Positions 1-64,000 of a DNA stretch of 64,000 nt are shown here, one piece after another. The notes beneath the pieces were generated by a model. That model was not told the origin of the DNA, ran no database searches, and was given only the letters and a program-made list of their open reading frames with translations. The stretch comes from Deltaproteobacteria bacterium (GTDB lineage: Bacteria; Myxococcota_A; UBA9042): assembly GCA_016875335.1 (NCBI GenBank), contig VGRO01000006.1:1-64000 (forward strand), in the 5' to 3' direction. Both the position numbers and the translations under genes were made by a program. How positions within the stretch are numbered: position 1 is the stretch's first letter; each line of letters opens with the position of its first letter.

Positions 1-79
1 CTTGGTCCGCGAGCTGGCGACCCACTGAGCAAGCAAACGGGCCCAAGAAATGATTGAGTAAATCATTTCCGGGCCCTAA
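1..79 (+). repeat. 138-bp dispersed repeat, truncated by window edge
   Basis: This is the right-hand part of the 138-bp repeat found complete at 2603-2740. It holds the GGTCCG arm of the first hairpin, the second hairpin (GAAATGATT and AATCATTTC around a GAGTA loop) and the final ggccctaa. It is the most diverged copy in the window, with at least three substitutions (cccactgag, gcccaagaa, ccgggccc). The left end lies outside the window. Confidence 0.9.
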
Positions 80-121
80 GATCCGCACCCCGCCGCGCCC
101 CCCGCGGCCGCAGGACCCGCC

Positions 122-2602
122 ATGCCGCCGCGCCCGCTTGTCGCCACCGTCGCCGCCGTCGCCCTGACGCTGTCGGTGGCCTGCCAATCGCCCACACCGC
201 CGCCTGGCGCTGACGCGGGCGACAGCCAATGGGCCGACCTGGGGTCAACGGACAGCGCCGCCGTTCCAGCAGACACCGCCGCCTCCCCCGACAGCGCCGA
301 AGTCGCCGCCGCGCCGTGGAATCCGACGGCGACCGTGCCGCACCAGCCGGGCCCCACGGCCTCCGGGCCGCTACAGGCCGGGCTCGGCGTCGCGCTTTTG
401 CATGGCCCCATCGGCGTCAGCATGGGCGGCTTTGCCGGGCGCTTTACCGGTGTCCACACCCGCTGGAGCGGATCGCTCAAGGGCACCGCCGGCATGTATG
501 GGCGCATGACCGCGAAAGCCTTGGCGCTGCGGGTAGGCACCGAAACCCTGGTGCTGGTCAAGGCGCCGCTCTTGACCTCGGACTCGTACCTGCTGGGCCG
601 CATCGAGGCGGCGGTGCAGGCGCGCACGGGGGTCGATTTGCGCGGCCGCATCATCACCGGCGCCGGCCACAGCCACCACGAGACGGCGCGGTTCTGGCCG
701 ATTCCGCCCGGCCTCGGCGCCATCGGCATGGACACCTTCGACTACGAGGTGGCGGAGCTGCTGGCCCACCATTTCGCGGTGGCGATCCAGCGCGCGCTCG
801 CCGACCTCGGTCCCGCCGAGTGGGCGTGGGCGGCGCACGAAAACTGGGATCCCACGGGCCTCGTGTACCGCGACCGCCGCGGCGCCAACGACCCGACCTG
901 GGGCAAAGATCCGCGCCTGACGCTGGTCGGCGTGCGGCGGCCGGGGGCGACGGCGCCTTTCGCGCTGGTGGTCAATTTCCCCATCCACGGCACGGTGCTG
1001 GGCGATGACAACGATCTACACAACGAAGACGCCCCCGGCTACGTCGAACACAAGCTGGAAGACGCGTTGGCCGACGCCACCGGCAAGCCGACGACGGTGC
1101 TCTTGCTGCAGGCCGCGGGCGGAGACGCCAGTCCGGGCGGCGACCAGCTCGGCCATCCCGGGCCGGCGCGCCTTGAACGCATTGGCGAACTGGCCGCGGG
1201 CCTCATCTTGCCCAAGGTGCCGGCGCTGACCTACAAGCCCGCCATGGACTTGGCCGTGCGCACGGTGCGGTTGGACATCGACTACGACCACTTGTACGCC
1301 GACGCCGACCTCAAGGGCGAGTTCGTCAACGAGGAGAACGTGGCCTACACCTGGGGCGGCTGGCAGTGCGTGGTGCCCGGCCTCACGCCTGGCCAGTCGA
1401 TGAAGGGCAAGCCCAAGCAGTGCCTCGACCTGTCGGTGCTTTTGCCGGCCTTTGGCGAGACGCTGCCGTTTGGCGAGTTGAACCAGGTTGTGCTGACGGC
1501 CGCCAAGCTCGGCGACCTCGGCCTTATCACCCTGCCCGGAGAGCCGACCTATTCGCTGGTGCAGTTCGCGCGGCAGCAGGTCGAGGGCAAGCTGGCCGGG
1601 CTCGGCAGCTTGATGGTGGTCGGCTATGCCCAGGACTACTTTCTGTACCTGACCGCCCCGGACGACTGGATGGTCGGCGGCTACGAGTCGCAGATGAGCG
1701 TGTGGGGGCCGGCGGCCGGGCGCTTCTTTGCGCGCGGTGGCCTCGATCTGCTGACCAACCTTTGGGCGGGCAAGACCCAGCCGACGTTCTGGCAGGCCTC
1801 GCCGTACCTGACCCAGCCGGCCGCCCAACCGCCGCGGACCGAGGAGGCCGCCGTCGACGCAGGCCAGTGGGTGCAAGCGCCGCCGTTGGACGTGTCGCGG
1901 ACGCAAGTGGCGGAGTTGGCGTTCTTGGGCGGCGACCCGGCGTTCTCGATCCCGCGGGTGTCGCTGCAGCGCCAGACGGCCGATGGGTTCGTGGCCGTGC
2001 CCGCGCGCAACCTGCGCCCCGGTGCGACCTACGACAACACCCGCTACGAGATGTTGACCCTGTACCAGCCCGACCCGCCGCCGAACGCCGACACGCAGCC
2101 CAAGCGCAAACACATCTGGCGCGTGCGCTGGGAGGTGCCGATCGACTGGCCCACCGGCACCTACCGCTGGCGCATCGCGCTATACCCGCCCGAGACCGGC
2201 CACAGTCAGGCCACACAGCAATGGGAGAGCGCCCCGTTCGCAGTCCACCCGGCCGAAAAGACGACCGTGCAGGCCGAGCGCAAGGGTTCGCAACTGCTCG
2301 TCCGCGTGGACGTCCAGGGCCAGCCGTACAGTTTGGACGGCAAGCACTCCTGGCCCAAGGCCGGCTGGCGGCTGCTCGACCGCGACGAGAAACATGGCGT
2401 GCCGGCCCGGCTGCGGGCGCCGCTGCAGGTGGTGGTGCAGGCCGGCGGTCAGAAGCTGTCGTTCCCGAGCGTCGCCTACGATGCAGCGCAGAAGGCCCAC
2501 GTCGTCGAGGTCGGGCCGGCGGCGGCGGCTCCCGGGCCGTGGCAGGTGCAGGCCGAGGTCGCCGGGTCGAGCGGGCCGCTGTGGGCGGTGCAGGTGCCGT
2601 AG
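122..2602 (+). CDS. neutral/alkaline ceramidase-like secreted lipoprotein
   Basis: 826 aa. It starts at an ATG with AGGA seven bases upstream. A lipoprotein signal ends in SVAC with Cys21, followed by an Ala/Asp/Ser-rich linker to about residue 70. The body matches neutral ceramidases (PF04734): a histidine cluster GAGHSHHE near 180-187 where the family has its zinc-binding histidine motif, NFPIHGTV near 285-292, and QAAGGDASP near 328-336 corresponding to the family GDxSP motif with the catalytic serine. A beta-rich C-terminal region (about 590-826) fits the family immunoglobulin-like tail. Likely role: hydrolysis of N-acyl sphingoid or similar lipids at the cell surface. The substrate is not deducible. 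The TAG stop directly touches a 138-bp repeat. Confidence 0.85.
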   Translation: MPPRPLVATVAAVALTLSVACQSPTPPPGADAGDSQWADLGSTDSAAVPADTAASPDSAEVAAAPWNPTATVPHQPGPTASGPLQAGLGVALLHGPIGVSMGGFAGRFTGVHTRWSGSLKGTAGMYGRMTAKALALRVGTETLVLVKAPLLTSDSYLLGRIEAAVQARTGVDLRGRIITGAGHSHHETARFWPIPPGLGAIGMDTFDYEVAELLAHHFAVAIQRALADLGPAEWAWAAHENWDPTGLVYRDRRGANDPTWGKDPRLTLVGVRRPGATAPFALVVNFPIHGTVLGDDNDLHNEDAPGYVEHKLEDALADATGKPTTVLLLQAAGGDASPGGDQLGHPGPARLERIGELAAGLILPKVPALTYKPAMDLAVRTVRLDIDYDHLYADADLKGEFVNEENVAYTWGGWQCVVPGLTPGQSMKGKPKQCLDLSVLLPAFGETLPFGELNQVVLTAAKLGDLGLITLPGEPTYSLVQFARQQVEGKLAGLGSLMVVGYAQDYFLYLTAPDDWMVGGYESQMSVWGPAAGRFFARGGLDLLTNLWAGKTQPTFWQASPYLTQPAAQPPRTEEAAVDAGQWVQAPPLDVSRTQVAELAFLGGDPAFSIPRVSLQRQTADGFVAVPARNLRPGATYDNTRYEMLTLYQPDPPPNADTQPKRKHIWRVRWEVPIDWPTGTYRWRIALYPPETGHSQATQQWESAPFAVHPAEKTTVQAERKGSQLLVRVDVQGQPYSLDGKHSWPKAGWRLLDRDEKHGVPARLRAPLQVVVQAGGQKLSFPSVAYDAAQKAHVVEVGPAAAAPGPWQVQAEVAGSSGPLWAVQVP

Positions 2603-2740
2603 GGGACTGGAAAATAATAAGCCGATCACTCTCACATCAGGACGGAGCCGCGAGTCGGACCTTTGGTCCGCGAGCTGGCGACCCACGGAGCAAGCAAACG
2701 GGCCCGAGAAATGATTGAGTAAATCATTTCCTGGCCCTAG
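2603..2740 (+). repeat. 138-bp dispersed repeat, single complete copy
   Basis: Complete copy between the ceramidase stop codon TAG (2600-2602) and the 3' end of the Cys-rich gene. It begins gggactgg and ends ctggccctag, so TAG lies immediately left and is also the last triplet on the right, as for a 3-bp target duplication. Two hairpins: CGGACC-ttt-GGTCCG (2656-2670) and GAAATGATT-gagta-AATCATTTC (2708-2730), the latter enclosed by GGGCC and GGCCC. Confidence 0.92.
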
Positions 2741-2771
2741 GGGAAGATGCCGCCGGCCGCACCGATGCAGT

Positions 2772-5700
2772 TCACGGCACGGGGTAGTAGACTTCGACCT
2801 CGTCCAGGGTCCAGTCATTGTAGCCACCGGCGAGGAAGCCCTGGCACTCCGGCACATTTGGCGAGCACGGCATGGAGGTCGCCGGGCAAGTGTACGTGTG
2901 ACCGAGATTGCTGAAGCCCTTTTTCATGCCGCCGTCGAGGTGGAGGTCGTGCCCGCCACCAAAGGTCGGTCCGTAGCTTGCTTGTACGTACATCGCGAAC
3001 TTGCTGTTGCACCCCTGGACGGGCAGCTTGGCGCCTTTGTTGAGTTGAAAGAGCCAATTCTCCAAGCTGGCCACATAGGACCCGCCGCCCGCCCACGACT
3101 TGGCGGCAAATCCACCGAACAGCAAACCGCTGGTGCTGTGCATGACGACCATCGACATCGGGGCGGCGTCGCACAAGGTGTGGAACACCTTTGACGAGAA
3201 GCCATCCTTGGTCGCCTTGTAGCACAGTTGCCACTTCTGCCCGGCCTTGCCATACCACGTATTGAGCTGCTGTTGCTGTGTGAAACCCAGCAGGGTCGCC
3301 CCTGCAAACGGCATGCACACGCTGGGCGGGTCCGCTCCGCACGGCGACGGAGCGCATTTGCCCTGTGCGCAGTAGTTGCCGCCGCCGCACGGCTGCCCGT
3401 CATTGGTCGGCGCGTTGGCGCACCCCTTGACCTTGTCGCAACTATCCGCCGTGCAAGGGTTGTTGTCGTCGCAGTCCTTTGCGTTGCCACCCTTGCACGC
3501 GCTGTCGGCGCACGCCTCATTGACGGTGCATGCATCGCCGTCGTCGCACGCCCCGCCGTTGGGGATCGGCGCGTTGCTGCAAACCCCGGTCTTGCTGTCG
3601 CACTTGTCGAGCGTGCACTGCTTGCCGTCGTCGCAGTCGATGGGCGAGGCGGTGCTCTTGCGGATGCGGTAGGCGTCGTACACGTAGGCCGAGCCGACGC
3701 CAGCGATGGCGATGCCGGATGGGTATTGCCAGGTGGCCGCGGTGCCGAGGCCGTCGAGCAACGACGCGGTGCCGTTGCCGGTGTCGGTGACGACCGTGCC
3801 CTTGGTGGTCAAGCGGCGCATGCGCCGGTTGTTGTAGTCCGCGACCAGAATCTGACCTTGGGAATCGACGCCCACGGCATACGGGGCGTTGAACTTGGCA
3901 GTGGCGACTGGGCCGTCCGCGTAGCCAGCAGACCCGCCAGCGACCGTGGACACCTGGCCTGCGGCGAGCTTGCGAATGGCGTGGTTGCCGCCGTCGGCGA
4001 GGTAGAGCGCACCGTCTGGCCCAAAGGCCATGCCATACACTTGGTTGGTGAACGTGGCCGAACTCGCCGCCCCATCCTGCTTGCCGGCACTGCCGCTGCC
4101 GGCAACCGTGGTCACGGTGCCATTGGTGATCTTGCGAATGCGGTAGTTGTTGACGTCGAACACGAACACCGCACCTGCGCTGTCCACCGCCACGGCCGTT
4201 GGGTAGTTGAAGCCAGCACTCGACGCCGGCCCGTCGGCATACGATGGGCTGCCCGAGCCGGCCAGCGTCGACACCTTCTGGGTCGCAGGGTCGTAGAGCC
4301 GAATTCGGTGGTTGGCGTGGTCGGCGATGACCAGCCGCCCCAGCGAGTCGAATGCCAGGCCCCACGGGTTCTTGAACTGCGCCGTCGCCGCGTCGCCGTC
4401 GGTGTAGCCTGGCTTGGTGCACTGGCCCACCTCGCTGGTCACCTTGCCCTGCGGCGTCATCTTGCGCAGACAGTGATTGCCGCTGTCCGCGAACCACAGG
4501 TCGCCGTTCTTGTCCACGACCATGCCCCAAATCTGCCCAATCTGCGCCACCGAACCCGTTCCATCCTTGTAGCCATTGGTGCTGCCCGCGACCGTGGCCA
4601 CCACCGCCTGGTCGGTCACGCACTTGCCGCCCACGCAGGTGTCGGCCGGCGTGCAGGCGTCGCCGTCCGTGCAACTGGCGGCGGTCGGGTGGTTGTCGCA
4701 GGCGCCGGTCAGCGCGTCGCAGCCGTCCCAGGTGCAAGCGTTGCTGTCGTCGCAGTTCTTTGCCGATCCGCTGCACGCCCCTTTGCCGTCGCAGGTGGTG
4801 TTGGCGGTGCACGCCGTGAAGTCGTCGCACTTGGCGCCGGCCGACAGCGGCTTGAACACGCAATTGCCCGTCGCCTTGTCGCAAGCATCGGCGGTACACG
4901 GCTGCAAGTCGTCGCACAGCACTGCGCTTTTCGGCGTCAGCTTGCGCAGCGCGTACATGTCGCCGACCACGAGGGCCTTGTTGTCGTCCCAGGTCAACGA
5001 CATCGGGCCCAGCAGGGAAAACGCCAGGGCGTCACCGGCCTGTTTGCTGGAACCGCCGCCGGCCAGCGTCGTGACCTGGTCCTTGGCGAGCAGGCGGATC
5101 CGAGCGCCGTCGGCCAGGTACAGTTCGCCATCCGGGCCAGCTACCATGCCTTGCACATTGGTGAACTTGGCCGAACTGGCCGCGCCGTCCTGAAAGCCTG
5201 AGGCGCCGCTGCCGGCGAGCGTGGTGACGGTGCCGTCGGTTTTGATCAAGCGGATGCGGTAGTTCTCGAAGTCGTACACGGCGACGTTGCCGTCGGGCAG
5301 CAGCGCCATCGCTTCCATGTAGCCGAATTTCGCTGAACTGCACGCGCCATCGGCGTAGCCACTGGAGCCCGAGCCGCACAGCGTGACAACCTGGCCATCG
5401 GGCTTGATGGCGCGCAGGCGGCGGTTGGCGGTGTCGAGCACGTACAGCCAGCCGCTGGCCTTGTCGAATGCGAGTTCCGACACCGTCGAGAATTTTGCGT
5501 CGGCAACCGGGCCATCGAGGTATCCCGCGCCCGCTGCGCCGGACCAGGTCGTCACATACCCGTCTGGCGCGACCTTGCGAATGCGGCTGTTGCCGCGGTC
5601 CGCGACGTAGAGATAGCCCTGGCCGTCCAGCACCAACCCCGCGGGGTTGTAGAACAGCGCCTTGTCCGGCGGCCCGTCGGTCGCGCCGAAGCCAGTGCTG

Positions 5701-7151
5701 CCCACGACGGTGACGATGTCGCCCTGGGGCGTGAGCTTGCGAAGGCGGTGGACATCCGCCACCCAGATCGCCCCGTCGGCGGCGCGGGCGACACTGTAGG
5801 TCGCGACGAAAAGCGCTTGGGCCGCGGGCCCGTCGGCCGTGCCGCTCTTCTCCGCGCCCGCCAACGTCGCAATGGTGTAGCCCACCGGCGGCAGGCACTT
5901 GCCGGTCGCGCACGTTTCGCCGGTGGTGCAGCCGTCGCCGTCGTCGCACGGTCCCGAGATCGGCGCGTTGAAACAGGCGCCCGTCTGCTTGTCGCAGCCG
6001 TCGTTGGTGCAGATGTCGCTGTCGGCGCAGTCCTTGAGGCTGAAGTAGTAACACTTGACGGTCTTGTCGTCGCAGGCGTTGGAGGTGCAGGCGTCGTTGT
6101 CGTTGCACACCTGGAGATCGTAGCCGGTGGCGTCGGCCTTGCACGTCGCGACTTGCGGACCCGCGCACTTCTGGCTGCCGGGCGGCCAGCAAGCGCTCGC
6201 CGCGCACGCACCGTTGACGCACGCCTGTTTGCCCGCGCTGCAATCGACAACCTTGGTCGCGCTCAGGCCCTTGGCGTCGCACTTGTGCACCTCGAAGCCG
6301 GCGCAGAAGCTGCTGTCGGGCTTGCACACCTGATCCTTGCACTGGCCGGCGTCGCAGACCTTGTCCGTGCCGCACGCAAACTGCTGCCACGACAGGCCGT
6401 TGTCGGCACAGATGGCCAACTTGCCGGCTTGGCATTCCGTGGCCTTGGGTGTGCAGATGGGCGATTTGCACACGCCGGCCTCGCACACCTGCTTGGTCTG
6501 GTTGCAGTCGGCGATGACAACCATGTTCAGGCCCTTGGCATCGCATTGCTCGGCGACGTTGCCGTTGCAGGCCTTGGCGCCGGGCGCGCAAATGGCGGTC
6601 TTGCACAGGCCCTGGTCGCACACCTTGCCACTGACGCAATCCGTCAGATACCAGGACAGGCCGTCGTTGAGGCACAGCGCCAACTGGCCGCCCTGGCACG
6701 ACGCTGCATTGGGCGTGCACACCAGCGATTTGCAGGTGCCTTTGTCGCACACCTGGCCGGTCTTGGCGCAGTCCTGGGTGGCGGTGTAGCCCAGGCCCTT
6801 GGCGTCGCACGTCTCGACCACCTTGTCGGCACACTGCTTGTTGCCCGGCGTGCAGACGGTGTCCTTGCATTGGCCCTGGTCGCACACCTTGCCGCTCGGG
6901 CAGTCGATCTTGATCCAGTCCAGGCCGCTGTTGGTGCAGATGGCGAGCTGGCCGCCCTGGCAACTGGTGCTGTTGGGGGTGCACAGCAGCTTGACGCACC
7001 CGCCATTGCTGCACACCTCGCCCGTCTTGGCGCAGTCGGCAAGCGCGGTCTGTGCCAGGCCTTTGGCGTCGCACTGCTGGACCACCGTGCCGTTGCACGA
7101 CTTGTCGCCCGGCTTGCACAGGATCGGCTTGCACTGGCCTTGGTCGCACAC
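2772..7151 (-). CDS. 3' fragment: Cys repeats, NHL propellers, TLDc-like domain
   Basis: Open frame of 1,459 codons from a GTG. It is the downstream piece of the interrupted giant gene and lacks any signal peptide. From the N-terminus: about eight Cys repeats, Cys-knot-like spacers (CNDNDACTSNACDD), a first NHL propeller group, a Cys-rich spacer, a second NHL group, further CDDG modules, then about 170 residues with TLDc hallmarks: YKATKDGFSSKVFHTLCD, a FGGFAAKSW segment, ENWLFQLN, and a closing DWTLDEVEVY. It may be unexpressed unless translation restarts at the GTG. Confidence 0.7.
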   Translation of the reverse strand: MCDQGQCKPILCKPGDKSCNGTVVQQCDAKGLAQTALADCAKTGEVCSNGGCVKLLCTPNSTSCQGGQLAICTNSGLDWIKIDCPSGKVCDQGQCKDTVCTPGNKQCADKVVETCDAKGLGYTATQDCAKTGQVCDKGTCKSLVCTPNAASCQGGQLALCLNDGLSWYLTDCVSGKVCDQGLCKTAICAPGAKACNGNVAEQCDAKGLNMVVIADCNQTKQVCEAGVCKSPICTPKATECQAGKLAICADNGLSWQQFACGTDKVCDAGQCKDQVCKPDSSFCAGFEVHKCDAKGLSATKVVDCSAGKQACVNGACAASACWPPGSQKCAGPQVATCKADATGYDLQVCNDNDACTSNACDDKTVKCYYFSLKDCADSDICTNDGCDKQTGACFNAPISGPCDDGDGCTTGETCATGKCLPPVGYTIATLAGAEKSGTADGPAAQALFVATYSVARAADGAIWVADVHRLRKLTPQGDIVTVVGSTGFGATDGPPDKALFYNPAGLVLDGQGYLYVADRGNSRIRKVAPDGYVTTWSGAAGAGYLDGPVADAKFSTVSELAFDKASGWLYVLDTANRRLRAIKPDGQVVTLCGSGSSGYADGACSSAKFGYMEAMALLPDGNVAVYDFENYRIRLIKTDGTVTTLAGSGASGFQDGAASSAKFTNVQGMVAGPDGELYLADGARIRLLAKDQVTTLAGGGSSKQAGDALAFSLLGPMSLTWDDNKALVVGDMYALRKLTPKSAVLCDDLQPCTADACDKATGNCVFKPLSAGAKCDDFTACTANTTCDGKGACSGSAKNCDDSNACTWDGCDALTGACDNHPTAASCTDGDACTPADTCVGGKCVTDQAVVATVAGSTNGYKDGTGSVAQIGQIWGMVVDKNGDLWFADSGNHCLRKMTPQGKVTSEVGQCTKPGYTDGDAATAQFKNPWGLAFDSLGRLVIADHANHRIRLYDPATQKVSTLAGSGSPSYADGPASSAGFNYPTAVAVDSAGAVFVFDVNNYRIRKITNGTVTTVAGSGSAGKQDGAASSATFTNQVYGMAFGPDGALYLADGGNHAIRKLAAGQVSTVAGGSAGYADGPVATAKFNAPYAVGVDSQGQILVADYNNRRMRRLTTKGTVVTDTGNGTASLLDGLGTAATWQYPSGIAIAGVGSAYVYDAYRIRKSTASPIDCDDGKQCTLDKCDSKTGVCSNAPIPNGGACDDGDACTVNEACADSACKGGNAKDCDDNNPCTADSCDKVKGCANAPTNDGQPCGGGNYCAQGKCAPSPCGADPPSVCMPFAGATLLGFTQQQQLNTWYGKAGQKWQLCYKATKDGFSSKVFHTLCDAAPMSMVVMHSTSGLLFGGFAAKSWAGGGSYVASLENWLFQLNKGAKLPVQGCNSKFAMYVQASYGPTFGGGHDLHLDGGMKKGFSNLGHTYTCPATSMPCSPNVPECQGFLAGGYNDWTLDEVEVYYPVP

Positions 7152-7171
7152 GGCCCCGCTCGCGCAATCGG

Positions 7172-7352
7172 CTAGGAGCCTGTCGGCGAAACGCCAGAAT
7201 CGGCAGATTCTGGCCGACAGGCTCCTAGGCAGGCCGCGGCTGCGGCCTGCCAGCGACCGAAACTGCCTGAATTTACTTCAGACAGTTCTTGGTCGCTGCC
7301 CCGATCGCAACCAGCACGGAGCCAGTCGGACGATAGTCCGACAGGCTCCTAG
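7172..7352 (-). mobile_element. CTAG-flanked palindromic MITE-like element inside a gene
   Basis: CTAG occurs at 7172-7175 and 7349-7352, flanking 173 bp whose ends are an 11-bp inverted repeat GAGCCTGTCGG/CCGACAGGCTC. Inside are a 57-bp long hairpin closing on a third CTAG (7172-7228), then GCAGGCCGC-ggct-GCGGCCTGC (7229-7250), CAGCGACC...GGTCGCTG (7251-7298) and GTCGGAC-gata-GTCCGAC (7325-7342). It encodes no protein. Deleting one CTAG plus the element rejoins the host Cys repeat exactly in frame, so this is an insertion with a 4-bp target duplication. Short terminal repeats with a CTAG target suggest mobilisation by a transposase encoded elsewhere; the family is not established here. Confidence 0.85.
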
Positions 7353-9722
7353 CGTCCACGCCAGGCCATTGGTGTTGCAGATGGCCAGCTTGGCGCCCTG
7401 GCACTCGGTGCTGTTGGGGGTGCAAACCACATTCTTGCACAGGCCCTGGTCGCACACCTGGCCGGTCGCGCCGCAGTTGGCCACGGTGCTGACACTGGTG
7501 CCGAGGGCGTCGCACAGCTCGATGGCGTTGCCCTTGCACGCCTTTTCGTTGGGCTTGCACACGGTCGTCTTGCAGGTCCCCTTGTCGCAGACCTGGTTGG
7601 CCGCGCAGGTGGCGCTTGCGAATGCCGTGCCGTTGCTGTTGCAGGTCAGGGTCTTGTTCGCGCCGTCGCAGGTCTTTTCGCCGGGCTTGCAGATGGGCAC
7701 GACGCACTTGCCGGCCGAACACGACAGGAAGGTCTTGGTGCAATCCTGGACGGCCTGACTGGCAGTGCCGGTCGCGTCACACTGCCGCACCACGTCGCCG
7801 TCGCAGGTGAGCGCATTGGGCTGGCACACCACCGCCTTGCAGGCCCCGGCGACACACGCCGAGTAGGCAGGGCACGCGGCTTGGGTCCAGGCCATGCCGT
7901 CGAGCGCGCACGTCGCCAACTGACCTTGTTGACATTCTGTGGCGGCCGGCTTGCACAGTGGTTTCTTGCACTGCTGCTGGTGACAGACCTCGCCGGCCGC
8001 CGCGCAGTCTTTGTTCAGCTTGGGCGCCACGCCCTTGGGGTCGCACTGCATCAACTTGTCACCCGCGCACGACAGGTCGCCCGGCTTGCAGGTCGTCGGC
8101 ACGCACAGGCCGGCATCGCACACCTGGCCAAACGGGCAGGTGATCTTGGCCCACTGGCTGCCCTTGGCTGCGCACGTCGCCAACTGGTCGCCCTGGCACT
8201 CGGTGGCGCCGAGCTTGCAGATGACCGCTGCACAGGCGTTGCCCAGACATACCTTGCCGCCGGCCGCGCAATCTTCGGCGATGGTGGCGGTCAGCCCCAC
8301 GGCGTCGCACAGGCTGACCTTCTCACCCTGGCACATCTTGGTCTTGGGTTCGCAGACCATCGGCTTGCAGGTGCCCCCACCGCACGCCTGACCCGCCGGG
8401 CAGGGCACGACATCAAAGGCCAACCCCTTGGCGTTGCACACTGCAAGGTCGGGACCCTGACACACCGCCGCGCCCGGCTTGCACACGGGCGCCTTGCATG
8501 CCCCGGCATCGCACGCCTCGCCGGTCTTGGCGCAGTCGACCAGCAGCGGATTGTTGGCACCGGTTGCGTCGCACTGGTGGACTTCGCTGCCGTTGCACGA
8601 TTTCTCGTTCGGCTTGCAAATGACCTTGACACACACCGACTTGTCACAGGTCTGGCCGCTCGGGCACGGCTCAGCGGACCAGCCGAGCGCGTCGGCGTTG
8701 CAGGTGGCCAAGAGTCCCGATTGGCACTGTGTGTCGCCGGGCGTGCATGCCTTGGCCACACAGGCACCTTTGTCGCACGCTTGTTGTTGCGCTGCGCAGT
8801 CGGTGGCAATTGCCCAGTCGGTGCCGTCGACCGAACACAATGCAGACTTGAACCCCTCGCATTTCTTGGTTCCTGGCTCGCAAATCTTGGGCTTGCAGGC
8901 TGCGCCGGCGCACACCTGGCCGGCGGGGCACGCCGCGCCCACCCATTGCAGCCCGTCGCTGGCGCAGGTGGCGAGCAGGCCCGCCTGGCATTCGACGGCG
9001 CCCGGCTTGCACACCAAGGTCTTGCATGCACCCGCCACGCAGTTCTGTGCCTTGGCGGTGCAGTCCTCCTTCTTCTGGCTGGCCGTGCCGACCGGATTGC
9101 ACTGGAACACCACATCGCCATTGCACACCGACTCTCCGGCCTTGCACACGTCGGGCACGCAGGCGTTGGCGTTGCAGAACTCCGTAGCGCCGCAATCGGC
9201 GTCGTCCTGGCAATCGACACACCCGACCCCTGGCGCGCACACAAGGCCAGATTTGGCGCAGTCCTTGCTGCTGGTGCACGCCTTGGGCTTGTCGACGCAC
9301 TGCCCAAACGCGCACGCCTGGCCGTCCGCGCAATCGGCGGCCTCGATGCAATCGGCGCAGAATCCGCTCTTGGCATCGCAGACCGCGGCGGCCGAGGTAC
9401 ATTGCTTGCTGCTGGTGCACGCCACCGGGGCTACGCATTGGTTGGCCACGCATCGGCTGTGGGCGACGGGACAGTGACCTGGCATCCGGCACTGCACGCA
9501 CTGGCCGGTGGCGGGCAGGCAAGCGGGCAACGCTTTGGGGCAATCGTCGCTGGTCGCGCAGGTGGCAGAGACTTCGGGCGCGGCGTCGGCGGTGGCCTCG
9601 GCGACTGTCCACGCGTCATCGCCCGCGGTGGCCTCGTCGGTCGCGTCGCCGCCCACCGAGGCAACGTCGCCGTCGGCCGGGCCCGCATCGACCTTCTGGG
9701 TCAGGTCGCGACGGGTTTCTCG
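7278..9722 (-). CDS. 5' fragment: Cys-repeat region of the giant surface protein
   Basis: Upstream piece of the interrupted gene, open from the frameshift near 9722 to a TGA at 7278 inside the palindromic element. The last native residues are NGLAWTL, after which the element encodes GACRTIVRLAPCW and stops. An early part has short Cys pairs (TSSKQC, TSSKDC) resembling EGF-like or myxococcal Cys motifs. From about 9150 downwards come regular CKPG/CEPG repeats that alternate between two sub-types, one with the phrase LATC and one with the phrase QCD. Confidence 0.7.
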   Translation of the reverse strand, partial: RETRRDLTQKVDAGPADGDVASVGGDATDEATAGDDAWTVAEATADAAPEVSATCATSDDCPKALPACLPATGQCVQCRMPGHCPVAHSRCVANQCVAPVACTSSKQCTSAAAVCDAKSGFCADCIEAADCADGQACAFGQCVDKPKACTSSKDCAKSGLVCAPGVGCVDCQDDADCGATEFCNANACVPDVCKAGESVCNGDVVFQCNPVGTASQKKEDCTAKAQNCVAGACKTLVCKPGAVECQAGLLATCASDGLQWVGAACPAGQVCAGAACKPKICEPGTKKCEGFKSALCSVDGTDWAIATDCAAQQQACDKGACVAKACTPGDTQCQSGLLATCNADALGWSAEPCPSGQTCDKSVCVKVICKPNEKSCNGSEVHQCDATGANNPLLVDCAKTGEACDAGACKAPVCKPGAAVCQGPDLAVCNAKGLAFDVVPCPAGQACGGGTCKPMVCEPKTKMCQGEKVSLCDAVGLTATIAEDCAAGGKVCLGNACAAVICKLGATECQGDQLATCAAKGSQWAKITCPFGQVCDAGLCVPTTCKPGDLSCAGDKLMQCDPKGVAPKLNKDCAAAGEVCHQQQCKKPLCKPAATECQQGQLATCALDGMAWTQAACPAYSACVAGACKAVVCQPNALTCDGDVVRQCDATGTASQAVQDCTKTFLSCSAGKCVVPICKPGEKTCDGANKTLTCNSNGTAFASATCAANQVCDKGTCKTTVCKPNEKACKGNAIELCDALGTSVSTVANCGATGQVCDQGLCKNVVCTPNSTECQGAKLAICNTNGLAWTLGACRTIVRLAPCWLRSGQRPRTV

Positions 9723-9781
9723 TCGCAGGCGATGGCGAACAGGGTCGCCAGATAGGCCAGTCTGGTGCGGGCGGCGTGCAT

Positions 9782-10068
9782 GGCGGGCCTTTCGGCCACG
9801 GCGTGTGGCCGGCGTCGATCGACGTGGCGGCTGTGTAGCAGTTCTGGGGGTTGTCGTCAAGGCGTTTTCGTCGATCCGCAGGCCGGTTGCGAGGCCGCGG
9901 ACGCCAGCCGAGACGGGCCGAACGAGGCCATGCCCGGCCCCTGCGCAAGGCGCGCGCCCACACCGGTGCGCTGCGCCAATCGTGCCAAGGCGGCCTGCGC
10001 CCCGTTTGGCACCCGCGGCAAAACCGCCTACACTGGCCGCCCTCCGACCGCCGCCGTGGAGCCGCCCC
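9782..10068. promoter_or_regulatory. divergent intergenic region
   Basis: 287 bp between the minus-strand giant gene and the plus-strand molybdo-hydroxylase operon. Both leading promoters must lie here, but no convincing -35/-10 pair was identified. GGAG at 10058-10061 is a plausible ribosome binding site for the GTG at 10069. Confidence 0.4.
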
Positions 10069-10602
10069 GTGCACGCAAGCCCCTTGGACAGCCCGCCCGA
10101 ACCCGCACTGGTCCCATTGCGGCTGGTCGTCAACGGCGAGGCCCGCGAACTGCGCGTCCAGCCGATGCGCCGCCTGCTCGACGTGTTGCGCCTCGACCTC
10201 GGCCTGACGGGCAGCAAAGAAGGCTGCGGAGAAGGCGAGTGCGGCGCCTGCACGGTGCTCGTCGATGGCAGTCCGGTCAACGCATGCCTGATTCCGGTCG
10301 TCCAGTGCGACGGCGCAACCATCGTCACCATCGAGGGGTTGGCGCAACACGGCGGCATGCGCGCCATCCAGCGGGCGTTCGTCCGCTGCGGCGGCGCCCA
10401 GTGCGGCATCTGCACGCCGGGCATGGTGGTCACGGCATCGTGGCTCGTCGATACCCACGTCGGCAAGCCGCTGCCCGAGGTCGCCATCCGCGAACACCTC
10501 GCCGGCAATCTGTGCCGCTGCACCGGCTACGGACAAATCGTCGACGCCGTGGTCGAGGCGCTCAACGAGGAGACCGCCGCCGCGGCCGGGAGCGCGCGAT
10601 GA
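10069..10602 (+). CDS. molybdo-hydroxylase [2Fe-2S] small subunit
   Basis: 177 aa from a GTG start preceded by GGAG at about 8 bases. It carries both [2Fe-2S] signatures of xanthine/aldehyde/CO dehydrogenase small subunits: the plant-ferredoxin cluster CGEGECGACT with a later Cys, and the second cluster CGGAQCGICTPG followed by LCRCTGYGQI. The length is normal. It would pass electrons from a molybdopterin subunit to the FAD subunit encoded next. The stop overlaps the next start (ATGA). The substrate cannot be predicted because the catalytic subunit is not in the window. Confidence 0.9.
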   Translation: MHASPLDSPPEPALVPLRLVVNGEARELRVQPMRRLLDVLRLDLGLTGSKEGCGEGECGACTVLVDGSPVNACLIPVVQCDGATIVTIEGLAQHGGMRAIQRAFVRCGGAQCGICTPGMVVTASWLVDTHVGKPLPEVAIREHLAGNLCRCTGYGQIVDAVVEALNEETAAAAGSAR

Positions 10603-11468
10603 CCCCGACTGCGCCCGCCGTCGTCCGGCCCCGCGACCTGGCCGACGCCCTTGAACGGCTGCGCGTTGCGGCTGGGGATGTCCCGCTGCGGCCCATGGCG
10701 GGCTGCACCGACGTGCTCGTGGACCTGCACTTTGGCAAGCCAGCGGCCCCAGCGTACCTCGATTTGTGGGCGCTGCGCGGTGAACTCGGCGGCCTGCGCT
10801 GGACCGGCGAGGGGCTGGAGATCGGCGCGCTGTGCACCTACGCCGACGCGCTGGGCAACGCGCGCTTTCGGGCCGAACTGCCCATGCTGGCCCAGGCTTC
10901 GGCGTTGGTCGGCGCCACGCAAATCCAGTTCCGCGGCACCTTTGCCGGCAATGTCGAGAACGGTTCGCCCGCCGCCGACGCTGCCCCAGCGCTGATGGCG
11001 CTGGACGCTCGGGTGCGGCTGATGTCCGCGGCGGGAGTGCGCGACATCGCGCTCGCCGAATACTACGCGGGCTATCGGCAAACCCAGCGGCGGCCCGACG
11101 AGATCATTGGCGCGCTGGTCGTCCCCGCCGAGCGCTTGGGGTGCCAAGGCCAGTGGATGCGCAAGGTCGGCACCCGCGCCTTCCAGGCCATCACCAAGGT
11201 CGGGTTGTGCGGCGTGTTCGGTTGGCGCGACGGTCGCCTTGGCGAGGTGCGGGTCGTCGCGGTGTCGATGGCGGCGGTGATCAAGCGCTGTCCCGCTATC
11301 GAGGGCTACCTTTCAGGCAAGGCGGTGCGGGACCTCGACCCGGCCGCCCTGCGCTCCGCCCAGGCCGCGGATCTGCGCCCCATCGACGACGTGCGCTCGA
11401 CCGCCGAATACCGCGCCGAGGTGTTCGCGCGGCTGGTTGAGCAGGCCGCGCGCGAAACTGCCGCCTGA
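10599..11468 (+). CDS. molybdo-hydroxylase FAD-binding subunit
   Basis: 289 aa. It starts at the ATG overlapping the previous stop. FAD-binding motifs of the CoxM/XdhB type are visible: AGCTDVLVDL near 35-44 (usually AGGTDL) and TFAGNVENGSPAADAAPAL near 115-133, which corresponds to the family TIGGNIANASPAGD motif. A C-terminal CO-dehydrogenase flavoprotein domain follows. It is translationally coupled to the small subunit, and together they form two thirds of a hydroxylase. Confidence 0.88.
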   Translation: MTPTAPAVVRPRDLADALERLRVAAGDVPLRPMAGCTDVLVDLHFGKPAAPAYLDLWALRGELGGLRWTGEGLEIGALCTYADALGNARFRAELPMLAQASALVGATQIQFRGTFAGNVENGSPAADAAPALMALDARVRLMSAAGVRDIALAEYYAGYRQTQRRPDEIIGALVVPAERLGCQGQWMRKVGTRAFQAITKVGLCGVFGWRDGRLGEVRVVAVSMAAVIKRCPAIEGYLSGKAVRDLDPAALRSAQAADLRPIDDVRSTAEYRAEVFARLVEQAARETAA

Positions 11469-11480
11469 GGCGCACCCCAG

Positions 11481-12569
11481 ATGCCCGCAAAGGCCGAGCC
11501 CCCGATGGACGCAGAAGGCCAGCGCTTGCTGCTGCGCCTGCCGGACTTGGTCCGACCCAACGGCAAGCCCGCGGTGCTGGTCACCGTGTTTGCGGCCCAG
11601 GGCAGCGTGCCGCGGCGCCCCGGTGCGCGGATGGTGTGCCGCGACGGGCGCCTGCTGGCCGGCACCGTCGGTGGCGGTCACTTGGAAGACCAGGCGCTGC
11701 GCGACGCCAACTGGCCGAGCCGCGACAGCACCGCCGACGCCGACGACCCGGGCCCGCTCGCCACCGAAGTCCACGAAGAGGCGACCGAAACTGGCGCGAC
11801 CCGCAAGCTCATCCGCTATCCGCTTGGCGCCAAACTCGCGCAGTGCTGCGGCGGCGCAGTGTGGCTGCACTTCGAGGAAATCGACGCAGTGCGGGCCCAG
11901 GTCCTGGCCGACCACGTCCACGCTTGCGAGCGGTCTGGCGCGGCGTTCGAGACCGTGTTCGGCGACCGCGCGCTGTACGAATCGCCACGGCCCTTGCCGG
12001 TGGTGGTCATTTTCGGCGCCGGACACGTCGCGGCGGCGCTGGCCCGCGTGCTGCAGCCGTTGCCGTGGCGGGTGCTGGTCATCGACGAGCGTCCGGCCTG
12101 GGCCGACCCCGCGCGCTTCGCCCCCGGCACCGAGGTCGTGTGCGCCCAACCGCTCGGCATCTTGGCCGCGTGGGGATGGATCGGCGACGCTGCGCGCAAC
12201 TCCGTCGTGGCCCAGCGCGTGCAGGCCCCTGGCCGGCGCCTGCCGGTCGCGCCGCCGCTCGGTGCCACCCGCGCCCTGGTGATGACCCACGACCACGCGC
12301 TGGACCGCGACGTGGTCGAGGCCCTCCTGCTCGCGCAGTTCCGCTGTGGGGCGCCCATGCCGCGGCTGGCGTTCGTGGGCATGATTGGATCCAAGTCCAA
12401 AGTCGCGGCCACCCGCCAGCGCCTCGGCCGCCGCGGCGTGCCAGAGGCCGAGTTGCAGCGGTTGGTCGCACCCATTGGTCTCTTGGTGGATGGACGCCCG
12501 CTCGGCGGCAATGCGCCCGGAGAAATCGCCATCTCAGTTGCGGCGCAATTGTTGGCCCTGCATGGCTGA
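11481..12569 (+). CDS. xdhC: XdhC-family molybdenum cofactor insertion/sulfuration protein
   Basis: 362 aa. N-terminal XdhC/CoxI domain with VFAAQGSVPRRPGARM and VGGGHLE, then a C-terminal Rossmann domain with FGAGHVAAAL near 175 and FVGMIGSKSK near 300. XdhC proteins bind, help sulfurate and insert molybdenum cofactor for xanthine-dehydrogenase-type enzymes. The start could also be the internal ATG at 11505. It overlaps the next gene by 8 bp, which supports a joint role in cofactor supply. Confidence 0.9.
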   Translation: MPAKAEPPMDAEGQRLLLRLPDLVRPNGKPAVLVTVFAAQGSVPRRPGARMVCRDGRLLAGTVGGGHLEDQALRDANWPSRDSTADADDPGPLATEVHEEATETGATRKLIRYPLGAKLAQCCGGAVWLHFEEIDAVRAQVLADHVHACERSGAAFETVFGDRALYESPRPLPVVVIFGAGHVAAALARVLQPLPWRVLVIDERPAWADPARFAPGTEVVCAQPLGILAAWGWIGDAARNSVVAQRVQAPGRRLPVAPPLGATRALVMTHDHALDRDVVEALLLAQFRCGAPMPRLAFVGMIGSKSKVAATRQRLGRRGVPEAELQRLVAPIGLLVDGRPLGGNAPGEIAISVAAQLLALHG

Positions 12570-13137
12570 GCCCGTGGCCGGCGTGTTGCTTGCGGCTGGC
12601 CAAGGTCGCCGCGCAGGCGGTCCGAAAGCCTTGAAAACGGTGGACGGCCAGCCGTGGTGGCGCGTCCAGGCCAGCGCGATGGTCGCCGAATTGGGCTGCG
12701 TCGTGGCGGTGCTGCACCCCGATGCGTGGCCCGAGGCCGACGGCCCGTTGCTCGGCTGCATTGCGGTGACCGGCAATCCCGAAGCGCCACAGTTGGCGTC
12801 TCTTCAGTTGGGACTCGCGTTGCTGCCGATCGGCGCGGCGCTGGTCCTGCCCATCGACTGCCCGTGGCCGGGACCCGCGGTGGCCGCTGCCCTCGCCGAC
12901 CTGTCCGCGCAGACCGATGCGCTGGCGGTGGTGCCGGCGGTCGAAAGTCACGGCCAACTGCGCCGCGGCCATCCCGTTTGGCTGTCGGGCCCGGCGGTCG
13001 CCGCCGTGCTTGCCTTGGATCCGGCCACGGACCGCCTGGACCACTGGCTGGCCGCGCAGGGCGACCAAGTGGCAACCGTGGACGTCGGCGAACCCGCCGT
13101 CCTGGCCAACTTCAATGCCGATGGGGTTGGACGGTAG
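12562..13137 (+). CDS. MobA-like nucleotidyltransferase (molybdopterin cytidylyltransferase-type)
   Basis: 191 aa. It has the nucleotide-binding start LLAAGQGRRAGGPKAL near 9-24 and an LPIDCPWPGP segment near 95, as in MobA/MocA NTP transferases. Next to XdhC and the hydroxylase subunits it most likely converts molybdopterin to a dinucleotide form (MCD). MocA is the best guess, but the sequence alone does not separate GTP from CTP users. The start at ATG 12562 overlaps xdhC. Confidence 0.8.
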   Translation: MAEPVAGVLLAAGQGRRAGGPKALKTVDGQPWWRVQASAMVAELGCVVAVLHPDAWPEADGPLLGCIAVTGNPEAPQLASLQLGLALLPIGAALVLPIDCPWPGPAVAAALADLSAQTDALAVVPAVESHGQLRRGHPVWLSGPAVAAVLALDPATDRLDHWLAAQGDQVATVDVGEPAVLANFNADGVGR

Positions 13138-13268
13138 CCGCCGTTGCCGCGAGCGCCGGCCATCGCGCACCCAAGTTCGCCCGCACACCTTGCCCGCGGC
13201 CTCGCAGACCTTCACAATCCGCGCCCCCCCGGGCGTCCCGTGCGCCCCGCCCATCCGCTCGGAGCGCC

Positions 13269-14201
13269 ATGCAACCCGTCGCCGTCATCGACATTGGCTC
13301 CAACTCGGTGTGCCTGTTGGTGGTGGCGCGGTTGCGCGACGGCACGCTGTCGCCCGTGGCCAAGCACAAGCATGTGGCGCGGCTGCGCGATGCGCTCGAC
13401 GGCGAGGGCAAGCTGACCGCCGACGGCCTGCAGCGCTTCTTGGCAGCCCTGCATGAATTCGCCCGCGTGTTGGAGAACTGGCAGGTCGGCCGCGTGCGGG
13501 CCGTGGCGACGGCGGCCTTGCGCGCGGCGGGCAACGGCGACGAACTGGTCGAACTCGCCGAGCGCGAAACCGGCATCCACGTCGAGATCATCAGCGGTGC
13601 CGAAGAAGCGCGGCTGGCCTACCTGGGCGTGCGGCACGGCCTCGGCGCCGCGGCCAGTGGGTCGATCCTCTGCGCCGACGTGGGCGGTGGCTCGTCCGAG
13701 CTGCTGGTCGGCGACGCTGGCGCCGTCCTCGATTCGGTCAGCACGGCGCTCGGGGCCCTGGTGGTCGCACGGACGCTGTTGGGCCCCGACCCGGTCGGCT
13801 TTGCCCAGGTTGACAGCGCCCGCGCCGCGCTCAAGACCGCGTTCGCTGAACCCACGGCCGTCGTCGGCCGTCACCGCATCGACCTGGCCGTCGCCACCTC
13901 GGGCACCATCCAGCGGGTGGCGCGCATTGCGCAAGGCCTGGGCGGCCGCACCGTGGACGATGTGCACCGGACCGTGTTGACCCTGCCGCAATTGCAAATG
14001 GTCATCGACGCCCTGGCCACGGCCGAGAACCAGGAATCGCGCCTGAAGATCCCGGCCATGGACCCGTCGCGGGCCGACAACCTGCTGGGCGGGGCACTGA
14101 TTTTCGAGGCGGTGGCGGAGTTGCTGGGGCTCAAGGCCTGGACGGTGTCGATGGACGGGCTGCGGATGGGGGTGGTGAGCGAGTTGGCAGGGGTTTGGTA
14201 G
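13269..14201 (+). CDS. Ppx/GppA-family exopolyphosphatase/pppGpp phosphatase
   Basis: 310 aa. Actin-like fold motifs in order: VIDIGSNSVCLLVV (5-18, phosphate 1), VATAALRAAGNGDEL near 78-92, IISGAEEARLAYLGV near 105-119, and ADVGGGSSELLVG near 137-149 (phosphate 2). The length fits short Ppx proteins made of the catalytic domain only. Role: hydrolysis of polyphosphate or pppGpp. The two activities cannot be told apart here. It lies 131 bp after the MobA-like gene and may be transcribed separately. Confidence 0.88.
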   Translation: MQPVAVIDIGSNSVCLLVVARLRDGTLSPVAKHKHVARLRDALDGEGKLTADGLQRFLAALHEFARVLENWQVGRVRAVATAALRAAGNGDELVELAERETGIHVEIISGAEEARLAYLGVRHGLGAAASGSILCADVGGGSSELLVGDAGAVLDSVSTALGALVVARTLLGPDPVGFAQVDSARAALKTAFAEPTAVVGRHRIDLAVATSGTIQRVARIAQGLGGRTVDDVHRTVLTLPQLQMVIDALATAENQESRLKIPAMDPSRADNLLGGALIFEAVAELLGLKAWTVSMDGLRMGVVSELAGVW

Positions 14202-14283
14202 GCGGGTGCAGCCGCGACCACACGATGCGAAGGAACGGGGCTTGTGTGCGCACGAGCGTCGCAGATGTGCCGGCCTGCGCGCT

Positions 14284-14745
14284 TCAACGCCCTGCCGCCA
14301 GTTTCCTCCGCAACGCCCTCGCATCCCGCCGATCCTGCGGCCTCGCAGCCGCTTGCTTCGCCGCGATCAGGTCCTGCAAGCCGATGACCTCGATGCTCAA
14401 ACCTTCCAAGTCCAGCGTCAACCGTCGTGGCCAAGCTTGCGCGAAATCGATTCCGGGAATCGACTGCAACAGGTCGATGCGCAATGGCGGTTGGCCCAGC
14501 CACACCACATCGTCCGGACCGGCATCGCGCATGGCCGCCACCACCGCATCGGGCGCGCCAAACTCCTGCAGCGCCAGCGTGCACCGATCACGGTTCTCGG
14601 GCGTGGCGTCGATCAGCAAGTCGATGTCCTTGGTGAACCGCGGCACATCATGGGCGCCGACTGCGTACCCGCCGACCACCAGGTACTGGACGCCCTGCGC
14701 TGCGAACGCCTCCAACAGATCGGCAAAGTCCCGCGGAATCTTCAT
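14284..14745 (-). CDS. stand-alone nucleotidyltransferase (toxin-antitoxin/AbiEii-like)
   Basis: 153 aa. It has the minimal nucleotidyltransferase signature: VVGGYAVGAH near 22-31 followed by TKDIDLLID near 38-46 (GG...DxD). Such small proteins occur in toxin-antitoxin and defence modules and as modifiers of RNA or proteins. Its 5' end overlaps the preceding small gene by 98 bp in a different frame, so the two are translated from one message. The partner is not a recognisable HEPN protein, and the target is unknown. Confidence 0.78.
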   Translation of the reverse strand: MKIPRDFADLLEAFAAQGVQYLVVGGYAVGAHDVPRFTKDIDLLIDATPENRDRCTLALQEFGAPDAVVAAMRDAGPDDVVWLGQPPLRIDLLQSIPGIDFAQAWPRRLTLDLEGLSIEVIGLQDLIAAKQAAARPQDRRDARALRRKLAAGR

Positions 14746-14929
14746 CCGTGCCTCGCATCGCCAGCCAATCGATCGCCGCCTGCAACGTCGCAGCGAAGCG
14801 CTGTGCGGGGTCCGCGTCGGCCCAGAAGGCAAGGTCCATCGCGCGGGCCTCGGCCCAACCGTGCGCGACGCCACCCTGCCAGTGGGCGCGGCGCTCGCGG
14901 GCAGCAGCAGAGAGTGACGAGGACGACAT
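14648..14929 (-). CDS. small partner protein upstream of the nucleotidyltransferase
   Basis: 93 aa from ATG 14929 (an ATG at 14962 would add 11 residues). It is charged and helical: AARERRAHWQGGVAHGW, then FWADADPAQRFAATLQAAIDWLA, ending in a basic tail. The last 98 bp overlap the nucleotidyltransferase gene. The strict pairing and overlap suggest a two-gene module in which this is the regulatory or antitoxin-like member. No family is recognised. Confidence 0.6.
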   Translation of the reverse strand: MSSSSLSAAARERRAHWQGGVAHGWAEARAMDLAFWADADPAQRFAATLQAAIDWLAMRGTDEDSAGLCRSVGGVRSAGRPVPGGRRVRSRRP

Positions 14930-15130
14930 GACCAGTTCCAACGCGCCGATGCGCCCTGCCATCCTATCACGAATCGCGGGCGAACCGTACTACCGCGATC
15001 GGTAGGGGGCGCGGATCGCAAAATGGGGTCTGGCTCCGACGGGCGGAGATCGCCGTCGTGCGAGGCCGCGGCCACGCAACGACGCCCTGGCGGGCGAGAC
15101 GGGCAACTGGACGGGCATGGGGTTGGGCGC

Positions 15131-15151
15131 GTCCGGCCTCGAAGGCCGGAC
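15131..15151. terminator. GC-rich hairpin
   Basis: Perfect 9-bp stem GTCCGGCCT-cga-AGGCCGGAC, about 50 bp past the 3' end of the Cys-rich lipoprotein gene (minus strand). There is no T tract, so its role as a terminator is only suggested. Confidence 0.4.
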
Positions 15152-15203
15152 CGGGCCCTTCGTCCACTTTCCCCGCCAAATCCACCCGAAAAGTCGCCAG
15201 TCG

Positions 15204-16202
15204 CTACTTTGCACTCTTCGCCAAACAAGCCCCGCTCTGGCACACCACCACCGGCTCGCCGCCGACCACGGGCTTGCCATCCTCGGCGACCATCGGCTTG
15301 GCGAGGCAGTCACAAATGGCGGCCTGCGCAGCGCACTTGGCCTCGGCGGCGCTGAAGGTCGATAGCGAAGCCTTGGTGACGGCGGTCGCCATCTGGCTGC
15401 CGCAGCAGTCCACGGTGCGCGGGATCCACGCACAGTCGGCGTTGCTGCCGCACCACTTGAAGGGCTTGGGCTCTTGAAGCCCATTGCTGGTGCAGACCAT
15501 CTGGCCGCCGATGACGTAGGTCATGCACTTGCCGCTGGCGCACTTGACGGCGATGGGGTTGACGCCGGCGCTGTAGCCGTCTTCGGCCAGGGTCGGTTGG
15601 CCGGCGCAGCCGCACGGCGGGTATTGGTCGCCGCAGATCTTCTCGGCGGCCTCGAACGCGGCCTTGTCGGTGGTGGCGAGGCCCAGCGCAATCAACGAAC
15701 CGCAGCAGTTGACCTGGTGCTGGGCGACGAAGCAATCGCTGTCGGCGCCGCACGCCTTGCTGAAGGTGGGGAACGCGAACTCAGCCCCGGTGCACTGGAC
15801 CTTGGGCGGCGGTGCGGCGTCGGGGGCGGCGGCATCGGCGGTGGGCGCGTCGGTGGCGGCGAGGTCGGGGCCGACGGGGGCGTCGACGGTTCCGGCCTCG
15901 GCGACGGCATCGGCTGGCGGGGCGACCTCGGCCTTGACGTCGGCAGCGGCGGTTTCGGCCACGGCATCGGGTGCGCTGCCGGGGTCTTGCGCGGCGTCGG
16001 CACCAACCGCGGCATCGCCGGTGGTCGGGGCGTCGCCTACGGTGTCGGTGGCCGGCCCGCTGTCGGCGCTGGCATCGGCCTTGGCGACCGATCCACCGTC
16101 GCTGGCGGTGGCGTCGACGCCGGCAGCGGTTCCGGCCGGGGCGGCGGTGCAGGCGGCAGCGGATGCAAAGGCGAGGGCGAAGGGCAGGGCAAACGGGCGC
16201 AT
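15204..16202 (-). CDS. Cys-rich lipoprotein with an internal duplication
   Basis: 332 aa. Signal MRPFALPFALAFASAAAC with Cys18, then about 130 residues of Ala/Asp/Pro/Thr linker. The folded part is two copies of an 80-residue module: CGADSDCFVAQHQVNCCGS...CGCAGQP and CGSNADCAWIPRTVDCCGS...CDCLAKP, each ending in an SGxC motif. The even Cys content and CCG pairs suggest disulfide-bonded surface modules. Function unknown. The divergent vWA lipoprotein gene starts 284 bp away. Confidence 0.78.
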   Translation of the reverse strand: MRPFALPFALAFASAAACTAAPAGTAAGVDATASDGGSVAKADASADSGPATDTVGDAPTTGDAAVGADAAQDPGSAPDAVAETAAADVKAEVAPPADAVAEAGTVDAPVGPDLAATDAPTADAAAPDAAPPPKVQCTGAEFAFPTFSKACGADSDCFVAQHQVNCCGSLIALGLATTDKAAFEAAEKICGDQYPPCGCAGQPTLAEDGYSAGVNPIAVKCASGKCMTYVIGGQMVCTSNGLQEPKPFKWCGSNADCAWIPRTVDCCGSQMATAVTKASLSTFSAAEAKCAAQAAICDCLAKPMVAEDGKPVVGGEPVVVCQSGACLAKSAK

Positions 16203-16486
16203 GGTGGACCTCCGATGGCGCGGGCAGTGTAGCCCTGGCCGTCGGCGGGCGCCAGCGGAGAAAACCAGGCCGTGCTCAAGTGTCCTGAAACACCTCATTG
16301 CAGAAAATAACCACACACACAGCCGGCACTGCCAAAACCAATCGCTATGCATTTCAAGACCGTGCACGCCGCACGCACAGTTGGCACGGCCTTTGCACAC
16401 GCGCAAGCCGGCGGGCCCTGTCCTCGATTGCCGGTAGCGCCAAGGCGGCGCGCTGGCAGCCCGGGTGGGCCCGCGGGGAGGTCGCC
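16203..16486. promoter_or_regulatory. divergent promoter region
   Basis: 284 bp between two divergent lipoprotein genes. A locally AT-richer stretch around 16275-16350 (aaaataacc, acacacac) is the likeliest promoter site, though no exact boxes are assigned. GGGGAG at 16475-16480 is a good ribosome binding site for the ATG at 16487. Confidence 0.4.
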
Positions 16487-19400
16487 ATGGCACTGTCACG
16501 CTCCAGGTTGTCGTCGTTCGGTCGCGCGGTCGCCGCGCGCGGGCCTTGGTTCGGGTTGTGGGCGCTCGGTGCCTTGGCGGTCGGCTGCGCCGACGAAGCG
16601 CCCTCGGCCGGCGGCAGTGCCGCGGGCTTCTCGCAAGGCGGGGCAGTGGGCAGCGACACGAGCGCGGGCGGGTCAAGCGGGGGCGGCGGCGACAGCAGCG
16701 CGTCGAGCGACGCCAGCTCCGGCTGGTCCAACGACAGTGGCACTGGCGCCAGCGACGCCGCGGCGGAGGAAACCAGCGCGCCATGGGCATGGGACGCCGC
16801 GACCGCCGCAGATACCGCAGTTGCGGACGTCGGCGGCCTTTGGGGCGCGGATGCAGCCGAAGCCGGCGGTGGCTTTGAACCCAGCGACGACAGCGCCGCC
16901 GCTGCAGACGCCGCGGCCGCCGACCTGCCCGCCGCGACCCCGGGCGACGTCGACGGCAACACCCTGCAAGTGTGGAGCCAACAGGTGGACTCGGCGCAGT
17001 TCGCTCAAGTTGTGTCGGGCAGCAAGAAACTGCAACTGGTGGACCTGCGCGTGACGGTCCAAGTCGAAGGGCTGCGGGTGCGCACGCTTGTCGACCACAT
17101 CTACAAGAACCCGCACCCGAACGTGACCGAGGCGACGTTCCGCTACGCGCTGCCGGCGGACTCGTCGGTGTCGTACTACGCGATGTTTGCCGGCGAGCCC
17201 AACGCGACGCCGCAGTTCTTCGGCCCCAAGTCGCCACTGTTGGGCAAGGACGACGAACAGGTCGCCGCCGCGGCCCCCGAAGAGGTCGGGCTGAATGCCG
17301 ACCCGGACCACTGGGGCAAGCTGATGGAAGCCAAGGTCGCCGAACAGGTCAAAGCGACCGTCGCCTATGAAACCGAAATCGCCAAGAAGATCGACCCGGC
17401 CCTGGGCGAGGTCGTCGGCGCCAACACCTTCCAGGCCAAGGTCTATCCGATCCCGGCCAACGGCTACAACCGGGTGCTCATCGCCTACGAGCAGACGCTG
17501 CCGCGCGTGCCCACCGGCCTGCGCTACACCTTTGCCCTGCCCAAGGCCGACCCGAACAAGCCGCAGGCGCTCGCCGGCACGTTCCAGTTCACCATGCTGG
17601 CCAAGGCTTCCGGCGTCGCCAGCCAGAAGTGGATCGGCACTGTCGAGGGCGGCGCCAGCGAAAAGTCGAGCAAGAGCGCGACTGTCACCAAGCTGGAGTT
17701 CAAGGGCGCGTCGCCCGGCGGCATGTTGGCGTGGGATTTCCAGGCGGCCCAGGGCAGCGCCGAAGCCGACGTGTTGACCGGCACCGACCCGACCGTCGGC
17801 GGCAGCACCTATGCGCTGGTGCGCATCCAGCCCAAGCTCGACGACCTCGCCAAGACCAAAGCCTACGCCAAGCGCGCGGTGGTGGTCCTGGACACCTCGC
17901 GGTCCGAAAACCTGCGCTTCAACAGCGAGGTGGCGCTTTTCAAGGCCATCCTCGAAGCGTCGCCCGCGACCGAACAGTTCAACATCGTGACCTTTGACGC
18001 CGGCGCGCGCTGGCTGCAGAGCGACTGGTTCGCCAACACCGCGCAGGGTCGACAGGCCGCACTCAACGCTCTAGACAACGTGATCCTGGAAGGCAGCACC
18101 GACTTCTCTGCGGCGCTGCGGGCGCTGGCCAAGCCGCCGGTTGCACCTCCAGCCGACAAGGCCCTCGACGTGTTCGTGTTGTCCGACGGCGACGTCAACT
18201 GGGGCGACACCACGCTGTCGTCGCTGTGGGCGCGCTATCTGGCCGAGACGCCGTGGCAAGCCCGCTTCTTCTCGTACCGCATCGGCATCGGCCCTGACAA
18301 CACGGCGCTGTACCAGACGCTGGCCCAGAGCGGCGGCGCGGTGTTCAACTGCCAGGGCGGGCTTGTCACGGGTTGTGCCACCGCCCACCAAGGGGCGGGC
18401 ATGCTGATTCAGTCGGTGGGTCTGCTGCCCAGTGGTGGCGCGCCGGCCGCGCTGGCCGATGTGGTCGTGTCGGGTCGCCAGGCGACGCTGTTTGCCGGGG
18501 CGAGCCTGCTGCTGGCGGCCCGCGTCAAGACCGCGGGTTCCGCCAAAGTGGTCGTGCAAGGCACGGTGCCCGGCCAAGGCAGCAAGACCGTCGAAATCCC
18601 GGTCGAATTGGCGCCGACCGGCCAACTGGCGGCGCGGGCCTGGGCCGAAATTGTGGTCGCGCAACTGCTCGACACCCACGACGCCAAGCTGGAGAAATAC
18701 GCCCTGGCCCTGTCGCAGCACTTCAAGATTGCCAGCGCGCTGTCGAGCTTTCTGGTGTTGGAGGGCGACGCGGCGTACAAGAAATACGGCATCACCGAAG
18801 AACTCGGCGCCCTCGGCAGCAAGGACGCCGAGACCATGATTGCGGCGTCGCTCAAGGCGGCCGGGGCGGCGTGGACGTCGTGGCACCAGATTGCCCAGGT
18901 CATCGACCTGTTCTCGCTGTGGAACCAAAACGGCAACCCAAAGGCGCTGCAAGACCTCAAGGTCAAGGTGCAAAGCCTGGTCCCCGACAGCGAATTGCAG
19001 GTGCCCGAGGCGACGCTGCAGATTCCCCTCTACTACGCCAAAGACGCACCTGAAGATTACGTCAAGCTGGCCAAGCAGACGACGGTCGATTTCAGCAACC
19101 CCAAGCCGTGGGTGGACGAGGCCGACCGCCGCCGCAACCTGGGCCAGACCGGCGCCGCCGTGCGCGCGCTATCCACGACAGTCGAGAACAAGGCCACCGA
19201 CGCCGAGGTGGCAAGGCTCGCCGGCTACCGCCTCAAGGCGTGGGGCGAAGGGCAAAGCGCCGCGGGCCTTTTCCTCGGCGTGCTCAAGAAGCGGCCGTTC
19301 GAGCCGCAGAGCTACCGCGACCTCGCCGGGTCGGTGCAGGGCAGTCGGCCCATGCTGGCGGCGCTGTTGTACGAGGCGGTGATGCTGGGTCAGTGGCAGC

Positions 19401-19906
19401 CCAAGTTCCTCAGCCTCAAGACCGTGGTCGGTGAGGAGTACGCACTGGCCATCACCGACGCGCTGACGGCTGGGGTCAAGCCTGACGCGGCCGCATTCCT
19501 CAAGGACCGCATGGCCAAGTGGAACCTGCAAGCCCCCAAGGGCAAGCTGCGCGTCACCATCACCTGGAACACCGACGCCACTGACATCGACCTGTGGGTC
19601 ACCGATCCGCTCGGCGTCAAGTGCTTCTACAGCAACAAGACCCTCCAGAGCGGCGGCAAACTCCTCGACGACCTGACCGGCGGCTACGGGCCAGAGCGCT
19701 TCCAGGCCGACAAGGTGATCACGGGCAAGTACCTGATCCAGGCTCACTATTTCGGCTCATCGGCCGTACAGGGGGTCCCAGAGACGTTCGTGAGCGCAGT
19801 GATCCTGACCGACATCGGCCTGCCCACCCAGAATACGCAGTACAGCAACGTGGTGCTCAAGGCCAAGAACGACGTCGCCACGCTCGCCGAGGTGTACTTC
19901 AAGTAG
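16487..19906 (+). CDS. VIT/vWA lipoprotein with C-terminal DUF2135-like domain
   Basis: 1,139 aa. Lipobox AVGC with Cys34, then a Ser/Gly/Asp/Ala linker to about residue 165. A VIT domain (about 180-330; LRVTVQVEGLRVRTLVDHIY) precedes a vWA domain (about 460-640) with an intact MIDAS DTSRS and LSDGDVNWG. A helical region is followed by a DUF2135-type domain (about 1018-1130; VTITWNTDATDIDLWVTDP). VIT-vWA-DUF2135 proteins are surface metal-dependent binding proteins. It probably acts with the two following lipoproteins, whose genes run the same way. Confidence 0.85.
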   Translation: MALSRSRLSSFGRAVAARGPWFGLWALGALAVGCADEAPSAGGSAAGFSQGGAVGSDTSAGGSSGGGGDSSASSDASSGWSNDSGTGASDAAAEETSAPWAWDAATAADTAVADVGGLWGADAAEAGGGFEPSDDSAAAADAAAADLPAATPGDVDGNTLQVWSQQVDSAQFAQVVSGSKKLQLVDLRVTVQVEGLRVRTLVDHIYKNPHPNVTEATFRYALPADSSVSYYAMFAGEPNATPQFFGPKSPLLGKDDEQVAAAAPEEVGLNADPDHWGKLMEAKVAEQVKATVAYETEIAKKIDPALGEVVGANTFQAKVYPIPANGYNRVLIAYEQTLPRVPTGLRYTFALPKADPNKPQALAGTFQFTMLAKASGVASQKWIGTVEGGASEKSSKSATVTKLEFKGASPGGMLAWDFQAAQGSAEADVLTGTDPTVGGSTYALVRIQPKLDDLAKTKAYAKRAVVVLDTSRSENLRFNSEVALFKAILEASPATEQFNIVTFDAGARWLQSDWFANTAQGRQAALNALDNVILEGSTDFSAALRALAKPPVAPPADKALDVFVLSDGDVNWGDTTLSSLWARYLAETPWQARFFSYRIGIGPDNTALYQTLAQSGGAVFNCQGGLVTGCATAHQGAGMLIQSVGLLPSGGAPAALADVVVSGRQATLFAGASLLLAARVKTAGSAKVVVQGTVPGQGSKTVEIPVELAPTGQLAARAWAEIVVAQLLDTHDAKLEKYALALSQHFKIASALSSFLVLEGDAAYKKYGITEELGALGSKDAETMIAASLKAAGAAWTSWHQIAQVIDLFSLWNQNGNPKALQDLKVKVQSLVPDSELQVPEATLQIPLYYAKDAPEDYVKLAKQTTVDFSNPKPWVDEADRRRNLGQTGAAVRALSTTVENKATDAEVARLAGYRLKAWGEGQSAAGLFLGVLKKRPFEPQSYRDLAGSVQGSRPMLAALLYEAVMLGQWQPKFLSLKTVVGEEYALAITDALTAGVKPDAAAFLKDRMAKWNLQAPKGKLRVTITWNTDATDIDLWVTDPLGVKCFYSNKTLQSGGKLLDDLTGGYGPERFQADKVITGKYLIQAHYFGSSAVQGVPETFVSAVILTDIGLPTQNTQYSNVVLKAKNDVATLAEVYFK

Positions 19907-19980
19907 CGGTCCCTGGTTCGGGGGCGCGGCGCGCGGTCGTTGCCCCCGACCCAAGCCACACAGCCCGCAGCGAGGCCAAC

Positions 19981-21258
19981 ATGTTCGTCCTTTCGCCCAA
20001 ACACAGCGCGGTCGTCGCGGGGCTGGCCTTGCCGGCGTGCCAGGTGTTCCTGTTCAACCCGGAGCCGCGGCCACCCGACCCGGCCCCTTTCGTCCCAGAC
20101 GCGGCGGGCGGTGAGACCGCGGCCGAGACCAGTGCCGTTTTGCAAGACGTGACCAAGGAAACGGCGATCGTGCCCGGCGTGGATGTCAAGGGCAACGACC
20201 GCAAACCCGAAGTGACGTCGCCGCCCGACGTCTGGCGCAACCCGAACCAGTTTCCGCCGCTTTTCACCGCGCTCGCCATCGGCAACGCCACCTATTCGGA
20301 CCGCGTGGTGCGGGTGCGGCCGCTCAAGCCGACCGTGTCGTTGGACTGCGCAAAGGTCGCTGCGGGGCCAAGCGTTTGGCTGTCGCGTTCGCTGTTTGCG
20401 CCGGCAAAAACCTGGGTGGTGCCGGCCGGGCGGGCCTTTGCGCCGGCGGACGGCAAGACGGCTGGAGCGTGTACGGCGCTGCTCATCGACGGCGGCGGTT
20501 TGCCAATGCGGCTGGTGTTCTACACCGCCAACCAGTACCCGCCCAAGCAGATGCCGAGCACCGTCACAGGCGGCGACCCAGAGCGCTTGCTCGTGCTCGA
20601 TGTTTGGCAAGAAGGCATCGACTTTGGCAAGCACCCCGCAGTGTACACCGCGCCACCCGCTGTCAACCCAGGCGCGCCGCCCGGCTGTCCCGCGCCCTAC
20701 GAGCCCGACGCGCTGGCGTGGAGCGAGCCGATGCCCCAAGGCGATGTGACGGTGCTCGATGTGCTCAGCGCGCCCAATGGCTGCCACGCCATCGAGTGGC
20801 TGACCAAGACCGGATCGGCCAAGTCGATGCTGTGCGTGCCGCCCGGCAGCTTCCCCTTCGAGGTCGGAGACGACGTGTTCATCGCGCCGCTGCAAGGCGG
20901 CCACAACCTGGGCAAGATCAGCGGTTTCGAGTTCATCCACACCACCAAGCGGTTGCGCTTTGGCCGCGGCGCCGACATCGTCTACTACGGCAAGGGCAAG
21001 GCCGACATCGCCGCGCAGGCGGGCTGCGGCGCGGGCTACGACGCCTGCGGCAGCGTGATTGCGAACTTGCAAGTCAACGTGGCACCGACGGGTGGCACGG
21101 CGCAAGGGCTGTCGGCCGGCAAGACCGCCAAGCTGCCCGACGGCAGCAAGCTGTGGATCAACGTGGCCTTCGACGCCCCGGTCGCCGACAAGGCGTGCAC
21201 CGGCAACTTGACGGACGGCCGCCGGGTCGAATCCGTGTTCTCGCAGGGGGTTCCATGA
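19981..21258 (+). CDS. lipoprotein of unknown function
   Basis: 425 aa. The start MFVLSPKHSAVVAGLALPAC has a lipobox-like LPAC with Cys20, followed by a Pro/Asp-rich linker. The body has scattered Cys pairs (CGAGYDACG, GCPAPYEPD) and beta-rich sequence. No family was recognised. It lies between two vWA lipoproteins and overlaps the second by 4 bp (ATGA), so it probably belongs to the same surface assembly. Confidence 0.75.
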   Translation: MFVLSPKHSAVVAGLALPACQVFLFNPEPRPPDPAPFVPDAAGGETAAETSAVLQDVTKETAIVPGVDVKGNDRKPEVTSPPDVWRNPNQFPPLFTALAIGNATYSDRVVRVRPLKPTVSLDCAKVAAGPSVWLSRSLFAPAKTWVVPAGRAFAPADGKTAGACTALLIDGGGLPMRLVFYTANQYPPKQMPSTVTGGDPERLLVLDVWQEGIDFGKHPAVYTAPPAVNPGAPPGCPAPYEPDALAWSEPMPQGDVTVLDVLSAPNGCHAIEWLTKTGSAKSMLCVPPGSFPFEVGDDVFIAPLQGGHNLGKISGFEFIHTTKRLRFGRGADIVYYGKGKADIAAQAGCGAGYDACGSVIANLQVNVAPTGGTAQGLSAGKTAKLPDGSKLWINVAFDAPVADKACTGNLTDGRRVESVFSQGVP

Positions 21259-23045
21259 ACACGCGTTGGGTTTTGCATTGCGTTTTTGCAGCCGTCCTCG
21301 CGGCGGCTTTTGGCGGCTGCGCCGTCAACCCGGTGCCGACGCCGTGGGACAAGAGCGCTCCGCAATCTGCCGGGGCCACTGGCCAGGCCGACTTTCAGGC
21401 CGCTGACACAGCGGCTGGGGAACGGGCCACCAAAACCGCCGACACCAGCACCGGCGGCGCGGACTCGGCGACCGGCGGCATGATGGACGTTGCCGTGTCT
21501 GGCCCCGACGACGCGGTCGCCACGAGCGACGCCGCAGGATCGGATGCGGCCGTTGGCGGCGAAACCACGGCCGCCGACCCCGACACGGCGCCCACCGGCA
21601 ACACGGGCCTGACCCAGGCCGGCGCCCAGGATTTCGGCCTTTTCCGCAAGCTGCTGGAAGAAGGCAAGATCCCGTCGCCCACGGCGCTCGACGACCTCGG
21701 CTTTTTCGCCGAGCACAAGCTCGATTACCCCGACCCCAAGTGCGGCCAGGACATGTGCATGCACGCGCTGCTCGGCATCATGGGCAACATGATCACGGGA
21801 AGTACCTGCACGCTGGTGCAGATTGGCTTGAACACGCCGATCCAGGTCGACAAGCTCAAGCGGCCGCCGCTCGATATGGTCATCGCACTGGACGTGTCCG
21901 GGTCGATGCAGGGTCAGCCGCTGCAATACGTCCAGCAGGGGCTGCAACAGATGCTCGACCACTTGCTCAAGGACGACCTGGTGTCGCTGGTGACGTTTGC
22001 CGACACCGCGTCGGTCGTGTTCCAGAGCAAGGGCCTCGCCGACAAGGCCGCCATCGAAAAGGCCATCCTGCAACTGCAAGCCAAGGGCCAGACCGACCTG
22101 TTCGGCGGACTGTTCCATGGCCTTGCGGTCGCCAGCAAGATGCAGAAGCCGGGCCGCCAGACCCGCGTGGTGTTGCTCAGCGACGGCTCTGCCACCGTGG
22201 GCCTGACCAACCCGGCCAAGCTCGTGTCGCTCGCCACCGCCTACGCCAAGCAGGGCATCGGCATCACCACCATCGGCGTCGGAAAAGGCTTTGAGGTTCC
22301 GCTGTTGCGCGACCTGGCCGAGGTCGGCGCCGGCAACTTCTACTTCCTCGACAAGCCCGCGGCGGTCAAAGAGGTGTTCACCGAAGAGGTCGAGACGTTC
22401 CTGGTGCCCGTCGCGCTCGACGTGCAAATCGACGTCCAGGTCGCCGACGGCTACTTGCTCGGCGGCGTGTACGGCACCCACGGCTGGAAGGGCGGATCGG
22501 CGGGCGGCAAGATCAGCATTGCCTCGCTTTTCCTCGCCGGGCGCACCGCGGCGACGGACCCGCTGCCGGGCATGGGCGAGGGCCGGCGCGGCGGCGGCGG
22601 AGCCATCCTGATCGAACTCATCGGCCTGCCGGGCATCGCCGCCAAGGGCGTGACCAAGCTCGGTTTGAGTTGGGTTCACCCGCTGACCAAAGCCGTCCAC
22701 AAGCAGTCGGTGCAGGTCGACGGCCCGATTGCGCCCGGCGCGGCGATTCCCGACGGCGGCGTGTTCAGCCACCCGACGGTCGAAAAGGGCTTCGTCATGC
22801 TCAACCTCTACGCCGCCTTCCAGATGGCGTGCCAGTTGGCCCTGGACGGCGACACCGGCGCGGCCCGGGGCGTGCTCGAGGCCCTGCAAGGCGAGGTCAC
22901 CAAGTGGCTCAAGAAATACGCGCCCAAGTCCGACCCTGACATCGTCGACGACGACAAGTACGTCAGCCTTTTCATCGCCAACTTGAAGAAGGCCGCGAAC
23001 CAGACCCCAGTGTCCAAGCCGCCGGAGCCGTGGCCGAAAGACTGA
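21255..23045 (+). CDS. vWA-domain lipoprotein
   Basis: 596 aa. Lipobox FGGC with Cys22 and a linker rich in Ala/Asp/Thr to about residue 115. The vWA domain (about 205-380) has a perfect MIDAS DVSGS, a TDLFGG loop and VLLSDGSATVG. The C-terminal part is typical of Ca-activated chloride-channel-like (YfbK/BatA-type) proteins. Binding of a divalent metal and protein ligand at the outer membrane is expected. Coupled to the previous gene by a 4-bp overlap. Confidence 0.85.
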   Translation: MNTRWVLHCVFAAVLAAAFGGCAVNPVPTPWDKSAPQSAGATGQADFQAADTAAGERATKTADTSTGGADSATGGMMDVAVSGPDDAVATSDAAGSDAAVGGETTAADPDTAPTGNTGLTQAGAQDFGLFRKLLEEGKIPSPTALDDLGFFAEHKLDYPDPKCGQDMCMHALLGIMGNMITGSTCTLVQIGLNTPIQVDKLKRPPLDMVIALDVSGSMQGQPLQYVQQGLQQMLDHLLKDDLVSLVTFADTASVVFQSKGLADKAAIEKAILQLQAKGQTDLFGGLFHGLAVASKMQKPGRQTRVVLLSDGSATVGLTNPAKLVSLATAYAKQGIGITTIGVGKGFEVPLLRDLAEVGAGNFYFLDKPAAVKEVFTEEVETFLVPVALDVQIDVQVADGYLLGGVYGTHGWKGGSAGGKISIASLFLAGRTAATDPLPGMGEGRRGGGGAILIELIGLPGIAAKGVTKLGLSWVHPLTKAVHKQSVQVDGPIAPGAAIPDGGVFSHPTVEKGFVMLNLYAAFQMACQLALDGDTGAARGVLEALQGEVTKWLKKYAPKSDPDIVDDDKYVSLFIANLKKAANQTPVSKPPEPWPKD

Positions 23046-23209
23046 CGTGCGGCGCGCAGGTGCCTCAGCCTTGCTGGACAGCGGAATAGCCCGCGCCGGC
23101 CCCGGGTTTTCCGCTTCCGCGCAAGCCCCAGGTGGCACCTTTGGCCATCTGCTGCTATCTTGCGCACCTCTGGCGGCGGGCACGGCTCGTCGCGCGCGGA
23201 ACCCGGAAC

Positions 23210-24517
23210 ATGCTGGACCTGCTCGGCAACCTCGGCTATGGCCTGCTCGGTGGCCTCGTGCTGAACGTGATGCCCTGCGTGCTGCCGGTGCTGACGATGA
23301 AGGTCTACCACGTCGTCGAGCACGCCCGGCACGGCGACGCGGCGGCGGTGCGCGTCCGGCACCTGCACGGCTTTGCCTACGCGGCTGGCGTGCTGGCGTC
23401 GTTTGCGCTGCTGGCTGGCCTGGTGGTCGTGCTCAAGGCCGCCGGATCGAGCCTGGCGTGGGGCATGCAGTTCCAGCATCCGCCGTTTGTGGCCGGCATG
23501 GCCGCGCTGATTTTTGCGTTCGGGCTCAATGCGCTGGGCGTCTTCGAGTGGTCGGTGTCGATGTCGGGCCGGCCGCAGCACCAGGGCTACCTCGGCAGCT
23601 TCGTCGGCGGCATCCTGTCGGCGGTGATGTCCACGCCGTGTTCGGCGCCGTTCCTCGGCACCGCCGCGTCGTTCATGCTGGCCGATGGCACGCCCTGGTG
23701 GCAGACGTTCGCGACGTTTCTGAGCATCGGTCTGGGCCTCGCCAGCCCGTTCCTGGCGGTGAGCTTTGTGCCCAAGCTCAGCGGCATGCTGCCCAAGCCC
23801 GGACCGTGGATGGAGACCTTCAAGCAGTTGATGGGCTTTACCCTGCTCGCCACCACGATTTGGCTGCTCGGCGCCCTGCAGGCCCAGGTCACGCCCGACG
23901 GGTTCCACGATTTCATGTGGTTCCTGCTGGTGCTGGCGATGGCGCTGTGGGGCGTTCACCAGTTCGGCGGCATCCTCTATGGCGCGGTCCGGCGCTACAC
24001 GGTGCGCGGCATCGCATTGGGGATCACCGTGGGAGCTGGCATGGGGTTGGTGCACCTCGACAAGCAGCAGCGCAACGCCGCTGGCGCCCCCATGGTCGAC
24101 GTGGCATGCAAGCCCACCGATGTGGTGTGCAAGGACAAGATCGTGTGGGCCGGCTTTGACCCCAAGCGCGTCGCCAGCGAAAACACCGCCGGCCGACCGG
24201 TGTTCGTGGACTACACCGCCGAGTGGTGCGCCAACTGCAAAGCCAACGAGAAGCTCTTCCTGGAGACAAAGCCCGTGCGCGACGCCCTGGTTGCGACCGG
24301 CGTGCTGCCGATGAAGGCCGACTTTACCAACGAAGACGAACTCATCCAGACCTGGCTCGACAAGCTCGGGCGCAAGGCGGTGCCGGCCTACGTCATCTAC
24401 TTGCCCGACGGCAGCTTTGACCTGATGCCAGAGGCCATCACCACCCAGATGGTGGTCGATCGACTGGCCGCGGCTGCCAAGAAGTTCCCGCCCAAAACCG
24501 TCGCTGGCGGCGGCTGA
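23210..24517 (+). CDS. DsbD-like thiol:disulfide transporter with C-terminal thioredoxin domain
   Basis: 435 aa. The membrane domain has the DsbD/CcdA cysteine motifs MPCVLPVL near 21-28 and STPCSAPFLG near 140, with about eight hydrophobic segments. A C-terminal thioredoxin-like domain (about 320-425) has EWCANC. The N-terminal periplasmic domain of classical DsbD is missing, as in ScsB-like or short DsbD proteins. It would carry reducing power to the periplasm, which fits a cell exporting many Cys-rich proteins. An upstream in-frame start at 23132 is possible but less likely. Confidence 0.85.
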   Translation: MLDLLGNLGYGLLGGLVLNVMPCVLPVLTMKVYHVVEHARHGDAAAVRVRHLHGFAYAAGVLASFALLAGLVVVLKAAGSSLAWGMQFQHPPFVAGMAALIFAFGLNALGVFEWSVSMSGRPQHQGYLGSFVGGILSAVMSTPCSAPFLGTAASFMLADGTPWWQTFATFLSIGLGLASPFLAVSFVPKLSGMLPKPGPWMETFKQLMGFTLLATTIWLLGALQAQVTPDGFHDFMWFLLVLAMALWGVHQFGGILYGAVRRYTVRGIALGITVGAGMGLVHLDKQQRNAAGAPMVDVACKPTDVVCKDKIVWAGFDPKRVASENTAGRPVFVDYTAEWCANCKANEKLFLETKPVRDALVATGVLPMKADFTNEDELIQTWLDKLGRKAVPAYVIYLPDGSFDLMPEAITTQMVVDRLAAAAKKFPPKTVAGGG

Positions 24518-24539
24518 ACCACCGATCGGCAAGGGCACC

Positions 24540-25499
24540 ATGCGCATCCTGGTCACCGGCGCGGCCGGCTTTATCGGCTCGCACACGGCGGAAGCGTTGC
24601 TGCGGCGCGGCGACCGCGTGGTCGGCGTCGACAACTTCGACCCGTTCTACGACCGCGCGCTCAAACAGCGCAACCTCGACGACGTGCGGTTGGCCGGTGG
24701 CGACGGTTTCTCGTTCGTAGAGGGCGATTTGTGCGATTCCGCCGTCCTCGATGCCCTGTGGCGCCTCGGGCCCTTTGACGTCGTGGTGCACCTTGCGGCC
24801 AAAGCCGGCGTGCGGCCGTCGATCGATGACCCGGCCACCTATGTGCGCGCCAACCTCGAAGCCACGGCGCTGTTGCTGGAACGGTGCCGCCGCGACGGCC
24901 CGCGCAGGGTGGTGTTCGCGTCATCTTCGTCCGTGTACGGCGCGGACTCAGAAGCGCCTTTTGGCGAGGGCGCCCGCTGCGACCGGCCGGTGTCTCCGTA
25001 CGCAGCAACCAAGCGAGCGGGCGAGCTGCTGGCCCATACGTACGCGCACCTGCACGGTTTCGACCTGACCTGCCTGCGGTTCTTTACGGTCTATGGTCCA
25101 AGGCAGCGTCCAGAAATGGCGTTTCACAAGTTTGCGACGCTCTTGTGGCGGGGTTTGCCGGTGCCGCAGTTTGGCGATGGGTCGAGTTCGCGCGACTACA
25201 CCTACATCGACGACATCGTGGCCGGCGTCGTGGCCGCGGTGGACCGTCCGCAGGGCTACGCCGTGTTCAATCTGGGGGGTGACCGCGAAATCCGCTTGGA
25301 CGAGGTGGTGCCGCTGCTGGCCCGCGCCCTCGACAAGCCGTTGCACATCGACCGCCGCCCGGATGCCCCCGGCGATGTGCCGCGGACCTGTGCCGACCTG
25401 ACCCGCGCCCGAGCTGCGCTCGGCTACGGTCCTGAGACGTCCATTGAGGCGGGCATCGCGCGCTTTGCGGCGTGGTTCGTTCAGAAGGGTGTGCGCTGA
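24540..25499 (+). CDS. NAD-dependent sugar-nucleotide epimerase (UDP-glucuronate 4-epimerase-like)
   Basis: 319 aa extended SDR enzyme. NAD motif TGAAGFIGS at 6-14, catalytic SSSVYG near 123-128 and YAATK near 147-151, and FTVYGPRQRP near 180, typical of UDP-glucuronate epimerases (CapI/Cap1J). The length is usual. It supplies a nucleotide sugar for surface polysaccharide. The exact substrate is uncertain. It starts 22 bp after the DsbD-like gene. Confidence 0.85.
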   Translation: MRILVTGAAGFIGSHTAEALLRRGDRVVGVDNFDPFYDRALKQRNLDDVRLAGGDGFSFVEGDLCDSAVLDALWRLGPFDVVVHLAAKAGVRPSIDDPATYVRANLEATALLLERCRRDGPRRVVFASSSSVYGADSEAPFGEGARCDRPVSPYAATKRAGELLAHTYAHLHGFDLTCLRFFTVYGPRQRPEMAFHKFATLLWRGLPVPQFGDGSSSRDYTYIDDIVAGVVAAVDRPQGYAVFNLGGDREIRLDEVVPLLARALDKPLHIDRRPDAPGDVPRTCADLTRARAALGYGPETSIEAGIARFAAWFVQKGVR

Positions 25500-25511
25500 C
25501 CGCCCGCGAGG

Positions 25512-26981
25512 TCACCGCATCAGCACGAACTCGTCCAACTTCTCTTTGCCGTCGCCGCTCCACGCCGTCGCGGTCAGGACCTTGGCATGGACCAACAGTT
25601 GCATATAGTTGGCCTTGCTGCCGTGGTGTGACACTTTGGTCCACCAGCCCTGGCCGTTCTTGTAGGCCGGCGCGTAGAACCCGCCCGCGACCACATAGGT
25701 GATACCCTTGTCGGGCGTGGACGCCTTGTCGTTGAGGATCGGCAGCGACCGCTCGTAGATGTGGTCGTGGCCGTTGATGACCAGATCCACGCCGTGCTTC
25801 TCGAAAAGCGGCACCAGCAGTTCCTTGACCCACGGCGTCTGGCCATGCGGCCCCGCGGAGTAGGTGGTGTGGTGGTACTGCACGATGGTGAAGTCGATGT
25901 CCTTGTCGGCGGCGGCCTGCTTGAGGTCGCTCGTCAACCACTCCAGGCTGCCCTTGACGTTGTCGCTGCTGTTGCTGTCCAGGCCGACGAAGTGCACGTT
26001 GCCGATGTCCAAGGCCCATGCGTGTTCGACCCACTCTGCCGGCAGACCAGGCATCGCCGGCAGCGCGAATTGGTTGTAGTACACGTCGCTGAACAGCTCA
26101 TGATTGCCCTGCACGGGCATCAGCGGCCGGCGGTCAAGGATGGGCTGCATGGCCTTGAACCAGTCGTTCCACTCCGCTTGGGTGCCGACCGTGTTCATGT
26201 CGCCCGAGAAGAACCACGCCAGCGCCGGAATCTGTGCATACGTCGGCGCCCGGACGGCGATGGTGGGCGCACCGCCGCGGCTGTCGCCCGCGAACACGAA
26301 CGGCATCGGCTTGCGGTCGCCCTTCTTGGGCGCGGTACGAAAGCTCCCGACTTTGCCCAGTTCAGGGCCGGTCAGCTTCTTTTTCGCGGGGTCCAGCTCG
26401 ACAAACGTGCCGGATCGAAAGACATAGTCCGTGTCGGGATCGAGGTCCTTGAGTTCGACCGTCCAGGCCACCACCGGGACCATCTTGTCGCCGACGGTGG
26501 CGTCGTAGGTGGCGCCGATGCCTGGGGCGACCTTACCGGATTTTAGCAGGAACCGGCCGTCGTCGCACATCGCCTGCGCAGGGCCGTACAGCAGCTTGGG
26601 CGCATAGCTCGCCAGGTCGGTCCATTCGGTGGTCCATGTGACCGTCAGCGTCGTCGCCGGGTCGCGCTGCCAGGTCATGTGCGGATTGCGCACCTGCTTC
26701 TTGGGGTCGCTGTGCAGCTTGGGCGCGGGCGGCGTCCCGGTGGCGGGGGCGCCGCACGGCCCATCAGGACCGACCACGAAATCGAAGCCGCTGACCAGTC
26801 CGCTGGTCGGTGTGGGCGCGCCGCTGTCGGCAGAGGGCGCGGTGTCCGCAGACGAGGGCGTGTCGGCGGTGGCGCCAACCGCCTCGGGGTCGACCTGCGT
26901 CGTGCCCCCGGAACCAGGCGGCGCCGTGCAGGCGGCCAAGGTCCCAAGCCCCAGGGCGAAAAGAGAGGTCCATCGTTTCAT
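25512..26981 (-). CDS. purple-acid-phosphatase-like metallophosphoesterase lipoprotein
   Basis: 489 aa. Lipobox LAAC with Cys18, then a Ser/Ala/Thr/Asp linker. An N-terminal fibronectin-like domain (about 95-220) precedes a calcineurin-like catalytic domain with all metal motifs: FAGDSRGG, SGDMNTVG, GNHE, QYHHTTY and NGHDHIYER. The likely reaction is hydrolysis of phosphomonoesters at the cell surface. The ATG overlaps the stop of the isomerase gene (ATGA). Together with the phosphoesterase two genes upstream it suggests phosphate scavenging. Confidence 0.88.
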   Translation of the reverse strand: MKRWTSLFALGLGTLAACTAPPGSGGTTQVDPEAVGATADTPSSADTAPSADSGAPTPTSGLVSGFDFVVGPDGPCGAPATGTPPAPKLHSDPKKQVRNPHMTWQRDPATTLTVTWTTEWTDLASYAPKLLYGPAQAMCDDGRFLLKSGKVAPGIGATYDATVGDKMVPVVAWTVELKDLDPDTDYVFRSGTFVELDPAKKKLTGPELGKVGSFRTAPKKGDRKPMPFVFAGDSRGGAPTIAVRAPTYAQIPALAWFFSGDMNTVGTQAEWNDWFKAMQPILDRRPLMPVQGNHELFSDVYYNQFALPAMPGLPAEWVEHAWALDIGNVHFVGLDSNSSDNVKGSLEWLTSDLKQAAADKDIDFTIVQYHHTTYSAGPHGQTPWVKELLVPLFEKHGVDLVINGHDHIYERSLPILNDKASTPDKGITYVVAGGFYAPAYKNGQGWWTKVSHHGSKANYMQLLVHAKVLTATAWSGDGKEKLDEFVLMR

Positions 26982-27988
26982 TTGGGCGTCATCCAGCGCA
27001 GGTGTCCGGCCGAATCTGCCGCGGCACGTGCGGCGTCGAGCCATTGGCGGCGGGCCACGTGTCCACGTTCGGCCGCGAGCTGGGCGATCACCAGCGGCCG
27101 GGCCTCAGCGAGCGACAGTTTGCGCTGCGGTTTGCGCTCGCGCAACAGCAGGACGTGCATACCCCAAGCACTTTGAACAGGTCGCGTGCGCTGGCCGGGT
27201 TCGAGGGCTTGCAGCGCGGCGCGCAGGGCGACATCGAGCACGTCTTCGCCGACCCAGCCGCGATCGCCACCCCGCCCCGCATCGGGCGTCTGCGACAGCA
27301 CCTTGGCCACCGCGGCAAACGGCTCGCCGCGCTCCAGCCGTTCGTTGGCGGCAAGGACCACGGCGCGCGCATGTTCGACGTCGGCGGTGGCATCGCTGGA
27401 GAGAGGCACCGCGATTTCGCTCAACAGAGCCTGCGCGGGCACGACGAAACGCCCCCAGCGCCGTTTGTACCGGTCCGCGATGGCCTCTTCGCCGACGGCC
27501 GTCGCCCCGGCCGGAAGCTGCGCGGCGACCGCGAGGCGGGTGAGCATCATGCGCCGCCATCCAGCCGCCGACTGGCCGAGCGCAGCCAGTTGCGCCGTCC
27601 ACGCTGCACGTCCGCCTTGGTGGGCCTCGGCTTCCGCGGCCAAGGTGTCCGCGTGCGCGGCGAGTTGTTCCGCCACCGCCTTTGGCAGCCCGCGCAGGGC
27701 CAACCGCAGGTCCACGGCTTCGGCCACCGACTGGCGCAGCGCCCAGGGGTGGCCCACGTGGTCGCCGGCCAGCGCCGACTCGGCCTCGCCGCGCAGGACG
27801 CGTTCGCCGTACACGATGGCCAGGACCGCGGGTGCTTGCTTGGGACGGGCTGCGGCATGGGCAGGGGCGGGCTCCGCGAGCAAGCGGAGGCACAGGGACA
27901 GGCACAGGGCCAGCCACAGGGCCACGCACAGGGACGGGGACACGGTCGCGCGCAACACCGGCCGCGGGCAAGACGGCACCGGCGGCAC
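26978..27988 (-). CDS. parvulin-type (PpiC) peptidyl-prolyl isomerase, exported
   Basis: About 336 aa from GTG 27988. A GTG at 28084 that overlaps the upstream stop (GTGA) and one at 27958 are alternatives. The first would leave an unusually long stretch before the hydrophobic segment CVALWLALCLSLC. The C-terminal half has the rotamase pattern: EIAVPLSSDATADVEHARAV, GEPFAAVAKVLSQTPDAGRGGDRGWV, and VQSAWGMHVLLLRER. It would fold exported proteins, plausibly the two co-transcribed phosphatases. The signal peptide is encoded by hexamer-like low-complexity DNA. Confidence 0.75.
   Translation of the reverse strand: MPPVPSCPRPVLRATVSPSLCVALWLALCLSLCLRLLAEPAPAHAAARPKQAPAVLAIVYGERVLRGEAESALAGDHVGHPWALRQSVAEAVDLRLALRGLPKAVAEQLAAHADTLAAEAEAHQGGRAAWTAQLAALGQSAAGWRRMMLTRLAVAAQLPAGATAVGEEAIADRYKRRWGRFVVPAQALLSEIAVPLSSDATADVEHARAVVLAANERLERGEPFAAVAKVLSQTPDAGRGGDRGWVGEDVLDVALRAALQALEPGQRTRPVQSAWGMHVLLLRERKPQRKLSLAEARPLVIAQLAAERGHVARRQWLDAARAAADSAGHLRWMTPK
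27880..27960. repeat. hexamer-like low-complexity tract
   Basis: Runs of short units such as cacagg, gacagg and gccagc (for example caggcacagggccagccac) encode the hydrophobic core of the isomerase signal peptide on the minus strand. Similar G/C-rich short-period tracts occur at 30766-30850 and 52725-52795. Confidence 0.55.
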
Positions 27989-28080
27989 ACCCTCTTCGCG
28001 CGCCAGCAGCAGGGGCCGCAGGCGCCGCTGGTCCGATGCGTCCGCGTCCGATGTGCCTGGCCATGCGTGCCGCGCTCGCC

Positions 28081-30717
28081 TCACTCGTCGTCGTCCTCAG
28101 CCTCGAAAGGCGAATACCGCGTCCACGGCCACGGCGCGGGCGTGCCCTTGTACATCTCCCACAGCAACCGACCGAGCCCCGGAGCGTCGTCGAAGCTCTT
28201 GGGGCCGATGCGCAACCACTGCTTGTGCATGGCCTTGGTCCACTTCTTCTTCTTCTCGTCCTTGTTGGCGGTCGTCGGGTACAGCCGCGGCACGTGCTGG
28301 TAGGGCGTCGCATCGGGCTTGTCCCCAAAGCAGCCGTAGATGGGCGAGGCCAAGGCGTCGAGTTCGGTCAGCGGCAGGACGTCGAGCGCCCGCCGCATCG
28401 TGGCATGGATGCTGCCGATGGCGTGGTGGGTTTTGTTCAAGGTGCCGCGTTTGACCCAGGGCGAGACCACGATGAGCGGGCTGCGGTGGTACTCGACCGA
28501 GTCGCCGCCGTCCTGCGGGTCGTCCTCAAAGATGAACACCACCGTCGAGGTCCAGTCCTTGTGCAGACTGAGCGCCTCGATGATGACCCCGGTCGCCTCG
28601 TCGTTGTCGGCAATCATCGACTTGGGCGAGACGTGCTCGGGGTCGCCGCCGCAGCAGGTGTGGTTGGCCGGCACCGAAATCACCGCAAAATGGGGCAGGT
28701 CCTTGCCCTTGATGTGCTCAGCGAACCACGTGGCTTTGTCGATGTCGGGCACGCCGAGCGCAAACACCAGGCCGGGATAGCCCGACTGCAAGATGTTGGT
28801 GAGACTAAAGGCGTCAGCCATGCCGACGATCTCGCCGAAACTCGCAACCGACAGACCGTGCGCCATCAGATGTTGGAAAAAGAACCCCTTGCCCGGCCGC
28901 GAACCGAAGCCGACGCCCCAGGTGATGTCTGCGCCCTTGTCGGCCAGCTTGTAGTGCTTTTCGACGTAGTCGCTGGCCTTGCCGGCGGTGGCATAGCTGT
29001 GCCCGGTCGCCGAGTAGTCGCCGTCGGTGTAGAAGTTGTCGAGCAGGCAGTACTCTTTGGCCAAACTGTGCAGGTTCGGCGTGTATTCCTCGCCAAAGAG
29101 CGCGAGCTTGGGGTCGGCGGTGACGCCGGTGATTTCGCCGGCAAGATCACCGAGTTCGACATCGAACGTCTTGTTCTCGCGCAAAAGGTAGATGACATGC
29201 TGGATGGGGCCTGGGCCGGACTCGGGCAGGGCGACCTGCTGTGCGGCGCTGGCGGGCACGCGACCCAGGCCGCTCACGCCCAACAGGTTGTCGTACACGT
29301 CGGCCTGCCAGGCTGCCAGTTGCGCGTCGCCGGGAATGGTCACGTGGCTCAGCGTCCCCAGGTAGCCTTCGTCGAGGCTGGTGTCGGCCCAGCCCTTGGG
29401 AAAGCCGGTGCCCTTGCCGTTGACGACCACCATCGACTGGCCCTTGGCGTCCACGGCCACGCCGCTCGGGTACCAGCCGACGGGGATGCTGCCAACTACG
29501 GCCAGCGTCTTGGTGTCCACGACCACCACCTCGTTGGACATCGCGCACACGACGTACAGCCGGCCGCCGTCGGGCGACAGTCCGATGAACCCCGGGTCGC
29601 GACCCTGCGGCGCGAGGCCGGGCACCTGGCTGAGATTGAGGCTGATTTTGGCCAGCACCCCCCAGTTTTCGGCATCGATGACCGCCACGAAGTCGCCTTC
29701 GACCGACGACGCGTACAGCCGCTTGCCATCCGGGGCCAGCGCCAGGCCCTGGGCATTGAACCCGAGATGCAGCCCCTGGCTCGGCGTCGGGTCGGCCCAG
29801 GTCTGGGTGTCGATGCGGTACACGACCCCGGGCATCCACGCCACGGCATACACCCACTTGTCGGCGGACACGGCGAGGTCGTAGGGGATGTGCGGCAGGA
29901 TGGAGGTATTGATCACCTCGCCCGACACCGCATCGATCCGCCACAGGCCAGGCTTGACCTTGTCGTCAGGGTGCAGCGCGCCGGCCAGCACCGCACAGTA
30001 CACGCTCTTGCCGTCCGTGCTCGGCCGCAGCCCCAGGCAACCGTACTTGGCGGCATACGTCTTGTCTTTCTTGAGCTTGCCGTCCGCGCCAACCTGGTAG
30101 CGAAAGCTTGGACTCTTCGGCCCGCCCGATGCGTAAAGGTGCTGCTGGTCTGGCGACCACGACAGCCAGCGGTAGATGTACGCCTCGCCGACGGTCTGCA
30201 CGATTTGGCCGCTCGCCAGGTCCACGACCTGGATGGCCTTGGTCTTTCCGGTGTTGGCGACGTACGCGAACGTGCCGTTGGGGTGCAGCGCCACGCCCAT
30301 CGGATATGCACCGAGGAACACCTGCTTGCCGGCGGGCGTGACCAGGCGGCCGTTGGGCAGCACCCACACCTTTTGGCCGGTCTTGGGATCGGTGTGCTCG
30401 CCGGTCGGCGTCGTGGGGGGCAGGGCAAATCGCGAGGCGGGGCTGGCTATCGCCCATGCCGCGGGTTTCAGGTACTGACCACCCTCCGCGTTGACGTCCA
30501 CCGGCCCCGCGAAAAGAAAGTCTGGACCTCCCTGGGCGGCTTCGGGCGCTGGCTCCGCGGTTTCCGCGGTCAGTTGGCCATCGGCAACCACAGAGGTGTC
30601 CGCCAGTGCACCAGCTGCGTCGGTCGCAGCATTCTTCTTGGCAGCGGGCGTGCCGCACGCCCACGCGCCGCAGGTCCAGGCGGCGAGGGCAAGGCGAATC
30701 AGGGCGCGTGGGACCAT
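28081..30717 (-). CDS. beta-propeller plus phosphoesterase lipoprotein
   Basis: 878 aa. Lipobox AWAC with Cys21. A seven-bladed-type propeller region (about 70-480) has YVTN-like blades (VALHPNGTFAYVANTG, LSPDGGRLYVVC). A phosphoesterase domain (PF04185-like, about 500-800) begins HVIYLLRENKTFD and contains DNFYTDGDYSATGHSYATAG and FEDDPQDGGD. This family includes acid phosphatases and phospholipase C-like enzymes. First gene of a three-gene operon with the isomerase and the metallophosphatase. The ATG start is well placed before the signal. Confidence 0.85.
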   Translation of the reverse strand: MVPRALIRLALAAWTCGAWACGTPAAKKNAATDAAGALADTSVVADGQLTAETAEPAPEAAQGGPDFLFAGPVDVNAEGGQYLKPAAWAIASPASRFALPPTTPTGEHTDPKTGQKVWVLPNGRLVTPAGKQVFLGAYPMGVALHPNGTFAYVANTGKTKAIQVVDLASGQIVQTVGEAYIYRWLSWSPDQQHLYASGGPKSPSFRYQVGADGKLKKDKTYAAKYGCLGLRPSTDGKSVYCAVLAGALHPDDKVKPGLWRIDAVSGEVINTSILPHIPYDLAVSADKWVYAVAWMPGVVYRIDTQTWADPTPSQGLHLGFNAQGLALAPDGKRLYASSVEGDFVAVIDAENWGVLAKISLNLSQVPGLAPQGRDPGFIGLSPDGGRLYVVCAMSNEVVVVDTKTLAVVGSIPVGWYPSGVAVDAKGQSMVVVNGKGTGFPKGWADTSLDEGYLGTLSHVTIPGDAQLAAWQADVYDNLLGVSGLGRVPASAAQQVALPESGPGPIQHVIYLLRENKTFDVELGDLAGEITGVTADPKLALFGEEYTPNLHSLAKEYCLLDNFYTDGDYSATGHSYATAGKASDYVEKHYKLADKGADITWGVGFGSRPGKGFFFQHLMAHGLSVASFGEIVGMADAFSLTNILQSGYPGLVFALGVPDIDKATWFAEHIKGKDLPHFAVISVPANHTCCGGDPEHVSPKSMIADNDEATGVIIEALSLHKDWTSTVVFIFEDDPQDGGDSVEYHRSPLIVVSPWVKRGTLNKTHHAIGSIHATMRRALDVLPLTELDALASPIYGCFGDKPDATPYQHVPRLYPTTANKDEKKKKWTKAMHKQWLRIGPKSFDDAPGLGRLLWEMYKGTPAPWPWTRYSPFEAEDDDE

Positions 30718-30765
30718 CGGGGCCGCCGGACGCAGCCAGTCGGCCGCGGCGCGCTGATTGTGCAG

Positions 30766-30850
30766 GCCGGGCCGGGGTTGGGCAAGGGCCGGGGTTGGGC
30801 AAGGGCCGGGGCTCAGGATCTTGGGCCGGAGCAGGACGGGGTCTTGGGCA
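30766..30850. repeat. G-rich short-period tract
   Basis: Intergenic DNA upstream of the phosphoesterase gene with repeats of gggttgggcaagggccgg and variants. Low complexity, no coding capacity recognised. Confidence 0.55.
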
Positions 30851-30884
30851 CACCCTCGTTTTGGCGCGCGCCTGGCTTGCCCGC

Positions 30885-33008
30885 CTACAGCCCAATATCC
30901 GCCGGGTAGTTCACCTCGATGACATCGCCCTGTTGCGGCGTGACCGGAAAGTAGATGGCCTCGCCGTACACCTTGCACAGGCCATCCTGGCACGCCAAGC
31001 CCGCAGGGCAGTCCTTGGTCGACTTGCAGGCCTGGCCTTGCAGGGCGCTCAGGCCCGCCTTGCCGATGAGGCAGTCCGCCGTGGCCTTGACGTAGAACGA
31101 ATCGCCGTTGGCCGCCTTGTCGCTGGGTCCGCTGACGTACTTCATCTGGATTTTGGCGGTGCCGCGCTGCCGGCTGACCTTGATGAGCGGCGCCTTGGTC
31201 GCCGGGTCGTAGCTCGGCGGGTGCGGCAGGCACACTTTGACCACGCGCGAGAGAATCAGGTCGGCGACGTTCTGCAAGGCCACCGAGAAGTCGGCGCCCT
31301 CGCAGATGTTGGCGACCAGGCCGTTGTCGCCGAACGCGTCGGCCACCTGGATGTAGCGCGACCCATAGCCCGACTCGCCGCGTTCGCCCGAGCAGATGTA
31401 CACCGACTGCACGCCGGCTGTGTTGCGCAGCACCGACCGGTAGTAGCTGGCGCGGTCCCTCTCCACCGTCCACCCGGGCACCGGGGCAGACGGCTTGAGC
31501 GCGTCGCCGGTGATGGTGGCGAAAATGACCCGCGCTGGGTCCGACTTGAGTGACTTGAAGCGGTTGACGAAGTCCGAAACCGCCGCGAAACGCCAATTGC
31601 GCAGTTGGCCCTGTGGGTTGTCCTTGAGCAACGCGGCGATGTTGGCCTCGGCCTCGGCCGTGCAGTCTTTGTATTCCTGCGACGCCTTGTCGGCGAGGTT
31701 CTCGCACTCGGCGGGGCACTTGCGCTTCTTGCCCACCGGGTCCTTGAACCTGGCGTATTCGCAGTAGCCGACCAGCAAGTCGCGGTTGCCGGCGACGCGG
31801 TCGTTGTAGCCCTGACACGAGCGCTGCAGCTCTTTGGGGAACAGCTTGAGCAGCAACGCCTTCTGGTCATCGCTGGTGATGTCGCCGAGGTAGGAGTCGA
31901 GCTCAAAAGTGATCGAGCAATCGTCGTCGTCCGATACCATCACGATGACCAGGTAGGCGTCCTGCCGCACCAGGTCGTTGTACTGGCAGGTGCCCGTGGG
32001 CTTGCCGTTCTTGTCCCGCGGGCAGTTCGGGCCGTTGGGGTCCAGGGCAATCCACGCCGAGCGCAGCCCGCCCTCGAAAAGCGCCTCAGGCTCCTGGTTC
32101 GCGCCGACCGTGGCGTTGCAGCGGAAAAGGTCGAGCTGCGTGCCCTTCTTCTTGACCCCGTCGCCGAGGTCCACCTCCGCGGCCACGGTCTGTTTGAGTA
32201 CGCCAGGCAGTTTTTCGGCCGGCGGGCAACCCGTGGTTTCCGGCTTGAACATGCACCCTGCGGGCTGCACCACCGTGTTGCAGAACACCTTGTGGGCGCC
32301 GCCGGGCGGCACCGTCGGCTCGAACATGGCGTAGCAGTCGCTGTCGGTCTTGCAGCGCAGTTGGCAACTGGTGTTGACCGAACAGTTGTCGTTGTTGTTG
32401 AAGGTGTTGATCGTCGCCGGCGGCTCGGGCGGCGAGAACTTGCAGAACCAATCGCCGGCCTTGAGCCCTGCGGGCGTCAGGCATTTTTCGCCGCCCTGCG
32501 GGCACATGCACGAATTCGTGTCGAAGTTGCTGTACACGAAGCACTTGGGCTTGAAGCAATCGCCATCGGACATGCACGGTTGCTTGGATTTCTCAATGCA
32601 GCTTGGCGGCAATGTGGTGGCAGGCGAATGCACGAACTTACCAATCTTCTTGATACTTTTTCCGTCCGGCACCTGTTGCACGGTCACGACCGCCATCTGT
32701 GCGTCGATGAAGCTCGGGTCCGTCTCCTTGACCTTGCCGTAGTCCTGCAAGCTCTTGATGAACTTTTGGAAGCCGTTGGCCAGCGCCCGTTGCTCCTGGC
32801 ACATCGACGACGAGTGGTCAATGACCCACAGAAAGTCGATCTTGACCGCCTTGTCGCGCGCCAACTGCCGGGTCACGCGGACCTCGAAGCTGTCGAGCAG
32901 GCTGTGGACGGGATAGTCGTTGCAGCCACCGGCAATCATCGCGGCCAACGCAACGATCGCGCACGCGGCGCGGGGCAAACGAAATGGGCGGGCGGCGGTG
33001 CGGTGCAT
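30885..33008 (-). CDS. vWA-type Cys-rich lipoprotein
   Basis: 707 aa. Lipobox AGGC with Cys29 from ATG 33008; a TTG two codons upstream is possible. A vWA-like domain begins FLWVIDHSSSM near 58, so the MIDAS is DHSSS. It is followed by Cys-rich inserts (CNTVVQPAGCMFKPETTGC, CPPAEKLPG). The C-terminal part has CLIGKAGLSALQGQACKSTKDCPAGLACQDGLC, a Cys motif also seen in the giant surface protein. It resembles the large vWA lipoproteins common in myxobacteria. Function unknown, probably binding at the outer surface. Confidence 0.8.
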   Translation of the reverse strand: MHRTAARPFRLPRAACAIVALAAMIAGGCNDYPVHSLLDSFEVRVTRQLARDKAVKIDFLWVIDHSSSMCQEQRALANGFQKFIKSLQDYGKVKETDPSFIDAQMAVVTVQQVPDGKSIKKIGKFVHSPATTLPPSCIEKSKQPCMSDGDCFKPKCFVYSNFDTNSCMCPQGGEKCLTPAGLKAGDWFCKFSPPEPPATINTFNNNDNCSVNTSCQLRCKTDSDCYAMFEPTVPPGGAHKVFCNTVVQPAGCMFKPETTGCPPAEKLPGVLKQTVAAEVDLGDGVKKKGTQLDLFRCNATVGANQEPEALFEGGLRSAWIALDPNGPNCPRDKNGKPTGTCQYNDLVRQDAYLVIVMVSDDDDCSITFELDSYLGDITSDDQKALLLKLFPKELQRSCQGYNDRVAGNRDLLVGYCEYARFKDPVGKKRKCPAECENLADKASQEYKDCTAEAEANIAALLKDNPQGQLRNWRFAAVSDFVNRFKSLKSDPARVIFATITGDALKPSAPVPGWTVERDRASYYRSVLRNTAGVQSVYICSGERGESGYGSRYIQVADAFGDNGLVANICEGADFSVALQNVADLILSRVVKVCLPHPPSYDPATKAPLIKVSRQRGTAKIQMKYVSGPSDKAANGDSFYVKATADCLIGKAGLSALQGQACKSTKDCPAGLACQDGLCKVYGEAIYFPVTPQQGDVIEVNYPADIGL

Positions 33009-33386
33009 GGGCAAAGCGGGCCTCGCGGCAGGACTGCGCGCTGACCGGCACCCCGAAAAGGGGCGCGCGGGTCAGTCCAACAACCTACCACGGGTGGTTG
33101 GAAATGTCTTGCGGTGCCGTGGCCCAGAACCCGCGGGCTGTGCATCGCCTCTTGGGGTCAAAAGGGGCAGCCGCACGCTGGACGTAGGGTGGCTCCTCGG
33201 GGCCTCCGCTCCGACAGCCGCCGATGGTTGCAGTCCAAAAGGCCGCTGCGGTGGACAAGCCCACGCAGCGTTTTCCGTTTTTCGGCGTCGGAGACCTCAT
33301 GGCGGCGGTTTGAGACCGGATCCCGCCAAAGCCCGATTGCCGGAACCCCACCCAGCGGCGCGCTGCAGACGACGCACACAAGCCGC
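33009..33386. other. intergenic stretch without a recognised gene
   Basis: 378 bp between the 3' end of the BtuCD gene and the 5' end of the vWA gene, both on the minus strand. A small palindrome ACCAC-gg-GTGGT (33087-33098) sits near the vWA start. No conserved ORF was recognised. Confidence 0.5.
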
Positions 33387-35171
33387 CTACTGCCCTCCGC
33401 CCAGCAGCGCAGCCTGCACTTTCGCGTCGCCGTGCGGCCCCTGGCCGACGACCTCGCCGTCGGCGAGCGCCACCACCCAGTCGGCGTGCGCCGCTGCCGC
33501 CGCGTGGGCGTGGGTTGCCACGACCACCAGCCGCCGTTCGCTGTGGGCGAGCGCGCGCAGCGTCGCAAAGAGGCGCGCCGTCTGGCCCGGATCCAAGGAC
33601 GCCGTCGGCTCGTCGAGCAAGAGCACGCGCGGTTCGAGCGCCAAGACCATGGCCACCAATGCCCGCTGGCGTTCACCGCCCGACAATGCGCCGACGTCGA
33701 GGTGCGCGCGGTCCGCCAGGTCCACCTGGGCCAAGGCGCGCGCCACGATCGCCTGGTCCGCGGCGGGCAGTCGCGCGCCGACCCGCCACAGCCAATGCCC
33801 GCCTATCCGGGCGTGGCGACCCAGCGCGACGAGATCGTCGGCGCTCACTCCGGACTCGACCGCACCCGCCTGCGGCAGCCAGCCGATGTCGCCGCGGCCG
33901 AGCGCCCCCAAGGGTGGCGCGCCGCCCAACAACACCGAACCCGCGTCGGCGGGCTGCACCCCGGCCAGGGCGCGCAACAACGTCGATTTGCCGCTGCCGT
34001 TTTCGCCAACGATGGCCACCAGTGCGGGGGCGGCGGCCTCCAGGTCCACGCCGTGCAACGCCCCGCGGTCGCCAAAGCGGACGCACAGGCCACGGACGGA
34101 CAGTTGCACTCCGTCGCCGAGCGCCCGACCGCTGCCATGGAGCCGCGGCAACGGTATCGCGGCGACCGCGTCGCGCAGCAGCACCACCAACAGCGGAGCG
34201 CCGCACAAGGCGGTCAAGACGCCAAGCGGCACCTCGCCTGGCGCCGCGAGCTGGCGGCTCAGGCCGTCGAGCGCCGCCAAAAGGCCTCCGCCGAACAGCG
34301 CCGAAGCCGGCAACGTCGCGCGCTGATCGCGGCCGAGCCACAGCTTGAGCGCGTTGGGCACCAGCAGGCCCACGAACCCCACGATGCCGGCAATGGAGAC
34401 CGCCACCGCCGACAGCGCGCTCGCCCACCACACCGCGCGGCGGCCCAGACGGGTGGCGTCCACGCCGAGGCCAGCGGCGCGTTCGTCTCCGAGCGTCAGC
34501 GCCTGAAGTTGGGCGAGGTGCGCGAGCGACCACAGCAGCGCACCCGCAACCACCGCGAGACCGGGAAGCGCCGCGCCCAGGTCGGGCAGCGCGACGCCGC
34601 CCATCAGCCAGTGCGTCGCTGCGCGCAATCGGGTGTCGCTCAGTTGCGTCAGCACAAATGAGGTGGCGGCGCCGGCAAACGCCGTCATCACCAGCCCGGC
34701 GACGAGGATGCGCTCTGCCGACGCCCGCCGCGCCAATCGGAAGGCCATCGACACCGCCAGCAGCGCGCCCCCAAATGCCGCGAGCGGTTGCAGCCACGGC
34801 AGCCAGCCGCCGACCTGCCAGTCCAACTGGGCGCCGAGTGCGGCCACCACCGGTACCACCGACACAGCAGCCAGCGTCGCGCCGGCACTGGTGCCGACCA
34901 GGTACGGATCGGCGATCGGGTTGTGGGTCGCGGTCTGCAGCAGCGCTCCCGCCAACGCCAGGGCCGCGCCGACCAGCCACGCTCCGAGCGTCCGCGGGGC
35001 GCGCACATCCAGCAGGATCACCTGGGCGGTGAGGTCGCCAGCCAGCGCGCCGCGCACCAGGTGGATCAGACTGTGCGGCGCCGGTCCGAGCGCGAGGCCG
35101 ACGACGCCGCCGCACGCCGTAGCCGCCAGGCCGCCGAACCACGCCCAGCGCAACGCGGTGCGCGGCGTCAA
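33387..35171 (-). CDS. fused B12 ABC transporter: permease BtuC plus ATPase BtuD
   Basis: 594 aa. Residues 1-325 are a FecCD/BtuC-type permease: about ten hydrophobic segments, ILLDVRAPRTLGAWLVGAALALAG, and the family signature HNPIADPYLVGTSAGATLA. Residues about 345-594 are an ABC ATPase with Walker A GENGSGKST, signature LSGGERQR, Walker B VLLLDEPTA and switch His in ATHAHA. There is no stop or start between the two, so this is a genuine fusion. BtuC and BtuD are usually separate. The start is taken as TTG 35171, overlapping the BtuF stop (TTGA). Last gene of the riboswitch operon. Confidence 0.88.
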   Translation of the reverse strand: MTPRTALRWAWFGGLAATACGGVVGLALGPAPHSLIHLVRGALAGDLTAQVILLDVRAPRTLGAWLVGAALALAGALLQTATHNPIADPYLVGTSAGATLAAVSVVPVVAALGAQLDWQVGGWLPWLQPLAAFGGALLAVSMAFRLARRASAERILVAGLVMTAFAGAATSFVLTQLSDTRLRAATHWLMGGVALPDLGAALPGLAVVAGALLWSLAHLAQLQALTLGDERAAGLGVDATRLGRRAVWWASALSAVAVSIAGIVGFVGLLVPNALKLWLGRDQRATLPASALFGGGLLAALDGLSRQLAAPGEVPLGVLTALCGAPLLVVLLRDAVAAIPLPRLHGSGRALGDGVQLSVRGLCVRFGDRGALHGVDLEAAAPALVAIVGENGSGKSTLLRALAGVQPADAGSVLLGGAPPLGALGRGDIGWLPQAGAVESGVSADDLVALGRHARIGGHWLWRVGARLPAADQAIVARALAQVDLADRAHLDVGALSGGERQRALVAMVLALEPRVLLLDEPTASLDPGQTARLFATLRALAHSERRLVVVATHAHAAAAAHADWVVALADGEVVGQGPHGDAKVQAALLGGGQ

Positions 35172-36079
35172 GGAGGGCCCCCGGCGCAGGCGCGAACCGC
35201 CGCGGCCATGGCCCGCAAGCCATCGACCAGCCGCGGACCCGGTCGACTGACGAGCGTGTTGGGCACCGTCGCAACGCAGCCCGCGCGAACGGCGCGCAGC
35301 GCCGCAAAACCAGTGCGCTCGCCGAGTGTTTGCCGCGATTGCGGGTTGACCGGCACATCCGCGTCGCCCAGCACGACCACGTCGGGGTCGGCGGCCAGCA
35401 ACGCCTCGACGCCCACCGCAAACCAGGCCTCGTCGCGCTCGCCGAACACGTTGTGCGCGCCCGCCGCCTCGATCAATGCGTGGCCGAACGCCCGCCGGCC
35501 GACCGTGAATGGCCGCTGCCCGTCGCCCGCATCCAGTTCGTAGAACACCCGCGGCGGCCTGGTGGGTCGCGGAAACTGCTTGCGCACCGCCGCGACCGCA
35601 TCCACGAACGCCAGGGCAGCCTGGGTGCCGCGCTCGGGCTGGCCGCACAGCCGGCCGACGACGCGGTGGGCTTGCGCAACCTGCTTGAGATCGGCGGCGG
35701 CAAGACCGAACCAAGCGATGCCGGCCGCATCGAGCACAGATTGCAGGTTGGGCGGCGGAAAGTGCAGCAGCACCAGGTCGGGCTTGTGCAGCAGCAACGC
35801 CTCAGGGCTTGGCGAGAAGCCGGGCAGTTGCGGCAGTCCACGGACCTCGGGCGGGAAGTCGCTCCACGCGTCGCGTGCCACCAACTTGCCGCAGCAGCCA
35901 ACCGCGCACAGCAGTTCGGTGGCGGCGGGCGAGAGCGACACGATGCGCTCGACCTTGGCCGGAATGCGCATGGTGTGACCGACGTCGTCGATCATCACCT
36001 CGGCCGCCGTCGGGCGGGGCGCAGCGCCCTTGCAGCCCGTGGCGGCCAGCAGGGCCAGCAAGAGCCGTGGCAAGCGCAT
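35168..36079 (-). CDS. btuF: cobalamin-binding protein (BtuF-like)
   Basis: 303 aa. Short signal ending LLAATGC (lipobox, Cys16). Periplasmic-binding fold of the BtuF/FecB type: VERIVSLSPAATELLCAVG near 43-61 is the hallmark BtuF segment, with LPQLPGFSPSPEALLLHKPDLVLL following. It binds vitamin B12 delivered by the TonB receptor and hands it to the BtuCD fusion. 4-bp overlaps link it to both neighbours. Confidence 0.9.
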   Translation of the reverse strand: MRLPRLLLALLAATGCKGAAPRPTAAEVMIDDVGHTMRIPAKVERIVSLSPAATELLCAVGCCGKLVARDAWSDFPPEVRGLPQLPGFSPSPEALLLHKPDLVLLHFPPPNLQSVLDAAGIAWFGLAAADLKQVAQAHRVVGRLCGQPERGTQAALAFVDAVAAVRKQFPRPTRPPRVFYELDAGDGQRPFTVGRRAFGHALIEAAGAHNVFGERDEAWFAVGVEALLAADPDVVVLGDADVPVNPQSRQTLGERTGFAALRAVRAGCVATVPNTLVSRPGPRLVDGLRAMAAAVRACAGGPP

Positions 36080-37329
36080 CAGTATCCCCCGAGATCCAAG
36101 GCGCCCAGTCCCCGTGGGTTGCTGCGCACGGGTTTGCCTTCGCTCGCGTTGCCGTGCAGGTCCAGCGCGAAACGGCGCAGGTCGCCACCTGGGGCATTGC
36201 GTTCGCCGATCCACAGCACGCGGCGTGCGCGGTCGAACCACAAGCCAGAAAACCCGAAGGGCTGGCCAGAACTCGCGACTGGCATGCGCGTGCCGCTGGC
36301 GGCGGCGATGCGCCATAGCCGGTCGGGTCGACCCGTGGCCAGGTCGCCCAGCGAAACCGCGAACACCTGGCCTGCGGCCACCGCGATGTCCCGCGACCAC
36401 GGTCCCGTCGCAACATCAGCCTTGGCCAACGGGGTCACGGCAAAGTCAGAACCGGCCCGACGAACCGCGACCAACGCCGACTGGGCAACCTGGTCGGCGC
36501 CTTTGGCAAATGAACCCTGGCATGCCGCGACCAACCCGCCGTCGTCCAGCGGCGCGACCGTCACGCAATTGCGCGCCATGGTCACGTCCACCGCCTGGTC
36601 CACGGCCCCGCCGTCGGCGGTCAGCGCCAGCAGGCGGCCCGGTCCTACGGCCTTGAAGTCGGCCGCAAACGAACCCAGGCCCAGCCACGCGCGGCCCATC
36701 GCTTGCGCCAAACGCTGCGGCGCGGCCAGGTGACCGGCGACCGTCGCATGTGCGGCAAGCCCCATGCGCGCCTCCAACAACCCCGCACGGATCGACACCA
36801 CGTCGTCGCCGCCGTCGAGGATGCCGGTGGGGTGGGCGTTGCGGCCCATGCGCGGCACGAGCCAGCGGCCGTCGCCCAGCACCAGCGCATCTTGCGGGTT
36901 GGCGTAGAAGCCAAGGGCGACCGACACCTGCTCCACCACCGACAACGTCACCGGATCGAACACGGTCAGCACGGCGTTGGCGCGGTCGACCAGCAACGCG
37001 CGCCGCTGCCCGGGGGACGACTGCGCCAGCACCACGTCGCCCGACAGCGCTGTCGCCACCGCGCCGACTTTGCTGCCCGAGTGCAGGACGTGCGCCGCGG
37101 CGGGCGGCGTGGACGCCACATCGCCCGTGGCCAAACCGGCGAGGTCCAGCACCGACAGGGCGGTGGTCGCGTAATCGCCGCCGACGACGTACAGATAGCG
37201 CGCTGCGTCGGCCGGAAGGGAGGCCGCCCTGCCGTAGCTTGCGGCCACGACAGGCCCGGCCGGCGCCGGTGCGACATCGGTCGCGCATGCGGCGATTGCA
37301 CCCAGCAGGACGAGCCATGTGCGCGTCAT
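36079..37329 (-). CDS. propeller-like lipoprotein in the B12 operon, function unknown
   Basis: 416 aa. Signal MTRTWLVLLGAIAACAT with a lipobox at IAAC. Repeated beta-strand sequence (YLYVVGGDYATTALSVLDL, VLVLGDGRWLV, GLWFDRARRVLWIG) suggests a beta-propeller. No enzyme motif is visible. It lies between BtuB and BtuF with 4-bp overlaps on both sides and under the same cobalamin riboswitch. That placement argues for a role in cobalamin capture or transfer, which is not a known role of any standard Btu component. Confidence 0.75.
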   Translation of the reverse strand: MTRTWLVLLGAIAACATDVAPAPAGPVVAASYGRAASLPADAARYLYVVGGDYATTALSVLDLAGLATGDVASTPPAAAHVLHSGSKVGAVATALSGDVVLAQSSPGQRRALLVDRANAVLTVFDPVTLSVVEQVSVALGFYANPQDALVLGDGRWLVPRMGRNAHPTGILDGGDDVVSIRAGLLEARMGLAAHATVAGHLAAPQRLAQAMGRAWLGLGSFAADFKAVGPGRLLALTADGGAVDQAVDVTMARNCVTVAPLDDGGLVAACQGSFAKGADQVAQSALVAVRRAGSDFAVTPLAKADVATGPWSRDIAVAAGQVFAVSLGDLATGRPDRLWRIAAASGTRMPVASSGQPFGFSGLWFDRARRVLWIGERNAPGGDLRRFALDLHGNASEGKPVRSNPRGLGALDLGGY

Positions 37330-39362
37330 GACCCACCTGCCGCGAGGTGCCACGTGACCGTCAGCCACACGCTGCGTCCCGGCAGCGGCCAGCCCACCAG
37401 GTCAAAGTTACGGGCACCGGCCAGGTTGTCGATGCGCAGTGCCGCCGAAGCCACGCCGTCGCGGCTGGCCGCTTGGACGCCCGCCGACCACAGCGCGCGT
37501 GCTGGCAGCGCCACTTCGTTGGCCGCGTCGAGGTAGTACGCCGACTGCCAGTGCCAGGCCGCCCACAGTTCGGGCGCCAGTGGGCCTGGGGCGTCTGGTG
37601 TCCAGCGCGCCTCGGCCAGCCACTTGCTGCGCGGGCGCAAGGGCAGGGCGCGGCCGCGGTACAATTCGCGCTGGCTGTGGTCGCGGGCAATGAGCGTTGC
37701 GTGCTGCAACGTCATCTGCCACGCCGTTGCGACCGTGGCGCGCAGCGTCGCCTCGCCACCCCACGACGTTGCCGCCGCGGTGTTTTGCCAGCGCGCCCGG
37801 TGTGGGCCGACTTGCACCAGTTGAATGAGGTCGCTGGCGTGGGCTGCAAACCCGCGGGCGTCCACCGCCCAGCGCAGCCGTCCGTGATCGCTGGCCACGG
37901 TCGCGCCGAGGTCGGCCGACGCCGCGGTTTCGGGCCGCAGCGCAGGGTTGCCGGCGACGGCGCCGGTGTCGGCGAACAGCTCATGCAGGTTGGGCAGGCG
38001 TACCGCCCGGCGCGCGGCTGCGCTCACGGTCCAGGTAGCCGTCGGGCTGTAGCGCAAGTGCAGGCTGGCGTGCCACGGCAGGGCGGTGGCCGGCCCGGTA
38101 TCCGCAACGGCAGAGCGCACGGCTTGCATGCCGACCGACGGCGTTGCCTGGACCTTGCCCCCGGCGCCGACCCACCGCGCGGCCAGTTGACCGCCGCCGA
38201 GCGCCCGGGTCGAGTGCTGCCCGTCGTTGCGCGTCCGCTTTTCGCGCACCGAGACTTGGGCCGCGCCCGTTTCGACCCTGCCGAGCACCGTGGCCTCGCC
38301 ACCAGCGAGCAATTGCGCTGGCGAGGTCCACGTTGCAGCCGCCACGGCGCCCGCCGTGCGCGTGCCGTCGTGCCGCGCCGGGCCGAGCTCGCCCAAGGGG
38401 TCGGCAACGGTGTTGTCCAGCCAGGAACCGCCGATCGACCAGGCCAGCGCGTCACCCGTGGCCCAGAAGTCGTCCGCACGGCCCGCGACCACCCCAACCT
38501 GGCGGTTGCGCGCGTACCTGGCTGACCGCGCCTGCAAGAGCGCAGGCCCAGCCAACCCTTGGTCGAGCCACGCGCCGAGCCAGGTTGCTGCCCACGTCGC
38601 GCCCGACGCCGACCGGCCGTCGACGTGGGCCAGGCCGCCGACCCGCATCACGTCGTTGTTGGCGCGCACGGCCGGACGGTCGTCGCTCGGGTCGAACGCC
38701 GTGCCGGGATCCAACAGGTAGTCGAAATCGCCGCGCGACCGCAGCCAGCGCGCCCCGGCAAACCCGCGCCATCGGTCCGCTCGCCGCGAGGCCCCCGCCT
38801 CCAAACCATTGGACCCAAACGAACCGGCGTCGGCGCGCACATCGGCCTCGCTGGCCCGGCCCGGGCGCGGCACCAGGCGCAGTGCGCCGCCGATGGGCTG
38901 GCCGCCGAGGTCCGCCGATACCGCGCCGCGGTGCAGTTCGAGGCGGTCGAGCGCGAACAGCGGCACATCGGCGAGGTCGAACGCCGCGCCATCCCAGTTC
39001 GGCAGGGGCGAGTCTCCGAGAAACACAGCCATTTGGTCGGTCGTGCCGCCGCGGACGGTCAGCAGCGCCGCGCTTGCCGGACCACCCGTCTGCAACGCGT
39101 GGGCACCGGGCAATTCGGCCGCCGCCTCGGCCACGCTGCGGCTGGCGTGCCGAAGGCGGGCACCTTGCACGGTGGCGATCGGCGCGCCGTCGCCGCGCGG
39201 GTCCTCGACGAGGAGCGGCTTGGTCGCGCGCACCGACTTGGGCTTGAGTCGGACCACGGGCCCGACCGGAAGTTCCGCCGCACACACCACCGACGCGTCA
39301 CACCACGCAAGCGCGGCGACGGCCCACAGCAGGGCAGGGCGAATACGGCAACGCGACACCAC
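37326..39362 (-). CDS. btuB: TonB-dependent outer membrane receptor (BtuB-like)
   Basis: 678 aa from GTG 39362, with a second GTG one codon on. A signal peptide (cleavage near residue 28) is followed by a plug domain with VRGGTTDQMAVFLGDSPLPN and LDRLELHRGAVSADLGGQPIGGALRLV, then a beta-barrel ending in an aromatic-rich strand LTVTWHL. BtuB identity rests on the cobalamin riboswitch directly upstream and on BtuF and BtuCD downstream. The barrel is of usual size. Confidence 0.88.
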   Translation of the reverse strand: MVSRCRIRPALLWAVAALAWCDASVVCAAELPVGPVVRLKPKSVRATKPLLVEDPRGDGAPIATVQGARLRHASRSVAEAAAELPGAHALQTGGPASAALLTVRGGTTDQMAVFLGDSPLPNWDGAAFDLADVPLFALDRLELHRGAVSADLGGQPIGGALRLVPRPGRASEADVRADAGSFGSNGLEAGASRRADRWRGFAGARWLRSRGDFDYLLDPGTAFDPSDDRPAVRANNDVMRVGGLAHVDGRSASGATWAATWLGAWLDQGLAGPALLQARSARYARNRQVGVVAGRADDFWATGDALAWSIGGSWLDNTVADPLGELGPARHDGTRTAGAVAAATWTSPAQLLAGGEATVLGRVETGAAQVSVREKRTRNDGQHSTRALGGGQLAARWVGAGGKVQATPSVGMQAVRSAVADTGPATALPWHASLHLRYSPTATWTVSAAARRAVRLPNLHELFADTGAVAGNPALRPETAASADLGATVASDHGRLRWAVDARGFAAHASDLIQLVQVGPHRARWQNTAAATSWGGEATLRATVATAWQMTLQHATLIARDHSQRELYRGRALPLRPRSKWLAEARWTPDAPGPLAPELWAAWHWQSAYYLDAANEVALPARALWSAGVQAASRDGVASAALRIDNLAGARNFDLVGWPLPGRSVWLTVTWHLAAGGS

Positions 39363-39404
39363 GGCAGCTCCCGCGCGCCCGTGGCCCGGGGCGTGCGTCG
39401 GTCG

Positions 39405-39600
39405 GCGGCTCGCGGCCGGTCTCCTGGCTGGCAGCCCGCGGCGTCGGCCTTCCCGGCGGTGGTCGCCAGTGGCCTTGTGGGCGCATGCGCCCGACGCGGT
39501 GGTTCGGTCACCGACTGCGGCGACCGATGCTGCATACAGTGGCGGGTCCGCGCCGGCTTTGCACCGGCTTCCCTCTGGCGCGCGACGCGGCTGAACGCGG
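39405..39600 (-). promoter_or_regulatory. cobalamin (AdoCbl) riboswitch
   Basis: On the minus strand the 5' part reads gggaagccggtgcaaagccg followed by a cggacccgccactgt stretch, which is the conserved core of cobalamin riboswitches. It ends with a B12 box gccagccaggagaccggcc at 39413-39431. The distance to the BtuB start is about 45 bp, so the element can control the ribosome binding site or an adjoining terminator. It predicts repression of the whole B12 uptake operon when cobalamin is plentiful. Confidence 0.95.
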
Positions 39601-39767
39601 CGGGCGCCGGCACCCCGGATGTTGGGGGCGCCGCGAGCGGTGCGGATTGGAACGCGGGCAGTGGGGCGATGTCAAATCTGCCGGTGCGCGTGCGCCACCA
39701 CCCCTTGCCCCGACCGCCGCGCCCGCCTATCGTCCGCCCCGCGCCACCCTGGCGCCCGGAGCCCCGG

Positions 39768-40517
39768 ATGGACCTGCGCGAAACCGGCGACGGCCCCCGC
39801 CACCCTTGGGAACTGGCCCGCGCCCGGTTTCTCATCGGCCAACTGCGCGCCCACAAGGTCACCGCCACCGCCCACCGCGTGCTCGACGGCGGCGCGGGCG
39901 ATGCCTGGTTTGCAAGGCAGTTGCTCGGGGCGCTCGGCCCGCAGGCTCGCGTGACCTGCTGGGACGCCGAATACGACGCGGAGACCGCCCAGCGCATCGA
40001 AGCAGCCGGCGACGGCAGAATCGCCTGTGCCACCGCACTTCCGGCCGGCCCGTTTGACCTGGTCACCCTGCTCGATGTCGCGGAGCATGTCGAGGATGAC
40101 CACACCTTCGTGCGGCGCATCGTCGTCGACGCGTTGCGCCCGGCCGGTTGGCTGCTCTTGACGGTGCCGGCGTGGCAGGGGCTCTACACGAGCCACGACG
40201 TCTTTTTGAGGCACCACCGCCGCTATTCCATGGACCAAGGGCGGGCGTTGCTGACCGGCGCGGGCCTGGAGTTGGTGGCGTCGGGCGGGCTTTTCCACAG
40301 CCTGCTTGCGCCGCGCGCGCTGCAAAAGCTCAAGGAGTCAGTGACTGAAGTCGATCCAGCGCGCCACAAGCCCGGCATCACCTGGTCGGCCGGACCGCGG
40401 GTCACGGCGGCGGTGCGCAGGGCGCTGGCGGTCGACAATGCGCTGTCGGCGGCGGCAAGTGCGGTCGGAGTGTCGCTGCCGGGCCTGTCGTTCTGGGCGT
40501 TGGCGCGCAAGCCGTAG
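39768..40517 (+). CDS. class I SAM-dependent methyltransferase
   Basis: 249 aa. Motif I is VLDGGAGDAWFARQLL near 41-56 (usually LDxGxGxG). The acidic motif CWDAEYD follows near 66, then LVTLLDVAEHVEDD near 101 and GWLLLTVPAW near 128. The HDVFLRHHRRYS segment is typical of Methyltransf_11/23 proteins tied to polyketide or sugar lipids. Substrate unknown. It stands divergently from the B12 operon. A short palindrome AGTCCAA-gt-TTGGACT (40516-40531) begins in its stop codon. Confidence 0.8.
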   Translation: MDLRETGDGPRHPWELARARFLIGQLRAHKVTATAHRVLDGGAGDAWFARQLLGALGPQARVTCWDAEYDAETAQRIEAAGDGRIACATALPAGPFDLVTLLDVAEHVEDDHTFVRRIVVDALRPAGWLLLTVPAWQGLYTSHDVFLRHHRRYSMDQGRALLTGAGLELVASGGLFHSLLAPRALQKLKESVTEVDPARHKPGITWSAGPRVTAAVRRALAVDNALSAAASAVGVSLPGLSFWALARKP

Positions 40518-40751
40518 TCCAAGTTTGGACTGGGTGGGTGCTGACCCCAACGGCATTGCGGACGCGACGGTGAAACGGATTCTTGCGACGCGCCTGTGTT
40601 CGCACACAAGGTCACCGACAACAGCCACCGCCCCCGCGCGGGCAACGGTCCCCGCAAGCGGACAGCGGGGTGACAGCCGCGGGTTTCAACCTGTCGGACT
40701 CCCGCACCGCGGGTTCAACCCGTCGCACGGATCACTCAGCCCCGGCCCCCC
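40518..40751. other. convergent intergenic region with a short direct repeat
   Basis: Between two convergent genes. It contains ccgcgggtttcaacctgtcg (from 40678) and a near copy ccgcgggttcaacccgtcg (from 40708), the second holding the palindrome CGGGTT-c-AACCCG. These resemble small REP-type palindromes. No gene seen. Confidence 0.5.
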
Positions 40752-41093
40752 TCAATCCACTCCGCGCTCGATCTGCATCCGCGCCCAACTCCACGCGGCG
40801 ACGGTGCGCGGAAAGCCGAGCGTGTTCATGGCCAGGATCACCGCCTGTTCGATTTCGGCCTCGGTGGCGCCGTGCTGCATGGCGCGCCGCACGTGGCTGC
40901 GCACCGCCGATTCGAGCCCGGCGCCGACTGACAGGCCGATCTTGATGAGCTCGCACGTCTTGCGGTCCAGTGGCCCGGCGTCGTCCACGGCCTTGGCGAC
41001 CGACTCGTGGGCCTTGCCCAGTTCGGGGAATTTCTCGATGAAGCGCAGGTAGGTGCCCGGCAGCTTGCCCGGTTTGGGTCCGTCGTTGGACAT
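40752..41093 (-). CDS. carboxymuconolactone decarboxylase/AhpD-like protein
   Basis: 113 aa. All-helical CMD-type domain: LDRKTCELIKIGLSVGAG and VRSHVRRAMQHGATEAEIEQAVILAMNTLGFPRTVAA. The usual AhpD CxxC in the central helix is replaced by a sequence without that pair (VRSHVRRA), so peroxidase chemistry is doubtful. Role unknown, possibly a decarboxylase-like or redox-inactive relative. Confidence 0.75.
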   Translation of the reverse strand: MSNDGPKPGKLPGTYLRFIEKFPELGKAHESVAKAVDDAGPLDRKTCELIKIGLSVGAGLESAVRSHVRRAMQHGATEAEIEQAVILAMNTLGFPRTVAAWSWARMQIERGVD

Positions 41094-41540
41094 GGTCGCT
41101 CCGTGTCGTTGCGGCGTCGGCGGACGCCTCGTTTGGGGTGCCCGCACATGGCGCCCCCGACGATTGTGGTCCAGGCGCGGCGCTGGCGCTACCCGGCGGG
41201 TCATCCGGGTGTCACGGTGCGCAACGGGTCTCTGTGTAGCCGATGGCCGCCCGTGCCGCCAGCGTGTCGGTCGCGCCCGCCGGGCCGGGCGACGCTGCCC
41301 AAGCTGAACCCGCGCGCCTGCGCGCCGCACTGGGCTTCGGCGGCGAACCTGGAAGGCGGTCGCCCGGAGGTCGCCTGTCTCCCGGGACCGCGCGGGAACG
41401 GCGGGGCACTTCGGGTATGCCGCTCAGCCGGATTGCGGTTGCTCCCGAATGGGCGACTGCGCGCCCGTGTGCACCGCGCCCGCATCCCGTGCTACGCTCC
41501 CTGGGCACGCGCACCCCCGCGCGCGGCGCACGAGGCGGCC
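41094..41540. other. intergenic stretch without a recognised gene
   Basis: 447 bp between the AhpD-like gene (minus) and the SPFH operon (plus), so the divergent promoters must lie here. Open frames in it have no recognisable features and were not accepted as genes. Confidence 0.5.
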
Positions 41541-42737
41541 ATGGCCGGCGACAACGATCCCCGGGGGGGCGACGACCCCACCGACAAACTGCGCCAACAA
41601 CTCGAAGAGCGCCTCAAGCAATCCAAGGGCTTCCGCTTCTCGCGCTGGATTCTGCCGGTCCTGGCCCTGCTGGTGGTGATGTTCGGCCTTGGTTCGGGCG
41701 GTGCGGGCTTGGTCGAAATCGAACCCGGTGAAGTCGCGGTCATCTACAACACCACCGGCCTGTCGCTTTTCGGCGCTGAACGCCGCGTCATCCGCGAGCA
41801 GGGCACGGTCAGCTACGTTCCGTGGTTCCAGCGCGTCGAGACCCTGGATATCCGCCCTCAAATCCTGACCATGGAGGGCGACCGCGACCCCGGGGACGAC
41901 AAGTCCGGCGAGGGCCGCGCCCCGAACAAGGTGCGCCGGCTGACCGTGCGCGCCAACGACGGCAGCAACTTCTGGTTCGGCAAGCTCGAAATCCACTACC
42001 AGCTCGATCCTGCGAAAGCCGACGTCATCATCGAGACCCACGGCAGCGGCGACGCCTACAAGTCGCGGGCGGTCCTGACCCACTCGCGCGAAATCCTGCG
42101 CGACGAGTTCGGCCGCTACTCCTTCCTGCAAGCCGCCGATCCCTCGACGTACAGCAAGGCCACGTCGCTGTCCAAGAACACGCTGAACGCGCGACTCAAG
42201 CCCACCGGCATCGAGATCAGCCAGATCCTGACCCCCAAGCCGAGCTTCGACCAGAAAGTGGAGACGGCCATCAAGGACCGCCAGACCGCCGAGCAGGCCG
42301 TGCTGGTCAACGCCAAGCAGCGCGAGCGGCTGGTCAAGGAAAAGGACCGCAAGATCCAAGAGATTCGCGAATCCAAGAACGCTGAGTTCCAGACGCTATT
42401 GGCCGAACTGGCCGCGCAGCAGCAGCAAGCCCAGAATCAACTGGTCAGCGTGCAACGCGAGGCAGACAAGTACAGCATCGGCCGGGTCGCGGAGGGCAAG
42501 GCCGTCCACGCCGAGAAGACCACCCGCGCCGCCGCTGCCGCGGAAGCTGCCCGCGAACGCGCCCAAGGCCTGGCCGCCAAGATCAATTCCGTGGGCGCCG
42601 CAGGGCCCGACGTGCTCAACCTGGAGATCGCCAAGAGTGTTTTCCCGCAGTTGGAGAAGATCTCCGCGGTCCCCTTTGCCCGCCCGGTTTCGACCGCGCT
42701 CGACGTCCGTCAGGTGCCGGCCGTCAAGGGGGAGTGA
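41541..42737 (+). CDS. SPFH/prohibitin-like membrane protein, first of a pair
   Basis: 398 aa. A cytoplasmic N-terminus (about 1-35) precedes one transmembrane segment ILPVLALLVVMFGLGSGG and an SPFH domain beginning VEIEPGEVAVIYNTTGLSLFG near 60. From about 250 to 370 there is a long Glu/Lys/Ala/Gln coiled coil (KQRERLVKEKDRKIQEIRE, LAAQQQQAQNQL). Such proteins build large membrane-associated oligomers. A 3-bp gap separates it from the next SPFH gene, implying a hetero-oligomer like HflK/HflC, though no FtsH partner is present. Confidence 0.82.
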   Translation: MAGDNDPRGGDDPTDKLRQQLEERLKQSKGFRFSRWILPVLALLVVMFGLGSGGAGLVEIEPGEVAVIYNTTGLSLFGAERRVIREQGTVSYVPWFQRVETLDIRPQILTMEGDRDPGDDKSGEGRAPNKVRRLTVRANDGSNFWFGKLEIHYQLDPAKADVIIETHGSGDAYKSRAVLTHSREILRDEFGRYSFLQAADPSTYSKATSLSKNTLNARLKPTGIEISQILTPKPSFDQKVETAIKDRQTAEQAVLVNAKQRERLVKEKDRKIQEIRESKNAEFQTLLAELAAQQQQAQNQLVSVQREADKYSIGRVAEGKAVHAEKTTRAAAAAEAARERAQGLAAKINSVGAAGPDVLNLEIAKSVFPQLEKISAVPFARPVSTALDVRQVPAVKGE

Positions 42738-42740
42738 GCC

Positions 42741-43778
42741 ATGCTCGGACGCATCGTGAACCTGCAGACCGTCAGCCTGTGCATCATCGGGCTGTGGCTG
42801 GTGCCGGCGTTTCTCACCACCTACATCCATCCCGACGAGATCGGCGTGCGTCGGTCGCTGACCAGTGGCATCGACAGCGAAGATTTCGGCCAGGGCCGGC
42901 ACTTCGACCTCGCGCTTGTGCACAGTTGGTATCGGTTGCCGCACACGCTGCAATATGTCGAGTTCAGCGGCACGCAGACGCTGGACCTGCGCACCCGCGA
43001 GAACAACGTGGTTCACGTCGACGTCGCCGTCATCTACCGCATCGTGCCCGGAGAGGCCCACAAGGTGGTGCGCGAGGGCTTCGCCGATTCGTACCACGCC
43101 AAGGTGCAGTCGGTCTGCGAGGGCTTCTTGCGCGAGCACCTGGCGCAACTGTCCAACCAGACCGTGCAGGTGAGCGAAGAGCGCGAGAAGGTGGCCAAAA
43201 GCGCCATCAAGCCGCTCAACCAGCAGTTGCGGCAGTACCACATGCAGGTGGTGGAGTCGGGCGTGGTCATCCGCGCCATCCAGTTCGATCCGCCCTACGA
43301 GGCGCAGTTGCAGGCCAAGCAGCAGTTCGCGGTACAGGCCGAACTCGACATGGCCGTGCAGAACGAATCCAAGGCCAAGCAAGAGACCGACACCGTCCAG
43401 AAAGGCATCGACAAGGACGTGGCGATCGAGCGCGAGCAGTGGAACAACAAGATTGAAGAGAAGCGCAAGGAAATCGAGGTCGCCATCGCCACCATCAAGG
43501 CCCAGGCGCTGGAGTACGACAAGAAGGTGCGGTCCGAGGCTGACGCCGGATACGAAAAACTGGTCGCCCAAGGCGAACGTGCCGAAGCCGAGGCCGAAGC
43601 CTTGGGCAAGAAACTGGAAGCGGACGCCCTGGCCTCCAAGGCCGGCAAGACGTTCAGCGCCATCGAGGCGGTGCGCGCCTTCAAGCTCGGCGCCATCGAG
43701 CTGAACTCGAGCGATCCGCACTTCTTGAACGCGTTCGGCTCCATGTCCGCATGGCGGCGCTTCTTCCTGGCAGACTGA
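42741..43778 (+). CDS. SPFH/prohibitin-like membrane protein, second of a pair
   Basis: 345 aa. N-terminal membrane segment VSLCIIGLWLVPAFLTTY, then an SPFH domain (about 28-180; YIHPDEIGVRRSLTSG, ENNVVHVDVAVIYRIV) and a coiled coil (about 185-300). It ends in a compact tail with NAFGSMSAWRRFFLAD. The organisation matches the preceding protein but the sequence differs, as for HflK versus HflC. It is followed after 3 bp by the small membrane protein gene. Confidence 0.82.
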   Translation: MLGRIVNLQTVSLCIIGLWLVPAFLTTYIHPDEIGVRRSLTSGIDSEDFGQGRHFDLALVHSWYRLPHTLQYVEFSGTQTLDLRTRENNVVHVDVAVIYRIVPGEAHKVVREGFADSYHAKVQSVCEGFLREHLAQLSNQTVQVSEEREKVAKSAIKPLNQQLRQYHMQVVESGVVIRAIQFDPPYEAQLQAKQQFAVQAELDMAVQNESKAKQETDTVQKGIDKDVAIEREQWNNKIEEKRKEIEVAIATIKAQALEYDKKVRSEADAGYEKLVAQGERAEAEAEALGKKLEADALASKAGKTFSAIEAVRAFKLGAIELNSSDPHFLNAFGSMSAWRRFFLAD

Positions 43779-43781
43779 CCC

Positions 43782-44324
43782 GTGCTGCTCGAACGCCTGC
43801 TGCTGTGGGGGCTGCGCGTCGCCGTCGTCGTCGCCGCACTGTGGCTGTTGCGCCGCGCGGTGCGCAACCTGCCGCCATGGCCGTGGCTGTGGTGGGGACT
43901 GCGCAGTGCGCGCATGCGCCGCGTGTTGGCCACCCGCGGCCAGATTGCGCGCCTGGCCCACGACAAGGCCGGCACACCCGATGCCATCGGCCTGTTGTGC
44001 GACGTCGACGCCCTCGTCGATTCGGTGGTCGAGATGCTCCAGGTGCGCGCCGATCTCGGGCCGCGCGACGGCATGACCACGTCGGGCGACGTCAGCGCGC
44101 GCTTGCAGGCCGCGTTGCGCAAGGTGGACGCCCACCTCGACACCGCACAGCGGCGACTCGACGACATCCGGGCGACGCTGCTGGAGTTTGCCGCCGACCG
44201 CCTGCACGACGCCTTGGCGGACGCCCGCACGCGCTTTCACGAGCGCGCCGAGCAGTTGGGGTACACCGTGGATGCCCACAAGGAGCTTCAGGAAGAACTC
44301 GAGAAGCTGCGCAGTTCGGGCTGA
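43782..44324 (+). CDS. small membrane-anchored coiled-coil protein of the SPFH operon
   Basis: 180 aa from GTG. An N-terminal hydrophobic anchor VAVVVAALWLLRRAVRNLPP is followed by a mostly helical region (VDAHLDTAQRRLDDIRATLLEF and ELQEELEKLRSS). No known family. The tight spacing to two SPFH genes suggests a structural or regulatory partner of the SPFH assembly. Confidence 0.68.
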   Translation: MLLERLLLWGLRVAVVVAALWLLRRAVRNLPPWPWLWWGLRSARMRRVLATRGQIARLAHDKAGTPDAIGLLCDVDALVDSVVEMLQVRADLGPRDGMTTSGDVSARLQAALRKVDAHLDTAQRRLDDIRATLLEFAADRLHDALADARTRFHERAEQLGYTVDAHKELQEELEKLRSSG

Positions 44325-44381
44325 GCGGCCGCGCCCTGCCAAAGCACCGGTCAACCCCAGCACTGGCGGGCGGTCGAGAGG

Positions 44382-46067
44382 TCACTGTCGGGGCGCCACC
44401 CAGAAGGGCCCCAGAATCAACGCATCGAGCCCACCGGTCCGAAACGCCGCGATGCCATCCTCCGGCGTGCATACGATGGGCTCGCTGTGCAGGTTGAACG
44501 AGGTATTGACCAGCGTGGGCGTCCCGGTCAGTTCGGCGTAGCGCCGCAGGATCGCGTAGTAGCCGGGGTTGTCCTGCTCGCGAAGCAACTGCGGCCGCGC
44601 CGTGCCGTCGAGGTGGACGACGCCAGCCGACTGGGCGCGCAGCGCGTCGGTGACGCCAAAGGTCATGGTCATGAAGCGCGCGGCGTCTTCGCCCCCCTGC
44701 AAGCCGAGGTAACCCTCGTGGCGGTGCTGCCACAACGTCACCGGCGCGAACGGCATGAATTCGCTGCGCCGCAGCCGGGCGTTGAGCCACTGGTTGATGC
44801 GCGGGTCGTGGGCAGGGGCCAGGATCGATCGGTTGCCGAGCGCACGCGGGCCGTACTCCAGGCGGCCGGCAAAGCGCGCAACCACCTTGCCCGCCGCCAG
44901 GGCCTGCGCCGCACGCTCGCTCAATTCGGCCGGCCGTTCGAAGCGCAGTTGCGCCGCCTCCAACGCCGCACCCATCGCCGACTCAGCGGGTTCGGGACCC
45001 AAGAACACATGGTCCATGGGCATGCCGGCGACGCCGTGGGCATCGCGCAGGTGCAGCAGACCGGCGCCCATGCTGATGCCCTGGTCGGTCATCGCCGGGT
45101 GGACCCACACCGCCTCGACCTCGGGCAGGGCCAGGATGCGCTGATTGACCACCACGTTGGCGAACACCCCGCCAGCGAGCGCGACCCTGCGCTGGCCGGT
45201 CTCGCGCACCGCTGTCTGGACGTAGCGCACCATCACGTCTTCGAGGCGGCGCTGGGCCGCCGCGGCGACGTTGGCGGGCTGGTGGTGGGCCAACGCGCGG
45301 TAGGCGCCGAGGTGCTTGTGGCGCCACCACAGCCCGGGAGACGTGAATGCGCGGCCGGCGTCGTCCAGGCCAAAGAGCGACGCGACCAGTGCATAGGCCA
45401 CCGCCGGGTCGCCGTGGGCCGCGAGCCCGGTCACCTTGCCCGCGAGCAGGTTGTGGAAGCCGAGCAACTGGGCGATTTCGCCATAGAACTGACCGGGTGA
45501 ATGTCGCGCGGTGCTTCCGTACTGGAACTGCAATCCCTGTGGACCGGCGGTGAACACCTTGCTCGACCAACCATCGCCCATGTTGTCCGCGGTGACACAC
45601 AGGCACTGGTCCCAGCCGCTGGTCAGCCACGCGCTGGCCGCGTGCGCGGTGTGGTGGTCCACGGTGTCGAGCAACCGCGGCAGCTTCTTGCGCTGCAACA
45701 GCGAATTGGACAGTGCAGCGGTCGCCCACGCCACCGCCGGGTTGCGCGCCATCAAGTGCTGGAAGTAGAGCCAGGCCTTGTGCTTGGGGCCGAAGAAGTC
45801 GTGTTCCTCGCCGGTAATGAGCTGCGGCGCCAACCGCGGCAGGAAGTGGTGGCGGTTGGCCGGCAGCACCGCATCGACGTCCGCCAGTTCGATGCCCGCG
45901 AAGGCCAGCGCCGCCTGCACCGCCTGCGCTGGGAAGCCTCCGGCGAAGCGGTCGCGGGTCAGGCGCTCCTCGGCCAGGGCGAACACCACCCGACCGTCGC
46001 GGAAAAGCGTGGCATTGGCGTTGGTGTCTTCATGGACGGCCAGCAGCCAGCGCGGGGGCGGCGTCAC
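44382..46067 (-). CDS. carbamoyltransferase (NodU/CmcH/TobZ family)
   Basis: 561 aa from GTG 46067, overlapping the previous stop (GTGA). The N-terminal Kae1-like domain (about 1-350) has DNMGDGWSS and VDHHTAHAASAW, where the family has the metal-binding His residues, and LAGGVFANVVVN. The C-terminal YrdC-like domain (about 370-555) has GRLEYGPRALGNRSILAP and PTLVNTSFNLHSEPIV. These enzymes transfer carbamoyl groups from carbamoyl phosphate to a small molecule or glycan. No biosynthetic cluster is adjacent, so the acceptor is unknown; an envelope sugar is plausible. Confidence 0.88.
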   Translation of the reverse strand: MTPPPRWLLAVHEDTNANATLFRDGRVVFALAEERLTRDRFAGGFPAQAVQAALAFAGIELADVDAVLPANRHHFLPRLAPQLITGEEHDFFGPKHKAWLYFQHLMARNPAVAWATAALSNSLLQRKKLPRLLDTVDHHTAHAASAWLTSGWDQCLCVTADNMGDGWSSKVFTAGPQGLQFQYGSTARHSPGQFYGEIAQLLGFHNLLAGKVTGLAAHGDPAVAYALVASLFGLDDAGRAFTSPGLWWRHKHLGAYRALAHHQPANVAAAAQRRLEDVMVRYVQTAVRETGQRRVALAGGVFANVVVNQRILALPEVEAVWVHPAMTDQGISMGAGLLHLRDAHGVAGMPMDHVFLGPEPAESAMGAALEAAQLRFERPAELSERAAQALAAGKVVARFAGRLEYGPRALGNRSILAPAHDPRINQWLNARLRRSEFMPFAPVTLWQHRHEGYLGLQGGEDAARFMTMTFGVTDALRAQSAGVVHLDGTARPQLLREQDNPGYYAILRRYAELTGTPTLVNTSFNLHSEPIVCTPEDGIAAFRTGGLDALILGPFWVAPRQ

Positions 46068-46348
46068 GCGTTGCCTTTGGGTCGCAGCCGGTCGATTCCG
46101 CCGACCGCGAAACCCAGGCCGCACAGCGCCGCGGACGCGCCGATCAGCAGACCTTGGGTCAGGTGGGTGCGCAGGACCGTCGCTGCGACATACGCCAGGG
46201 TTGGCACGCCGAACAGGCCGACGACCAAGCCGACCGCCCACAAGGCCAAGGCGTCACCGTCGAACCAAGCGGTCGCGCGCAGGCCCAGCACCGGCCCGCA
46301 CAGGCACACGGCATACAAGGCGAGGTCGATGACGAAGCCGCCGTCCAT
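46064..46348 (-). CDS. small membrane protein
   Basis: 94 aa with three hydrophobic segments (VIDLALYAVCLCGPVLGL, ALALWAVGLVVGLFGVPTLAYVA, GLLIGASAALCGLGFAVGG). No family recognised. Overlaps the carbamoyltransferase start by 4 bp, so it is co-translated with it. Confidence 0.65.
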   Translation of the reverse strand: MDGGFVIDLALYAVCLCGPVLGLRATAWFDGDALALWAVGLVVGLFGVPTLAYVAATVLRTHLTQGLLIGASAALCGLGFAVGGIDRLRPKGNA

Positions 46349-46392
46349 GCGGCAATTGTGGCACGCGGCGGTTGCGCGCGGCAAATTCGCCC

Positions 46393-47439
46393 TCAGCAGA
46401 AGTTCTGCGTCACCAACACCTGCCCGTCGGCCGTCACCGAGAGGCCAATGGCTTGACTGTGCCACGCCGGCTGTAACAGGTTGGCCTTGTGGCCCGGCGA
46501 GTTCCACCAGCCCTGCACGGTCTCTTCGGCGAGTTCGCCCGCGCTGCGCACGGTTTCGGCTTCGCGGCGACCGTCGGACCACACCCGCCAGCGCGGTACG
46601 CGGTGCACGAGCGCCAGATTTTCGCCGCCGGTCAGGAACCGGCCGGGTCCGTTGGGCACGCGGCACACGTAGCCGGCCCGGCTGTAGCGATCGGTGACCT
46701 GGGCGCCATCGGGCGCGTCGTGGGCAAAATAGCGTTGCCTGCGCATGTCGGCGCTGTGGGCGGTGGCGATGCGCGCGAGATCCGGGTTCCAGGCCAACTG
46801 CGACAGCCCCTCGCGGGCGCGGATGGCGTTGACGCGCACATGGATCTGCTGGGCGAGGTCACCCACATCGAGCGGACCCAGGGCGTCGACCACGGCCGCG
46901 GCCGCCGGGTCAGCCTCAGGCAGCGGCTTGGCACAACCTGCAACGACGGCAAACGCGGCGGCGAGGCAGACGCTCGGTAAGGGACTGGAAAATAACAAGT
47001 CGATCACGCTCACATCAGGACGGAGCCGCGAGTCGGACCTTTGGTCCGCGAGCTGGCGACCCACGGAGCAAGCAAACGGGCCCGAGAAATGATTGAGTAA
47101 ATCATTTCCTGGCCCTAAGGGACTGGAAAATAACAAGTCGATCACGCTCACATCAGGACGGAGCCGCGAGTCGGACCTTTGGTCCGCGAGCTGGCGACCC
47201 ACGGAGCAAGCAAACGGGCCCGAGAAATGATTGAGTAAATCATTTCCTGGCCCTAAGGGACTGGAAAATAACAAGTCGATCACGCTCACATCAGGACGGA
47301 GCCGCGAGTCGGACCTTTGGTCCGCGAGCTGGCGACCCACGGAGCAAGCAAACGGGCCCGAGAAATGATTGAGTAAATCATTTCCTGGCCCTAAACCCAA
47401 GCCTTGGCGCAGGTGGCGTCGACCGGTTGGCGAGGTCAT
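46393..47439 (-). CDS. CAP/SCP-domain lipoprotein with an in-frame triple repeat in its signal peptide
   Basis: 348 codons from ATG 47439, which overlaps the stop of the CNNM gene (ATGA). The CAP domain (about residues 180-345; VNAIREGL-like start, HSADMRRQRYFAHD, GENLA, NSPGHKANLLQPAW) is intact (PF00188). Codons 16-153 are three identical 46-codon repeats (46981-47394) that split the signal peptide between the basic part (MTSPTGRRHLRQGLG) and the hydrophobic part (LPSVCLAAAFAVVAGC). Without them a perfect lipoprotein signal appears. An in-frame GTG near the end of the last repeat could offer a new start (VSVIDLLFSSP before the hydrophobic part). CAP proteins are secreted, of varied function. 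Confidence 0.82.
   Translation of the reverse strand: MTSPTGRRHLRQGLGLGPGNDLLNHFSGPFACSVGRQLADQRSDSRLRPDVSVIDLLFSSPLGPGNDLLNHFSGPFACSVGRQLADQRSDSRLRPDVSVIDLLFSSPLGPGNDLLNHFSGPFACSVGRQLADQRSDSRLRPDVSVIDLLFSSPLPSVCLAAAFAVVAGCAKPLPEADPAAAAVVDALGPLDVGDLAQQIHVRVNAIRAREGLSQLAWNPDLARIATAHSADMRRQRYFAHDAPDGAQVTDRYSRAGYVCRVPNGPGRFLTGGENLALVHRVPRWRVWSDGRREAETVRSAGELAEETVQGWWNSPGHKANLLQPAWHSQAIGLSVTADGQVLVTQNFC
46981..47394 (+). repeat. three identical tandem copies of the 138-bp repeat
   Basis: Copies at 46981-47118, 47119-47256 and 47257-47394, identical to one another. Each begins gggactgg and ends ccctaa; taa also lies directly to the left (46978-46980). Compared with the copy at 2603 they share cagtcga-side variants (ataacaag, cacgctc), so they arose by local duplication. 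Total length 414 bp (138 codons) preserves the frame of the CAP gene. Confidence 0.95.
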
Positions 47440-48749
47440 GGCGCAGGCTCCCGCGGTTCGGCCGGCTCGACGGGCCACAGGCGCAGTTCGACGATCTGGC
47501 CCGCCGTTTGTTTGATCACTTCGAATTCGCAGGCGTCCTCTGCAATCTCGATGCGATCGCCGACCTCGGGGATGCGGCCCGAGCGGGCGATGACCAGGCC
47601 GGCCACCGTGCTCCACTGCTGCGATTCAGGCAAGTCGCGGCCGTAGTCGCGGTTGACGTCGCGCACAGGCGCGTTGCCGTACAGGATCAGCCCGCCGTCG
47701 GGGCAACTGTCGATGAGCCACGATTCGCCGCCGTCGTCCTCGTGGATTTCGCCGACCAGTTCTTCCAGCAGGTCCTCGAGCGTCACCAGGCCGACCAGGC
47801 CGCCATGTTCGTCCACCACCGCCGCCATCGGGCAGTGGTCGTTCAGCAGTTTCTCCAACAACTCGGGTGCCGGCATCTTCCAGGGCGCCACCACGAGCGG
47901 GCGCACCAGGGCCTTCAGGGCTGGCGGTTGGGCCTTGAGGCGCGCCACCAGGATGTCGCGGGTGCGCACGTAGCCCACCGGCTGGTCCAGGGTGCCGCGG
48001 TATGCCACCAGCCGGGTGTGCTGTGTGGCCAGCGCGGCCGCCACGGCGGTGTCCAGGTCGCCGTCGATGTCCAGCGCGTCGATGCGCTTGCGCGGCACGA
48101 CCACGGACTTGGCGGTCAGCTCGGCGAGTTCGAGCGCTCGGCCGGCGATGCGGCCGCTGGTGGCCTCCACCGCACCGGCGCTGGACGCCTCCTCCAGCAG
48201 GATGCGCAGTTCCTCGCCCGACAGCCGCGCCTCGGCGAAGTTGGTCTTGTCTTGGACCAGTCCCAGGACCAGGTTCGAGGTCTTGGTCAGCAGCCAACTG
48301 GCCGGTCGCAGGAATTTGCTCAGGACCAGCAGCCAAGGACCCATGGCGATGGACAGCGTCTCTGCGGAACGAAGCGCCAACGACTTGGGCACCAGCTCGC
48401 CAAAGACCAGCGACACGAAGCTGATGACCGCGACCACGACCCCAAACGCCAGCCATTGGGACCAATCCGCGGCGATCCTCGAGGCCACCAGCCACGCCGA
48501 CAGCCGCTCGACGTATTGCTCGCCGCTGTATGCCGCCGCCGCCGCGCTGACGCCTGTGATGCAGATTTGGACCGTCGCCAGAAAAAGCTCAGGATTGCCG
48601 CGGAGGTTCTGAACGGCGCGGGCCCGGCGGCTGCCGGCCTCGGCCAACTCGCGCAGTCGCGCGCGGCGCACCGACAACACTGCAATCTCGGCGGCGGCGA
48701 AGAGGCCGTTGGCGAGGACCAGGGCGACGATGAGAATGAGTTCGGTCAT
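47436..48749 (-). CDS. CNNM/DUF21-CBS-CorC family membrane protein
   Basis: 437 aa. A DUF21 transmembrane domain (about 1-190; NGLFAAAEIAVLSVRRARL, FGELVPKSLAL) is followed by paired CBS domains (about 205-335; VPRKRIDALD, PMAAVVDEHGGLVGLVTLEDLLEELVGEI) and a CorC/HlyC C-terminal domain. The family includes Mg2+ exporters (CNNM/MpfA) and proteins once called hemolysins. Probable magnesium or cobalt efflux, or membrane-protein quality control. The stop overlaps the CAP gene start. Confidence 0.88.
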   Translation of the reverse strand: MTELILIVALVLANGLFAAAEIAVLSVRRARLRELAEAGSRRARAVQNLRGNPELFLATVQICITGVSAAAAAYSGEQYVERLSAWLVASRIAADWSQWLAFGVVVAVISFVSLVFGELVPKSLALRSAETLSIAMGPWLLVLSKFLRPASWLLTKTSNLVLGLVQDKTNFAEARLSGEELRILLEEASSAGAVEATSGRIAGRALELAELTAKSVVVPRKRIDALDIDGDLDTAVAAALATQHTRLVAYRGTLDQPVGYVRTRDILVARLKAQPPALKALVRPLVVAPWKMPAPELLEKLLNDHCPMAAVVDEHGGLVGLVTLEDLLEELVGEIHEDDGGESWLIDSCPDGGLILYGNAPVRDVNRDYGRDLPESQQWSTVAGLVIARSGRIPEVGDRIEIAEDACEFEVIKQTAGQIVELRLWPVEPAEPREPAP

Positions 48750-48858
48750 GGGGTGCGGACACCTGCGTCGCCCACATCGAGCCTAGCGCACTTTGCGCGC
48801 GGGGTCAGTCGGCCGTGCCGAGCCATGCCGCAAGCGAATGCAGACGGCGTGCAGTGCC

Positions 48859-49902
<1,044 letters not shown>

Positions 49903-49909
49903 GGGATGG

Positions 49910-50413
49910 TCAACCGACCTGCCGCAGCGACCGGGTCGGGTAGGCGCGCATGATGATGCGCAACTCCTCGGCGAACACGGCAAGGGCGCCGCGGGTGCAC
50001 ACAAAGCGCAGCCCCTCGAAGCCGTCGCGGTGGGTCAGGCGGTCGCCGCGCCAGTGATCCAGCACATCGTGCGGCGGCGGCCCGGTGATCGGCGACAATA
50101 GCGCAGTGACGGAGATCAGGTCGGCGCGGTCGTTGGTGCGCCGCAGCCACAGGTGCAGCCCCGAATCAAAGAAGCGAGGCATCCACAACGCGCGCTGGTT
50201 GCAGGCAAGTTGGTCGAGGTGGGCGGCCATGCCCAACAACTCCCAGGTCGCAAGCCGCGTGCGCACCACCCGGCCGGGGTGACCAGGCGACACCAAGCGG
50301 GCCACCACGACCACCCAGTTCAGGTCGTAGAGGTTGTCCGCGTTGCCGAATTGGTAGCGCTGCGGCAGCAGCACCAGGCGGCCGCGCAAATCGAGGCTGG
50401 TCAGCGTGGCCAT
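49910..50413 (-). CDS. conserved hypothetical protein
   Basis: 167 aa, no signal or membrane segments. It opens MATLTSLDLRGRLVLLPQRYQFGNADNLYDLNWVVV, then a mixed alpha/beta sequence with WELLGMAAHLDQLA. No family recognised. It sits between the CinA-like gene (16 bp) and apbE (7 bp) and is clearly part of that operon. Confidence 0.68.
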   Translation of the reverse strand: MATLTSLDLRGRLVLLPQRYQFGNADNLYDLNWVVVVARLVSPGHPGRVVRTRLATWELLGMAAHLDQLACNQRALWMPRFFDSGLHLWLRRTNDRADLISVTALLSPITGPPPHDVLDHWRGDRLTHRDGFEGLRFVCTRGALAVFAEELRIIMRAYPTRSLRQVG

Positions 50414-50429
50414 CGCATCACCCGCCGGT

Positions 50430-51212
50430 TCACGCCGCCCTCCACTCGGTGCGCACCCATTGGCCCGCACCGACAGCCCCAATCATCGCCTCGACCGCAT
50501 CGCGCACCTGGCCCCGGTCGTCGTGCTCGAAGGTCAGCCGCAGCTTGTAGTCCGGCGCGTCGAACACCGGGTAGCTGCCGATCTCGACCTCGGGGTGGTC
50601 GGCCACCACGCGGTCGATGTGGGCGACAGCGTGCCATTCTTCGACCGTGAAGTATGCTGTGGCAAGGTGACCGGGTCGCGCCCCGCCCGCGGCCTGCACC
50701 AGGGTCGCGATCTGCCGCAGGTTGCGCTCGACCAGGCTCGGCACCCCGGGCAGCACGTACACGTTGCGCATGCGCACCAGCGGCCAGCGGCCCTCGACCG
50801 GCACCAGTTCGGCGCCTTCGGGCAGCAGCGCCAGCCGCTCTTGCTCGGGGGTCAGCGGCGCACCCAGGTGGGCAGCGACCTTGCGCGCCAGCTCCGCGTG
50901 CAACCTCATCGGTGCGCCGAACGCCTGCCCGACCGCGTGCCAGGTGCAATCGTCGTGGGTCGGCCCGACGCCCCCCGTGGTCACCACCAGATCGAAGCGC
51001 GCCGCGAACGCGCCGACCACCTCGGCGATGCGGTCGCGGTCGTCGGCCAGCACGGACAGTTCGCCCACCCGGACGCCGATATCTGCGAATCGCCGCAGGA
51101 TCTGTGGGCCGTTGCCGTCGGCGATTTTTGCGGACAGGACTTCGTTGCCGATGACGACCACCCCCGCCGTGGTGCGGCGCGCTCGCGCGGGCGTTGGGGT
51201 CGCCGTCGCCAT
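50430..51212 (-). CDS. CinA/MoaB-like molybdopterin-binding-domain protein
   Basis: 260 aa. The MoCF_biosynth domain (about 15-180) has VVVIGNEVLSAKIADGNG and the signature VVTTGGVGPTHDDCT. The C-terminal deamidase domain of full CinA is missing, as in the short CinA-like proteins of archaea and some bacteria. The likely role is a nucleotide or pyrophosphate-type hydrolase such as ADP-ribose pyrophosphatase. A link to molybdenum cofactor is possible given the hydroxylase genes at 10 kb, but not shown. Confidence 0.82.
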   Translation of the reverse strand: MATATPTPARARRTTAGVVVIGNEVLSAKIADGNGPQILRRFADIGVRVGELSVLADDRDRIAEVVGAFAARFDLVVTTGGVGPTHDDCTWHAVGQAFGAPMRLHAELARKVAAHLGAPLTPEQERLALLPEGAELVPVEGRWPLVRMRNVYVLPGVPSLVERNLRQIATLVQAAGGARPGHLATAYFTVEEWHAVAHIDRVVADHPEVEIGSYPVFDAPDYKLRLTFEHDDRGQVRDAVEAMIGAVGAGQWVRTEWRAA

Positions 51213-51617
51213 TCAGCCCTCTCCGGGCAGCAGACACCGCACATCCGCGAACTTGCCCGTGGCCTGGATGGCCCCGGCCGACCGGGCAAAGCCGAGCACC
51301 CAACTGCCATCGAATCGCCGGGTGCCGAACGGCAGCAAGCCGAGCTTCTTGAGGTAGCCCCAGTCGTGCAACTGTGCCCACGACCTTGCCTCTTCATAGC
51401 TGGGCCAGGGCGTGCCCTCGCGGCGGCCGCAGTGCGGGCAGTAGTCGATGGGGTCGGCGGCGAGGACGTAGTAGCCATGCACGCACGAATAGCACGACAT
51501 GTCGACCACTTCGACCTTGCGGCCCTGGCGGTCCACGTAGCCGCCGCGCTCGTAGTCGATTTCGACGGTGCGCGTCTTGCCGATGGCCGTGGTTTCGATG
51601 CCGCGCAAAAGCGCCAT
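51213..51617 (-). CDS. zinc-ribbon-like conserved hypothetical protein
   Basis: 134 aa. Two Cys pairs, CYSC near 41 and CPHC near 60, form a likely zinc site. The sequence is otherwise of unknown fold. First gene of the operon that runs to apbE. Its stop directly abuts the ATG of the CinA-like gene. Confidence 0.68.
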   Translation of the reverse strand: MALLRGIETTAIGKTRTVEIDYERGGYVDRQGRKVEVVDMSCYSCVHGYYVLAADPIDYCPHCGRREGTPWPSYEEARSWAQLHDWGYLKKLGLLPFGTRRFDGSWVLGFARSAGAIQATGKFADVRCLLPGEG

Positions 51618-51713
51618 GCCGCACCTGCCCGGCGGCCGGGGCGCCGCCTGCGGCCAGTCTAGCCCAAGGCGTGACGCGAGGGCCAATTGGCGGTGCCGCC
51701 ACGCGAAATCGGT

Positions 51714-52649
51714 TCAGATTTCTTGGGTTTGGCGGGCGCGCCTGTCCAGGACTGCGAGCAGCGCGACCGCGCCGAGGAAGAGGATGTTCGCGTAGAAAAG
51801 CCACAGCATGAGCGCGAGCACGCCGGTCAGGGCCCCGTACACCGCATCCATCTTCACCACGGTCGTGACGTAGAGCGTGAACAGGCGCTGGCCGAGCGCC
51901 CACACCAACCCAAAGCCCATGCCGACCAGCGCGGCCCGCCGCCGCTTGTGCAACCGTGCCGACCACCGCACCATCAGGTAGAACACGACCGCGACCGGGA
52001 ATGCCTGCGAGGCTGCTGCGATCGCGTCCATCGCGCTCAGCCACCCAAAGCTGAGCGTATTGACCGCGGTATTGGCGACGTGCACGCCCCACATCAGGAG
52101 CGGCCCGAAAAGGTTGATGAGCAGGGCCAGGACCATGGCCACCGCGACCAGCAGCGCCATCACGCCCGTCGCACGCACCGTGTGCCGCCGCTTGCGCCCG
52201 AAGATGTCGCGGATGGCATCGTCGATGCGCCCGAACACGCCGAGGCCCAGCCACACCGCCGCCACGAACCCGACGACGCCGTGGGCGGTGCGGTGCTTGA
52301 CCATCGCGTTGGCGAACTCGACCGGGTTCCAGGTCACCCCCGGCAGCGACTGCTTGAGCCACAGCGACACCTGCGCCAGCGCCTTGCCCCTGACGTGCAG
52401 GTCCACGCCGGTCGCCGACCCTGCGCTGTCGACCGCTGCCAGCACGAACCCGAGCACGCTGAAGCCGGCGAACAGCGACGGCACGGCAGCCAGGATGGCG
52501 AAAAACGTCAGCGACCCGGCGCGGTCGAAAATCGAGATGCGCTCCGCGACCTCCAGGGTGTCGGCCAGCACCGGCCACCGCCAGCGCAGCCACGCCCGCC
52601 CGAACTCGGTCAGGTTCGACAGGGCAGGCAGCGGCGGAGGCGGCGTCAT
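51714..52649 (-). CDS. YihY/virulence-factor-BrkB family membrane protein
   Basis: 311 aa with six hydrophobic segments. Family features: TFFAILAAVPSLFAGFSVLG after a basic N-terminal helix, WLGLGVFGRIDDAIRDIFG, GVMALLVAVAMVLALL, and WLFYANILFLGAV near the end. Sometimes called ribonuclease BN, but that activity is not a property of this family. A role in transport or envelope maintenance is likely. Confidence 0.88.
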   Translation of the reverse strand: MTPPPPLPALSNLTEFGRAWLRWRWPVLADTLEVAERISIFDRAGSLTFFAILAAVPSLFAGFSVLGFVLAAVDSAGSATGVDLHVRGKALAQVSLWLKQSLPGVTWNPVEFANAMVKHRTAHGVVGFVAAVWLGLGVFGRIDDAIRDIFGRKRRHTVRATGVMALLVAVAMVLALLINLFGPLLMWGVHVANTAVNTLSFGWLSAMDAIAAASQAFPVAVVFYLMVRWSARLHKRRRAALVGMGFGLVWALGQRLFTLYVTTVVKMDAVYGALTGVLALMLWLFYANILFLGAVALLAVLDRRARQTQEI

Positions 52650-52911
52650 GGGCCGAGCGTAGCACGGGGCGGGCGGGGCCGGCACCTGTGGTTGCTTTTT
52701 CCCGTTCCTTCGCGCGTCCCTGTGCCGCGTCTGCGCCTGTGCCCGTGCGTATGCCTGCGCCTGAACCTGGGCCTGCGCCTGTCCAGCGCAGCCGGCAGTC
52801 CAAGAAGGCCCCGCTGGGTCGCGGTGTTCGTGGTACTGCGGGACCGCCAGAACTGGGTCGCCGTCCGAGCGGGCCAACAGCGACCGCGCAGGACCTTGCC
52901 TCCCCAGGTCT
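52650..52911. other. short-period low-complexity intergenic region
   Basis: 262 bp. Part of it (52725-52795) is built from cctgcg/cctgtg/cctggg-like hexamers such as tgcctgcgcctgaacctggg. No gene recognised. Confidence 0.5.
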
Positions 52912-53109
52912 TCAGGCGGTTTTGAACAAGTGGTCGCCCGCTTCGACCGACACCTGGGTCTGCAGTTCAATGGCGATGTAGGCGCGCGCGTCGGGCAGCT
53001 TGAACGCATCGCCCCACGTGCCCTTGAGGTGCGGCAGAAGGCAGACGTCGATGGCGTGTCTTTTCTCGATGTATTCGGCACTGGCGCTGCTGCCGGGGCC
53101 GGGTTGCAT
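52912..53109 (-). CDS. small hypothetical protein
   Basis: 65 aa. After a short Gly/Ser-rich start the sequence is balanced and protein-like (YIEKRHAIDVCLLPHLKG, DARAYIAIELQTQVSVEAG), unlike the Arg/Pro-rich shadows typical of this GC-rich DNA. No family recognised. May be a remnant, as it lies among repeats and low-complexity DNA. Confidence 0.45.
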   Translation of the reverse strand: MQPGPGSSASAEYIEKRHAIDVCLLPHLKGTWGDAFKLPDARAYIAIELQTQVSVEAGDHLFKTA

Positions 53110-53453
53110 GGCGCAGTCCTCCTGGGTTCGCGTTCGAGTGGGTCGCTGCGTTGGCTTTGCGCGGCGGGCAAGCCGGCGGCTGGCCAGCAGGGAACGTCGG
53201 GGGGGCCGCGCGCGAGTCGAAGGGAGTTTCCCTCAAAGCCCGCTTGCGCGCCGCCGGACCGTCTGCCGCTACTGCGCGGGCGGGTGGGGCGGCGAGGTTG
53301 CGATGCTGCGGCGGCCAATCCGGCGGTGTCAAGCCGCAGTTCATGGCGAATTTCTGCCGCGGCGCCCAAACGGCCAAATGGCGTCCGCAGGCCCGCGTCG
53401 CGCTCCCATCGTCGCCTCAGCCCATGCCGCCGTGAAGGACCAGCGGTGCGCAA
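53110..53453. other. intergenic stretch without a recognised gene
   Basis: 344 bp between the small ORF and the tandem 138-bp repeats. Possible frames look like Arg/Ala/Pro-rich non-coding shadows. It may hold the decayed remainder of a gene, but nothing is identifiable. Confidence 0.45.
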
Positions 53454-53729
53454 GGGGCTGGAAAATAATAAGTCGATCACGCTCACATCAGGACGGAGCC
53501 GCGAGTCGGACCTTTGGTCCGCGAGCTGGCGACCCACGGAGCAAGCAATCGGGCCCGAGAAATGATTGAGTAAATCATTTCCTGGCCCTAAGGGGCTGGA
53601 AAATAATAAGTCGATCACGCTCACATCAGGACGGAGCCGCGAGTCGGACCCTTGGTCCGCGAGCTGGCGACCCACGGAGCAAGCAATCGGGCCCGAGAAA
53701 TGATTGAGTAAATCATTTCCTGGCCCTAA
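53454..53729 (+). repeat. two tandem copies of the 138-bp repeat
   Basis: Copies at 53454-53591 and 53592-53729. They differ at one position, inside the first hairpin loop (cctttgg versus cccttgg). Both share ggggctgg and caatcgg, variants absent from the other loci, which shows local duplication. The right end touches the stop codon of the next minus-strand gene (TAG at 53730-53732). Confidence 0.95.
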
Positions 53730-54344
53730 CTATCCCGGACCGCCGCCATCGGGCGCCGGCTTGCCACCTTCCGCGGCCGTCTTGCGCTTGCGCCCGCCGA
53801 CGAACACCCGCGGCTTGAGCCCGAACTCGATGGGTTTGTCGCTGCCGTACCCGAAAAAGCGCAGCACCAGTTCGCGCAGCCGCCGCCGGATCTCCAGCGT
53901 GCGCCGCTCGAAGGCCGCCGTGGCCCGCGACTGCCCAGAGCGCTTGTCGCCGGTGGTCTCGCGGGTGTGCAACGCGGCCGAGACCGCTTCGCCCAACTCC
54001 ATGAGGCCGCCCGCGGTCAGCCCTGCCGGCAGCGGCGGCCGCTGGCGCTTGGCGATGCCCTTGCCGAGCGCGACCAGCAGCTCGCCGAGGTCCGGGTCCG
54101 TGTTGTCGGTCGGGAAGTAGTCCGCCCGCCCGACCGCGCCCGGCGGCGTCGACGCATTGACAAGGCCAAGCACCTGCGTGTGTACGGCCGAGGCCCTCTT
54201 GACCAGCGCCGTCTTCTTCTCGACCGCACCCTTGACCGCAATGCGCGCCGTCCCGAGCTTGCAGGACAAGGTTGCAGTGCGCTGCCCCGCAGCCGGCGCT
54301 CGCTTGGCGACGAATGCCGTCCGCAAAACCCTTGAAATGCACAA
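53730..54344 (-). CDS. hypothetical protein of about 200 residues
   Basis: 204 aa from TTG 54344. Features: VLRTAFVAKRAPAAGQRTATL, ARIAVKGAVEKKTALVKRASA and a C-terminal basic tail. The N-terminus may be damaged: ATG 54354 starts MYRFVHFKGF in another frame, and a one-base shift after VHF would join it to RVLRTAFVAKRAP. No family recognised. The 3' end abuts the 138-bp repeats. Confidence 0.6.
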   Translation of the reverse strand: MCISRVLRTAFVAKRAPAAGQRTATLSCKLGTARIAVKGAVEKKTALVKRASAVHTQVLGLVNASTPPGAVGRADYFPTDNTDPDLGELLVALGKGIAKRQRPPLPAGLTAGGLMELGEAVSAALHTRETTGDKRSGQSRATAAFERRTLEIRRRLRELVLRFFGYGSDKPIEFGLKPRVFVGGRKRKTAAEGGKPAPDGGGPG

Positions 54345-54354
54345 ACCTGTACAT

Positions 54355-55013
54355 GCCGCGCCTCGGGGAAGCCGATGCTACACCAACGCCCCGGCCGACA
54401 AGACCACTGCGCGACCACCTGGCGCGCCGCCAGACCGGGGTCACCGCGTGCGAGCCCGCCAAAGCACCGGCGCCGCACCGAAAGCCCGCTCGCACTGCAC
54501 GTCGTTTCATCTCCTTGCATCGTCCGAGAAATCCCGTTGATTGTCCTCCGCTGTCCCAGAATTGTCCGCAACACTTCCCGGATGGACCGCGACGGTCCCT
54601 GAAACATCCGCGCCAGCCTCTGTTTTGACCGCAGCAAGCTCCGAAATATCCGCTGTCACTTCGGAATTGCCCTCAGTGGCCTTCGAATTATGCGCCAGGC
54701 GCGCCGAACTGTCCCCACCCGCAACCAAAACCTCCGCGCACATCCGCGATGGGTTGCGCCACCAACCCCCGGCAGGCCCGCCGCTGTCCCAGCAACGGCC
54801 CCGGTTCCAGGCCCTGACCGGCGCAGCCGGCTGAATTCCCGCCCACGCACGCGCCGACCAAGCCTCCGCCGGGAGAAAACCCGCCCGTCCATCGCCCGCC
54901 CGAACCCGCGCCCGCCCAAAAACCGCAGTACGCAGCCCCTTGATCGATCCCGTAACCCCCGCTACCCTCGGCGCCCCGACCCAGGCGGCCGACCGCCGCT
55001 CCGCGGAGCACCG
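54355..55013. other. intergenic region with a 21-bp minisatellite
   Basis: 659 bp between a minus-strand gene and the plus-strand pyrimidine operon, whose promoter must lie near 54900-55000. Apart from the repeat array at 54507-54743, nothing coding is recognised. Confidence 0.6.
54507..54743 (-). repeat. degenerate 21-bp minisatellite with heptapeptide coding capacity
   Basis: On the minus strand about eleven 21-bp units follow one another, for example gcggacaattctgggacagc and gcggatatttcggagcttgc. They are open from an ATG (54743) to a TGA, giving units such as ADNSGTA, ADISELA and ADVSGTV. It could be a 78-residue ORF, but the low complexity in all frames favours a degenerate tandem repeat. 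Confidence 0.65.
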
Positions 55014-56351
55014 ATGGCCCACGACCCGCACGCCGCACTCCCTCGCCGCACCGCGGCGACCGCCTTGCCCGAGGATCGCGGCGAGTCGCCGTTCAGCGAC
55101 TACAAGGTCGCGTACACGCCGACGCAGGCCGTCGCCGAGGCCAACCGCTGCCTGTTTTGCAGCGACGCTCCGTGCATGAACGCCTGCCCGACCCACATCG
55201 ACGTCGCGCAGTTCATCCGCAAAATCGGCAGCGGCAACGACCGGGGCTCGGCCAAGACGATTCTGGACGCCAACATCTTGGGCATGTCGTGCGCGCGGGT
55301 GTGCCCGGTCGAGACGTTGTGCGTCGGCGCTTGCGTGTACAACACCTTGGGCCACCCGCCGATCCAGATTGGCCGCTTGCAGCGCTACGTCACCGACCGC
55401 GCGCTGCACGAGAACTGGCAGTTCTACAAGGCTGGCCCGGACAGCGGCAAGAAGGTCGCCTTGATTGGCGCCGGACCGGCCAGCTTGGCGTGCGCGCACA
55501 ACCTGCGGCGCTTCGGCCACGCGTGCACCATCTTCGAGAAGCGCGAGGTCGTCGGCGGGCTGAACACGACGGGCGTCGCGCCGTACAAGATGAAATCCGA
55601 CGCAAGTCTGCACGAGGTCGAGTGGTTGTTGCAGATCGGCGGCATCGACGTCCGCACCGGTGTCGAGGCCGGGCGCGACATCACGCTTGAGCAGCTTGAG
55701 GCTGAATACGACGCAGTTTTCTTCGGCGCAGGGCTTGGCGCTGACAGCCGCCTTGGCGTGGCAGGCGAGGACCTGCCTGGGGTCGACGGCGCTGTGGCCT
55801 GGATCGAGCGCATGAAACTGGCGCCGGTGGACCTGTCGGGGGTGCGCCATGCGTTGGTCATCGGCGGCGGCAACACGGCGATGGACTGCATGCGCGAGCT
55901 GCTTGGGCTCAAGGTGCCCAACGTGACGTTGGTGTACCGCGGCACCCAAGCCGGCATGCCCGGCTACGCCCACGAGTGGAAGGCCGCGCAGGTGCTGGGC
56001 GCCAAAGCGCACTGGCAGGCGGTGCCCGTGGCGTTCGAGGGCCAGGGGCGGGTGCAGCGCGCGGTGCTTGGCTTGCTGGACGCGAACAAGCAACCGACCG
56101 GCGAGAGGGTCACCGTGGATGCGGATCTGGTGCTCATGGCCATTGGCCAGGGCAAAATCGGCGACATGCTGGCGAGCCTGTCCGGCATCCGCATCGCCAA
56201 AGGTGTGGTGCAGGCCGACGAGCGCGGCTACACCGGCCGGCCCAAGTGGTACGTCGGCGGCGACGCGCGCAACGGCGGCAAAGAGGTCGTCAACGCAGCG
56301 GCAGAAGGCCAGCAGGCGGCGCACGCCATCCACGAAAGCTTCGGCAAATAG
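55014..56351 (+). CDS. preT: NAD-dependent dihydropyrimidine dehydrogenase subunit PreT
   Basis: 445 aa. The N-terminal Fe-S domain (about 40-125) has CLFCSDAPCMNACPTHIDV and CARVCPVETLCVGACVYN, binding two [4Fe-4S] clusters. An FAD site (GAGPASLACAHNLRRFG near 147) and an NAD site (IGGGNTAMDC near 283) follow. Paired with PreA it reduces uracil or thymine to the dihydro form, the first step of reductive pyrimidine breakdown. The length is close to E. coli PreT. Confidence 0.93.
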   Translation: MAHDPHAALPRRTAATALPEDRGESPFSDYKVAYTPTQAVAEANRCLFCSDAPCMNACPTHIDVAQFIRKIGSGNDRGSAKTILDANILGMSCARVCPVETLCVGACVYNTLGHPPIQIGRLQRYVTDRALHENWQFYKAGPDSGKKVALIGAGPASLACAHNLRRFGHACTIFEKREVVGGLNTTGVAPYKMKSDASLHEVEWLLQIGGIDVRTGVEAGRDITLEQLEAEYDAVFFGAGLGADSRLGVAGEDLPGVDGAVAWIERMKLAPVDLSGVRHALVIGGGNTAMDCMRELLGLKVPNVTLVYRGTQAGMPGYAHEWKAAQVLGAKAHWQAVPVAFEGQGRVQRAVLGLLDANKQPTGERVTVDADLVLMAIGQGKIGDMLASLSGIRIAKGVVQADERGYTGRPKWYVGGDARNGGKEVVNAAAEGQQAAHAIHESFGK

Positions 56352-56372
56352 CCGCGTTGCAAGGAGAACGTC

Positions 56373-57641
56373 ATGGCGGACTTGACCACCAATTGCGCCG
56401 GCATCATCAGCCCCAACCCGTTTTGGTTGGCTTCGGCCCCGCCGGCCAATAGCGGCGCCCAGGTGCAGCGGGCGTTCGAGGCAGGCTGGGGCGGCGCGGT
56501 GTGGAAGACGCTCGGCCAGCCCATCCAAAACGTGTCGAGCCGTTTCGGCGGCCACACCATTGGCGGTGTGCGCGGCGCGGGCTTCAACAACATCGAACTC
56601 ATCACCGACCGGCCGCTCGAGGTCAACTTTCGCGAAATCTACGAGACCAAGAAAAAGTTCCCCAAGCACGCCGTCATCGTGTCGCTGATGGTCGAAACCG
56701 AAGACGAGTGGCGCGACATCATCGCCCGCAGCATCGACGCCGGCGCCGACGGTCTGGAGCTCAACTTTGGCTGCCCGCACGGCATGTGCGAGCGCGGCAT
56801 GGGCTCGGCGGTCGGCCAAGAGCCGCGCATCAACGAGCGCATCACCTCGTGGGCGGTCAAGTATTCGACGGTGCCGGTGCTGGTCAAGCTCACGCCCAAC
56901 GTCGGCGACATCAACCCGCACGGTCTGGCGGCCAAGCACGGCGGCGCCCACGGCGTGTCGCTCATCAACACCATCAAGTCGATCATCGGCGTGGACATCG
57001 ACCGCTTTGTGCCCGAACCGCGCGTCGGCACCCAGTCGTCGAACGGCGGCTACTGCGGCGCGGCCGTCAAGCCGATTGCCCTGCACATGACGGCGCAGTT
57101 GGCGCGCAACCCGGGCTTTCGCTTGCCCATCAGTGGCATCGGCGGCGTGTGCAACTGGCGCGACGCGGTCGAGTTCATCCTGCTCGGCGCGACCAGTGTG
57201 CAGGTGTGCACCGAGGTCATGCTCAAGGGCTACCGCATCGTCGAGGACATGATCGACGGCCTCAACCACTACATGGACAGCCACGGCTTTGCGACCATCG
57301 ACCAGATGGTGGGCAAGGCGGTGCCGGCGTACAGCGAATGGGGCGACCTCGACCTGAACTACGAGACAGTGGCCAAGATCGACGCCACCAAGTGCATCGG
57401 CTGCCAGGTCTGCGTGGCCGCCTGCCACGACGGCGCCCACCAGTGCCTGCACCCGCAGGCCGGCACCCGCGTGCCGCGCGTGGACGAGTCCGAGTGCGTC
57501 GGCTGCAATCTGTGCAAGATCGTCTGCCCGGTGCCCGACTGCATCACCATGACCCAGGTGGACAACGGCTGGGCGCCAGCGACCTGGAACGAACACACCA
57601 CGGGTCAGGGCAAGCTGCGGCCCAAGAAAGGCGCGCACTGA
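56373..57641 (+). CDS. preA: NAD-dependent dihydropyrimidine dehydrogenase subunit PreA
   Basis: 422 aa. FMN-binding TIM barrel of the dihydroorotate dehydrogenase type (about 1-310; NPFWLASAPPANSG, NFGCPHGMCERGMGSA). The C-terminal ferredoxin domain has CIGCQVCVAACHDGAHQC and CVGCNLCKIVCPVPDC, two [4Fe-4S] clusters. GCPHGM is the active-site loop. It begins 21 bp after preT with a good AAGGAG ribosome binding site. Confidence 0.93.
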   Translation: MADLTTNCAGIISPNPFWLASAPPANSGAQVQRAFEAGWGGAVWKTLGQPIQNVSSRFGGHTIGGVRGAGFNNIELITDRPLEVNFREIYETKKKFPKHAVIVSLMVETEDEWRDIIARSIDAGADGLELNFGCPHGMCERGMGSAVGQEPRINERITSWAVKYSTVPVLVKLTPNVGDINPHGLAAKHGGAHGVSLINTIKSIIGVDIDRFVPEPRVGTQSSNGGYCGAAVKPIALHMTAQLARNPGFRLPISGIGGVCNWRDAVEFILLGATSVQVCTEVMLKGYRIVEDMIDGLNHYMDSHGFATIDQMVGKAVPAYSEWGDLDLNYETVAKIDATKCIGCQVCVAACHDGAHQCLHPQAGTRVPRVDESECVGCNLCKIVCPVPDCITMTQVDNGWAPATWNEHTTGQGKLRPKKGAH

Positions 57642-57678
57642 GCCCCGAACACACCCCATCCACCCCGGAGTTCGCGCC

Positions 57679-58560
57679 ATGATGTCCAAAGTCGTCCGCT
57701 GCGGCCTCATCCAGTTGGCCAACCCCATCAACGACGAGTCGGTGCCGGTCGCCACCATCCAGCAGGCAATGCTCGACAAGCACCTGCCGTACATCGAAGA
57801 GGCCGGCAAGCGCGGCGTGCAAATCCTGTGCATGCAAGAGATTTTCAACGGCCCGTATTTCTGCCCCGGCCAGGACAAGCGTTGGTACGACGCAGCGGAG
57901 CCCATCCCCGACGGCCCGACCACGCGCCTCATGCAGGACCTGGCCAAGAAGCACCAGATGGTCATCGTCGTGCCGCTCTACGAAAAGGAGATGCGCGGCG
58001 TCTTCTACAACTCGGCGGCCGTCATCGACGCCGACGGCACCTACCTCGGCAAGTACCGCAAGCAGCACATTCCGCAGACCTCGGGCTTTTGGGAGAAGTA
58101 CTTCTTCAAGCCGGGCAACGGCGGCTACCCGGTGTTCGACACCAAATACGCCCGCGTCGGCGTGTACATCTGCTACGACCGCCACTTTCCCGAGGGCTGG
58201 CGCGCGCTCGGGCTGCACGGCGCTGACATCGTCTTCAACCCCTCGGCCACCGTCGCCGGGTTGTCGCAATACCTGTGGAAACTGGAGCAGCCGGCCGCCG
58301 CCGTCGCCAACACCTACTTCGTCGGCGCCATCAATCGCGTCGGCACCGAGGCGCCGTGGAACATCGGCAAGTTCTATGGCAGCAGCTACTTCGTCAACCC
58401 GCGCGGACAGATTCAGGCGTGCGGCAGCGAAGACGGCGACGAATTGGTGGTGGCCGACCTCGACCTCGGGCAGATCGACGAGGTGCGCAAGACCTGGCAG
58501 TTCTACCGCGACCGCCGGCCCGATGCCTACCAGGATCTGACGGATCCCGGGTTGGCCTAG
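57679..58560 (+). CDS. beta-ureidopropionase-type carbon-nitrogen hydrolase
   Basis: 293 aa. Nitrilase-superfamily triad: Glu in ILCMQEIFNGP, Lys in GKYRKQHIP and Cys in GVYICYDRHFPEG. In this operon it should convert N-carbamoyl-beta-alanine to beta-alanine, CO2 and ammonia, the last step after PreTA. An N-carbamoylputrescine-amidase-type activity is the main alternative. The middle enzyme (dihydropyrimidinase) is not in the window. The TAG stop is part of the first CTAG of the following palindrome. Confidence 0.85.
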   Translation: MMSKVVRCGLIQLANPINDESVPVATIQQAMLDKHLPYIEEAGKRGVQILCMQEIFNGPYFCPGQDKRWYDAAEPIPDGPTTRLMQDLAKKHQMVIVVPLYEKEMRGVFYNSAAVIDADGTYLGKYRKQHIPQTSGFWEKYFFKPGNGGYPVFDTKYARVGVYICYDRHFPEGWRALGLHGADIVFNPSATVAGLSQYLWKLEQPAAAVANTYFVGAINRVGTEAPWNIGKFYGSSYFVNPRGQIQACGSEDGDELVVADLDLGQIDEVRKTWQFYRDRRPDAYQDLTDPGLA

Positions 58561-58636
58561 TAGGCGAAACCCCGAATTCGCGTCGGGATACTGGGCGTCA
58601 TGCCGCAACAAATCCTCAATCGGTTTCGCCTACTAG
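58557..58636. mobile_element. CTAG-bounded 76-bp palindromic element
   Basis: CTAGTAGGCGAAACC at 58557-58571 is the exact inverse of 58622-58636, giving a 15-bp perfect inverted repeat. It has CTAG at both outer ends and about 50 bp between the arms. It begins in the stop codon of the hydrolase gene. The CTAG border and hairpin plan match the element at 7172-7352, although the sequences differ. It could also work as a terminator. Confidence 0.6.
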
Positions 58637-58779
58637 CTGCTTGTTGCGTGAAGGGGGCTCGCAGCCCCCTCGCGCGCCCATGCGCGCTCACCCCCGCGTC
58701 CGGCCGCAGCCGCGGCCGGAAGTACCTCAGCCCTGTTGCGCGCCGGAACCCGGCGCGAATTTCGGGCCTGAGGTACTAG
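58637..58779. repeat. cluster of four perfect hairpins ending in CTAG
   Basis: GGGGGCT-cgc-AGCCCCC (58653-58669), GCGCGC-ccat-GCGCGC (58672-58687), CCGGCCGC-agcc-GCGGCCGG (58700-58719), and AGTACCTCAG...CTGAGGTACT (58721-58777). The last encloses CGCGCCGG-aac-CCGGCGCG. CTAG follows at 58776-58779. The first hairpin is a likely terminator for the pyrimidine operon. The remainder of 58780-58850 shows nothing notable. Confidence 0.7.
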
Positions 58780-58850
58780 CAGGGAGCCGGGGTTGAGCGA
58801 CTTCGGCGGGCGAATTCAGGCCCCTGGAAGGACCGACTGCCGCGCTGTCG

Positions 58851-60164
58851 CTACTTGACGAACGTCAGGATGCCCACCACCAGGCTCAGGACCCGCGTGC
58901 CTTGGGTCTCCCACAGCTCGGCGCCAAAGCCGCGCAACCCAAGGCCATCGGGCTTGCTGCCCACCCACAGGCCCATGCGCAACTGGTCGGCGGCCGTCAG
59001 CGTCGGGCTGCCCTTGGTTCTGCTCGCCGTCAGCGGCACCCAACTGGGTTCGAACCACGCCAGCACCTGCCGATCACCCACCTCGGTGTGGAACTGCAAC
59101 CGTGCCGGGAACTCCAGAGCGAACGGCACCATGTCGCCCGCTTCGGAGGTCACGCCAGAGGCGCCCAGACCGACCTGCGCCGCGATGCCTGTGGTCTTGC
59201 TGCCCAGTTGCAGTCCGATCAGCCAGTCCACCGCATAGCGCAACCCTGCCGGATAGGCCGCGGCGAGTTCGATGCGGCTGGTGGACATGAACCCGGTCTG
59301 CCGCGAACTCCACACCGCGGAGCCGCCCAACTGTCCGCGCAGCTTGGAGCCGCCGCCGGCAAACGCCAGACCGCCCTCGAACGCCAGGAAGCCCAGCACC
59401 TTGCCGGCGCTCGGGAACACCAGGTCGGGATCGGTCAGCGACCCCGGCTTGCCGAGCCAAGTCGCTGAGCACTGCGCCTCGACGTGGTCGCGGATCTCGG
59501 CAGACACGGCGGCCTTGTGGTCGCACAATTCGCCTTTGCCGACACCGGCCTTTTGCAACATCCATAGACTGCCACCGGCAAAGTCTGGCTCTGGCAAATC
59601 TCCCAGCCAGTCGGTGGCGCCGGCCGGCGTAGGCTTCTCGACGTCGATGGGACGGTCGGGCTTGCGCACCAGCTTGACAGCCAGCCACACCTTGCCGTTG
59701 AGCGTACCGACGGGCACGACGGTTCCCACCCAGTCGCGGCTGCGTTCGACGACTCCGGCGTCTTGGGTGCGACCATCGGGCCAGCGCCACGAGCGGGATA
59801 CGTCACCGGTCTGGGCCACCTGCAGATTGCTGCCGTCGTCCACGCCGGTCAGGCCCGCTTCCGGCAACGCCTCGGCCGCAAGAGCGCGCACCTGATCGTG
59901 CGGCCGGTCGGGCAGTGGGCCCAGCCACACCACCGCCGAACTGCCGGACGGGGGCGGGGTCAGCGCAGTGCTGCCGGCCGGCGGCGGTAGAGAACTGCCT
60001 CCCGCGCTGCCACCACCGGCGCTGCCACCACTGCCAGGGGGCCGAGCCCCGCCGCTTGAAGGCGTGCCAGGAGGCGGTGGCCGGCTGCCCGGGCCCGTCG
60101 CCTGCGCGGTGACGGCAAGGAGAGGAACGACCAGAGCCCATGCCAAGACAAAGCGAACTGCCAT
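58851..60164 (-). CDS. secreted protein of unknown function, Gly/Ser/Pro-rich N-terminus
   Basis: 437 aa. A signal peptide (MAVRFVLAWALVVPLLAVTAQA) is followed by a Gly/Ser/Pro linker (about 25-75). The body is beta-rich with alternating hydrophobic residues towards the C-terminus (WLIGLQLGSKTTGIAAQVGLGA, VLSLVVGILTFVK), ending in a Lys. This suggests an outer membrane barrel-like or carbohydrate-binding protein. No family recognised. The ATG overlaps the LD-carboxypeptidase stop (ATGA). Confidence 0.68.
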   Translation of the reverse strand: MAVRFVLAWALVVPLLAVTAQATGPGSRPPPPGTPSSGGARPPGSGGSAGGGSAGGSSLPPPAGSTALTPPPSGSSAVVWLGPLPDRPHDQVRALAAEALPEAGLTGVDDGSNLQVAQTGDVSRSWRWPDGRTQDAGVVERSRDWVGTVVPVGTLNGKVWLAVKLVRKPDRPIDVEKPTPAGATDWLGDLPEPDFAGGSLWMLQKAGVGKGELCDHKAAVSAEIRDHVEAQCSATWLGKPGSLTDPDLVFPSAGKVLGFLAFEGGLAFAGGGSKLRGQLGGSAVWSSRQTGFMSTSRIELAAAYPAGLRYAVDWLIGLQLGSKTTGIAAQVGLGASGVTSEAGDMVPFALEFPARLQFHTEVGDRQVLAWFEPSWVPLTASRTKGSPTLTAADQLRMGLWVGSKPDGLGLRGFGAELWETQGTRVLSLVVGILTFVK

Positions 60165-61102
60165 CACCCCTCCCCAAAAGCCCACGAGATTCCGGCGTCG
60201 GTCAAGACACCGCGCCGGCCTACCGGCCACGGCAAGTTGCGCGGCCCGTGACCCACGGGCAGGTCGCACAACACGGGCACGCCGAGGGGGGCCAGCCGGT
60301 CGCGCAAGACATCGAGCGGCCCGTAGTCCAGGCCGTCGGGATCGGTGGCCGCCCCGTCCAGGAACTGGCCAAGAGCGATGCCAGCGCAGTCGTCGAGACA
60401 TCCGGCCTGGGCCAGTTGGGTCAGCATTCGGTCCAACCTGTACGGTGCCTCGCCCACGTCTTCGAGCACCACGATGCAACCAGCGCCCTGCAGTTGCCAC
60501 GGCGTGCCACACAGGCTCGCAAGCACGGTCAGGTTGCCGCCGACCACCGGACCGTCGCGGCGACCGGGTGGACCGCACAGGTGGCGACCCGGCAGCGGCA
60601 CCGGTCGGCCGGCGAAAACCTCCCGCAGGGCCGACCTTGTCTCATGGTCCACCAACACCGGCGAGGACGAGCCGTGCGGCGGGGCAGGCGCCAGGCTCTG
60701 CACCACGGGTCCGTGGATGAGCGCGCCGCCGGGCGCCGTGGTCCAGCCAGCCTGCCAAAGCGCGGTGTGCAGCGCCGAGCCGTCCGAAAAGCCGATGAGC
60801 GGCCGAGCGACCATGCGCTCCCAGGGCAGGTGCGGCAGCAGGTGGGCACAGCCAAAGCCGCCGCGGGCGAGCCAGATGGCGTCGATGCCCGGGTCGGTGG
60901 CAGCCCACACCAGGTCCGCAAGGCGCTCGGCGGCCGTGCCGGCGTGGTAGCGGTCGGCGGCAAACAAGTTGGGGCCGAACACGGGCCGGTATCCCCAGGC
61001 GCGCAAAGTGTCGGCGCCGCCCAGCAGCCGCTCTTTGGAGAAGCGCCCAGCCGGGGCGATGACGGCCACGCGCGCGTCGCCGGGTAGCGTCAATCCGGGC
61101 AT
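60164..61102 (-). CDS. LD-carboxypeptidase (peptidase S66 family)
   Basis: 312 aa without a signal peptide. Family S66 motifs: VAVIAPAGRFSKERL near 13, the nucleophile in GFSDGSALH near 106 (GFSD is conserved), GGNLTVLASLCGTP near 195, the Glu in EDVGEAPYRLDRML near 219 and the His in LPVGHG near 285. It cleaves L,D bonds in murein tetrapeptides for recycling. The first 13 bp overlap the end of the membrane protein gene. Confidence 0.9.
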   Translation of the reverse strand: MPGLTLPGDARVAVIAPAGRFSKERLLGGADTLRAWGYRPVFGPNLFAADRYHAGTAAERLADLVWAATDPGIDAIWLARGGFGCAHLLPHLPWERMVARPLIGFSDGSALHTALWQAGWTTAPGGALIHGPVVQSLAPAPPHGSSSPVLVDHETRSALREVFAGRPVPLPGRHLCGPPGRRDGPVVGGNLTVLASLCGTPWQLQGAGCIVVLEDVGEAPYRLDRMLTQLAQAGCLDDCAGIALGQFLDGAATDPDGLDYGPLDVLRDRLAPLGVPVLCDLPVGHGPRNLPWPVGRRGVLTDAGISWAFGEG

Positions 61103-63435
61103 CTGGCCCTCGCGAGGCGCCACGGTACGGTGTCGCCCGGATAGCTGTGGAATTCGCCGGGCAGCCCCTGCGCCATGGTGCCGGACCACGGACGCACGAA
61201 GCCCGAGCGGGCCGGTTGGCTGGCGTCCAGCAGCGGTGCGAGTTCGGCGCAAGGCGTCGCCAGCCCCGGCAAGTCGATGGCCTCGCATGCCGGCCCCAGC
61301 CACACCCATGCGGGCGAAGGCGGACGCCCGGCGGCACAAGCAGCGCGGTACTCGTCGGTGCTGACGCGGTGCGACACCGGGCCAGCGCGTGTCCAGGCCC
61401 CGACCGGGACATCCATGACGACGTGGCGGCGTTCTCCCGGCTCGCGTTCTGGGGCGAGCAGCCACAGGTCGCCTGTCTCCTGCCCGAGTTCGCGGCGCAA
61501 GATGGCGTAGCCCTGGCCCTGCGCGTCGAGCGCGTCGGCACCGAACGGCGACCACAAGCACTGCAGCACACCAATCCCCAACGCCGCAAGCACCGCCAAG
61601 CCCAGCCATGGCCGCACGCGGTCGCTGGCCAGCTCGGCCATGCGGGGGGCAAACGCGATGACGACGACCCACGCCGCCGCCATCGGAGCCTGGTAGCGCA
61701 CGGCGTCCGTCACGCACGCCACCACCAGCAGGCCGGCGATGCCGAGCGCCACCAGCCCCGCCAGCATCGCCGCCAGCGACCAACGCGCAACCGCCCGGCC
61801 GTGCACCAATCGCTGTGCGTACAGACCACCCAGCCCCGCCAGGGCCCCGGCTGTCGTCAGCGCCGCTGGTGCCCATGCGCGGTTCCACCACAGCTCATAC
61901 AGCCAGAAACCGCGCGGCACGGGCAGCCATCCGGTGGCCGCGAGGCGGCTGCCGACCAATTCAGCCTGCCCGGCCATTCGCCACGCGACAAGGCCGGCGA
62001 CCAAGCCGAACCCGGCCGCCAGAGCCAGCAGGTTGTTGCCGGAGGGGAGGGCCGCACGCAGGCCTGCGGCAGATTGGGGCTGAGCCGAATGATGTTGCGG
62101 GGTTGAACGATCCCCCCCTTCATTCAAGTGTGCGAAATTGCTGGAAGTGCTCGGCTTCCCGCTCGGCCGCAGCACTGCGAGCGCACCGGGATTCGGGAAC
62201 GTTCCATCATTTCGGGCAGTTGAACGATCCCCCCCTTCATTCAAGTCCCCGAAATTACTAGAAACGTCGATCTGCCGTGGTGAAGGCGGAGGCGGCTCAG
62301 CGCCAGGATGCAGGATTTCTCCGTCATTCCAGACAGTTGAATGATCCCCCCCTCTGTTCAAGTCCCTGAAAACACGAGAACTGGTGGCGCCGTGCGGCCG
62401 AATCGACAGGGCCCAGGCACACAGACCCGCGCCCACAGCGAACACGGGCCCCAGCGGGTGCCCCGAGGCGAGCAAGCCCAGCGCGGCCAACACGCCCACG
62501 GTGTCCCAGCGCCCAGAGCGCGCCTCATAGGGCGGCGACGCCAGCCACAAGGCCGCGGCCACCAGGAACTGCGCGACCACCAGCGTGCTCTCGCTGTTGC
62601 CGACGCGCACCGCGAGCGGGGACCACACCATCAGCGCCCCGGCGGCCAGCGCCGGCAACCAACGGGTTGTCGCCCGTCGCGCTGCGAGCACGGCGAGTAC
62701 GGTGGCCAGCGCCCCCAGAGCCGCGGCCCACCGACCCAGTGCCTCGTGGTCGTTGCCCCACAGGGGCGCGGTCCAGCGCTGCAGTTGCCACCAGGCCGGA
62801 CCGTACTCTGTCAGAAGGCGGTGCGCGCCAGTGTCTGCCCCCGGCAGCCCAAGACCCACGGCGATTTCGAGCCACGCATGGTCATCGGCGTGCAGTGGCG
62901 TGAACGGCGCAGCCCGACGCGCGGCGGCCGCCACGACGAGCAGCACGCCGCCAAACACCAGCGCGCTCCACGTGCGCGGTCGGCGCAGGGCCTTGGCCAC
63001 CATTGCCGCCGCGAGCACGACCCACAGGCCCGCCGTCAGATAGCCGAGCGGCGTCGCGAATTCGGGCGCGGGCCCGGCCGGAGCCGCAGAAGCTGCGGTC
63101 ACCGTCGTCGGTCCAGACGTAGCGTGGCGAAAGAAGCTGCCGTCGTCGTTGCGCGCGATGGCGGCGGCCACCAGATCCGTGGCCAGGCCGAGTCTATCCG
63201 GTGCTGAAGGGGCCTGGACCGAAAAGGCCTTTGGGCCGCCGGCCAGGGCAGGGCGCAAGGTCACCGTCGCCGATTGCCCCGCAGCGTCTCGCAAATCGAC
63301 TGCGACGCTATCCGCGCCGATGCGCACGTTGTCCAGCACGACGCCCGTGTCGGCCACGGGTTGGCCGTCGCGAAACGGCGCCAGCAGTCGCAGGACGTCG
63401 GCCTCGCGGCCGCGGGCAATCACGAGGCTGGGCAT
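61090..63435 (-). CDS. multi-spanning glycosyltransferase-like membrane protein with in-frame 117-bp repeats
   Basis: 781 aa. An N-terminal soluble beta domain (about 1-125) is followed by about ten transmembrane segments. The first periplasmic loop has HADDHAWLEIAVGLGLPG, resembling the Asp pair of GT-C/ArnT-PMT-type glycosyltransferases, and LLTEYGPAWWQLQRW. A hydrophilic loop of about 110 residues (near residues 350-450) consists of three repeats with a DLNEGGDRST-type core, encoded by the 117-bp DNA repeat. Without it the protein would be a normal GT-C-like enzyme. Substrate unknown. Confidence 0.72.
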   Translation of the reverse strand: MPSLVIARGREADVLRLLAPFRDGQPVADTGVVLDNVRIGADSVAVDLRDAAGQSATVTLRPALAGGPKAFSVQAPSAPDRLGLATDLVAAAIARNDDGSFFRHATSGPTTVTAASAAPAGPAPEFATPLGYLTAGLWVVLAAAMVAKALRRPRTWSALVFGGVLLVVAAAARRAAPFTPLHADDHAWLEIAVGLGLPGADTGAHRLLTEYGPAWWQLQRWTAPLWGNDHEALGRWAAALGALATVLAVLAARRATTRWLPALAAGALMVWSPLAVRVGNSESTLVVAQFLVAAALWLASPPYEARSGRWDTVGVLAALGLLASGHPLGPVFAVGAGLCAWALSIRPHGATSSRVFRDLNRGGDHSTVWNDGEILHPGAEPPPPSPRQIDVSSNFGDLNEGGDRSTARNDGTFPNPGALAVLRPSGKPSTSSNFAHLNEGGDRSTPQHHSAQPQSAAGLRAALPSGNNLLALAAGFGLVAGLVAWRMAGQAELVGSRLAATGWLPVPRGFWLYELWWNRAWAPAALTTAGALAGLGGLYAQRLVHGRAVARWSLAAMLAGLVALGIAGLLVVACVTDAVRYQAPMAAAWVVVIAFAPRMAELASDRVRPWLGLAVLAALGIGVLQCLWSPFGADALDAQGQGYAILRRELGQETGDLWLLAPEREPGERRHVVMDVPVGAWTRAGPVSHRVSTDEYRAACAAGRPPSPAWVWLGPACEAIDLPGLATPCAELAPLLDASQPARSGFVRPWSGTMAQGLPGEFHSYPGDTVPWRLARARCPD
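62102..62385 (-). repeat. three 117-bp tandem repeats inside a gene
   Basis: Starts at 62102, 62219 and 62336, exactly 117 bp apart. The conserved core on the plus strand is gttgaacgatcccccccttc, followed by attcaagtccccgaaa; about 60 bp between cores are poorly conserved. 117 bp is 39 codons, and on the minus strand each core reads DLNEGGDRST-like, so the host frame is kept. Confidence 0.88.
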
Positions 63436-63441
63436 CTCGCC

Positions 63442-63954
63442 CTACGGCGCGGCGTCGACCGGCGGCGGCAGCGGTTCCAACAACAGCAGCCCGGCCGGCG
63501 CGAAGTACACGCCGTCGGCACTGGCGCTCGCGAAGCCACCCTGCGCGGCGATCTGCTGGCCGACCTTCCAGCCGCGGCGGTCGAGGTCGCGTTCGCCGCC
63601 CACCAGTAGGCGCCGGCCAGTGCCCTTTTCCTCGTCCGACAGGTACAAGTGCGGCGCGGGTTTGCAGGCTTGTTCGGTCAACGGGCATGCGTTCAGTGCC
63701 GCCACGTAGCCGCGGACTTGCAGCGACGGCGGCAGCGTCTTGCGGTCGGTCGCCAGCAGCCCGTGCACAGACCATGCGCCGTCGGGATACTTGTCTGGCA
63801 CCAGCGGCGGCGACAAGTCGGGAACGCCGGGCAGGTCGGCCTTGCCCGGCTTGGGCGTGCGCTTGGCGTGGGCCGGCGGGTCGGGCACGCCGCAGCCGAG
63901 CGCCGCCATGCACACCACAACGGCGGTCGAATGCAAGAGCGTCTGCGCGTTCAT
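63442..63954 (-). CDS. small lipoprotein
   Basis: 170 aa. The signal MNAQTLLHSTAVVVCMAALGC has a lipobox ALGC with Cys21. After a Pro/Lys-rich linker the mature part has a CPLTEQAC pair and an OB-fold-like pattern (LQVRGYVAALNAC, PHLYLSDEEKGTGRRLLVGG, VGQQIAAQG). No family recognised. The start overlaps the stop of the preceding gene (ATGA), and its stop lies 6 bp before the membrane protein start, so the genes form one operon. Confidence 0.72.
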   Translation of the reverse strand: MNAQTLLHSTAVVVCMAALGCGVPDPPAHAKRTPKPGKADLPGVPDLSPPLVPDKYPDGAWSVHGLLATDRKTLPPSLQVRGYVAALNACPLTEQACKPAPHLYLSDEEKGTGRRLLVGGERDLDRRGWKVGQQIAAQGGFASASADGVYFAPAGLLLLEPLPPPVDAAP

Positions 63955-64000
63955 TTGCTGAGCACCGGAATGCGGCCGGGCAGCGACACGATCATCAGCG
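63951..64000 (-). CDS. 3' end of a gene continuing beyond the window
   Basis: Only about 15 codons are visible, reading LMIVSLPGRIPVLSK and then TGA, which overlaps the ATG of the lipoprotein gene in the 4-bp pattern of this operon. Nothing can be said about its product. Confidence 0.5.
   Translation of the reverse strand, partial: LMIVSLPGRIPVLSK

Follow-up and report, generated by a model that had tools for sequence, protein, structure and literature searches.

The Repeat and Its Copies in the Window

The stretch of DNA analyzed here (the window) covers contig C6 of a freshwater myxobacterium from its first base (position 1) to base 64,000; all the genomes compared are fragmented metagenome-assembled genomes (MAGs). 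Near its left end, a ceramidase-like gene is directly followed by a short structured repeat, for which a first-pass annotation had claimed seven copies at four loci, a unit of exactly 138 bp, and truncation of the copy at 1-79. The features delimited were the following.

122-2602: ceramidase-like gene (Pfam PF04734)
2600..2602, + strand: left target duplication TAG, serving also as stop codon of the ceramidase-like gene (sequence; duplication statistics)
2603..2737, + strand: complete 135-bp element, adjoining the 3' side of that stop codon (blastn over the genome)
2603..2627, + strand: left terminal inverted repeat, GGGACTGGAAAATAATAAGCCGATC, family consensus ...AAGTCGATC (sequence)
2644..2682, + strand: core hairpin, a covarying stem with two tandem G.A pairs (core alignment)
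2644..2701, + strand: region of covariance model R1, 58 nt, the core hairpin plus a conserved ACCCAC..AGCAAGCAA tail (80.4 bits)
2700..2737, + strand: right terminal hairpin, in which an inner inverted copy pairs with the right terminal repeat (folding of 21 element types)
2713..2737, - strand: right terminal inverted repeat, GGGCCAGGAAATGATTTACTCAATC (sequence)
2738..2740, + strand: right target duplication TAG (sequence)
46981..47115, + strand: three-copy array, copy 1 (TAA duplications at 46978-46980 and 47116-47118)
47119..47253, + strand: three-copy array, copy 2 (TAA at 47254-47256)
47257..47391, + strand: three-copy array, copy 3 (TAA at 47392-47394)
53454..53588, + strand: two-copy pair, copy 1 (left flank CAA; TAA at 53589-53591)
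53592..53726, + strand: two-copy pair, copy 2 (TAA at 53727-53729)
1..76, + strand: right portion of a copy interrupted by the contig start (duplication TAA, 77-79; R1 match)

All seven copies are indeed present, one at 2603-2740, three at 46981-47394, two at 53454-53729, and an incomplete one at 1-79. The figure of 138 bp stands as a period; the unit itself, as the flank analysis described below shows, consists of 135 bp of element and 3 bp of target duplication, and tandem copies recur every 138 bp because neighbors are separated by a single such duplication. Likewise, the copy at 1-79 is incomplete but not biologically truncated, since contig C6 breaks inside the repeat; many contigs of this assembly end within it. 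The element encodes no transposase, as had been noted, a single reverse frame being open over 46 codons per unit. Its terminal inverted repeats are imperfect (the left-end consensus matches the right end at 17 of 25 positions), a pattern also found in the copies of genomes G003 and G005.

In a CAP-domain lipoprotein gene (46393-47616, - strand), the three-copy array apparently falls in the signal-peptide region and keeps the frame, the open reverse frame of 46 codons per unit amounting to an apparent N-terminal insertion of 138 residues. Elsewhere, the window holds a cobalamin riboswitch (39418-39573, - strand, 51.4 bits), a 58-bp repeat (GTTGAACGATCCCCCCCTTCATTCAAGT) in three diverged copies at a spacing of 117 bp (62089-62380), and a long tandem-repeat region in multiples of about 132/264 bp, probably a gene for a cysteine-rich repeat protein (6204-9300).

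Across the 6.66 Mb of the genome, a 19-bp pattern from the core, allowed up to 3 mismatches, matches at 243 places and its reversed control at 41, which puts the number of copies of the element at about 200. Eleven long contigs sampled from it (751 kb) contain 15 strong core matches. Same-genus genomes hold diverged families, with copies sharing about 75% (G005) and 80-85% (G003) identity with the query; the relatives named among the matches listed are Myxococcota MAGs from fresh water and groundwater (Lake Baikal and others).

Target Duplications and Transposon Nature

Flanks were analyzed for 102 copies in own-genome loci, 82 of them full-length, and 78 intact copies entered a permutation test. 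The left/right pairs among own-genome copies were TAA/TAA (32), TTA/TTA (24), TGA (5), TCA (4), TAG (2), and TTG (2). Identical trinucleotides, nearly all TNA, flank 68 of the 78 intact copies, versus a mean of 24 and a maximum of 37 over 1000 flank permutations, and identity over 4 or more bp was seen in none of the 78. The bases just outside TNA are mostly C or G, and tandem copies have one TNA in common between neighbors. Matching 3-bp flanks accompany 11 of 12 copies in G005; duplications are weaker in G003 (8 of 15 copies; permutation mean 4.3, maximum 9). One copy lies within an IS5-family transposase gene of this genome and divides it: when the flanks are joined minus one TTA, the reading frame is restored (...RRLSKD joined to YEQSARSS...), and the joined gene acts as an empty site. 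A lone right-terminal hairpin of about 38 bp, core-free, was also observed between TCA and TTA (L113 80-117).

Short, transposase-free, dispersed in about 200 copies, and delimited by inverted ends and a fixed 3-bp duplication, the element is a non-autonomous DNA transposon (MITE), probably of the DDE type. Its TNA target with an exclusive 3-bp repeat is the rule stated for the IS1031 group of IS5 (PMC12016507). The mobile, non-autonomous, structured element proposed in the first-pass annotation is thereby upheld, compensatory changes in a stem (see below) adding to the inverted ends, duplications, and copy number. Two other origins have to be weighed against these data. Conserved hairpins and tandem copies would also suit a REP-like or IS200/IS605-like element moved by a hairpin-recognizing Y1 HUH transposase. 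HUH transposition is not known to make a target duplication, however, while here the duplicated trinucleotides are variable and match on both sides, and the ends are inverted repeats, which renders such an origin very improbable. Contigs that often finish in the repeat might instead point to an assembly artefact, a vector, or a satellite array, of which the first two had been named at the outset as a caveat; many distinct flanks with matched duplications, together with diverged copies in independent MAGs, rule this out for practical purposes.

Insertion Sites Relative to Genes

When genes were called with a codon model trained on the genome, the duplication fell exactly on the stop codon of a flanking coding frame in 18 of 62 independent insertions; matched random sites gave about 2.5. 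Over 815 kb, occupied STWAS sites (TAA and TTA targets) comprise 11 at stops, 26 intergenic, and 3 in genes, and unoccupied ones 7, 89, and 89; stops are more often occupied than intergenic sites (odds ratio 5.4, p = 0.0015) and occupied sites are depleted in genes (p = 6e-7), all these site-bias statistics being exploratory, as the hypothesis arose from the same copies and the result is tied to the gene model. Of the genes next to the element, 58 point toward it and 25 away from it, and flanking gene pairs are convergent in 10 cases and divergent in 1. The element itself shows no preferred orientation relative to the genes running in (29:29), an observation that disfavors a cis role within host mRNAs.

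TNA reads as a stop on one strand or the other (TAA and TGA, or TTA and TCA backwards), and because of this the duplication restores the stop. In-gene copies would be lost through selection and stop-codon insertions would regenerate the stop, copies probably accumulating at gene 3' ends as a result. A regenerated stop codon offers a 3-bp-duplicating transposon a simple way to sit harmlessly at gene ends and, with about 200 copies, the element is one of the main influences shaping the 3' ends of this bacterium's genes. Rickettsia RPE insert in frame into proteins; such insertion was considered here as a general strategy and discarded, the five called in-gene insertions having mixed phases.

Two Hairpins and a Covarying Core

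The two conserved hairpins described in the first-pass annotation are both real and conserved across species, and they differ in kind: one is a covarying core common to several element families, the other a terminal repeat paired with its inner inverted copy. The right terminal hairpin folds in 21 sequence-different element types, mostly with strong z-scores (weak in G008, -1.5); these form a curated set, used in place of a loose regex scan for right hairpins, which picked up noise.

In the core stem, covariance modeling brought out the compensatory changes that had been looked for. Across 41 sequences, standard pairs fill 91.8% of pair cells versus 83.6% when shuffled, two-sided changes number 55 versus 17.7, and the covariation score is 0.236 versus 0.099, with 0 of 500 shuffles reaching the observed value; this shuffle control ignores relatedness, and the structure was drawn by inspection of the same sequences. 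Sliding the partner by 1-3 columns, as a control, lowers pairing to 25-46%. Alignment A2, which is larger, is biased towards the structure, having been fitted to the model. Pair 6-34 occurs as CG, GU, AU, GC, and UA. The stem has two interruptions, each a tandem G.A motif, the outer one being GA/GA in 62 rows and Watson-Crick UC/GA in 11 rows, in other genera. At pair 6-34, G-U is found in 36 of 81 rows and the mirror C-A in 0 of 81, an asymmetry indicating that the folded strand is the + strand.

The core most likely acts as a folded RNA or single-stranded DNA. It would be a conserved folded single strand, most likely a putative RNA transcribed from the + strand, carried as a module in several element families. 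MITE hairpins are usually attributed to their inverted ends. Here, selection maintains a separate, internal, strand-specific fold even as the ends change, so that the ends are not all that matters in the element; our best guess is that the core helps the element itself to spread or be tolerated, rather than serving neighbor genes.

Distribution and Carriers of the Core

Of 52 genomes of the class, 15 contain the core according to model R1. All 15 belong to the element's own family (15 of the 22 genomes searched in this Myxococcota family) and are spread over 6 genera, and none of the genomes of other families yields a match. Across 379 genomes of the phylum, the same 15 were recovered plus two single weak matches (G120 and G150), which lack element context and were dismissed as chance-like. 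Distant blastn against plasmids and phages gave nothing, nor did a search of viral contigs by core pattern. The first-pass annotation had recognized no described family, and none was found in the literature or in Rfam, where nothing on the repeat exceeds the gathering threshold (the best weak matches, on the array, score 11-15.5 bits). Within the window, the cobalamin riboswitch was the sole Rfam hit.

Several element types carry the core. Within TNA-like flanks, carrier termini are GGGACTGG (G000 and G003), GGGCGTGTAAAAG (G005), GGGCTCGTAAAAC (G001), and GGAACTGTGACA (G005 and G001). A 145-bp class in G014 and G019 reads TACATCCCTGC...GGCAGGCATGTT within CTA..TAG flanks, and another carrier, in G003, has CTATACAGAATCGC ends. 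The core also occurs at contig ends in tandem arrays of other units with no recognizable transposon ends (L155 3697-3989, L132 1-222, L159 1-284), the unit being 117 bp long in G003 and a compound one in the window's own genome.

We tentatively suggest, at somewhat less than even odds, that the core is a new structured RNA class (or folded single-stranded DNA) of one Myxococcota family, taken up by at least two transposon kinds with different ends and target rules, and aiding its carrier's spread or tolerance. The capture part alone competes with a reading in which the shared core marks one old MITE family whose ends diverged along with their transposases. Most element types keep GG(G/A) starts, a subterminal ACTCGATCG motif, and TNA-like duplications across genera, as descent from one family would have it, yet the elements of genus g6 (145 bp, TACATCCCTGC/ATGTTTAG, CTA..TAG flanks) and the CTATACAGAATCGC elements of G003 have little beyond the core in common; we regard single descent as close to an even bet. 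Unlikely, in our judgment, is a core that serves the host as a structured RNA or DNA site (in 3'-end processing, stability, or termination, for example), merely spread by transposons as proposed for NEMIS or REP. The strong covariation and the placement of copies at gene 3' ends (58 genes running in versus 25 away, 10 convergent pairs versus 1 divergent) would fit it, but that placement is explained by purifying selection and stop-codon targets, the 29:29 orientation is at odds with a strand-specific fold acting on neighboring genes, and the core is missing from several genomes of the same family.

The Putative Partner Transposase and a Model of Spread

An autonomous element with matching ends was not found in G000, G003, or G005, which are draft genomes, and MAGs lose multi-copy insertion sequences (IS). 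A partner search by end patterns excluding the MITE interior returned only mutated MITE copies or subfamilies. In the transposase-family search, IS5-type DDE_Tnp_1 genes occur in the genus and DDE_Tnp_4 genes are absent. Where definable, the ends of the IS5-type elements are GAGGGTGT, unlike those of the 135-bp element; since the inverted-end search yielded no IS with matching GGG... ends among them, the partner is one that we infer. One complete IS in G019 has TTA duplications.

A MITE with a folded core module, moved in trans by an IS5-type transposase and making its own targets, is the explanation that we favor, with a probability of roughly 85%. A trans-acting DDE transposase, most likely of the IS5 superfamily with the IS1031-group TNA rule, would bind the imperfect inverted ends, mobilize the element, insert it at S-TNA-S, and duplicate the three bases; the partner IS would be expected to bear GGGACTGGAAAATAATAAG / GGGCCAGGAAATGATTTAC ends. 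With ends that begin with G and finish with C, each insertion leaves fresh C-TNA-G type targets, and the 138-bp arrays arise because an insertion recreates its target beside itself, where further copies land.

A second family of short elements (180-200 bp) has GAGGGTGTAGCCAAA ends and is flanked mostly by TAA duplications (L013 1300-1502, L016 1638-1817, L063 1511-1690, L066 1539-1738), and it matches the end of an IS5-type IS in L044. Its copies often abut the 138-bp element, as each insertion recreates its TNA target, a frequency biased by a sample picked for the 138-bp element.

Comparison with Known Systems

The dispersed hairpins of REP/RAYT systems, like the element, lie at gene 3' ends. 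REPs are not known to make target duplications and depend on Y1 transposases, whereas 68 of 78 copies carry a duplication here. RUP of Streptococcus pneumoniae is, similarly to the 135-bp element, a short, high-copy, intergenic MITE with very similar copies, found also in IS transposase genes. It measures 107 bp, has 108 copies and TA targets, and has its ends in common with IS630-Spn1 (PMC2229807); unlike the 135-bp element, no functional motif besides the RUP ends is described in that report. ERIC/IRU, Correia/NEMIS, and CIR also span 100-200 bp, their transcripts would fold, and several have target duplications (PMC2229807), although their folds involve mainly end-to-end or arm pairing and the same report describes no core common to families with different ends. 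The IS1031-group (IS5) elements and their MITEs combine, as the 135-bp element does, a 3-bp TNA duplication, short inverted ends, many copies, and no coding capacity. The 135-bp element departs from IS1031-group MITEs in that no IS with the same ends was found, and in having an unusually conserved covarying core and an inner, third copy of the terminal repeat that forms the terminal hairpin.
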